A stretch of 40,821 nucleotides of DNA from Desulfobacteraceae bacterium (GTDB lineage Bacteria; Desulfobacterota; Desulfobacteria; Desulfobacterales; UBA2174), in assembly GCA_028700185.1 (NCBI GenBank), contig JAQVTF010000010.1, forward strand, positions 1-40,821. Reading direction: 5' to 3'. A program made the translations under genes and the position numbers. Positions within the stretch are counted from its first letter, which is position 1. Each line of letters starts with the position of its first letter. Under the pieces are notes generated by a model. The model did no database searches and had not been told where the DNA came from. It worked only from the letters and a program-made list of their open reading frames with translations. Below, in pieces: positions 1-40,821 of the stretch.

Positions 1-2
1 GG

Positions 3-386
3 GTCGAGATTCCACCGTACTTTCCTTCAAGTCGGGTGGCCCTGGGGATGATCCACCTGACGGCGCCTATGGGCAATCTGGTTTTTATGGGTGTATTAGG
101 CAGCATCTACTTTTTTTCTTCCGGTTCGATTCTAAAGTTTGCCGTTGAAATCAACGCACTGATTGCAATGGCAAACTTCATGATTCCCATCCCGCCGATG
201 GCCTTGGGCAGATCCGTCTGCACCCTTTTGCCGGCATTGGAGGGTCGCGGTGCCGCCGTTGAAAAATTCGGGGCATTGTTGTTGACCCTTCTGGTCATTT
301 TGGATTACGTGGCCAAGACGGGTGTTTTCACATCGATACTCATGCCGGCGACGCGGTTTTTGTCCCGTTTGATTCTGGGGGGATAG
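3..386 (+). CDS. C-terminal part of a multi-pass membrane protein, possibly M50-like metallopeptidase (5' end outside window)
   Basis: Frame is open to the window edge (VEIPPYFPSSRVALGMIHLTAPMGNLVF...); hydrophobic helices and 'ANFMIPIPPMALGR', loosely like the site-2 protease N-x-x-P-I-P-P motif. Confidence 0.4.
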   Translation, partial: VEIPPYFPSSRVALGMIHLTAPMGNLVFMGVLGSIYFFSSGSILKFAVEINALIAMANFMIPIPPMALGRSVCTLLPALEGRGAAVEKFGALLLTLLVILDYVAKTGVFTSILMPATRFLSRLILGG

Positions 387-665
387 CCGGGCTCAAGGGT
401 GAAGGGCGACCCGACGGCATCACAAAAAACCCGGGAAATCCTCGCCGGCCATCGCATCACAAGCAGCGCCTTCGGGACGAAAATACACGACCAGCGAAAA
501 TCTGAAGGATATCCCTTGTGCAAACAGAAAAAGCCGTATAGAAAGAATTGATTTTTTAAATGCGAAAAATCCGATGCCGCCCCGGCGATGTTACAGGGCG
601 GATTTTTTTTGGATTTTCAGATTTCGCGCCGATTCGAACGCGAGCGCAAAGAGACAGGATTGAAG

Positions 666-2363
666 ATGACTTTTTCCGCCTTCGGGCTCATCGAGCCCCT
701 CAAGCTGGCCGTGGCAAAACTGGGCTTCCATCAGCCGACCCCGATCCAGACCCGTGCCCTTGCCGTATTGCTGGCCGGCAACACCGATTTTATCGGCCTG
801 GCCCAGACCGGTACCGGCAAGACAGCCGCCTACGGTTTGGCCCTGCTGCAGCAGATTGCCGACGGCGGCAAACATCCCCGCGCCGTGGTGCTTTGCCCTA
901 CCCGGGAGCTGTGTCAGCAGATCGCCGCCGATCTGCGGCAGCTGGCCACCTTTCTTCCCGCGGTGCGCATCGCCACCGTCTACGGCGGCGCCGGTATTGC
1001 CGATCAGATCCGGCAACTGCGCTTCGGGGCACAGGTGGTGGTGGCCACCCCCGGCCGGGCACTGGACCTGATCCAGCGCGGTGCCCTGTCCCTGAATGCG
1101 ATTCAAGTGGCGGTTTTGGATGAAGCCGACGAAATGCTGCGCATGGGTTTTAAGGAAGACATGGACCGTATTCTGGCCGAACTGCCGGCCGAACGGCATG
1201 TATGGCTCTTTTCGGCCACCATGGCCCCGGCGGTGAATGCGGTGGCCAGGGCTTATCTGAACAATCCGGCCCGGGTGGCCGTGGATGGGGCACCGGGGGG
1301 ACCGGAGGGCATGGCGCATCGGTGCTACTGTGTACTCGAGAAGCACCGTTATGCCGCCCTGCGTCGCCTGATCGATCCCGTGCCGGCCATCCGCGCCTTG
1401 GTCTTTTGTCGCACCCGCAGTGACGCCCAGACCCTGGCAGACCGGCTGGCGGCCGAGGGTTGCCCGGCCGAAGCGCTTCACGGCGATCTGGGCCAAAGCC
1501 AGCGCGATGCTGTCATGGGACGCTTCCGTCGCGGGGCTCTCCAGGTGCTCGTAGCCACCGACGTGGCGGCCCGGGGACTGGATGTGGACGACATCACCCA
1601 CGTGATTCACTACCAGTTGCCTGACGATGCCCAAATCTACACCCACCGCAGCGGTCGCACGGCCCGGGCTGGGCGCAGCGGACTGTCGGTGGTCCTGGCG
1701 ACGCCCCGGGAGCAATGGCAGATCACAAACATCGAACGCAGCCTGAAACTGCACTTCCAGCGCGAGCGTCTGCCCGACATCCGGACCGTCTGCCGCCAGC
1801 GCCTCGCTTCGCGACTCAAGGATTTTGCCGCCACGCCGGTGACCGATCCCGAGTTGGACGCCTTGATGCCGACGGCTGTGGCGGCCCTGGAGGGACTGGA
1901 CCGCGATGCATTGATTCAGCGTCTGGTAGCCGTCGAGTACAGCCGCCGGCCGCAAACCGCGGCCGAGGAAAACGACCTCAATGCCCGGCCCGTCGCCACA
2001 GCCCGCCCGCCGTTGCGCCAGCCGGCGCGTTCGCCCCAGCGCGGCCGACAACCTTTCCGGCAGCCGGCCCGGCCGGCTGAGGCCAGGCATTTTTGCATCG
2101 ATGTCGGCCAATCAAAGCGCATCAACGCCGGGGCCGTGGTGCGCTGCATCTGCGATGCCGCCGGAATCCGTTCCAACCTCATCGGCGCCATCCGCCTCGA
2201 TCAGACCCGGGCTTTCTTTGAAGTGCAGGCCTGCGCCGCGGACCAGGTCCGAAAAAGCGCAGACCGGGTCCGCCTCGACGGCCGGCCGGTTCAGGTCCGC
2301 CCGGTGGCCGCCGGCGCGGCGCCCCAGGGCAAGGCAGCCCGCACCCGGTATCGGCCCCGGTAA
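666..2363 (+). CDS. DEAD-box ATP-dependent RNA helicase with C-terminal DbpA-like RNA-binding domain
   Basis: Motifs AQTGTGKT, PTRELCQQ, VLDEADEML, SAT, ARGLDVDDITHVIHY, HRSGRTARAGRSG; C-term 'FCIDVGQSKRINAGAVVRCICDAAGI'. ATG at 666 preferred to upstream ORF start 588. Confidence 0.93.
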   Translation: MTFSAFGLIEPLKLAVAKLGFHQPTPIQTRALAVLLAGNTDFIGLAQTGTGKTAAYGLALLQQIADGGKHPRAVVLCPTRELCQQIAADLRQLATFLPAVRIATVYGGAGIADQIRQLRFGAQVVVATPGRALDLIQRGALSLNAIQVAVLDEADEMLRMGFKEDMDRILAELPAERHVWLFSATMAPAVNAVARAYLNNPARVAVDGAPGGPEGMAHRCYCVLEKHRYAALRRLIDPVPAIRALVFCRTRSDAQTLADRLAAEGCPAEALHGDLGQSQRDAVMGRFRRGALQVLVATDVAARGLDVDDITHVIHYQLPDDAQIYTHRSGRTARAGRSGLSVVLATPREQWQITNIERSLKLHFQRERLPDIRTVCRQRLASRLKDFAATPVTDPELDALMPTAVAALEGLDRDALIQRLVAVEYSRRPQTAAEENDLNARPVATARPPLRQPARSPQRGRQPFRQPARPAEARHFCIDVGQSKRINAGAVVRCICDAAGIRSNLIGAIRLDQTRAFFEVQACAADQVRKSADRVRLDGRPVQVRPVAAGAAPQGKAARTRYRPR

Positions 2364-2999
2364 CCCCGACCCTCTTGACACTAGTTCGCGTTTTTCTCAG
2401 GGGAGCATCCTGGCCAAGTGTCATGGCTGCCCCCTAACCGAGGCGATATGCTTAACAGCCGGAAGTGAACGCCGATAGCGTAGGTCAAAGTCTGGCCGCT
2501 CTCATCAAGCAATGGGAGATGACACCATTGCGAGAAAGCTGAGGATGAAAATTTCGATTTGACGGTCATCGGTAGTAGAGGGTTGAGCATCAGCACGAGA
2601 ATCATTTTGGGGAGTTTCAGCGGTAGAGTTTCACGAAATTGTCGTTGCCCAGTGCTGATTGTGAGATGAGCCAACTTCGAGAAGAAGATCCATAACCAGT
2701 ATCGGTTGCAACCGCAATGGGGTGAACAGGGTCGGGCCCTGCCACTATTCTGATATTTCAGGCGACAGCCGTTACAACAAGCAGTTCGATGCCCACTTGG
2801 TGAATTTCGAGAAAACTGAAGGGTAAGGTGATGAAGGTGTTGAGGGGATGAGGATCGAAACGGGTTGTCCATTAAAGTAAAGCGCGGCCCCTCGGAGGAG
2901 CCCCTGACTTTTCCATTGACAGTTGAGTAATTATAAGTTTTCTTTACAAGAATTGAACGGCTTCGGGCGCATCCCCCCATTCTAGACGAAAATAAACAG

Positions 3000-4892
3000 G
3001 TGAGCCGAGTGGCTATTTGCGACCCTGACATCACGAAACCCAATTACGCCCAAAACAAGCTGAAGGCGCAAAACGAACTGCTTGTTGCCATCAGCGAAGC
3101 GCAGGCCCTTTTTATTTCCGGTCATGCCCCGGATCGCGTATATGCGCAAATGCTCCAGATTCTTGTGCGGTCCACCGGCAGTGAGTATGGCTTTCTCGAT
3201 GAGGTCATTCGCAACCCGGACGGGAAAAAGGTCGAGCGTATTCTTGCCATTTCAGATATTTCATGGGACGCCGAATCCAAGCGCCTGTACGAAGGCTTAA
3301 AATCAGGGCAATTCGAGATCATGACCCTGGACAATCTCGCCGGCGCCGCCGTGTTGGAGCAGCGCGCCGTCATCGCCAACGATGCCTCAAATGACCCACG
3401 CGCCAAAGGCCTTCCCAAGGGGCACCCCGCCATCCAGCGCTACATGGGGATGCCGTTGTACTACGGGGGTGAAATCATCGGCGTGGTGGGGGTGGCCAAC
3501 CGGCCGGACGATTACACCGAAGAGATCGCCGCCTTCATTCAGCCACTGATCCAAGCCGCCAGCGCCATGATCCAGGCTGGACGTGTCGTGCAAAGGGAGC
3601 GGGAAATGCTGGCCGCCCTGAAGGCCAGCGAAGAGAAGTACCGTCGGCTCGCGGAAACCTCCAACGAAGGCATCTGGGCCGTGGACGCCCATTTCCGTAC
3701 CACTTATGTCAATCCTCGGATGGTGGACATGCTGGGTCGCAGGCCGTCGGAAATGCTCGGCCGGTCGGTGGATGAATTCTTGTTTCCCGACGACCTTGGC
3801 GACCACAGAGACGGGGTGGCGGCCCGGCATCAGCGGCAGGGCGAAAAATCTTATGAGCAGCGCTTTCAGCGCGGTGATGGATCACCTCTGTGGGCCTTGG
3901 TGTCGGCCACACCGCTTTACGACGAAAAAGGGGAGTATGCTGGATCGTTCTCCATGCTTAACGATATCACGGCCAGGAAACGGATGGAGGATAAACTCCG
4001 GCAAAATGAGACCCGCTTCCGGCAAATGTTCATCAATGCGCCCATGCCCTATCAGTCGTTGGACGAGCAGGGCAATTTCCTGGATGTCAACCAGGCTTTC
4101 CTGGACGCACTCGGCTACAGTCGCAATGAGATTATCGGCCGCAACTTCGGGGACATTCTGCAACCGGAATGGGTGGACCACTTCAAGGAGAATTTTCCCC
4201 GGTTCAAGGCGGTTGGTGAAATCTTGGGCGTGGAATTCGAGATGGTCAAAAAGGACGGTTCCACCATCCTGGTGTTTTTCAACGGCAAGATTCAACGCGA
4301 CGAAGAAAACCATTTTCAGCGAACCCACTGCATTTTTCAAGATATTACCGAAAATCGAAGGATCCAGGCCACTTTGAAGGATCGGGAACGCTATCTGAGC
4401 GCCATTCTGGAGACCATCCAGGAAGGCTTTTGGGCGCTAGACGAAAATGGGCGGTTTCTGGATGTCAACGCGGCTTACTGCGGATTGAGCGGATACCGGC
4501 GTGAAGAGCTTTTGAAGCTCAGGATTAACGACCTGGATGCCATTGAAACGCCGACCGGATCGAACGCATCCGTTCAAGGGGTTTCGAACGTTTTGAATCC
4601 CGCCACCGACGCCGGGACGGCAGCCTTTTGGAACTTGAGATTTCAGTGGTCTGGCTCGATCATGAAAGACAGCTCATCTGCATGGGGCGTGACATCACGG
4701 AACGCAAGCAGGCCGAGGAGGAGCGCGAGAAACTTCATGCCCAGTTGGCCCAAGCTCAGAAGATGGAATCCATCGGCCGCTTGGCCGGCGGGGTGGCTCA
4801 CGATTTCAATAATATGCTCGTGGTTATCCTCGGTTATGCGGAAATGGCCCAAAGCAAAGTTCCTCTGGAAGATCCGCTGCACTCGGATCTGA
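3000..4892 (+). CDS. GAF/multi-PAS sensor protein, N-terminal part of a frameshifted hybrid histidine kinase (real homology ends about 4550)
   Basis: GAF-like N-term; three PAS repeats (EEKYRRLAETSNEGIWAVD, ETRFRQMFINAPMPYQSLDEQ, RERYLSAILETIQEGFWALDENGRFLDVNAAY). Downstream of about 4550 the frame is non-homologous. Confidence 0.85.
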   Translation: MSRVAICDPDITKPNYAQNKLKAQNELLVAISEAQALFISGHAPDRVYAQMLQILVRSTGSEYGFLDEVIRNPDGKKVERILAISDISWDAESKRLYEGLKSGQFEIMTLDNLAGAAVLEQRAVIANDASNDPRAKGLPKGHPAIQRYMGMPLYYGGEIIGVVGVANRPDDYTEEIAAFIQPLIQAASAMIQAGRVVQREREMLAALKASEEKYRRLAETSNEGIWAVDAHFRTTYVNPRMVDMLGRRPSEMLGRSVDEFLFPDDLGDHRDGVAARHQRQGEKSYEQRFQRGDGSPLWALVSATPLYDEKGEYAGSFSMLNDITARKRMEDKLRQNETRFRQMFINAPMPYQSLDEQGNFLDVNQAFLDALGYSRNEIIGRNFGDILQPEWVDHFKENFPRFKAVGEILGVEFEMVKKDGSTILVFFNGKIQRDEENHFQRTHCIFQDITENRRIQATLKDRERYLSAILETIQEGFWALDENGRFLDVNAAYCGLSGYRREELLKLRINDLDAIETPTGSNASVQGVSNVLNPATDAGTAAFWNLRFQWSGSIMKDSSSAWGVTSRNASRPRRSARNFMPSWPKLRRWNPSAAWPAGWLTISIICSWLSSVMRKWPKAKFLWKIRCTRI

Positions 4893-5878
4893 ACGAAATC
4901 ATCTCCGCCGCCAGCCGCTCGGCCGACATCACCCGCCAACTGCTCGCCTTCGCCCGTTGCCAACCCGTGGTCCCCAAGGTCATCGATCTCAACGACACGG
5001 TCGAGGGGACCTTGAATATGCTGCGCCGCCTTATCGGTGAAGATATTGATCTGGTTTGGCGGCCGGCAAAACACACATGGCCGGTGAAAATCGATCCGTC
5101 GCAGGTTGATCAGATGTTGGTTAATCTGTGCGTCAATGCACAAGATGCCATCGATGGGGTGGGCAAAATCACGATCGAGACAGGAACGGTCGTTTTAGAC
5201 GATCAATCCTGTGCTTTTCACCCCGGTTTTGTTCCCGGCCAGTTCGTGACGCTGGCCGTCAGTGACGACGGCTGCGGGATGGATACTGAAACTTTCGGGC
5301 ACGTTTTCGAGCCGTTTTTCACTACCAAGGATACGGGAAAAGGCACTGGTCTGGGTCTGGCCACGGTTTACGGTATCGTTAAACAGAACAACGGGCTTAT
5401 CGACGTAAACAGTGAACCGGGCCAAGGCACCACCTTTAGAGTCTACTTGCCGCAGTACGCCGGAGCGGTTGACGGACAAAGCGAGGCCGCCAAGACCGAG
5501 CCTCGCCGGAGCGAGGGGCAGACGGTGTTAATCGTCGAAGATGAGGTGGCCATCCTGAGGCTCGGTCAGATGATGCTCGAAAGCCTGGGGTACCATGTTC
5601 TGGCGGCCGCAAGCACCACCGAAGCCATCGCCTCGGCCGAAAACCACGCGGGCCAGATCCACCTGCTGATCACCGACGTGGTCATGCCCGAGATGAACGG
5701 CCGGGACCTTGCGGCGCGGTTACAGAAGCTGAACCCGGAGCTGCGGGTGCTTTACATGTCTGGCTATACCGCCGATGTCATCGCCGACCACGGCGTGCTG
5801 GAAGATGGCGTTCACTTCATCCAGAAACCCTTCTCCCACCAAGAGCTGGCGGCCCGTGTAGGGGAGGCGCTGTCGTAA
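4628..5878 (+). CDS. Histidine kinase HisKA/HATPase_c with C-terminal receiver domain, C-terminal part of the frameshifted hybrid kinase
   Basis: PAC end '[16 protein letters not shown]', H-box '[24 protein letters not shown]', N-box '[14 protein letters not shown]', G-boxes 'DDGCGM', '[17 protein letters not shown]', REC '[11 protein letters not shown]...[15 protein letters not shown]...QKPF'. Confidence 0.93.
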
Positions 5879-5948
5879 TGATTGGTCATTTGTTTTTGAC
5901 ATATCCAAATTTTTAACCATCGAACCCAAACAGGTTCAAAGCATCCTT

Positions 5949-6371
5949 GATTCAGTTTCATGCCGCCCGTGGCGAACTGGCGGCGGATTTAAGGTTGAAC
6001 GCAGAGAATTGGCGCAGCTCGCCGCGGCCTTCAATGCGATGTCCGCCAAGCTGTTGGATGAACGCAGCCGCCTCGAACAGAAGGTGGCGGAACGCACCCG
6101 AGACTTGCAGGGCGCCAACGAACAACTCGAAGGGGAAATTTTGCAGCACCGCCAGACGATTGAGAAGTTGGAAAATACCTTGGCTGAAGTCAAGCAGTTA
6201 CAAGGAATTTTGCCCATCTGCTCATACTGCAAAAAAATTCGTGATGATGCCGGATATTGGAACCAGCTTGAAAAATACTTGCGTGAGCACTCCGATGCCC
6301 GCCTGTCGCACGGCATCTGCCCCGATTGCGCCAGGGAGCATTTCCCCGAATTGGACCTGGAAATCGAATAA
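5949..6371 (+). pseudogene. 5'-truncated sensor/regulator: HAMP domain, coiled coil and C-terminal Cys cluster only
   Basis: Frame 0 reads ...GGFKVERRELAQLAAAFNAMSAKLLDERSRLEQKVAERTRDLQ... then ...LPICSYCKKIRDDAGYWNQLEKYLREHSDARLSHGICPDCAREHFPEL; no TM/sensor part upstream. Confidence 0.7.
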
Positions 6372-6379
6372 GGCTAAAA

Positions 6380-6405
6380 CGGGTCGCCCGTTAACGGGCG
6401 ACCCG
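6380..6405. terminator. Perfect 26-bp palindrome, probable terminator hairpin
   Basis: cgggtcgcccgttaacgggcgacccg, directly after stop codon of the 5949-6371 relic. Confidence 0.6.
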
Positions 6406-6615
6406 GCGTTCGTCGCAACCTGCAAAAAAGAGTGAGGGGGCGCGATCAGGGCCAACGGCCTGAGAAATGGTCGCGTAGTCTGAAGGAATCTGAATGGTTT
6501 TCCCGTTACTGACAAATCCTGGATCAAAACAAGAGGCTTCAATATGGCGAACTATTCCGGGTAACACAGAAAAAGCCAAAAAGAAAACCATAGACGCGAT
6601 CCGGAACTTTAACAT
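6391..6615 (-). pseudogene. N-terminal fragment of an exported right-handed beta-helix protein (C-terminus lost)
   Basis: Strong SD (gaggagg) before ATG at 6615; signal-peptide-like N-term; 'KTIQIPSDYATISQAV' resembles the start of beta-helix proteins (TIQVPxDYxTIQxAV), then non-homologous tail. Confidence 0.5.
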
Positions 6616-7111
6616 CAGTCCTCCTCAAGCTGAAGATCAATCAGTGAATCAATATATCATTTTCGATAAAGAGAATTGTTTCAATTTTAAATGGAGGCTA
6701 AAAAGCTGCACTGTATCTTGGTTCCAACCCATCATCACCGGCTGACACGCAATTTCTGCCAAAATAGCTGGGGGCGCACATTGACAGTCGGGGGTGGGCT
6801 GTAGGGGCCATACGGTGTTTTAGCGCTTTGACAAGGAAGGCAGATGTTGTGGGCGACAGTCAGGGAGACAAAAGTGGACTTGAAGTGGATCTGAGTTGAT
6901 GACCGTCGGAAGGTGATGAGCGCCTACAGTATCAAAAATAGGGGCGCTTAAAAGCCATTTCGGCGATGGAGTCAGCGCTACCATGCCTTCGACTTAAATC
7001 CGACGCCCGTTGTATCTCCCCACAAAATCCTCATTTCTGGACAGGTATAAAATCAGGCATATATTTTGCTTTTATAAAATTAATGTTGATGCATTCGTAG
7101 AAAGTTCCGAA

Positions 7112-7211
7112 TTGTCATCCCGAGCGCAGCGAGGGATCTCTTTGTAAAACGAAATGTATAGTAATAGCAAATGGTTGAGATTCCTCGTCGCAAGCTCCTC
7201 GGAATGACAAC
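7112..7211. repeat. Imperfect inverted-repeat (REP/MITE-like) intergenic element
   Basis: Left arm ttgtcatcccgagcgcagcgagggatctc and right arm gagattcctcgtcgcaagctcctcggaatgacaa are near reverse complements. Confidence 0.65.
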
Positions 7212-7335
7212 GGTTGTTTTCGGCTTTTTTACGAACGTGTCAATGTTGCGCCCTCAGCGAAGGAAAGGTGGGATGACCTGAATCCGCTGATCCAAGTCCA
7301 CCAAACATTGAAGAAGATCGGGAGAGGATGGAAAA

Positions 7336-7740
7336 ATGGAAAATAAATTCAAGACCTTTGGTTTGCTCTCCATTTTTGGTGCCATGTTGCTCCAGGTTCA
7401 ACCGCCCCTGTCCTTGGCAGCAAACAGCAATATTGCCGTCGCGGCCGCTGGGGCGAATGAAAATTCGGAAATCAGCGAGGTCGCTGGGAGGGCGCCATAT
7501 TATCTCATCTTTGACCAAAACGGCGTTTTTTTGAAATCCATCGAAAATTCGGGCCAGCGCAGCATGCGCGGCTCCAGTTCGGCGGTGGTGGACCTGCTGC
7601 TGAAAGAATCCTGCAATGCCGTGATTGCGGGGCAATTCGGCGAAAAAATGCAAAGCCGGCTGAAGGCCAACCGGATCGAATCTTACCAACGCACAGGGAT
7701 TGTAAAAGATGTCCTGAAAACATTCGGATCAGGCAAATAG
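7336..7740 (+). CDS. NifX/NifB-type dinitrogenase iron-molybdenum cofactor-binding domain protein with predicted signal peptide
   Basis: IAVAAAGANENSEISEVAGRAPYYLIFDQNGVFLKSIENSGQ...SSSAVVDLLLKESCNAVIAGQFGEKMQSRLKANRIESYQRTGIVKDVLKTF; hydrophobic N-term ending SLAANS. Confidence 0.72.
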   Translation: MENKFKTFGLLSIFGAMLLQVQPPLSLAANSNIAVAAAGANENSEISEVAGRAPYYLIFDQNGVFLKSIENSGQRSMRGSSSAVVDLLLKESCNAVIAGQFGEKMQSRLKANRIESYQRTGIVKDVLKTFGSGK

Positions 7741-7998
7741 ACGCATCGGTGGCGCAACCGGCGGGCACCGCCGAAGCACCGGCATTTCTCGGCGCCTCTT
7801 CCCGGCCTCCCCCGCACTGAACGCTGGCTTAAAACCAAGCTACGCCACCGTCGGTACGGACTCATCCCGCCCGGCAGGATTCGAGGTTGAAAATGCCGTG
7901 ACCGCGCCTCGCCAGGGTTTTATGCCTCGATATTGTGGGTCAAGGATGATATAAAGAAATTGAATGTCAATCTAAATTCAATCGAGGAGGCCATACTT

Positions 7999-8202
7999 AT
8001 GAAAAAGCCAAGCCAGTCAGCTTCAGATCTCAAAGAACTCATCAATCATGCGATGCGAGACATGGAAATTACACCGGAGGAGTACAATAAAATCATGGAT
8101 TGTGCCAACGATGATAGTCATATCGACAGTGAGGAAAAGGCCTTGTTGGCGCAGTTTCAACAGATGCTGGCCAACGGGACCATCAAGCGGGTAAAGGGTT
8201 GA
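7999..8202 (+). CDS. Small hypothetical protein (67 aa)
   Basis: ATG at 7999 with upstream SD (gaggagg); acidic/helical composition, MKKPSQSASDLKELINHAMRDMEITPEEYNKIMD... Confidence 0.6.
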   Translation: MKKPSQSASDLKELINHAMRDMEITPEEYNKIMDCANDDSHIDSEEKALLAQFQQMLANGTIKRVKG

Positions 8203-8259
8203 AGAAGTCCACCATATCCTAATAAAAGAAGCTTTTTCGGTTCTTTATCAGAAATTCAA

Positions 8260-8328
8260 GCCTCCGCGCAGCCGTGCCTTCGGGTACGGCTGTACGCCAA
8301 AAGAATTTCCTGCCATAAGCGCGGAGGC
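8260..8328. other. Structured intergenic element (closing stem plus internal UUCG hairpin)
   Basis: gcctccgcgc (8260-8269) pairs with gcgcggaggc (8319-8328); cagccgtgcc-ttcg-ggtacggctg (8269-8292) forms a 10-bp hairpin with one G-U pair. Confidence 0.55.
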
Positions 8329-8490
8329 AGAATTAAGTCACCGAGGAATTCTAAAAATTGGGGGATGAATCCAGACAGCATGTCTATCGGATATCTTCGA
8401 CAGGGGAGTGCCGAATCAAAGGCCCGCTTGACCCCGAGAAGCTTGCTGGCGCAAGTGCCCTTGCCCTCGGCCCAAGGAAAGTAGATTCTA

Positions 8491-8826
8491 TTGAAAATCG
8501 AGAATACAACCAAAGTATTACCTGTTCATTTTTGCATCGGTTGTGGGGCCTGCTGCAGGAATTTCGCGTACATTCCAGTATCTCAAAAGGATGTCGGGAC
8601 GCTTGAAACTTTCACGGGAATCAAATCGGAAGAATTCACCGATAAGGTTGATAAATCCGGCGAGAAGCGTTTTATGAAATTCCAGGATAACGGGGATTGC
8701 ATCTTTCTGGAAAAAAATGATGATGGCTATTTTTGCAGCGTATACGAAGCGAGGCCGGAGACGTGTAGAAGGTATCCATCAACCGATATTCAAATAAAGA
8801 CATGTAATTTAAACAGCGGACGTTGA
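8491..8826 (+). CDS. YkgJ family cysteine cluster protein
   Basis: FCIGCGACCRNFAYIPVS...GDCIFLEKNDDGYFCSVYEARPETCRRYPS...TCNLNSGR; the CxxCxxCC...C..Y..RP..CR.YP pattern of the family. Confidence 0.85.
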   Translation: MKIENTTKVLPVHFCIGCGACCRNFAYIPVSQKDVGTLETFTGIKSEEFTDKVDKSGEKRFMKFQDNGDCIFLEKNDDGYFCSVYEARPETCRRYPSTDIQIKTCNLNSGR

Positions 8827-9122
8827 TGGCAATCTAAAAGGGTCATGTGCAATCAGTGGTTACCGATGACCTGCCGGGGCGGCTCGTGGGACCCGGAAGA
8901 AAAGCGGCTGATCAACTGTCCTTGCAACCGAGACGTCTAAAATGCGGAAATTTTACAAGCCCCTGTCACCCGCTTGATCCAAACGGCCAGACCAGCGGCC
9001 GGCAACGGGGCCCTTCGGTGATGAACACATACGGCTGTCATTTCGAATGCCGTGAGAAATCTTGTCATCGCCAAGAGATTTTTCTGGTCCAGCAAAGTGA
9101 TGTCGTGGCGATGTCGGTATCG

Positions 9123-9905
9123 CTATTCATCCGGCAGGATCCTTTTCAGGGCCCGTTCCAGAAAATGCTCCAGGTCGCTGTTTTTGTAGTGCAACAGCGG
9201 CGGGATATGCAGCTCCAGAGAAGCCAGGATGTTCGTGTCATAGTCCAGGTGCCCCAGATATCGGTGGCCGGCAAATTCCTTGATTTGATTTAGGATGGCA
9301 TCGTTATAGCCCGCTTTGTTCACAAAAATGCCGTAGTCCTTGGCGCCGATCACGCCAGTGAGTTTCACCAAATCCTGGAAACCCAGCTGGGTCGGCTCCG
9401 TCACGGCGATGACGTGGTCTGAGTGTTTGATGGCCGTCAGCACCGGATACCCGGTGCCCGGTGCGGTATCGATGACCCTCAAGTCGTGATTTCCATTTTC
9501 GGAAAGTTTCAAGGTACCTTCCACGACTTTCCCCGAACCTGTTTGCCCCTGAAAGATGTCCCCATAAACAAAATCGATTTTATAATCGGCAAAGGACGGT
9601 GTGTATCCTCTGACCAAAAAGGCACTTCCCCTTTTCTCGTATTCCACGGGAAGCACTTTTCCATCGCAGATGATTTTGATGTCCTTGCACTTTTCATACT
9701 TTCGCGGCAGGGGGAAGATTTCAATGGCTTCCTCGGCATCCCAGTCCGTAATATTATCAAACCATTTGGCAAGGTTGGGCGCATTCACATCCGCATCCAC
9801 CGCCACAACCTTTTTGCCTCTCCGGGCGACGTAATCAATCAATGAGACACAAACCATCGTTTTGCCGACACCCCCCTTGGATGAAATGATCGAAACGGTT
9901 TTCAT
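9123..9905 (-). CDS. MinD/ParA superfamily P-loop ATPase
   Basis: Deviant Walker A 'SSKGGVGKT', 'DADVNAPNLAKWF', 'LRVIDTAPGTGYPVLTAIKHSDHVIAVTEPTQLGFQDL'. Confidence 0.88.
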   Translation of the reverse strand: MKTVSIISSKGGVGKTMVCVSLIDYVARRGKKVVAVDADVNAPNLAKWFDNITDWDAEEAIEIFPLPRKYEKCKDIKIICDGKVLPVEYEKRGSAFLVRGYTPSFADYKIDFVYGDIFQGQTGSGKVVEGTLKLSENGNHDLRVIDTAPGTGYPVLTAIKHSDHVIAVTEPTQLGFQDLVKLTGVIGAKDYGIFVNKAGYNDAILNQIKEFAGHRYLGHLDYDTNILASLELHIPPLLHYKNSDLEHFLERALKRILPDE

Positions 9906-10219
9906 GCCGATGTCCTCCCTCCCTGGGCACCAAAGGGTGATTTTCGTGTGGCGTTGCGGCCTTGACCGCCCGAGAAAAGTTAAAACGGCTATCCCTGGAA
10001 AGCTTCAATAACCATGCCACGGCCAGAGGGGCCTCGTCGGGTCGGTCCTACAATTCTCGTATGGGACAACACTCAGTTGCCTGTAGCTGCGTCTGGAAAT
10101 CTTCAGCTCCTCTCGTAATGGCCCCCGGGTCAAGCCTCGGGGTGACGAGCTGCTGAAGAATGCCGGATGCAGGCGCCACGATTTGGCGTCCGGCCGCAGT
10201 CCGTCCTTGCGGACTCGAT

Positions 10220-10244
10220 CCGGAATCCATGTTTATCGGGACGA
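10220..10244. repeat. Dispersed intergenic repeat, copy 1
   Basis: ccggaatccatgtttatcgggacga; 24/25 identical to 30982-31006. Confidence 0.6.
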
Positions 10245-10835
10245 AACAATGGAAGCCCATCCGGTAAAAAGCAACGCCCGGGCCGAAGCCCCAATCGGCG
10301 CCCTTGATCAATCGCGGGGACGGGCGGCAGGGGCGTTACTCGAAAGTAGGTAACGATTGGAACGTTATGTAACGATCCTGGGGGTTGGCCCGCTCCGGTG
10401 ACTCCCGGCAACCAGTGATTGGCCGGGGATTCGGCATGGCCTGGAATGGGCGGCGGGGATGCCGGTTGTTTGGGGTCAACGATGAGGGGTGCCGCCAAAA
10501 GTTTGGTATCGGAAGGGAAATGACGGGAGAGCGGGATGCTCAGAAGGCGTTATCGGTTTAAATCTCCAAACTTTTCTTGGAATGAGGACTGTTTTCATGT
10601 CATATTCGGCCCTCACCGGCCATCCGACTGGTGGGGGGGGGCAGGGAATTGGGCCTGTTTCAGAGAAACGACGGGTGAGCAGGGGCCATAACATGGTTTA
10701 TTTCCGCGATTTCGGCGTTGGGGCCAGGATTTGAATCCTCAAAACAACGCTGCTATGTTTCCGGTTTAAATGGGCCTTCGGCGTATCGCACGAAAAAATC
10801 CTCATTTTTGGATGGACACGAACTAAACGGGCCAG

Positions 10836-11837
10836 ATGCTACAGGTAACGGAGATGCTAAATCGTTTGATCAGCGCAGGCGTGCTTTTGCTCGCGCTGTT
10901 ATTCGGGGCCGGCAGTGGGGCGTTCGCCGCGGATCTCCTGCCGCTGCGCTTTATTCCCCAGTGGTCTCCCCAGTCCCAGTTTGCCGGTTACTACGTGGCC
11001 CTGGCCAAAGGATACTACGAACAGCATGGCCTGGCCGTGACGATCCTGAAGGGGGGGCCCGACGCACCGGCCAGCGAGGCGCTGGCCAGCGGCGAGGCCG
11101 ATGTGGCTACCCTGTTTCTCAGTAGCGGCCTGCAACTGCGCGCCCGCGGGGTCCCGGTGGTCAATGTGGCCCAGATGGTCCAGCGGTCGGCCCTGATGCT
11201 GGTGGCCAAAAAATCGAAGGGGATCCTTGCCCCGCAGGATCTGGAGGGCAAACGGGTGAGCCTGTGGGATGACTTCGCGGTGCAACCGCGGGCCTTTTTC
11301 CGGCGTCACGGGTTGTACGTGGATGTGATCCCCCAGGGATACACGCTGAACCTTTTCCTCATGGACGGCGTGGATGCCGCTTCGGCCATGTATTACAACG
11401 AGTACCACACCCTTCTCAACGCCGGCCTCGATCCCGAGGAGCTGACCACCTTTCACTTGGCCGATCTCGGTTTCAATTTTCCCGAAGATGGGATTTACTG
11501 CCTGGCCCAAACCCTTGCCGAATACCCGGAGGCCATGCGCGGCTTTGTCCAGGCCTCCCTGGAAGGTTGGCGCGATGTCTTCAGGCATCCCGAGGAGGCC
11601 CTGGATATCGTCATGGGCCATGTGCGCGCCGCCAACCTGCCCACCAACCGGGTCCATCAGAAATGGATGCTCGATCAGATGGCCCCCCTGATTTTTCCGC
11701 CCGGCGATGACACGCCGCCGGGATTTCTGGAGCAAGACACCTACAGGACCGTGGCCGCCGATCTTTTCGAGGCTGAAATCATCAACGATACGGTACCGTA
11801 CAGGATTTTCTATGACCCCCGTCCCAGCGCCCGGTAA
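10836..11837 (+). CDS. NMT1/THI5-like (ThiY/SsuA-type) periplasmic substrate-binding protein
   Basis: Signal peptide; LRFIPQWSPQSQFAGYYVALAKGYYEQHGLAVTILKGGPDAPASEALASGEADVAT... typical of the family. ATG at 10854 is an alternative start. Confidence 0.88.
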   Translation: MLQVTEMLNRLISAGVLLLALLFGAGSGAFAADLLPLRFIPQWSPQSQFAGYYVALAKGYYEQHGLAVTILKGGPDAPASEALASGEADVATLFLSSGLQLRARGVPVVNVAQMVQRSALMLVAKKSKGILAPQDLEGKRVSLWDDFAVQPRAFFRRHGLYVDVIPQGYTLNLFLMDGVDAASAMYYNEYHTLLNAGLDPEELTTFHLADLGFNFPEDGIYCLAQTLAEYPEAMRGFVQASLEGWRDVFRHPEEALDIVMGHVRAANLPTNRVHQKWMLDQMAPLIFPPGDDTPPGFLEQDTYRTVAADLFEAEIINDTVPYRIFYDPRPSAR

Positions 11838-13794
11838 GGCCAACGGCCTGGCCTTTCGCATGGCCCTCTTCATTCTCACCAGTACCACCCTTATTTTCGG
11901 CGTCGCCTTCGGGTACAACTATGTCTATTCCCGGGACCTGATGCTGAAGAACGTCCGGGAGAATGCCACTCACCTGACTCAGGCGCTGGTCCGGCGCATC
12001 GAGGGCAAGCTAATCAGCGTGGAGCAGATGCCCCGCTACCTGGCCCGGCACCTTGACAACCGCAACGTCACCCGCCACAGCCTGGGGGTCATGATCGAGA
12101 ACATGGTGGCGGCAAACCGGGACATCTACGGTTCCACGGTGGCCTTCGAGCCCTACGCCCTGGATCCGGAGGCACGCTATTTCGCCCCTTACGTCTATCG
12201 CAACGAAATCGGCGGATTGGTGGCCACCCACTTGGGTGGTGATCATTACAACTATTTTCTCTGGGACTGGTACCGCCTTCCACGATATCTGGATCGGCCG
12301 GTGTGGAGCGAGCCTTACTTTGACGAAGGGGGCGGCAATGCGCTCATGGCCACGTATTCCCACCCGTTTTACGATCTTTCATCGGGCCGGCCGAGCTTTC
12401 GCGGGGTGGTCACCGCCGATGTTTCCCTGGAAGAATTGAAGGCGGCCATCGGTTCCGTCTCCTTGTATCAATCCGGTTACACGGTGCTCATCAGCCGCAC
12501 CGGCAGGTTCCTGGCCCACCGGGATCCTGACAGAATCATGCGCGACAGTATCTTCAGCCTTGCCGAGGCCCTGAACCTGCCTGCGCTCAGGCGGGTGGGC
12601 AAAGACATGATCCAGGGAAAGGAAGGTTTTCTGCGCATTGATGGGCTGGATGGCGAGGGACGGGTCTGGCTCTGCTTCGCGCCCGTGCCGGCCATCGGAT
12701 GGTCGGTGGGTGTCGTGATCCCGGAACAGGCGTTGTATGCGGACATCCTGGCCCTGAACCACACGGTGCTGCTCATCGGTGCCGCCGGCTTCACCCTGTT
12801 GCTGGTGGTGGTGGTGGGGATCTCCCGTTCCATCACCCGACCCTTGAAATCCCTGGTGGGCGCCACCAGTGAGATCGCCCACGGGAACCTGGATATCTCC
12901 CTGCCCAAGATTGCCGTGCGGGACGAAGTGGGGCAACTGTCGCAATCCGTGGACGAGATGCGCCTGGCGCTCAAGGAGTACATTAGCCACCTTACCGAAA
13001 CCACCAAGGCCCGGGAGCGCATCGAAAGCGAGCTGAAAATCGCCCGCAGCATCCAGATGAATTTTTTGCCCAAACGGTTTCCCCCCTTTCCGGAACGCCG
13101 GGAATTCGATATTTTCGCCGTACTGGAACCGGCCAAGCAGGTGGGCGGAGACCTCTACGATTTCTTTTTTCTCGATGAAGATCATCTGTTTTTTTCCATT
13201 GGGGACGTCTCGGACAAAGGGGTGCCGGCGGCCCTGTTCATGGCGGTGACCAAGACCCTGATGAAGGGTATTGCCGAACAAAACCGTGATCCCGCCGAGG
13301 TGTTGGACCGGGTCAACGGCGAATTGTGCCACGGTAATGAATCTTCCATGTTCGTGACGCTGTTTTGCGCGGTGCTGGATTTGCGTAGCGGACGCCTGTG
13401 CTACTCCAACGCCGGGCACAATCCGCCCCTGGTGCTCCACCGCGACGGCAGCCAAAAGTGGCTGGCGCTGCCCCCGGGGCTGGTCCTGGGGGGCATGGAA
13501 GAGGCGGTCTACCAGAGCCGCGAACTGGTGATGGCGCCGGGAGACAAGCTCCTGCTGTATACCGACGGCGTGACCGAGGCGATGAATCCGGAAGGCGCTT
13601 TTTACTCGGAGGCCAGATTGTTGGCGCAGGCTCAGGAGGGGGTGGCCGACAGCGCTGAATCCCTCGTGGCGAGGGTGATGGCGTCGGTGCGCCGGTTTTC
13701 CGCCGGGGCGGCCCAATCCGACGACATTACCCTGCTGGCCCTGTCCTACAAGGGAACCCATGCAAGCGGGGGCGGGGGGACATCGGTTATTTGA
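11812..13794 (+). CDS. Cache-HAMP-SpoIIE (PP2C-type) serine phosphatase, RsbU-like
   Basis: TM, extracellular sensor region, HAMP (RSITRPLKSLVGATSEIAHGNLDISL), SpoIIE core (ARSIQMNFLPKRFPPFP...AKQVGGDLYDFFFLDEDHLFFSIGDVSDKGVPAALFMA...NAGHNPPL...LYTDGVTEAMN). ATG at 11812 overlaps previous CDS. Confidence 0.92.
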   Translation: MTPVPAPGKANGLAFRMALFILTSTTLIFGVAFGYNYVYSRDLMLKNVRENATHLTQALVRRIEGKLISVEQMPRYLARHLDNRNVTRHSLGVMIENMVAANRDIYGSTVAFEPYALDPEARYFAPYVYRNEIGGLVATHLGGDHYNYFLWDWYRLPRYLDRPVWSEPYFDEGGGNALMATYSHPFYDLSSGRPSFRGVVTADVSLEELKAAIGSVSLYQSGYTVLISRTGRFLAHRDPDRIMRDSIFSLAEALNLPALRRVGKDMIQGKEGFLRIDGLDGEGRVWLCFAPVPAIGWSVGVVIPEQALYADILALNHTVLLIGAAGFTLLLVVVVGISRSITRPLKSLVGATSEIAHGNLDISLPKIAVRDEVGQLSQSVDEMRLALKEYISHLTETTKARERIESELKIARSIQMNFLPKRFPPFPERREFDIFAVLEPAKQVGGDLYDFFFLDEDHLFFSIGDVSDKGVPAALFMAVTKTLMKGIAEQNRDPAEVLDRVNGELCHGNESSMFVTLFCAVLDLRSGRLCYSNAGHNPPLVLHRDGSQKWLALPPGLVLGGMEEAVYQSRELVMAPGDKLLLYTDGVTEAMNPEGAFYSEARLLAQAQEGVADSAESLVARVMASVRRFSAGAAQSDDITLLALSYKGTHASGGGGTSVI

Positions 13795-13842
13795 AATTAT
13801 GGCATGGCTGAAGCTTGATGCCGGATAATCATCACAAAACAG

Positions 13843-14187
13843 ATGGAGCAACGGATGGAATGGGTCAGTGAGAAAGTGGGACAGACGGTGGCGATCCGGG
13901 TGACGGGACGCATGGATGCGGTGACCGCCCCGGGCTTTGAACAGGAATGCGGACGCTGGATCGACCAGGGAGAAAACGATCTGATGGTGGATCTGAGCAA
14001 TCTGGAATACATCAGCAGCGCCGGTTTGCGGGTGATTCTGGGAACCGGCAAGAAGCTCAAGAACCGCGGCGGCAGCCTCGCCTTCGGCGGCATGAGCCCC
14101 ATGGTCAAGGAGGTGTTCGAAATATCCGGCTTTTCCGCCATCTTTCCCATCTACGACAATCTGGAGTCGGCCCTTGCCGCCAGGTAG
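13843..14187 (+). CDS. STAS-domain anti-sigma factor antagonist (RsbV/SpoIIAA-like)
   Basis: AIRVTGRMDAVTAPGFEQE...LMVDLSNLEYISSAGLRVILGTGKKLKNRGGSLAFGGMSPMVKEVFEISGF. Confidence 0.93.
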   Translation: MEQRMEWVSEKVGQTVAIRVTGRMDAVTAPGFEQECGRWIDQGENDLMVDLSNLEYISSAGLRVILGTGKKLKNRGGSLAFGGMSPMVKEVFEISGFSAIFPIYDNLESALAAR

Positions 14188-14605
14188 TCCCGCGGTTTCG
14201 CACCGCCGCCTCCGGCTGCCGGCGGTGCGGGAATCCCTGCCACGGCTGCGGGAGTTCGTCCTTTCATGTGCTCAGGGACTATCTCCGGCCGTGACCATGA
14301 AGATCGACCTGGTGGTCGAAGAGCTGCTGTTGAACATCTTCGATTATGCCTATGGCGCGGCGGCACCCGGCGCGGTGGAGGTGGCCTGCGAAACGATACC
14401 CGGGCAAGGATTCGGCCTGGAGATCCGGGATTGGGGACGGCCTTTCAATCCACTGGCCCGCCCCGGGCCGGACGTGGCGCTGGACCTGGCCCAACGGGAG
14501 GTGGGGGGACTGGGCATTCTCCTGGTGCGCGAGATGAGCCAATCCCAGCAGTACCGCCGCGAAGGCGATTGTAACGTGATGAAGGTTTTCTTTCGTGACC
14601 CATGA
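14174..14605 (+). CDS. ATP-binding protein, RsbW/SpoIIAB-like anti-sigma factor kinase
   Basis: KIDLVVEELLLNIFDYAYG...LEIRDWGRPFNPLARP...VGGLGILLVREMSQSQQYRREGDCNVMKVFF; TTG start overlapping the STAS stop. Confidence 0.9.
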   Translation: MPPGSPAVSHRRLRLPAVRESLPRLREFVLSCAQGLSPAVTMKIDLVVEELLLNIFDYAYGAAAPGAVEVACETIPGQGFGLEIRDWGRPFNPLARPGPDVALDLAQREVGGLGILLVREMSQSQQYRREGDCNVMKVFFRDP

Positions 14606-14629
14606 ACCCAGCCACCGCGTGAGACCCCC

Positions 14630-16888
14630 ATGGCGGCACCGACCGGTTTTTTAGCCGAACTTGTCTCCGATATCCGATCTCCCAGGTGCCTCCCCGGGAT
14701 CAGCATCGGTTTGGTGGTGAGTCTGGTGCTGATCGTGGTGGAAGTCTCCTTTGCCACCATGATTTTTTCCGGGCCCCTCGAGGTGCATGTGCGCAAGGGG
14801 ATGGGCATGGCCTTGGCCGGAACGGTGGGTTTTGCCCTCTGCACGGCGTTGTTCAGCCGCATCCGCTCCATCGTGGCCCTGCCCCAGGATGCCCCGGCGG
14901 CGCTTTTTGCCGGCGTGGCGGCCGCCATCGCCGCTGCCATGGATTGCCCCGAAGCGCCGGAGACCTTCATCACCATTACCGCGGCCCTGATGGTTGCCTG
15001 CCTGATCACCGGCGTTTTTTTCTTTCTCATCGGCCGCTTCCGCTGGGCGGAATTTTTTCGCTTTATGCCTTATCCGGTGGTATCCGGTTTTTTGGCCGGT
15101 ACGGGCTGGCTTCTCACCAAGGGGAGCCTGGAGGTGATGACCGGTCGGGCGCTCACCTGGTCGTCCCTTTCCACCCTGGCTTCCGCCGAAGTCCTGGCGC
15201 TCTGGCTGCCGGGGGCCGCCTATGCCGTGGCGTTGTTTTTCATCCTGCGCCGCTGGTCGCATTACCTGGTTTTGCCCGGCTCCCTGGTTCTGGCGGTGTT
15301 TTGCTACCACGGGGTGCTGCGGTTGGCCGGCATCTCCATCGCCGAGGCCCGGCAGCTCGGGTTCATCTTCGAATCTTTTGCCACCGGAAGCCTCTGGCCG
15401 GTTTTCGGTCTGGCCGACATGGCCACCATCGATTGGGCCGCCATTTGGCCCCAGGTTCCGGCCATCGCTGTCATCCCCTTCATTTCGCTGCTCGGCCTGC
15501 TGCTCAACACCGGGGGTATCGAGCTGGCCAGCCGGCGTGAAATCGACATGAACCGGGAGCTGGTGGTCAACGGCGCCGCCAATGCCCTGATCGGCGCCAC
15601 CGGGGCTCACCCGGGTTACGCCTCCATCAGCCTTTCGGCCCTGGGCTTGCGGGTGGGCGCCGACACCCGCCTGGTGGGACTTACCGCGGCCCTGATGCTG
15701 GTGGCAACCCTGCTTTTCGGCTCACAGGTGCTGGCCTTTTTCCCCAAGGCGATTCTCGGGGGGTTCCTGCTCCTGCTGGGACTTTTTTTCCTCTCCGACT
15801 GGCTGGTGGATACCCGCAAGAAAATGCCCGCCGGCGATCACTTGTTGGTGGTGGCGGTGTTTCTGGTGATCTGCGTTTTCAGCTACCTCCACGGCGTGAT
15901 CTTTGGCCTGCTGGCCACCATGACCCTTTTCGTCATCCGCATCAGCCGTGTTCCCATTCTGCGCCAGGTGCAATCCGGCGCCCATCTGCACAGCCGCAAG
16001 GGCCGCCCCTTGCCCCAGCAACGCCTGTTGGCCATGCACGGGGAGCGCATCGCGGTCTACGAGCTGGAGGGGTATGTTTTTTTCGGATCGGTCACCCGGC
16101 TCATCGAGGATATTTCCGCGGCGGTCAAGAATCCTGCCCGGGCGCCGGTGGAGGCGATCCTGCTGGATTTCAGGGGCGTCAACGGCTTCGACATCTCTTC
16201 GGTGAACAATTTTGTGCGCCTGATCCACCGCTTCCAGCGCCCCGACCTGATCTTCGCTTTTTGCGGCCCGCCTCCCGGCTTCCAGGAGCTGTTGGTGCAG
16301 CACCTCGATCCGGAGACAACGCGCAGCCTGCGGTTTTTCCCGGACCGGGAATCGGCCCTGCAGTGGGCCGAGGACCGCCTGCTGGAAAAGGAGCAGCAGC
16401 TGTTGCGTTCGGCTTCAATGACGGGCAAGACGGCCCGCGAGACCCTGCTGGAGGACGTTTCGGACGAACTGATGCGCCGGCTGGAGTGGCAGTCCCGGGT
16501 GGAAGCGCTGATGGAGCGTCTCGGCGGTTATCTGGAGGACAGGCGCTATGCCAAGGACGAGGTGGTGCGGGCCGGCGGCGGTGAGGCCGAAGGACTCTAC
16601 TTGGTGCGGGGCGGGGTGGTGGCCGAGGAAATCGAGGCGAAGGACGGTGGGCGCACCCGTGTGAGGGAACTGGGCCCGGGCACCCTTTTCGCCGAAATGG
16701 CCGTTTATGCCAACTGGCGTTCCAGCAGCCTGTATGTGGCCCGGTCCCAGGTGGTGCTTGGTCTTTTGACCCCCGAGGCCCTGGTGCGGCTGGAGGCCGA
16801 AGCGCCGGTACTGGCCAACACGGTGCATCGACTGCTGATGGTCCAACATGCCGAATCAACGGCCGGCGCCCCCAGTTTCCAAGGTTGA
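14630..16888 (+). CDS. SulP family transporter with STAS and C-terminal cyclic nucleotide-binding domain
   Basis: Multi-TM SulP core; STAS 'AVYELEGYVFFGSVTRLIEDI...ILLDFRGVNGFDISSVNNF'; cNMP-like 'YAKDEVVRAGGGEAEGLYLVRGGVVAEEIE...ELGPGTLFAEMAVY'. Confidence 0.92.
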   Translation: MAAPTGFLAELVSDIRSPRCLPGISIGLVVSLVLIVVEVSFATMIFSGPLEVHVRKGMGMALAGTVGFALCTALFSRIRSIVALPQDAPAALFAGVAAAIAAAMDCPEAPETFITITAALMVACLITGVFFFLIGRFRWAEFFRFMPYPVVSGFLAGTGWLLTKGSLEVMTGRALTWSSLSTLASAEVLALWLPGAAYAVALFFILRRWSHYLVLPGSLVLAVFCYHGVLRLAGISIAEARQLGFIFESFATGSLWPVFGLADMATIDWAAIWPQVPAIAVIPFISLLGLLLNTGGIELASRREIDMNRELVVNGAANALIGATGAHPGYASISLSALGLRVGADTRLVGLTAALMLVATLLFGSQVLAFFPKAILGGFLLLLGLFFLSDWLVDTRKKMPAGDHLLVVAVFLVICVFSYLHGVIFGLLATMTLFVIRISRVPILRQVQSGAHLHSRKGRPLPQQRLLAMHGERIAVYELEGYVFFGSVTRLIEDISAAVKNPARAPVEAILLDFRGVNGFDISSVNNFVRLIHRFQRPDLIFAFCGPPPGFQELLVQHLDPETTRSLRFFPDRESALQWAEDRLLEKEQQLLRSASMTGKTARETLLEDVSDELMRRLEWQSRVEALMERLGGYLEDRRYAKDEVVRAGGGEAEGLYLVRGGVVAEEIEAKDGGRTRVRELGPGTLFAEMAVYANWRSSSLYVARSQVVLGLLTPEALVRLEAEAPVLANTVHRLLMVQHAESTAGAPSFQG

Positions 16889-16912
16889 GCGCCGGCGGGT
16901 CCGGTGTTTATC

Positions 16913-18184
16913 CTAACGCGGGACGCCGGCGGGATGCAGGGGCACGATCTCCCTGTCATCCGCTCCCACCACGCGGTTTCGCCCCGCCTGTTTGGCACGG
17001 TACAAAGCCGCGTCGGCTTTTTTGATCAGATCCTCCGAGGAGAGGACGGCGTTGCTTTCATCGCGGGTGGCCACCCCGAGGCTGGCGGTGACCACTTTTG
17101 CGTGGGAAGATGCCTCATGGGGAATTTCCAGGCCGGCGATGGCCAAACGGATCCGTTCGGCCACCGAAAGCGCTCCCACCGATGCGGTCTGGGGCAGCAG
17201 GACGACGAATTCCTCCCCGCCGTAGCGGGCGCAAAAGTCCCCGGGGCGATTGATCGCGGCTTGCATGGCCTGGGCGATTCTCTGCAGGCATTCGTCCCCC
17301 GGCCGGTGCCCGTAGAAGTCGTTAAAGTCCTTGAAGCGGTCCACATCCACCATGATCAGTGACAGCGGGGATCTCTCCCTCTTGCTGCGATCGAATTCCG
17401 AGGCAAGACGGTCTTCCAGATGGCGCCGGTTGGGGATGCCGGTCAGGGCATCGATGATGGCTTGGTCCCTCAGCTTTTGATAGGCCCTGTTGAGGGATGC
17501 GCCAAAAAAGAGGATGCCCGCCAGCCCCAGCCCCCCGATGAGGCCGTGGCCCACCGCCAAGGCCACCGATGAAATTTTGGGCATGTGCGGGAGGGTCACG
17601 CTGATGCCGCCCATGATCTCTCCTTCCCGGAAGCCCTGCCCGGCATGGCAGGTGAGGCAGTCTTTTTCCGCCTTCAGGGGCGCCATGTAAAAAAAAGTGT
17701 CTTGCCCTTGTGGGCTTTGGATGATCCGACCGACTTCCTTCACGCCCGCCTTGAATTGCTCCAGCGCCTCTTTTTGCATCGGCGTGGGGCTGTTTTGGGG
17801 GCGGAGGGGCTTGAAGCCAGTCAGGTCAAACCGCACTTCATCCCGCTGCATGGTGAGGTCGGAAATCTGACGGGTCATGTAGGAAGGATTGATCTTGGTC
17901 AGAGAAAATCCCTCCCTGGCATGGATGACCTTCAGGGGATCGTCCAGGTAGGGGTTGGGCTGGGTGGTATCGGTGATGGGAACATAGACCCCCCCGAAAC
18001 GGGCGCTCCATGCGCGGGTGACGAGGATCTGTTCAAAAAAGCTCTTGGCGGTATGGAACCCGATGGCCTGCTGTTCCTGCTTTCTCAGGTGATACGTCCA
18101 AGTGAAGGAGGTGGCCACCAATGCCATCCAGATCATGCACAGAACGGCGATGCTTTCTTTCGATTTAGCGGACAGGGAAGTCAA
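16913..18184 (-). CDS. DUF3365 (Tll0287-like) heme-motif sensor diguanylate cyclase (GGDEF)
   Basis: 'CLTCHAGQGFREGEIMGGISVTLP' heme motif in DUF3365 context; GGDEF 'DALTGIPNRRHLEDRL...ARYGGEEFVVLLPQT'; TTG start. Confidence 0.9.
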   Translation of the reverse strand: MTSLSAKSKESIAVLCMIWMALVATSFTWTYHLRKQEQQAIGFHTAKSFFEQILVTRAWSARFGGVYVPITDTTQPNPYLDDPLKVIHAREGFSLTKINPSYMTRQISDLTMQRDEVRFDLTGFKPLRPQNSPTPMQKEALEQFKAGVKEVGRIIQSPQGQDTFFYMAPLKAEKDCLTCHAGQGFREGEIMGGISVTLPHMPKISSVALAVGHGLIGGLGLAGILFFGASLNRAYQKLRDQAIIDALTGIPNRRHLEDRLASEFDRSKRERSPLSLIMVDVDRFKDFNDFYGHRPGDECLQRIAQAMQAAINRPGDFCARYGGEEFVVLLPQTASVGALSVAERIRLAIAGLEIPHEASSHAKVVTASLGVATRDESNAVLSSEDLIKKADAALYRAKQAGRNRVVGADDREIVPLHPAGVPR

Positions 18185-18242
18185 GGTAGGTATCCGGATA
18201 GGGCTCGTTCAACAGGGTGAAGTGCCACCATTCTTTCGCTCT
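18165..18242 (-). pseudogene. C-terminal remnant of a VanX/DdpX-like D-Ala-D-Ala dipeptidase
   Basis: Minus-strand frame reads RAKEWWHFTLLNEPYPDTYLDFPVR*, matching the Zn-site EWWH(F/Y)xL..EP.P.TYFDF C-terminus of the family. Confidence 0.65.
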
Positions 18243-18596
18243 TTACATGTCGTCGCGGCTCAGGGCTTCGCGCCCCATCCAGTTGTGCATGGTGGTCCAG
18301 ACCGCCTGATAGGCTTCGTGTCGGGCAGTGTCGTTGCGGGTGACGATGTTGTCGCGGACGGTTTCATAATCCAGACGCTCTACGTAGTCGCTCAGGTATC
18401 GAATCCACGAGGTCTTCGGCAGAATGAGGTGGAATCGATAGCCCGGTTCCCGGCTCTCCTGAATGGGGGGCTGATCGGTGATGTTCAGCAATAATTTTTC
18501 CAGATCCTTCCGGGAGTTGGCCTTGATCATGAGTTCGTCCTTTTGGCACTGACTAGAGACCGCGGTAAAAAAGCCGTCCTTGGTGAATACCCACAT
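18243..18596 (-). CDS. Conserved hypothetical protein (117 aa)
   Basis: Well-composed ORF MWVFTKDGFFTAVSSQCQKDELMIKANSRKDLEKLL...; no family assigned with certainty. Confidence 0.7.
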   Translation of the reverse strand: MWVFTKDGFFTAVSSQCQKDELMIKANSRKDLEKLLLNITDQPPIQESREPGYRFHLILPKTSWIRYLSDYVERLDYETVRDNIVTRNDTARHEAYQAVWTTMHNWMGREALSRDDM

Positions 18597-18611
18597 GATT
18601 TGCCCCTTCCT

Positions 18612-20126
18612 TCAAGAAGTTTCTCCCTTGTGGCAATCGCCTGCGTGCCCTCCGTCCAGCCGCGCCATGCCGGTGAGCTTGTCGATGAGCAGACGGCCGG
18701 GCCAGCCGTAGGGGAAAAATTCCCTGCCCGGCCCAAGGGAAGTGACCACCGTTTTGCCGATGACCCAACGACCGGCACCTTTCTCGAAAAGGCGAACGGT
18801 TCTGATCCCCCACATGGCATGACAGACCACGGAACGCCCGGTGCCCGGATCCTGGCCAATATATAACATGACGTGGCCGGGCATGTAAAAGAGGGTCAAC
18901 AACGGTTTGCCCGTCTCCCGGATCAGCCGTTCCCGCTGCCGGCGATTGAGCCCCTGGAAAGAAATCCACCGGCCCGCGGCGGCCTGATCCCTGGAGTTGC
19001 GCGGCAGCCAGCGGCCGAAGGCGGCCATCACGTCCTGGATCAGGGCCGAGCAGTCGCGGTTTTCGTAAAGCCCGCCCCAGCCGTAGTTTTTGCCCATCAA
19101 GGCATTGAGAAGGCGCGCAGCGTTTTCGCGGGTGGCGGGAAACGGCAGGGGATGGACGGCCTTTTTCGGTGCCGTGGCCTTGATGAGGCGGGCACGGCCC
19201 AGATGGTCGCGCACCGGCACTTGCAGCTTGCAACCGTCCACCGCTTCCTGTTCGGGGGCCAGGGGAAGGGCCATGCCCACCCGCCCGGAAACCAGGAACC
19301 GGCCGTCCAGGCCCGTCACCGGCACATCGTCGGCCCAAAATCCGGCCAGGGCCGCGGCGGTGTAGGCGGCGATGAACTCTTCGTCCACCAAGGCGATCTC
19401 CGGCCACCGGACCCAACCGGCGGCCCAGTCGGTTTCCACCAGGGCCCACTGCCCGTCTCGGCTTTCATGGGTCACCAGCAGCGGCGTTCCGGCGGGCACC
19501 AGGGAGTTTTGCATCCGGTCGAAGGGAAAGCCCCGGCCCGGCATGGCCGGGTTGTCAAACACCGGCTTGTGGGTGGGAAACACCCGCATGGATGCATGGA
19601 CCACCGCGATGGCGGGCCGGTGCAGACACGGGTAGGCGGATCGGTGGGCGCGGCGTGCCATGGCCTCGATCCAGTCCAAAGGCAGGGGGAGGTTGGTTTC
19701 CCCGTAGAGGGGGCGCGCCGCGTAGCGTTGGAAACCGGAAAATACCTGCCGCGCCGTGTGCCGCGGGCTGTCGCGATGCCAGGGGGCGAAAAAATGGCCC
19801 CTGAAATCCTTGTACCGCTCGGCCTGTTGTGCCGGAGCGATGAATCTCGGCGGCGTGTCTTGCAGGTAGTGACCGGCGTCCTGGGGCAGCTCCACCAGGT
19901 CGCGGATCATTCCGGGCGGGCCCCCGGCGCAGGCGCCGAGGAGAAGGATCAGCAGGAGGCAGAAGCAGATCCGGGTATTTCCGGTGTGGGTGCTTTTCAG
20001 GGCATCACCTTGTCGGGCGTGCGTTTGCCGAAGCGTTTGAAGGAGCATTCTTCGATGCACTGCGCCATATCTGATGCCGGGACGGATTGCAAGGTGTTGT
20101 TCATACACAGGTCTGGGCCCGCGCAT
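18612..20126 (-). CDS. SH3-domain, NlpC/P60-type (C40) peptidase lipoprotein
   Basis: Lipobox LLLGACAGG; SH3-like 'WALVETDWAAGWVRW'; catalytic 'MGKNYGWGGLYENRDCSALIQDVMAAFG' and 'MPGHVMLYIG'. True start probably internal (e.g. 20048). Confidence 0.85.
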   Translation of the reverse strand: MRGPRPVYEQHLAIRPGIRYGAVHRRMLLQTLRQTHARQGDALKSTHTGNTRICFCLLLILLLGACAGGPPGMIRDLVELPQDAGHYLQDTPPRFIAPAQQAERYKDFRGHFFAPWHRDSPRHTARQVFSGFQRYAARPLYGETNLPLPLDWIEAMARRAHRSAYPCLHRPAIAVVHASMRVFPTHKPVFDNPAMPGRGFPFDRMQNSLVPAGTPLLVTHESRDGQWALVETDWAAGWVRWPEIALVDEEFIAAYTAAALAGFWADDVPVTGLDGRFLVSGRVGMALPLAPEQEAVDGCKLQVPVRDHLGRARLIKATAPKKAVHPLPFPATRENAARLLNALMGKNYGWGGLYENRDCSALIQDVMAAFGRWLPRNSRDQAAAGRWISFQGLNRRQRERLIRETGKPLLTLFYMPGHVMLYIGQDPGTGRSVVCHAMWGIRTVRLFEKGAGRWVIGKTVVTSLGPGREFFPYGWPGRLLIDKLTGMARLDGGHAGDCHKGETS

Positions 20127-20270
20127 ACGAGTGCCTCATTTGGACACAAGATGCGGATTTTCAAAATATTGAGGGCGTAAAATACTTTTCAAAGTAGATC
20201 GGCCCGTCCGACAAAGCACCCCACCCGCTCGCTGACGCGCCCGTTGAGTTCAATCATGTGATGGGCAGCG

Positions 20271-20314
20271 AAAAGAAAAGGGGCCGCCTCCATCCGGAGG
20301 CGGCCCCTTTTTTC
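20271..20314. terminator. Strong bidirectional rho-independent terminator
   Basis: aaaagaaaag-gggccgcctc-catc-cggaggcggcccc-ttttttc: 12-bp GC stem flanked by A tract and T tract, 3' of the minus-strand cytochrome gene. Confidence 0.9.
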
Positions 20315-20332
20315 TCGGGTGTCAGATTCGAC

Positions 20333-22414
20333 CTATTGCCCGGCGGGCTTGTACCCCATGGGCAGTTTTTTGAACCGGCCGCCGTGGAGGATGGGATCCC
20401 CCTCGTAGCCCAGGGCCTTGAAGTCGATGTAGTCGGTGGTGTTGATCAGGTGACTCACGTCGCGGCCTTGTTCGACCATCCAGGAAAAGTCGGTTCCTTT
20501 GTGGGCCAGTTTCTTGAAATCCACCTCGCGGCTGTCCTGGTGGCACCGGTCGCAGGTGCGCTCGCCGGCCAGGCTATCGTGGCACTGGACGCAGGACAGG
20601 GCCATCTCGGCGGGCATCACCTCGTGGTCGACGCCCCAGAACATCCAGGTTTCCACCCACTTGTAGTCGCCGCTGTACGGCATACCAGCGGCTTCCATGC
20701 CGTCGGTGATGGCCTTCTGCCAGTCGTAGTTTTTCCAGTAGGCCGTGGTGTCATCCTTGTCCCGGGGAAAGAGGTGGGGCACCAGTAGGTAGCCGTACTT
20801 GGCGTCCACCGGTTGGACCCCCTTCATGATCTTGAACGGCTCAATCCTTGAGTTGGGATCCCTGATGGAGCCCACCGGTTCGGCAATATTGGTCACCGGT
20901 GCGTGGATATCGATGGAATCGCCCAGAAAAACCCGTTTGTAGAACCCGCCGTGCCAGCGATAGACCGGCTTGGCCGATTCGGCCCAGATGAATTCTCCCT
21001 TCATGGGATCATAATCGCCCATCCCATACTTGTCCTTCTTGGGCTTGCGCTTGAGATCACCAGCCTTGGACCAGTCCCACCAGACCTTGGTGGGCTTGCA
21101 CTTGGCATACACCGGCGAGTGGCAGGTGTTGCAACCGATGTTTTCGCAGTGCTTGTTGAGATGGTGGTCCATGATGTCGTTGCCGTAGTGGGGCTTTGCG
21201 CCGTGGCAGTCCTCGCAGTTCAGGGCGCCCTCCACCACCGGCACCGACGATGAGCGACCGGGAATGCGGTGGTTGCGGGTGGTATGACATTCACTGCACT
21301 GCATGTCGTAGCCGCCCATGTGCACGTCGCAGGCCCGGTCGGGCTGCAGGAGCTGGCGGGAGAGGTCCGAGTGCTTCACCGCCTCGGCGCCGCCGCCGTT
21401 GAAGTGGCATTCCCCGCAAGTCTTGCGGGAGCTGTGCCCCACATTCTGGGCCACCCGGACCAGGTCCACCTTGGGATCGGGCATACCGGCCCCCGGCGGG
21501 GCTTTTTTATAGGTTCCCGTGGTGTCGTGACAGATCAGGCAGTCGATGCGGGTGGCATCGGTGAAATCGAAGGAGTTGTCTTTCCATCCGTATCCGGCGT
21601 GGCAGCTTGTGCAACGAGCCTCGTTGCTGATGGGGCTCATTCAGAAGTTGTTGATGGCGGTGGTCCCCTTGCCGTGCATCACCTTCTTTTGGTGGTCGAG
21701 GGTGTAGGCGGAATGCCCCTTCCAGAGCCAGTGGGCGGTGAGAAGCATGTCCTCGCCGGCGCCCGGGTGGCAGCGGAGGCATTCGGCCGTCACGTCCCAG
21801 GGTTCGGGATCGGCCGGCAGTTTCACCAGTTCCTTGTGGTCCGGCACGTTTTTGGGGTGGCAGCCGACGCAGTCCACCGGTCCTTTGGCCTCGTTGCGGT
21901 GACAATCGATGCACTGCTGGTGATAGGCCGCCTTGAGTCCAAGGCGATCCGGGTGGTCGCCGCGAAACGATTCCTGGTGGCAGGCGCTGCAGCGCACGGT
22001 TTCCTTGGCCGCCTTGTCCGCCGGCCTGGCGTGGTGACACACCGCGCAGTCCTGGATCGCGGCGGCGTGCTTGGTGTGCATGAAGCGCACCGGGCCGTAG
22101 TAGTCTTCGCGCTGCTTGATGATGGGGCTGTCCAGCAGGAAGTAGCTGTGGGTGATGTCCTTGACCCCCAGCCCCACGTCGCGCAGCCGTTGCTGGCGGC
22201 AGAGCTGGCACTCGTCCACCACCGCTTCGATGAAGGGCACCACCTCCTTGGCCCGCTCCCGGGCCGTTTCCTGGTCCGGGGCCCGCCATTCGGGGTTGAG
22301 CGTCAGCTCGTCGGTGTCCGGAGTTTCGGCCGCCAACGCCGGAGCGGCCCATACCAGCACCATTAGTGCCACCAGGATGCGCACCGGTGCGCCGGGTGAA
22401 AACGCTCTGATCAT
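20333..22414 (-). CDS. Octaheme tetrathionate reductase-like multiheme cytochrome c with N-terminal c3-like tetraheme domain; read through an in-frame UGA (candidate selenocysteine at 21641-21643). Called naively as two ORFs, 21641-22414 and 20333-21640
   Basis: Both ORFs in same frame separated only by TGA; 5 + 8 CxxCH motifs; signal peptide only on the upstream part; 'GTTAINNF-U-MSPISNEARCTSCHAGYGWKDNSFDFTDATRIDCLICHDTTGTYKK'. Confidence 0.82.
21611..21643 (-). promoter_or_regulatory. Candidate bacterial SECIS hairpin and its UGA codon
   Basis: mRNA: UGA-AUGAGCCCCAUCA-GCAACGA-GGC-UCGUUGC. Perfect 7-bp stem (21611-21617 / 21621-21627), G first in loop, loop begins 20 nt after UGA. Confidence 0.68.
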
Positions 22415-23616
22415 GAAGACACCTCCCGGGCCGGCGCGGAAAGAACCGGCAGATGAGTCACGAGAAAACGGTAGATGAACATCAAGGTGGCGATCAGCCC
22501 CACGGTGATGAGGATTTCGCCCACGGCTGGAAAATAGTTGGCTTCGCTCACCGGCGGCTTGTAGGCCACCACGAAGACGTTGATCCGGTTGAGCAGCACG
22601 CCGCCCACGATCATGGCACAGGCGGCGAACAGGGCCCGCCGGTTGTGGCGCACCTTGTCCGAAAGCAGCATCAGCCAGGGGGCGATGACCCCCAGGATCA
22701 TCTCGGCCAGGAAGGCGTTGGTCTGGGCCGTGCCGTCCAGCAGGTAGACCCAGGTGCCGCGCACCACCATGTCACCGATCTTCAGTGCCATGTAGAGGCC
22801 CAGCAGCCAGATGGTGATGCGGGTCAACGGCCCCAGGACGCGCATCTCCCCGTCGAGCTTGAACGAACTGGTGGCGATGGTGGTCTCGAAGACCACCATG
22901 GGGTAGCCCACCGCGATGGCCGAAGTGAGAAAGAGCAGGGGCAGGATCGGGGTGTACCAGAGGGGATGAACCTTGGTGGGGGCCACCAGCATCAGCGAGC
23001 CGAGGCTCGACTGGTGCATGCACGAGAGCACCACCCCGGCGATGACGAAGACCCACATGATCTTGCCCAGAACGCGGTCGGCCAGGCCCAGCAGGGATTC
23101 CGCCGGGCCGTTGAGCCCCGCCAGGGGGCCGGGCAGGTTGACGCGGCCCTTGAACTGTTCCACCACCACCGGCACGAACTCGATGTAGAGCACGTTGAGG
23201 TAGAACATCACGCACATGGCCACTTCGAAGAGCACCGAGTCGAAGTTCCAGAAGATCATCGGCTTCCAGATGGCCCAGGAGCGGCCGATGTCGATGAGCA
23301 GGCCCAGCACGACGAAGGTGTAACCGAGCATGGCGGTGAGCAGGGCCGGGCGCACCACTGGCTCGTAGTAGTGCCGGCCCACGATGTGCGCCAGGAAGGC
23401 GGTGGTGAACCCGCCGGCGGCCAGGGCGACTCCCGAGGCGACATCCACCCCGATCCACAGCCCCCAGGGGCGGGCCGTGGACAGGTTGGACACGTAGCCG
23501 ATGCCGCCGATGAAGCGGGCCAGGATGGTCAGGGCGCCGGCGGCCATCAGCACGGCCAGTACCACGACCCCGGGTGTCCAGAAGCGGGTCTTGAGCGGAT
23601 AGGGATGATGGGTCAT
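22411..23616 (-). CDS. nrfD: NrfD/PsrC-type polysulfide reductase membrane subunit
   Basis: Multi-TM; '[41 protein letters not shown]', '[47 protein letters not shown]' typical of HybB/NrfD family. ATG at 23616. Confidence 0.92.
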
Positions 23617-24530
23617 CGGCGGTCTCCTTCCTCGTCTTCGTCCTCGGCCCGGTTCTTGTGCGAGGTCCACATGATCCCCCCCAGCAGGCCGTAGAGCACG
23701 ATGGGCGACCAGAGGTAGGAAAAGAGGGTGTGCTGAATCGTCTCGGCCAGTTTGGGGGTCGGCTCGTTGGGCACGTCGATGAAACCGAGCTTCTCGAAGG
23801 GCACCGCCGAAATGTACATCCAGCTCGTTCCCCCCACCTCCTTCTCACCGTAGATGCGGTCGATATAACGTGCCGGGTTGTCCCGTATCCGGTCCTTGGC
23901 CACCTTGAGCAGGGTCTGGCGTCGACCGAAGGTGATGGCCTCGGTGGGGCAGATCTCGGCGCAGCCCGGCAGGCCCCCCTCCTTGCTGATGCGCTCGAAG
24001 CAGAAGGTGCACTTCATCACCCGGGGGGTGATGGGGTCATGGTACTCGTAGGCCGGGATCTCGAAGGGGCAGGCCACCATGCAGTAGCGGCAACCGATGC
24101 ACTTGGTGACATCGTAGTGGACCGTGCCGTTTTCCTTCTTGGTCAAGGCGCCGACGATGCAGGCCGATGCGCAGGCCGGCTCCTGGCAGTGCATGCACTG
24201 GATCTTGACGAAGGTGGGCACCAGTTGGTTGCTGGCGTCCAATTGGCCGGGAAAGTAGCGGTTGACCACCGTGAAGGCCTTCTCGTCGGGCCGGCGCAGG
24301 CGGTTCAGGACGGTGGGGTCCTCGAAGGGCTCCTCGGGCGGCGGCAGACCGTTGACCCGGTTGCAGGCCTCTTCGCATTTGCGGCAGCCGATGCAGCGGG
24401 TCAGGTCCACCAGGCAGCCGTAGGGATCATCCGGTGGGGCCGATGCGCCGGCCGGGGCGGATCGATTCGTTGCCGCCGCGGCCCCGGTAGCCCCCGCGAT
24501 CTTGAAAAACCCGCGTCTTGTCAGCTTCAT
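23613..24530 (-). CDS. Tat-signal 4Fe-4S ferredoxin subunit (HybA/DsrO-like) with C-terminal TM segment
   Basis: [20 protein letters not shown] Tat signal; [71 protein letters not shown] at 24530. Confidence 0.92.
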
Positions 24531-24766
24531 GGGCACTCCTTGTGTCGTTGAACCGTGATCCACATGACTTTGCCTTCCCGATGCTCGCCGAGGATGCGAT
24601 TGCGCTGACGCCGGGCCAACTGGAGGATGGTGGCGGCCACCTCGGGGTCTTCGAGCTGCACTTTCAGCACTTCCCCGGGCGCAAGACGGGAGAGCCGCTG
24701 CTGGTATTGCAACAGGCAGATCGGCCACCCGACCCCCACCAGGTTGAGTTGGTGCGATGCACGCAA
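24527..24766 (-). CDS. TusA/SirA-like small protein with non-canonical active site (79 aa; TTG start)
   Basis: [53 protein letters not shown] follows the TusA fold pattern; SD gggagg upstream of TTG 24766; stop overlaps the next ATG. Confidence 0.65.
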
Positions 24767-24806
24767 AACAATCGCCTCCCTTGCATGCCGTCCATCTAGA
24801 GCCCAT

Positions 24807-24822
24807 AGCAAGCTCCGTGCCG
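24807..24822 (-). promoter_or_regulatory. Sigma-54 (-24/-12) promoter of the TusA-FeS-NrfD-cytochrome operon
   Basis: Minus strand CGGCACGGAGCTTGCT: GG-N10-GC spacing, close to TGGCACN5TTGCW; about 40 nt upstream of the TTG start. Confidence 0.72.
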
Positions 24823-24930
24823 CCGCTCAGATCGGATTTCCCTCGAATCAACCGCTTGAAATGATAACGGATTCAAATATGCTCAGGCCAGCCATTGTCA
24901 AAGGACGGCCGCTGTTGTAGTTAAAGGATC

Positions 24931-24946
24931 GTTTAAACGTTTAAAC
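24931..24946. promoter_or_regulatory. 16-bp perfect palindrome, candidate enhancer/UAS for the divergent activator
   Basis: gtttaaacgtttaaac, about 110 bp upstream of the sigma-54 element and just before the activator gene. Confidence 0.55.
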
Positions 24947-24966
24947 ACTCATAAGGCGTACAAGCA

Positions 24967-26349
24967 ATGAGCGAAGCGCGGATCAACCGCTACTGGAAGC
25001 GCATCGTCAACACGATGAACGACGGGCTGATGATCATCGGTACCGATGGCACGGTGATTTCCGTCAACCGCGCCTTTGAGCGCATCACCGGCTACTCGGC
25101 TGAAGAGATGGTGGGCCGGCCGTGCACGGTGCTCGAGTGCGACGGTTGCGACAAGATGATCAACGGCAGCGACATGGCCTGGTGCGCCCTGTTTGACAAC
25201 TGCCAGGATGTGCGCTGCCACTGTCACCTGCGCACCAAGGACGGCCGCTTGGTGGCGGTGGTCAAGAACGCCACCTTGCTCGTGGACGACGAAGGGCGCC
25301 CCCTGGGGGCCGTGGAGACCCTCACCGACATGTCGGAGGTGGACCGGCTGGGGCAGGAGGTGGACCGGCTGGCACGCCAGCTCGACGATGGGGGGGATTT
25401 TCACGGCCTGGTGGGCCGCTCGGTGGCCATGCAGCGGGTTTTCGACGTGATCCGGAGAGCGGCCTCGAGCAGCGCGCCGGTGATCATTTTCGGCGAGAGC
25501 GGCACCGGCAAGGAGATGGTGGCCAATGCGATTCACCGCCTCGGGCCGCGGCGCGAGGGCCCCTTCATGCAACTCAACTGCGCGGCCCTCAACGAAGCGC
25601 TGCTGGAAAGCGAACTCTTCGGCCACATCCGCGGCGCCTTCACCGGCGCCTACCGGCATCGCACCGGGCGCTTCGAGGCCGCCGACGGCGGGGACATCTT
25701 CCTGGACGAGATCGGGGACATGCCCCTCGCCCTGCAGGTCAAGCTGCTGCGGGTCCTGGAGACCGGGCGCTTTGAAAGGGTCGGCGACCATGCCCCGGTG
25801 AAGGTCAACGTGCGCATCATCAGCGCCACCCACCAGGACCTGCACCGGGCCATCGCCGAGGGGCGTTTTCGCGAAGACTTCTTCTACCGCATCAATGTGA
25901 TCCCCATCCACCTGCCGCCGCTGCGACAGCGACGCGACGACATCCCGTTGCTGGTGGAGTATTTTCTGCCCGGGGTGCGCCGCCGCGCCGGCAAGAGCCT
26001 TTCGGGAATGACGCGCCAGGCCATGGAGGGGCTGATGAACCACCACTGGCCGGGCAACGTGCGCGAGCTGAAGAGCGTGCTCGAATACGCCGCCATCATC
26101 ACCGACGGCGGCGTCATCGATATCCATCACCTACCGAGTTTGCAGGCGCCGCCGGCCATCGGGCGTTCGGCCTCCACCGCGCCGGCCATGGCGGACGCCC
26201 AAGGCGAACGTCAGGCCCTCATCGACGCCCTGCGGGCCACCGGCGGCAACCAGACCCGGGCCGCGGCGCTCCTCGGGGTCACGCGCACCACGGTCTGGAA
26301 CCGGATCCGCAAGTACGGCATCGATGTGAGGAAGATTCCGGATCGATAG
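24967..26349 (+). CDS. PAS-AAA+-HTH_8 sigma-54-dependent transcriptional regulator
   Basis: GESGTGKEMVANAIH, ELFGHIRGAFTGAYRHRTGRFEAADGGDIFLDEIGDM, Fis-type HTH 'LRATGGNQTRAAALLGVTRTTVWNRIRKYGI'. Confidence 0.95.
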   Translation: MSEARINRYWKRIVNTMNDGLMIIGTDGTVISVNRAFERITGYSAEEMVGRPCTVLECDGCDKMINGSDMAWCALFDNCQDVRCHCHLRTKDGRLVAVVKNATLLVDDEGRPLGAVETLTDMSEVDRLGQEVDRLARQLDDGGDFHGLVGRSVAMQRVFDVIRRAASSSAPVIIFGESGTGKEMVANAIHRLGPRREGPFMQLNCAALNEALLESELFGHIRGAFTGAYRHRTGRFEAADGGDIFLDEIGDMPLALQVKLLRVLETGRFERVGDHAPVKVNVRIISATHQDLHRAIAEGRFREDFFYRINVIPIHLPPLRQRRDDIPLLVEYFLPGVRRRAGKSLSGMTRQAMEGLMNHHWPGNVRELKSVLEYAAIITDGGVIDIHHLPSLQAPPAIGRSASTAPAMADAQGERQALIDALRATGGNQTRAAALLGVTRTTVWNRIRKYGIDVRKIPDR

Positions 26350-26435
26350 GCGAGAAGACAAAAATGATTTTTATGGCACGTGATTTGCTTCAACCATTTA
26401 AAATACCTCCTGGCAGTTGTAATCATACTGCCGGC

Positions 26436-26478
26436 AAACCGGCTTCAGACGCCGTCATCTGAAGCCGGTTTGTTTTTT
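26436..26478 (+). terminator. Rho-independent terminator
   Basis: aaaccggcttcaga-cgccgtca-tctgaagccggttt-gtttttt: 14-bp stem and T tract after the regulator gene. Confidence 0.88.
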
Positions 26479-26544
26479 AAGAAGGGATTGCATTTTATTT
26501 TATAAAGGATATATCTGCAAAAATAATAATGCGAATGCAATGAT

Positions 26545-27411
26545 TTGTTGGCAGTAATGTCCATTGATCAGTTTGCGCACATCAACAGAGGAAAGATGAG
26601 CGCCATGACCGGATCGAAACATCAACGAGAAAAGATCCTCCCCGAACAGCCGGCGCGCCAGCCGGAAAAAATATTCCTGACCCCTGCCGAGGCCCTGGCG
26701 GCCATTGGCATCGACTTCGCCCAATACGCACCGCAGATCGAGCTTTTTTGCAATCTTGTCCCCCTGGTTTTCGGGAACCAGGCCCTGGTGACGTCGGGCG
26801 CCACCAGAGATGAATTGTGGCTGCGCATCGGTGCCCGCGGATCTCCGGAACGCCTCGATGGCCGGCAACTCGGTGAACGGCTGGTGGCCCGGCTCCAGGA
26901 AGCACCGTTGCCGCTGGAACGCCTGGCCGCCATCTGCTATCAGGTGTTTCGCGGCCGGACCGTGACGGGTGAAACGGATGGAACCCCCGGGTTGTGGGTG
27001 GAAACGGGGATGGAGGATTTTGTCTGCCAGCGCTGCGGCCGGTGCTGCAGCACGCTGGATTTCAAAAACGGGGGCACCGCGGCGGACTGGGAGCGTTTCG
27101 AGGCATTGGGGCGCAAGGACATCCTGGACTGGATCGCGCCAATCCGGCATGACGGAAGGGTGGTGGCCTGCCGCCTGTGGGTCGATCCGCTCACCGGCCG
27201 TTTTGCCGACGGGTGTCCCTGGCTGGTAAAGGACGCCCCGGGACGCTTTGGCTGCCGGATTCACGAGATCCGGCCCGAGATCTGTCGCCAGTATCCCGGC
27301 TCCCGCAAGCATGCCGAGATGACGGGGTGCATCGGGTTCTGTCACCGCCAAAGAAAGGGAATCAGTCAACAAGAAGCCACATCCGATCCAAGAAAAGTCT
27401 TTCACGGATAA
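26545..27411 (+). CDS. YkgJ family cysteine cluster protein (larger paralogue)
   Basis: EDFVCQRCGRCCSTLDF...DGCPWLVKDAPGRFGCRIHEIRPEICRQYPGSRKHAEMTGCIGFC. A downstream ATG (26596) may be the real start. Confidence 0.82.
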   Translation: MLAVMSIDQFAHINRGKMSAMTGSKHQREKILPEQPARQPEKIFLTPAEALAAIGIDFAQYAPQIELFCNLVPLVFGNQALVTSGATRDELWLRIGARGSPERLDGRQLGERLVARLQEAPLPLERLAAICYQVFRGRTVTGETDGTPGLWVETGMEDFVCQRCGRCCSTLDFKNGGTAADWERFEALGRKDILDWIAPIRHDGRVVACRLWVDPLTGRFADGCPWLVKDAPGRFGCRIHEIRPEICRQYPGSRKHAEMTGCIGFCHRQRKGISQQEATSDPRKVFHG

Positions 27412-27479
27412 CCTGCAACGGATAACCGATGACGCTCCCCTTAAACCATTGCCCATGGCGAGCGAAAAGGAGGTAGTCG

Positions 27480-27905
27480 ATGGCCGAGGCACGCTTCGAA
27501 AAGCTCACCCACTCCGATGAGGCCTTGTACGGTCCGCGAAAGTTGGTCCTGTGCGGATTCGGCCGCGAGGCCCAGCCCAAGTTCAAGAAGATACTGGATC
27601 TCGCCGGCCTCACCGATGTGCCCGTGGTGTGGGCCGATGTCGAGGATGCAGGGGTCAAGATCGGGGAACTTTTCCGGCGGCCGGCCGACACCGGTTTCGG
27701 CGCCGGATCGGCCCTCAAGCGGACCGTGATCGTGGCCGGAATTACTGAAAACGAGTTGCACAACCTGATGAACGTCTCCAAGAAGACCGGCATGCAGTCT
27801 TGCATGTGGGCCGCCCTGACCCCGACCTCGGAAACCTGGACCCTGAAAGCCCTGTTGGAAGAGTTGTCCGCCGAACGGCGGCAAATGAGCGCCAGGCGGC
27901 GTTAG
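27480..27905 (+). CDS. DUF3783-like conserved protein
   Basis: KLVLCGFGREAQPKFKKILDLAGLTDVPVVWADVED...TVIVAGITENELHNLMNVSKKTGMQSCMWAALTPTSETWTLKALLEEL; SD aggagg upstream. Confidence 0.7.
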   Translation: MAEARFEKLTHSDEALYGPRKLVLCGFGREAQPKFKKILDLAGLTDVPVVWADVEDAGVKIGELFRRPADTGFGAGSALKRTVIVAGITENELHNLMNVSKKTGMQSCMWAALTPTSETWTLKALLEELSAERRQMSARRR

Positions 27906-28270
27906 CGGACCATGGACCAGCGGTGTCCCGAGCCGGCTGGACCCTTGACAGAAACCGCCGGCTGGGGGTAAAGTGCACCGCCCTAATGGGAGGTTGCCCT
28001 GGTCCGACGGCTGCTTTGCCTGGCCCCGGCCGGACGAAAAACGAACCTGACAGCAAAGGAAGGACCCTCGATGGACGGAGACCCTGGAACGAGTCCCCAT
28101 CCTCCAATGAATGAACCGGATGACCCGGTTCCGTTGAACACTTGGCTTGCCATTGCCCGGAAACCATTCGGGCCGGCCCCCGCAGCGCCCCTTTCCATTC
28201 GCTGAGAAATCGGGCGCCTCCGGCCGCAACGGTTTCCAGCAATGGAGATCCTTGCGGAAAGGAGGTGCCT

Positions 28271-29638
28271 GTGACCTGTGCACCCTGCCCCAACGCCTGT
28301 ACGCCCGCCGAATCCGTCACTGAAGCGGAGGCCCATCCTTTGATGGGGGACATCGAAGCGCTGCGCCAACGGCATCCTTCGGACATCGCCGACCTCCTCG
28401 AACAGGCCGGACTCGACCCGAACGAGCTGGTGGACATCCTGCTGAAAATCGGCAATTCGGTGGCTGGCGAAACTTTCAGCCGACTATCCATGGAGACCCA
28501 GAAAGCCTGCCTGGAGGCCGGCCCCGTGAAGCGCATGCTCCAGCTTGTCGAGCATATGGAGCCGGATGACCGGGTCGACCTGCTCAAGAAGGTTGATCCG
28601 GAGGTGAGCGAAGGGTTGATGCCCCTCATCGCCCAGGCAGAGCGCAATGCCACCCAACGGCTGTGGAAATACGAAGAGGGCACCGCCGGCGCCGAGATGA
28701 CCACCGAGTACGCCTTTCTGTCCGCCGATATCACCGTGGGTGAGGCATTGGCGCAGTTGCGGCTCCAGGCGCCGAATCGGGAGACCATCTACTATGTGTA
28801 CATCACGGACGCCGAGCGCCATCTGTTGGGGGTGATCAGCCTGCGGCATCTCATCATGTCCAAACCTCGCCAGCGACTCTGCGAGGTGATGACCACCGAT
28901 GTGATTTCCGTTTTCCACGATGCCAGCCTCGATACCACGGTGCAGCAGTTGACCAAGTACGATTTCATCGCCCTGCCGGTGGTGGATCACCAGAATCGCC
29001 TGCTGGGGATCGTCACCTTCGACGATGCCATGGACATCGTCAAGGCGGAGAACACCGAGGACTTCCAGCGCATTTCGGCGGTGCTGCCTTTCGAGGAGGA
29101 ATACCTGCGCCGACCGCTGGGGCGCCTGTTTTGGAGCCGCTTCTGGTGGCTGGCAATCTTGTTGTTCACCTCGATTTTGTCCACTTCGGTCATGGCTTAT
29201 CATGCCGACATTCTTCACCAGATGGTGGCGCTGTCCTTCTTTATCCCCATGGTCATTGGTGCCAGCGGCAACGCCGGCACCCAGTCGGCCACCATGGTGG
29301 TGCGGGCGCTGGCGCTGGGAGAAATCCGACCGCGGGATTTTCCCCGGGTGTTTTCCAGGGAGCTGCTCATGGGCTTGGCCCTGGGGCTGGCCCTGGGGGG
29401 GATGGCCTTGTTGCGCGTTTTTTGGCAGGAAGAGAATCTGCTGCTGGGTTATATCGTGGGAATGGCCCTGGTGGTCACCCTCTTGACCGCCAACTTGGTG
29501 GGTTCGCTGCTTCCACTGCTGCTGAAGAAACTAAAGTTCGATCCGGCGCTCACCGCCGGACCGTTCATCGCCACGATCATCGACGCGGTCGGCATCGCGA
29601 TCTACTTCCAGGTGGCGATCTGGTTGATGCGCGGATGA
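28271..29638 (+). CDS. mgtE: MgtE family magnesium transporter
   Basis: N-domain 'HPSDIADLLEQAG', CBS pair 'VMTTDVISVFHDASLDTTVQQLTKYDFIALPVVD', TM 'FIPMVIGASGNAGTQSATMVVRALALGEI'. Start GTG about 28271 or ATG about 28341. Confidence 0.92.
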   Translation: MTCAPCPNACTPAESVTEAEAHPLMGDIEALRQRHPSDIADLLEQAGLDPNELVDILLKIGNSVAGETFSRLSMETQKACLEAGPVKRMLQLVEHMEPDDRVDLLKKVDPEVSEGLMPLIAQAERNATQRLWKYEEGTAGAEMTTEYAFLSADITVGEALAQLRLQAPNRETIYYVYITDAERHLLGVISLRHLIMSKPRQRLCEVMTTDVISVFHDASLDTTVQQLTKYDFIALPVVDHQNRLLGIVTFDDAMDIVKAENTEDFQRISAVLPFEEEYLRRPLGRLFWSRFWWLAILLFTSILSTSVMAYHADILHQMVALSFFIPMVIGASGNAGTQSATMVVRALALGEIRPRDFPRVFSRELLMGLALGLALGGMALLRVFWQEENLLLGYIVGMALVVTLLTANLVGSLLPLLLKKLKFDPALTAGPFIATIIDAVGIAIYFQVAIWLMRG

Positions 29639-29736
29639 CGGCGGACCGCCAGGGACAAGATCGGCCCCAAGGGGACCGCTCCCGTCCCGCCGTCACGAAA
29701 GCCCCGGGCTGAGGAAAGTTTGAAGAGCGGGTAAAA

Positions 29737-29803
29737 AATCACCGCAGTGGACAACGTGGACACCATGGATCCCGGTGGCACAGAGAGCTGCGGTGCGGTG
29801 ATT
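29737..29803 (+). terminator. Inverted repeat with T tract downstream of mgtE (long loop)
   Basis: aatcaccgca ... tgcggtgatt followed by ctttttc and preceded by aaaaa. Confidence 0.55.
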
Positions 29804-29826
29804 CTTTTTCTCGTTTGCCGATAGGC

Positions 29827-30639
29827 TCAATCTCGGTGCTGGTAGAGGTGCACGTCCTGCTGCGGGAAGGGGATGCTGATCCCGGCGGCGTCGAAGGCCT
29901 TCTTTACCTTCTCGGTGGTCTCGAACCAGAAATCCCAGTAATCGCCCGATTTGACCCAGGGGCGGGCCACGAAATCGACGCTGCTTTGGCCTAGCTGGTA
30001 GACGGCGATCAACGGTGCCGGATTCTTGAGCACCCGCGGGTCGGCGTTGATGATGGACGTGATCACCTCCCTGGCCCGGTCGATGTCATCGCCGTAGCCG
30101 ATGCCGAAGACCATGTCCACGCGACGGGTCCCCTTGGCTGACCAGTTTACGATGTTGTCCGCGGTGAGCTTGGCATTGGGCACGATGACCAGCTTGTGGT
30201 CCGGGGTGCAGAGGGTGGTGGTGAAGATCTGGATCTCCTCCACCGTGCCGGCCGTACCGGCGGCTTCGATGTAATCGCCCACCCGGAAGGGGCGGAAGAG
30301 GATCATCAAAAACCCGGCGGCAAAATTGGACAGGGAGCCTTGCAGGGCCAGGCCGATGGCCAGGCCGGCGGCGCCGAGAACGGCGATAAACGAAGTGGTT
30401 TGAATCCCGAGCTGGTTCAGGGCGGCCAGGATGGTGAAGGCCAGCAGGGCGATATACGTCAGGTTGCCGGTGAATTTGACGATGGTGGTATCCAGGCGGC
30501 CTCTTTCCATCAGCCGTTCCACGAGCCGGCGAATACCCTGGGCGACCCAGCGCCCCACGATCAGTACGACAATGGCCGCCAGGATCCGAATGCCGTAAAG
30601 GATGGCCAGTTCCTGGGCGCTGGAAAACCATTCTTGCAT
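29827..30639 (-). CDS. Small-conductance mechanosensitive channel (MscS family)
   Basis: FIAVLGAAGLAIGLALQGSLSNFAAGFLMILFRPFRVGDYIEAAGTAGTVEEIQIFTTTLCTPDHKLVIVPNAKL. Confidence 0.95.
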   Translation of the reverse strand: MQEWFSSAQELAILYGIRILAAIVVLIVGRWVAQGIRRLVERLMERGRLDTTIVKFTGNLTYIALLAFTILAALNQLGIQTTSFIAVLGAAGLAIGLALQGSLSNFAAGFLMILFRPFRVGDYIEAAGTAGTVEEIQIFTTTLCTPDHKLVIVPNAKLTADNIVNWSAKGTRRVDMVFGIGYGDDIDRAREVITSIINADPRVLKNPAPLIAVYQLGQSSVDFVARPWVKSGDYWDFWFETTEKVKKAFDAAGISIPFPQQDVHLYQHRD

Positions 30640-30981
30640 GAAAAACCTCCTCGGTTGAGTTTCGGTTGGCCGCGAATCCTGGAACTGTCCGGATATCGCA
30701 GCGATTGCGATTCAGAGAGCGCTGATTGACCTATCAGCGCCGTCACCGGCCACGACCAAAGCCGGTCTGATCCATTAACCACCTGCCGCTTCCCTGTCAA
30801 GCCGTTCCCCATTCGGGCATTCCGCGGCGCGCCCCTCGCCCGCCGTCATTCCGAGAGACAGCGAGGAAGCGCCTGCCTCTTTTCGCCATCTCCCGACTTT
30901 TTGCCCAGCTTAAAAACACCGGACTGAGCTTGGCCGGGGTGTGACCGGGGTCCGGCCCTATTCCGTCATTCCGGGCTTGAC

Positions 30982-31006
30982 CCGGAATCCATGTTCATCG
31001 GGACGA
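30982..31006. repeat. Dispersed intergenic repeat, copy 2
   Basis: Within gtcattccgggcttgacccggaatccatgttcatcgggacga; 24/25 match to 10220-10244. Confidence 0.6.
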
Positions 31007-31122
31007 GGCGGCGGAAGACAAGCCGGAAAGCAGGGGGACGGCCCGCCATTGGCCATAGAGGCTTCCCCCGTGATACCGCCTCGGGAAACGCCTGTGGAAT
31101 CAAGCACATGGCCACTGGGGCG

Positions 31123-31581
31123 TCAAGGGGTCGGTCGCTGGGCCTCGAGCTGGGTGATGTGCCGTTTTTCCTCGGCGATGATGGTTTGAAGCTGGCTCAG
31201 TACTTCCGGCGCCGGGATGAAGCCGGAGAGCATCTCGTAGAAAAGGATCGTGTCTTTTTCAAATTCCACCAGGACATCGATCAAGGCATTGATATCCGTC
31301 AGGGCGGTAAAGTCCACCTGTTTGAGGGAAAAACTCTGTTCGCCGATCATCTGGGCGAGCATCTCGCGGTTCATGGCCCGCGCGATGGGGTTTGCCCCGG
31401 TGGTCGCCTGTTGGCGAAGGTCGTTGAACCATCGGGCGTGCTGTTTTTCTTCCTCGATCATCCATTGGAGGACGGCCTTGAAGCCCTGTCCCTCCACCCG
31501 ATCCATGGCCTGGCGATACACCGCGGCGGCGTTTTCCTCCAGTCGCACGGCGATATCGATGATCTCTTCCAGCTGGAACAT
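31123..31581 (-). CDS. Ferritin-like/rubrerythrin-family diiron protein
   Basis: MFQLEEIIDIAVRLEENAAAVYRQAMDR...MIEEEKQHARWFNDL...LVEFEKDTILFYEML...IIAEEKRHITQLE: repeated E...ExxH pattern. ATG at 31581. Confidence 0.85.
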   Translation of the reverse strand: MFQLEEIIDIAVRLEENAAAVYRQAMDRVEGQGFKAVLQWMIEEEKQHARWFNDLRQQATTGANPIARAMNREMLAQMIGEQSFSLKQVDFTALTDINALIDVLVEFEKDTILFYEMLSGFIPAPEVLSQLQTIIAEEKRHITQLEAQRPTP

Positions 31582-31598
31582 GTTTCCTCCACGCCTTG

Positions 31599-33512
31599 TC
31601 ACTGTTTCCCGCCGCCGGCGGACGAAACGGGGGAAGCCGGCTGATCGAAGAGGGCGGTCAACACCACGCACCCGTCTTCCAAGTGGGTTTGAACCTTGAA
31701 GGGCAGGTTGTTGAACAACTCGATCATGCGGCGATTTTCGGGCACGGTGTAGGCAGTGAGCCCGTCTAGACCGTTTTCCTGGGCGGCCTGGAACAGCTTG
31801 ACCAGCAACTGTTTCCCGATTCCCTTGCCCTGCCAGGGACGGCTCACCGAAAAAGCGATCTCGGCGATGTTACTGCCCGTCGCACAGAGGTACTCTCCCA
31901 GCCCGATCACTTGGCCGAAGCCGAATTCGCCCACCAGCGCCAGCATGGTGAGGTTGTGAATGTAGTCGATCTGGGCCTTGTCCTCGATTTCGTCCCGGGA
32001 AAAGCGGGATTTGGCATACATGAAGCGGGCGTACACGTCCGCGTTGTCCAGATTGTAGTAATGCTCCTGGATCCGCCGCAGGTCCACCGGTTTGGCCGGG
32101 CGCAGGGTGATGAGCGTGTTGTCGACGGTGATGGCCTCCTCCAGATGCAGCGGATAGATGCCGGTGATGGACTCGCTCAGCTTGCGTTCCCGGCTCAACA
32201 GCCCTTTTTCCTTGGCGGCATTGAACAGGGCTTCGCGAAAATCCGGATGGGCGATGCTGATCATGGCCATGGCCCGCTCTTGCAGGCTTTTGCCATGGAG
32301 GTTGACCGCGCCGAACTCGCTGACCACATGATGCACGTCGGTGCGGGGGACCACGGTCACCGTGTCGCTGAGCAGCGGCACGATATGGCTCTGGGAACCG
32401 TCGGCCGAAGTGGCGGTGAGCATCAGGATCGACTTGCCGCCGTTGGCCTGGGAGGCGCCCCGCACGAAATCCAGCATCCCGTTGACCCCGGAGTAGCGGC
32501 TGTGGGCCAGGGCGTCGGTGGCCACCTGCCCGGTGAGGTCCATCACCATGGCCACGTTCATGGACACCATGCGAGGATGGGCGGAAATGACACCATGGGC
32601 ATTGACGTAATCGGAGGGGTGAAATTCCACCATGGGGTTGTCGTTGATGAACTCGTAAAAAATTTCGGACCCGATGGCGCTGCTGGCCACCATCTTGCCT
32701 TCGTTGAGGCCCTTGTAGCGGTTGTTGACCACCCCCCGGGCCGTCAGGTGCATCAGGCCGGTGGTGAGGTACTGGCTGTGAACGCCCAGGTCGTTTTTTT
32801 CCGCCAGGGCCTCCAACACGGCCTGGTGAATTTCTCCCAAACCGGTCTGGAGCGTGGCGCCGTCTTCCACCAGCCGGGCCACGTGCCGGGCGATGGTGCG
32901 GGCCGCTTCGCTCACCGGCGGTTCTTCCACCGAGAGGATGGGCTCTTCATGCTCGACGATGACATCCAGGTCGTTCACGTGCAAAAAGCTGCGCCCCATC
33001 ACCCGGGGCATGCGCGGGTTGACCTGGGCGATGACCAGATCCGCGCTCAATGCGGCTGCCTGGGTGATGTCCACCGAAACGCCCAAGCTCATCCAGCCGA
33101 AGTCATCCGGGGGGGAGACCTGGATCAGGGCCACCTGGATCTTGAGCTTTCCGGTGGCGAAAAGCCGCGGGATGTCCACCAGGTTCAGCGGTGTGATGTG
33201 GCGCATGGTCTGGGCCAGCCGCTTGGGAATACCCGAACCGATGTAAAAGGATCGGATGTTGAGGTTCCGGTCCGCCGTCTCGTCCGCGATGCGCGACAGC
33301 GGCGTCTGTTCCAGCGACAGCAGCCGGACCACCTCGATGTCCGAAAGCCCCCGGGCCTTCCGGGCCAGGGCACGGACCAACTCCTGGGGTTCACCGCAGG
33401 AGGAGCCGATGAAGACCCGTTGGCCCGGTCGAATCAGGGCGATGGCATCCGCGGCGTCACGGCGCTTCTGGCGGAAGGCGTCCGCCCAGGATGGTGAAAT
33501 CGACATCATCAC
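31599..33512 (-). CDS. Acetyl-CoA hydrolase/CoA-transferase family protein fused to a C-terminal GNAT acetyltransferase domain
   Basis: 'GQRVFIGSSCGEPQELVRAL', 'LQTGLGEIHQAVLEAL...LGVHSQYLTTGLMHLTARGVVNN', C-term GNAT 'RPWQGKGIGKQLLVKLFQAAQENGLDGLTAYTVPENRRMIELFNNL'. Confidence 0.92.
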   Translation of the reverse strand: MMMSISPSWADAFRQKRRDAADAIALIRPGQRVFIGSSCGEPQELVRALARKARGLSDIEVVRLLSLEQTPLSRIADETADRNLNIRSFYIGSGIPKRLAQTMRHITPLNLVDIPRLFATGKLKIQVALIQVSPPDDFGWMSLGVSVDITQAAALSADLVIAQVNPRMPRVMGRSFLHVNDLDVIVEHEEPILSVEEPPVSEAARTIARHVARLVEDGATLQTGLGEIHQAVLEALAEKNDLGVHSQYLTTGLMHLTARGVVNNRYKGLNEGKMVASSAIGSEIFYEFINDNPMVEFHPSDYVNAHGVISAHPRMVSMNVAMVMDLTGQVATDALAHSRYSGVNGMLDFVRGASQANGGKSILMLTATSADGSQSHIVPLLSDTVTVVPRTDVHHVVSEFGAVNLHGKSLQERAMAMISIAHPDFREALFNAAKEKGLLSRERKLSESITGIYPLHLEEAITVDNTLITLRPAKPVDLRRIQEHYYNLDNADVYARFMYAKSRFSRDEIEDKAQIDYIHNLTMLALVGEFGFGQVIGLGEYLCATGSNIAEIAFSVSRPWQGKGIGKQLLVKLFQAAQENGLDGLTAYTVPENRRMIELFNNLPFKVQTHLEDGCVVLTALFDQPASPVSSAGGGKQ

Positions 33513-33524
33513 GTTGCCTTTCGA

Positions 33525-36002
33525 TTATCCGCACTTGGAATAGCCGCAGAAATGGCAGGTCATGCAACCTTCCTCGAAACTGATGGTTTGCCCGCATTCC
33601 GGGCAGACGGCACCGATGAGCGCCGGCGCACCGTTTCCACGGCGGACGCGCCGGTCATCAAGGTAGCGTCGCTCCAAAACCCGGGCGATGGCGTCGGGAA
33701 TCGATAGCACCAATCCGCCTTCCTGAAAAACGGGATGCTCGCCGCCGATGCCCTTGAGCTGGTCGATGACCTTGTCCACGGTGACCCCCGAGCGTAGCGC
33801 CAATGATACCAGGCGGCCGATGGCCTCGGTTTTGGCAGTGGTACTGCGGCCCGATTTGCCAATGGTGGCAAATATTTCGAAGGGACGCCCCTCGTACTCG
33901 GTCACCGTGACGTAAAGCTGTCCCATGCCGGTGCGGATCTTGGTGGTGAACCCATCCAGGGTCTCGGGGCGCTGGCGCACGATGGCCGAAAAGCCGGAAC
34001 CGGCCTCGGCGGCCGGGGGGACGCTCAACACCTGGTTGGCCTTGCTGCCGTCCCGATAGATGGTCACCCCCTTGCAGCCCAACGTGAAGGCGAGGTCGAA
34101 AATCCGGCGAACGTCCTCCACCGTGCTGTCTTTGGGCAGGTTCACCGTTTTGGACACGGCGTTGTCCGTATGCTCCTGAAAAACGGCCTGCATGCGCACA
34201 TGCCATTCCGGCGAGATGTCGTGGGCCGTGACAAACACCTGGCGGACGTCCTCGGGGATTTCCTCCATGGCCTTGATACTGCCGCTGTGGGCAATGCGGT
34301 CCATCAACTCCGGCGTGTAGAAGCCGCGCTGGCGGGCCACGGCCTCGAAATGGGGATTGACCTCCAGGAGCTGATCATCGTCCATCACCCGGCGCACGAA
34401 GCTCAAGGCAAAGAGGGGTTCGATGCCGCTGGAGCAGTTGGCGATGATGCTCAAGGTCCCGGTGGGGGCGATGGTGGTGGTGGTGGCGTTGCGGTAGCGG
34501 TCCTTGAGGGCACTGAGGGGGTGGTTTTCAAAGACCCCGCGTACCTCGGCCAACTCCCGGGAGGCCTGGTGGCTGGTTTCCTGGATGAAAGCCATTACCG
34601 ATTCAGCGCAGGCCAAGGCTTCGGGGGAGTTGTAGGGAATCGCCAGCCTATAGAGCATGTCGGCGAAACCCATTACCCCAAGGCCGATTTTGCGGTTGCC
34701 CTTGACCATTCTTTCGATTTCCGGCAGCGGGTAGCGGGACACGTCGATGGTATCGTCCAGGAACCGTACCGCCAGGCCAACGGCCTCGCCGAGGGCGTCG
34801 TAGTCCACGGCCGGTCCCTGCTCGGTGTCGACGACGAACCGGTCCAGGTTGATCGACCCGAGGTTGCAGGCCTCCATGGGCAGCAGCGGTTGTTCGCCGC
34901 AGGGATTGGTGCTCTCGATGTCCCCCAGGGCCGGGGTGGGGTTGTCGCGATTGACGCGGTCAAGGAAGAGAATTCCCGGATCACCGTTCTTCCAGGCCTG
35001 AAGAATCAAGGCGTCGTAAACCTCGGTGGCCTTGAGGCGCCCGGTGACACCCCCGTCGCGGGGATCGATGAGGTCGTATTCGCCATCTTGGTTCACCGCT
35101 TCCATGAAAACGTCGGTGACGGCCACCGAGATGTTGAAGTTGTTCAGGGTGTCGTTGTCCTGCTTACAGTGGATGAACTCGAGGATGTCCGGGTGGTCGA
35201 CCCGCAGAACGGCCATGTTGGCCCCCCGGCGGGTGCCGCCCTGCTTGACCTGTTCGGTGGCGGTGTTGAAGATTTTCATGAACGACACCGGTCCCGAGGC
35301 CACCCCGCCGGTGGTGCCCACCTTGCTGTTTTTGGGACGCAGCCGGGAGAAGGAAAACCCGGTGCCACCGCCGCTTTTGTGGATGATGGCCGCCTGTTTG
35401 AGGGATTCGAAGATGCCCTCCATGCGATCTTCCACCGGCAGCACGAAGCAGGCGGCCAGTTGTCCCAGGCGGCGGCCGGCGTTCATCAGGGTGGGGGAGT
35501 TGGGCAGAAACTTCAACTCGGTCATGAGATTGAAGAATCGTTCTTCCATCACGACGACGGCCTCGTCGCCACCGTATTGTTTTTCCGCCCGGGCCACGTG
35601 GCGCGCCACGCGGCGGAACATGTCGGCCGGTGTTTCCACCGGGTTGCCCCGATCATCCTTGCGCAGGTAGCGGCGCGCCAAAACGGCCCGGGCATTGTCG
35701 GAAAGGGCGATGGGGGGGTGGACGAATACCGATTTTTCAATTCTCGGCGCGGCGGCCCGCGAAAGACCCGATTCGGCCAGCTTGGTTCTCAAGATCTGGG
35801 TTGCCACCGCTGCCGTGATGACCGGTTCGGTGAGGTCGGCGATAGCCTGGCGCATGGAGCGACTGATCGCCAAGGCTTGATCCCTGGCAATGGAATAGTG
35901 CCGGGCGAGCATCTTGGAAAACACCTCGTCATCCCACTGATAGCGGCTGAGGTCTACCTGGTGGCCGTCTTCGGTAATCAGGATTTTCGACGGGTTCGCC
36001 AT
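33525..36002 (-). CDS. nrdJ: Adenosylcobalamin-dependent (class II) ribonucleoside-diphosphate reductase
   Basis: PNSPTLMNAGRRLGQLAACFVLPVED, STNPCGEQPLLPMEACNLGSINL, APTGTLSIIANCSSGIEPLFALSF, C-term zinc motif CPECGQTISFEEGCMTCHFCGYSKCG. Confidence 0.96.
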   Translation of the reverse strand: MANPSKILITEDGHQVDLSRYQWDDEVFSKMLARHYSIARDQALAISRSMRQAIADLTEPVITAAVATQILRTKLAESGLSRAAAPRIEKSVFVHPPIALSDNARAVLARRYLRKDDRGNPVETPADMFRRVARHVARAEKQYGGDEAVVVMEERFFNLMTELKFLPNSPTLMNAGRRLGQLAACFVLPVEDRMEGIFESLKQAAIIHKSGGGTGFSFSRLRPKNSKVGTTGGVASGPVSFMKIFNTATEQVKQGGTRRGANMAVLRVDHPDILEFIHCKQDNDTLNNFNISVAVTDVFMEAVNQDGEYDLIDPRDGGVTGRLKATEVYDALILQAWKNGDPGILFLDRVNRDNPTPALGDIESTNPCGEQPLLPMEACNLGSINLDRFVVDTEQGPAVDYDALGEAVGLAVRFLDDTIDVSRYPLPEIERMVKGNRKIGLGVMGFADMLYRLAIPYNSPEALACAESVMAFIQETSHQASRELAEVRGVFENHPLSALKDRYRNATTTTIAPTGTLSIIANCSSGIEPLFALSFVRRVMDDDQLLEVNPHFEAVARQRGFYTPELMDRIAHSGSIKAMEEIPEDVRQVFVTAHDISPEWHVRMQAVFQEHTDNAVSKTVNLPKDSTVEDVRRIFDLAFTLGCKGVTIYRDGSKANQVLSVPPAAEAGSGFSAIVRQRPETLDGFTTKIRTGMGQLYVTVTEYEGRPFEIFATIGKSGRSTTAKTEAIGRLVSLALRSGVTVDKVIDQLKGIGGEHPVFQEGGLVLSIPDAIARVLERRYLDDRRVRRGNGAPALIGAVCPECGQTISFEEGCMTCHFCGYSKCG

Positions 36003-36121
36003 TTGGCAACTCCTTGATTTAAATGAAATAGAATGAATCTGGCGGCAAAACCGCCGGCGCCGGCTTTTCGCAGATTGGGAACCAACCGGGGCGAAGGCCG
36101 ACGCCGTTTCAGATACTCAGC

Positions 36122-36149
36122 ATACTAGATACGACATGTTGCGTGTCAA
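36122..36149 (-). promoter_or_regulatory. Sigma-70-like promoter upstream of the class II RNR gene
   Basis: Minus strand TTGACA-N16-TAGTAT, about 120 nt upstream of the ATG at 36002. Confidence 0.5.
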
Positions 36150-36283
36150 TCAATTTTTGATTCCGTATGTTGTGGGTATGCGTGAGCTGAATTTTTGGTT
36201 AAAACCGGGTTGACAGTTCTGGCACGCATCGAATATTAGACAGAAACGGAGAATTTTCCCTCCGAACAGAGGACGGTCCGCTA

Positions 36284-36471
36284 TGAACGTGAATATTCCT
36301 GAAAAATTGTTTTTCGATGTTGTCGACTTACTGGTGGAACCCCAATCGTTGCGACCTCAAGAGGGAACTTGCGTGTTGAGCCTCGATGCCCGCAACCAGG
36401 TCCTGGATCGTCTCCTTCAGATCCGTCATCAGTTTCTGTTCGATCCGCCTCCCGCGCCTGCCAAGGCCTGA
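36284..36471 (+). CDS. Small hypothetical protein
   Basis: ATG ORF MNVNIPEKLFFDVVDLLVEPQSLRPQEGTCVLSLDARNQVLDRLLQIRHQ; protein-like composition, no homologue recognised. Confidence 0.4.
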
Positions 36472-36527
36472 TCGGGCGCTTCTCCATCGTCCCGGTCCTC
36501 TCAAGAACGGGCAAGAACGGGCCGAAG

Positions 36528-36919
36528 ATGCTGCCCTTTTTCCAGTATGCGCTGGCGGATTTTCAGCTTCTTCCCGTGGTGATGGGGCCCGGGGACCTGG
36601 CCGGGGTGACGCGGGAGATCGGCGCCGTCGTGGACGCGGACACTCTGCTGGTGGTCAGCAGCGATCTGTCCCACGGATTGCCGCCATCCGAGGCGTCTGA
36701 CTACGACCGCCGGACCCTGGATCTGCTTCTGGCCCTGGTCTGCTGGCCAGACAAAACAGCGCCCGCGGCAAGATTCCCCTGGCCGTCCTCGTCACATCGG
36801 CCCGGGAACGTCGTTGGCGGCCGGTGCTGGTGCATTACAGCAACAGTGAAGATTTTCCTCACGGATCCAGCGACTGGATCGTAGGCTACGCCACGGTGGC
36901 CTTTTTGGGAGATGATGCC
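36528..36919 (+). pseudogene. 5'-truncated and frameshifted Memo (AmmeMemoRadiSam system protein B) remnant, formerly fused to the AMMECR1 domain
   Basis: Frame 0: LPFFQYALADFQLLPVVMG...LLVVSSDLSHGLPPSEASDYDRRTLDLLLAL; then frame 2: ARGKIPLAVLVTSARERRWRPVLVHYSNSEDFPHGSSDWIVGYATVAFLG, continuing with no stop into AMMECR1. Confidence 0.75.
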
Positions 36920-37531
36920 ATGAACGATTCCCCCCCTGCTGGCCGCCTCACCGAAGCCCAAGGGCAACAACTGCTTCAGCTGGCCCGCCAGACCATCGCC
37001 CGGCGGTTGGGCCGGGCTGCCGAAGATGCCGCTGTCGCCGCCACGGCGGCCGACGATCCGGCTTTTCAACGCCGCAGCGGCACGTTTGTCACCTTGAAAA
37101 TCGACGGCCAGTTGCGTGGTTGCATCGGTTCGCTGGCCGCCGAGGAAACCATTTACGAGGGGGTGCGGCGCAACGCCCTCAACGCGGCCTTCAGCGACTA
37201 CCGCTTCGCCCCTCTCACCGCCGAAGAACTTGATGAGACGACCATCGAAGTGAGCGTCCTGACGCCGCCGGCCCCCTTGGCCTACCGGGATGCCGAAGAC
37301 CTCGTGGCCAAGCTGCAACCGGGGGTGGACGGGGTGATCCTGCGCCAGGGATCCCGCAGCGCGACCTTTCTGCCCCAGGTGTGGGCCCAGCTTCCTCGGC
37401 CGGAAGCTTTTCTCGACCACCTCTGCCTCAAGGCCGGATTGAGGCCCGAGGCCTGGCGCCGGAAAGAAACCAAGGTGTTTACCTACCAGGTGATTTCCTT
37501 CGAGGAATCCCCCGGCCCTCACTCTTCTTGA
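36920..37531 (+). CDS. amrA: AMMECR1 domain protein (AmmeMemoRadiSam system protein A)
   Basis: RRSGTFVTLKIDGQLRGCIGSLAAEETIYEGVRRNALNAAFSDYRFAPLTAEELDETTIEVSVLTPP...GVDGVILRQGSRSATFLPQVW. Confidence 0.92.
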   Translation: MNDSPPAGRLTEAQGQQLLQLARQTIARRLGRAAEDAAVAATAADDPAFQRRSGTFVTLKIDGQLRGCIGSLAAEETIYEGVRRNALNAAFSDYRFAPLTAEELDETTIEVSVLTPPAPLAYRDAEDLVAKLQPGVDGVILRQGSRSATFLPQVWAQLPRPEAFLDHLCLKAGLRPEAWRRKETKVFTYQVISFEESPGPHSS

Positions 37532-37680
37532 CAGCGATGCATGATGACGCCGAAAGTTGAAAGCCGCTGGGAAGAACCGGTCCCCCTTGGGAAAGACCGC
37601 AAGGGCCCTCGGCGGATAAGACGGCCCGATGACCCATTGGCAGCGTGACCTGAAGGAAAACCAAATTTATACGGAGCAAA

Positions 37681-39024
37681 ATGATCGCGGAAATTTTGTC
37701 CACCGGAGACGAAGTGCGCACCGGCGCCGTGGCGGATACCAACGCCGCCTTCATCGCCCGATGCCTCGAGGACGAGGGATTCGAGGTGACCCGTCACCAG
37801 TGCGTGGGGGATGACATCGCCGTCATTGCCGAGGTGATGCGGGAAATCAGTCGACGCACCGCGGTGGCGGTGGTCACGGGGGGATTGGGGCCCACGGCGG
37901 ATGATGTCACCGCGGCCGGGGCCGCCCGGGCCCTGGGGGTGGATCTGACCCTGCATTCCGATGCCATGGCCGTGGTGGAACGGTTTTTCGCCCGCCGCGG
38001 TCGCCCGGTCACCGCCACCAACCGCAAGCAAGGGATGCTTCCCGAGGGAGCCGGCTGTTTGGATAATCCGTTGGGCAGTGCCCCGGGATTCGCCTTCACC
38101 CTGGGCAACTGCCGCTTTTATTGCCTGCCGGGGGTGCCGGTGGAAATGCGTGCCATGATCGATGAGGCGGTTTTGCCGGACCTGCGACAACGAACAGGTG
38201 GCAACATCGGCATCCGACGGGTGCGGGCCATCACCACCTTTGGCATTCCCGAGTCCACCGTGGCGGACCGGTTAACCGGGTTCGAGGCGGCTTTCGCGGG
38301 GATCCGGCTCGGGCTGCGCGCCCATTTTCCCGAAATCCATGTACGCCTTTACTTTTCAGAGACCGATGCTCAAGCCCTGGACCGGCGCGAACAGATGGCC
38401 GTGGACTGGGTGCACCGGCGCATCGAACCTTTCGTGGTATCCGACGAGGGACTGTCCCTGGCCGAGATGGTGGGCCGACGTCTCAAAGCTCAGACGGCGA
38501 GCCTCGCCGTGGCCGAGAGCTGTACCGGCGGTCTGATCTCCTCCTGGATCACCGACGTGGCGGGAAGCTCGGACTACTTTCGCCTTGGCGCCGTGACGTA
38601 TGCCAACGCGGCCAAGGAGGCGATCCTGGGGGTATCGGCTGAAACGTTGGATCGCTTGGGGGCGGTGTCCCGGCAAACCGTGATGGAGATGGCGGCCGGC
38701 GCGCGCCGCCGCGGCGATGCCACCTACGGGCTGGCCACCAGCGGGGTCGCCGGCCCCGGCGGCGGCAGCGGGCAAAAACCGGTGGGCAGCCTCTGCATCG
38801 GCATCGCCACGGCTGAAGGCGTGGGGGCCGCGGCCTATCGTTTTGGCGCCAACCGGAGACGCGCCAACAAGGTCGCCTTTGCCGCCGCCGCCTTGAACCT
38901 GCTGCGGATCGTCATCGACCAGGGCCTCACGGCGGATTTGGAGCAGCGGGCCAAGCCGATCTACGCCGAGCTCCTGGAGCTGGACGACGGGTATCATGCC
39001 TCTGGCGATGAGGCGCCCGAGTGA
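37681..39024 (+). CDS. cinA: CinA family protein (competence/damage-inducible, NMN deamidase-related)
   Basis: MIAEILSTGDEVRTGAVADTNAAFIARCLEDEGF...VVTGGLGPTADDVT; C-term 'LAVAESCTGGLISSWITDVAGSSDYFRLGAVTYANAAKEAILGVS...ATSGVAGPGGGSGQKPVG'. Confidence 0.95.
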   Translation: MIAEILSTGDEVRTGAVADTNAAFIARCLEDEGFEVTRHQCVGDDIAVIAEVMREISRRTAVAVVTGGLGPTADDVTAAGAARALGVDLTLHSDAMAVVERFFARRGRPVTATNRKQGMLPEGAGCLDNPLGSAPGFAFTLGNCRFYCLPGVPVEMRAMIDEAVLPDLRQRTGGNIGIRRVRAITTFGIPESTVADRLTGFEAAFAGIRLGLRAHFPEIHVRLYFSETDAQALDRREQMAVDWVHRRIEPFVVSDEGLSLAEMVGRRLKAQTASLAVAESCTGGLISSWITDVAGSSDYFRLGAVTYANAAKEAILGVSAETLDRLGAVSRQTVMEMAAGARRRGDATYGLATSGVAGPGGGSGQKPVGSLCIGIATAEGVGAAAYRFGANRRRANKVAFAAAALNLLRIVIDQGLTADLEQRAKPIYAELLELDDGYHASGDEAPE

Positions 39025-39905
39025 TGCTCTGGACCGTTGCCGTTGTTTTGTTGGCCGGCTATCTGGCCGCCACCCTGGTGCTGACCTACTTCGTCCATCG
39101 GCTGCCGCGCCGCCCGGTGGTCGATTCGCCCGATTGGGGCCAGGTCCTTGATACCTGGGTGCCCACCCGGGGCGGAGGTCGCCTGGAAGTCTGGCGTATC
39201 GTTCCGGAAGGGGAGGTGCGCGGCACGGTGCTGATGATTCACGGCTGGAGCCGCAATCGGGACCGGATGGTGGCCCGGGCACGGCAATTCGCCCGGCTGG
39301 GGATGATCACGGTGCTGTTTTCCGTTCGCGACCACGGCCGGTCGAGTCCTTTCCGGTTCATGAACGCCGCCGAGTTCGCCGAGGACGCCCTGGCGGTGAT
39401 GACCTGGCTCGGTCACCCCGTGATCCTTTACGGCCATTCGGCCGGCGCCGGCGGAGCGATCATTGCCGCCAGCCGCCGGCCCGAGCAGGTGGCGCTGCTG
39501 TTCCTGGAAGCCTGCTACGCCGACAGTCGGGAAGGCCTGCTGAGCCTCTATCGATGGTTCAATCCGGTTTTCGGCCGTGTCTTCGGGCCGATGATCCTCA
39601 ACTGGATGAATCTGTTTTACCGTTTCCGGATGAAGGCCATGAGCCCGGAGCGGTTGGCGCCGCGCCTGCCCATGCCGGCCATGGTAATCCACGGGGCCGA
39701 GGATCGGCGGTTTCCCGCGCGGTTTGCCCGGCGCCTGCACCAGGCCTTTCCTGCGGGATCCGCCCGGCTTTTGGTGGTTCCCGGGGCCGGGCACAGCGAG
39801 TCCAGCGGTCATCCGCGGTATCCCCAAGCGATAGCGGACTTTTTGGCCGCTTATCCCGAGGCCTGCGCCGCCACCCTCCCTCCTGCTCACCGGAGGTGGT
39901 CCTAG
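39021..39905 (+). CDS. Alpha/beta hydrolase with N-terminal TM segment
   Basis: VLMIHGWSRNRDRMVARARQFARLGMITVLFSVRDHGRS, nucleophile elbow 'YGHSAGAGGA', 'HGAEDRRFP', 'PGAGHSES'; overlaps cinA stop. Confidence 0.88.
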   Translation: MMLWTVAVVLLAGYLAATLVLTYFVHRLPRRPVVDSPDWGQVLDTWVPTRGGGRLEVWRIVPEGEVRGTVLMIHGWSRNRDRMVARARQFARLGMITVLFSVRDHGRSSPFRFMNAAEFAEDALAVMTWLGHPVILYGHSAGAGGAIIAASRRPEQVALLFLEACYADSREGLLSLYRWFNPVFGRVFGPMILNWMNLFYRFRMKAMSPERLAPRLPMPAMVIHGAEDRRFPARFARRLHQAFPAGSARLLVVPGAGHSESSGHPRYPQAIADFLAAYPEACAATLPPAHRRWS

Positions 39906-40821
39906 TGTCGTCCCCAGGGACCGGGACGGCGCCGGATCGTCCGACGGCTTTTCACTGCGGCTGGCTCCTGGACGGCAGTGGGGCCGGCCCCCGGCGGGAT
40001 GTGATCCTGACGGTGGCCGGCGGCCGTATCGGTGCCGTCTTTTCGGCCAGCGAAGGTTGCCATGGTCTGGCACCATTGGACTGGCGGGGGGTTACGGTGC
40101 TGCCGCCCCTCGTCGATGCTCATGTCCACCTCTTTCTGTCCGGTCGCGGTGACCCTGCCTTGCGGCGCCGGCAGTTGCACCCCGATTCAGACGAAGTTTT
40201 TCACCACATGGCCGCCCGTATCCGCCGTCATCTGCGCCGGGGGATTCTGGCCGTCCGGGACGGGGGGGATCACAAGGCACTGGCCCTGGCGTTACGCGAC
40301 CGGCGCAAGGCAATAGAACAGGCCGGATTCGTCCTGCGGGTTTCGGGCCGGGCCTGGCACCGGGAAGGACGCTACGGTGGCGCCTTCGGTCGCAGCCTGG
40401 GCCAAGACCAGCGTTTGGCCGAAGCGGTGATCGCCGCCGGGCGGGGGATCGACCAGGTGAAGATCATCGATTCCGGAATCAATTCCCTTACCGAATTCGG
40501 ACGGTCGACCCGTCCCCAGTTTGACGTGGACGACCTGAAGGCCGCCGTGGCGGCGGCTCACGGGTGGGGGCTTCCGGTGATGATCCATGCCAACGGGGTT
40601 CAGCCGATGGCCGACGCCCTGGCTGCCGGGTGCGACAGTGTCGAGCACGGATTTTTCATGGGGGAGGCCAACATGGAGCGGATGGCGGGTCAAAGGACGG
40701 TCTGGGTCCCCACGGCCGGGACCATGGCCGGTTTCCTCGACACTCTGGCCACTGGCCGGTGGGAAGCCGACGGGGCCCGGCGTCTCCTGGATCACCAGAC
40801 GGCTCAGCTCACTCGCGCCCG
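39905..40821 (+). CDS. Amidohydrolase family protein (3' end outside window)
   Basis: GTG overlapping the previous TAG; open to window end: GVTVLPPLVDAHVHLFLSG...VKIIDSGINS...GLPVMIHANGVQPMADALAAGCDSVEHGFFMGEANMERMA; metal-ligand motifs HxH, H, H. Confidence 0.85.
   Translation, partial: MSSPGTGTAPDRPTAFHCGWLLDGSGAGPRRDVILTVAGGRIGAVFSASEGCHGLAPLDWRGVTVLPPLVDAHVHLFLSGRGDPALRRRQLHPDSDEVFHHMAARIRRHLRRGILAVRDGGDHKALALALRDRRKAIEQAGFVLRVSGRAWHREGRYGGAFGRSLGQDQRLAEAVIAAGRGIDQVKIIDSGINSLTEFGRSTRPQFDVDDLKAAVAAAHGWGLPVMIHANGVQPMADALAAGCDSVEHGFFMGEANMERMAGQRTVWVPTAGTMAGFLDTLATGRWEADGARRLLDHQTAQLTRA

Follow-up and report, generated by a model that had tools for sequence, protein, structure and literature searches.

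In Desulfovibrio vulgaris the one-component sigma-54 activator DVU3142 is encoded divergently from ohcBAC, an octaheme cytochrome operon (PMC4641369). Besides the octaheme cytochrome, the ohc operon specifies an iron-sulfur protein and a membrane subunit. A comparison of six Desulfovibrionales genomes predicted a sigma-54 promoter and binding sites in the region between activator and operon (PMC4641369). Small RNAs with sigma-54 promoters adjoin activator genes as well, namely at DVU0679/Dv_sRNA2, DVU0653 and DVU2359 (PMC3333781, PMC4641369). For the sensing side there is NreB, in which a PAS domain with four cysteines holds an O2-labile [4Fe-4S] cluster (PMC4601167).

The locus described here lies on a stretch of 40,821 nucleotides from a Desulfobacteraceae bacterium, which we call the window. 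Compared by layout it is like DVU3142/ohc: a divergent one-component activator stands beside an octaheme cytochrome operon that has a sigma-54 promoter. Our best explanation of the whole, to which we give a probability of about 0.88, is that positions 24797-24966 control a redox operon that depends on sigma-54, that the activator works on it by DNA looping, and that a small RNA is a probable second output of the locus. The parts are the following:

20333 to 22414, minus strand: octaheme tetrathionate-reductase-family (OTR) cytochrome c (TIGR04315, 496 bits)
22411 to 23616, minus strand: integral membrane subunit, NrfD/HmcC family (library domains)
23613 to 24530, minus strand: Tat-exported 4Fe-4S protein, HmcB/HybA-like (library domains), overlapping the TusA-like gene by 4 bp
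24527 to 24766, minus strand: TusA-like protein that opens the operon (Pfam TusA at 26.5 bits, slightly short of the cut-off of 28.6)
24807 to 24822, minus strand: sigma-54 promoter of the redox operon, CGGCACGGAGCTTGCT, with the -24 GG at 24821-24820 and the -12 GC at 24809-24808
about 24920 to 24946, no strand: predicted activator operator (upstream activating sequence), consisting of GTTAAAG, a 4-bp spacer, GTTTAAAC and GTTTAAAC
24967 to 26349, plus strand: one-component sigma-54 activator (Pfam domains PAS, Sigma54_activat and HTH_8)
26374 to 26389, plus strand: second sigma-54 promoter, TGGCACGTGATTTGCT, an exact consensus 25 bp past the activator stop codon
26400 to 26478, plus strand: predicted small RNA of about 80 nt, beginning about 12 bp past the second promoter

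The sequence-only reading of this DNA had proposed a GG-N10-GC element on the minus strand just upstream of the operon. It is present at 24822-24807 with ten bases between GG and GC (consensus TGGCAC-N5-TTGC), and CGGCACGGAGCTTGCT differs from TGGCACGNNNNTTGCW in its first base alone. Transcription of the operon would then start near 24796. Within the window the sigma-54 pattern, at up to two mismatches, is found eight times where 7.6 matches are expected, so CGGCACGGAGCTTGCT on its own proves little and we relied on conservation instead. Relatives of the activator and of the octaheme cytochrome were both collected to find orthologous loci. This gave 16 activators that have the same operon, or its cytochrome gene, as a neighbour, picked by protein homology and neighbourhood and not by motif. 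In the 400 bp upstream of these activators, the pattern GG[CT]A[CT]N5[TA]TGC faces the operon in 14 of the 16 regions (shuffled mean 0.29, maximum 3), and a strict sigma-54 promoter faces the activator in none of them. The strict pattern was not matched in L043. The proposed promoter is thus conserved and directional, and the genome encodes RpoN (PF04552, 212 bits).

The same reading had also pointed out a perfect palindrome beside the activator gene, about 110 bp from the promoter. Both statements hold: the 16-bp palindrome GTTTAAACGTTTAAAC is exact at 24931-24946, the promoter spans 24822-24807, and the activator gene lies at 24967-26349. At up to three mismatches it is the single match in the window (0.02 expected), and the genome search that had been suggested at the time finds no second copy in the assembly (3.29 Mb) when two mismatches are allowed. 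Comparison of orthologous loci suggests that the palindrome is two of the three half-sites of a longer operator, because G055 has a three-half-site array, TTTAAAC-AATC-GTTTAAAC-GTTTAAAC, at the same place (L032). This array contains the exact 16-mer and belongs to an activator 69% identical to that of the window, where the first half-site is degenerate (GTTAAAG, 24920-24926). One-mismatch forms of the 16-mer are found at L036, L040, L046 and L050.

Over the upstream 300 bp of the 16 OTR-adjacent regions there are 55 copies of TTTAAAC/GTTTAAA, whereas dinucleotide-preserving shuffles yield 2.2 +/- 1.5 (maximum 7). Eleven paralogue regions hold three copies in total. At least two half-sites occur in 15 of the 16 OTR-adjacent regions and the exact 16-mer in G055, so the palindrome is conserved in orthologous intergenic regions; at L045 there are no TTTAAAC half-sites although promoter and OTR gene are present. 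The position of the array is conserved as well. In the window some 140 bp separate the operator centre from the inferred operon start downstream of it. Of the 14 loci having both elements, 10 show an array-to-start distance of 136-144 bp. The remaining distances are 94, 152, 154 and 220 bp; the value of 94 bp comes from an array that was stretched by a stray match. The near-fixed distance to the operon start also holds where the distance to the activator start varies.

The activator has an AAA+ domain with GAFTGA (seen in the translation) and a Fis-type HTH, and it lacks a receiver domain. In a maximum-likelihood tree of 52 activators, the window activator groups with that of G055 and the remaining OTR-adjacent activators in an O clade. 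An S clade stands apart, and each of the two clades has support of 100/99. Five cysteines of the PAS domain (C53, C58, C61, C73 and C86) are invariant in all 33 activators of the two clades. S-clade activators are divergent to another operon, which is likewise opened by a TusA-like gene and continues with TusA, a small redox protein and, where visible, an HdrA-like flavoprotein (named by eye). The divergent order of activator and operon is kept in many Desulfobacterota genomes. The half-site is TTTAAAC in the O clade, and S-clade arrays consist of TGTTAA/TGTTCA. That the operator code differs by activator clade points to the neighbouring activator as the binder, and we infer that the adjoining activator binds the TTTAAAC half-sites. 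The operator is then an activator-specific, conserved site at a near-fixed distance upstream of a sigma-54 promoter, that is, a putative upstream activating sequence.

One could argue that a different regulator, such as a global redox repressor, owns the TTTAAAC array, which would then stand beside the activator by chance. AT-rich dyads with GTTAA/TTAAC cores do resemble the operators of other redox regulators. Yet the array accompanies O-clade activators and is missing at their S-clade paralogues, which carry a TGTTAA array of their own, and it keeps an almost constant distance to the sigma-54 promoter. The site at 24931 is also the assembly's single TTTAAAC-N0-6-GTTTAAA pair, unlike what is seen for a global operator. 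It is therefore very improbable to us that the array belongs elsewhere. We consider it even less probable that the palindrome serves the activator gene alone and that the operon promoter uses another site. Such a role would fit the location of the operator 21-47 bp before the activator start codon. However, at L006, L040 and L047 the array is 77-153 bp from the activator start and yet 138-154 bp from the operon start; the steadiness of the latter distance means that the array keeps its place relative to the operon promoter and not relative to where the activator gene starts. Control of the operon by its divergent activator remains our preferred reading, and the enhancer-bound layout that had been recognized earlier is supported by the conserved, directional promoter and by an operator that tracks the activator clade.

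Under this reading, the PAS-AAA-HTH_8 activator would occupy the TTTAAAC-type half-sites, become active upon a sulfur or redox signal and reach RNA polymerase-sigma54 by DNA looping, upon which the promoter would open. A signal of this kind is the natural guess, and it would be sensed through the cysteine-rich PAS domain. Since the operator lies so close to the activator start codon, its occupation would probably restrain expression of the activator gene too. The operon would then yield a membrane-linked electron-transfer complex with a selenocysteine (Sec)-containing octaheme cytochrome as its catalytic subunit. Its genes are joined by 4-bp overlaps. The TTG start of the TusA-like gene was assigned from the reading frame and an AGGGAGG, and the cytochrome has an extra N-terminal class III (c3-like) cytochrome domain and 13 CXXCH motifs. 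The TusA-like protein has GWPIC in place of the usual CPxP cysteine, and a similarly degenerate TusA-like gene opens most S-clade operons. Elsewhere in the window (31602-33512, minus strand) a GNAT acetyltransferase domain is fused to an acetyl-CoA hydrolase/transferase.

The cytochrome gene contains one in-frame TGA, at 21643-21641, in an alignment column that otherwise is a nearly invariant cysteine (NNFC). In an alignment of the catalytic domain it falls on Cys64 of Shewanella oneidensis OTR (1sp3; residue counted by hand). Many relatives have TGA in this column and the rest nearly all have cysteine; where there is a stop, it is always TGA and never TAA or TAG. The genome encodes tRNA-Sec and SelB. 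Since TGA stands at a cysteine column in a genome with tRNA-Sec and SelB, we read the cytochrome as a selenoprotein. As to a SECIS hairpin after the TGA, a stem of 8 bp starts at the TGA, but the fold of this region is not more stable than that of shuffled sequence (z 0.06). The selenocysteine form is not new, because a 2026 review already lists the Sec TIGR04315 family as a GenBank-annotated selenoprotein (PMC13188914).

Absent from the sequence-only reading was the second sigma-54 promoter, at 26374. The RNA predicted to follow it folds into a single-stranded AAAAUACCUCCU, a short hairpin, and a terminator hairpin of 15 bp with a U run, at a folding energy of -38.7 kcal/mol (z -7.6), and leaves ACCUCCU exposed. 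Judged by sequence alone, a sigma-54 promoter and a terminated short transcript thus adjoin the activator gene in the manner of Dv_sRNA2, and a sigma-54-driven small RNA is a probable candidate for a second output at the locus. Within the window, AGGAGGTA sites are found only in the RNA gene itself and at a DUF3783 gene (27468), where the site is an ordinary Shine-Dalgarno sequence.

A second genome, taken to be of the same genus (G073, UBA2174), keeps the promoter as TGGCATGAAGATTGCT. The spacing behind the promoter, the body of the RNA and its terminator are kept as well, the RNA is 90% identical, and the terminator stem has a compensatory change from A-U to G-C. In G073 the syntenic place is taken by an S-clade activator. 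The OTR operon of G073, 90% identical, stands some 10 kb away from that locus (L113/L002), without the regulator, the TusA-like gene or the sigma-54 site; hence the operon can do without this control. Comparison of these two genomes suggests that an O-clade activator came in together with its operon and took the place of an S-clade activator, ahead of a small-RNA gene that was already there. We also considered the window activator as a chimera with the G073 activator; the identities of the domains show no such break.

Candidates of a similar kind are found behind other activators. In 390 genomes of the order, the pattern TGGCAY-N5-TTGC-N18-48-ACCTCC has 141 matches compared to 30 for the reversed control (hand sum). 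Sixteen paralogous activators have a sigma-54 promoter and ACCTCC downstream on the same strand, 13 of them within 100 bp. The corresponding RNAs share CUUGGCA before ACCUCC, an element that lies outside the search pattern, and most candidates fold with a stem and a terminator. The window RNA has position, promoter and ACCUCC in common with these candidates, but not the sequence of the body. A model built on the S-clade RNAs (R1) has four matches in 395 genomes of the phylum, a sample poor in relevant genomes. In Rfam nothing credible was found for the window at the gathering score or for 12 small-RNA loci at E 0.1; matches to eukaryotic miRNAs at L136 are noise. A search of 96 genomes for sequences that could pair with the loop of the S-clade RNAs (TGGAGGTAAATGCCAAG), at up to two mismatches, revealed no target: it returned the RNA genes themselves and otherwise counts of the same order as the reversed-pattern control.

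Further observations concern these RNAs as a group. ACCUCC-bearing sigma-54 RNA candidates lie behind S-clade activators in many Desulfobacterota (L164-L179 and the places matched by the pattern), with tandem copies at L168, L170 and L172. There are two more apparent families of sigma-54 RNAs, with the hairpins GGAATGAAG..CCTCC..CTTCATTCC and GGAATCAAG..TTGATTCC before CACCTCC, in the genomes G075, G589, G150, G187, G152, G581, G173 and G656, G638, G674, G601.

A different explanation for the 26374 site would be that it is fortuitous, or that it drives the gene at 26596 by way of a leader, the hairpin being the terminator of the activator gene. The gene at 26596 (CxxCxxCC domain) indeed follows on the same strand, and model R1 matches the window in the promoter part only (positions 1-26) and not in the RNA body. 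In addition, the activator operator is missing near the 26374 promoter, the only TTTAAAC pair of the assembly being the one at 24931. The S-clade operator is equally absent near the S-clade RNA promoters; therefore control by the neighbouring activator, if there is any, would have to bridge the activator gene by looping. A fortuitous site is difficult to reconcile with an exact consensus, with the promoter, RNA body and compensatory terminator change kept in G073, and with the recurrence of promoter and ACCTCC behind the 16 paralogous activators. We therefore regard this explanation as unlikely, though with a share that is well above that of the alternatives for the operator, and retain the small RNA as the probable product of the second promoter.

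If the small RNA is real, then sulfur-cycle bacteria would routinely pair sigma-54 activators with anti-Shine-Dalgarno-like RNAs, a new class of regulator. It is conceivable that the locus represents a two-output module of the Desulfobacterota, in which a cysteine-PAS activator drives a divergent sulfur or redox operon (usually with a TusA-like gene first) and a small RNA behind its own gene, whose exposed ACCUCC would block ribosome-binding sites. This proposal is tentative and we place it somewhat short of even odds. If true, one sulfur or redox signal would shift transcription and translation together. On the operon side, the octaheme cytochrome genes now have an operator and a promoter that can be put to the test, and the inducer could be found through what fires the promoter. 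The clade-dependent operator code also allows the prediction of targets across many genomes.

The core layout is known from DVU3142/ohc, and the small-RNA promoter following the activator is the less ordinary part. Unlike in OhcBAC, the membrane subunit of the window is NrfD/HmcC-like and not haem b-containing. Other differences to DVU3142/ohc are that the operon opens with a TusA-like gene, that the cytochrome is a Sec-containing TIGR04315 member with an extra cytochrome c3 domain, and that a sigma-54 small-RNA candidate lies behind the activator. Compared to S. oneidensis OTR (1sp3), the window cytochrome has Sec at Cys64 in addition to the extra N-terminal class III cytochrome domain. The cysteine cluster inside the PAS sensor is reminiscent of NreB, and we take C58-x2-C61-x11-C73 to resemble the NreB spacing. 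The spacing of the fourth ligand differs, however, the sensor is fused to a sigma-54 activator and the cluster is putative. As at Dv_sRNA2/DVU0679, a small-RNA candidate with a sigma-54 promoter stands beside an activator gene, though unlike in that kind of system the RNA promoter has no operator nearby. DVU0679 and DVU0653 are response regulators, whereas the window activator is a one-component protein that also has a divergent operon, and its RNA has an exposed ACCUCC. What sets the locus apart from the known systems is that both outputs, the operon and the small-RNA candidate, lie around one activator.
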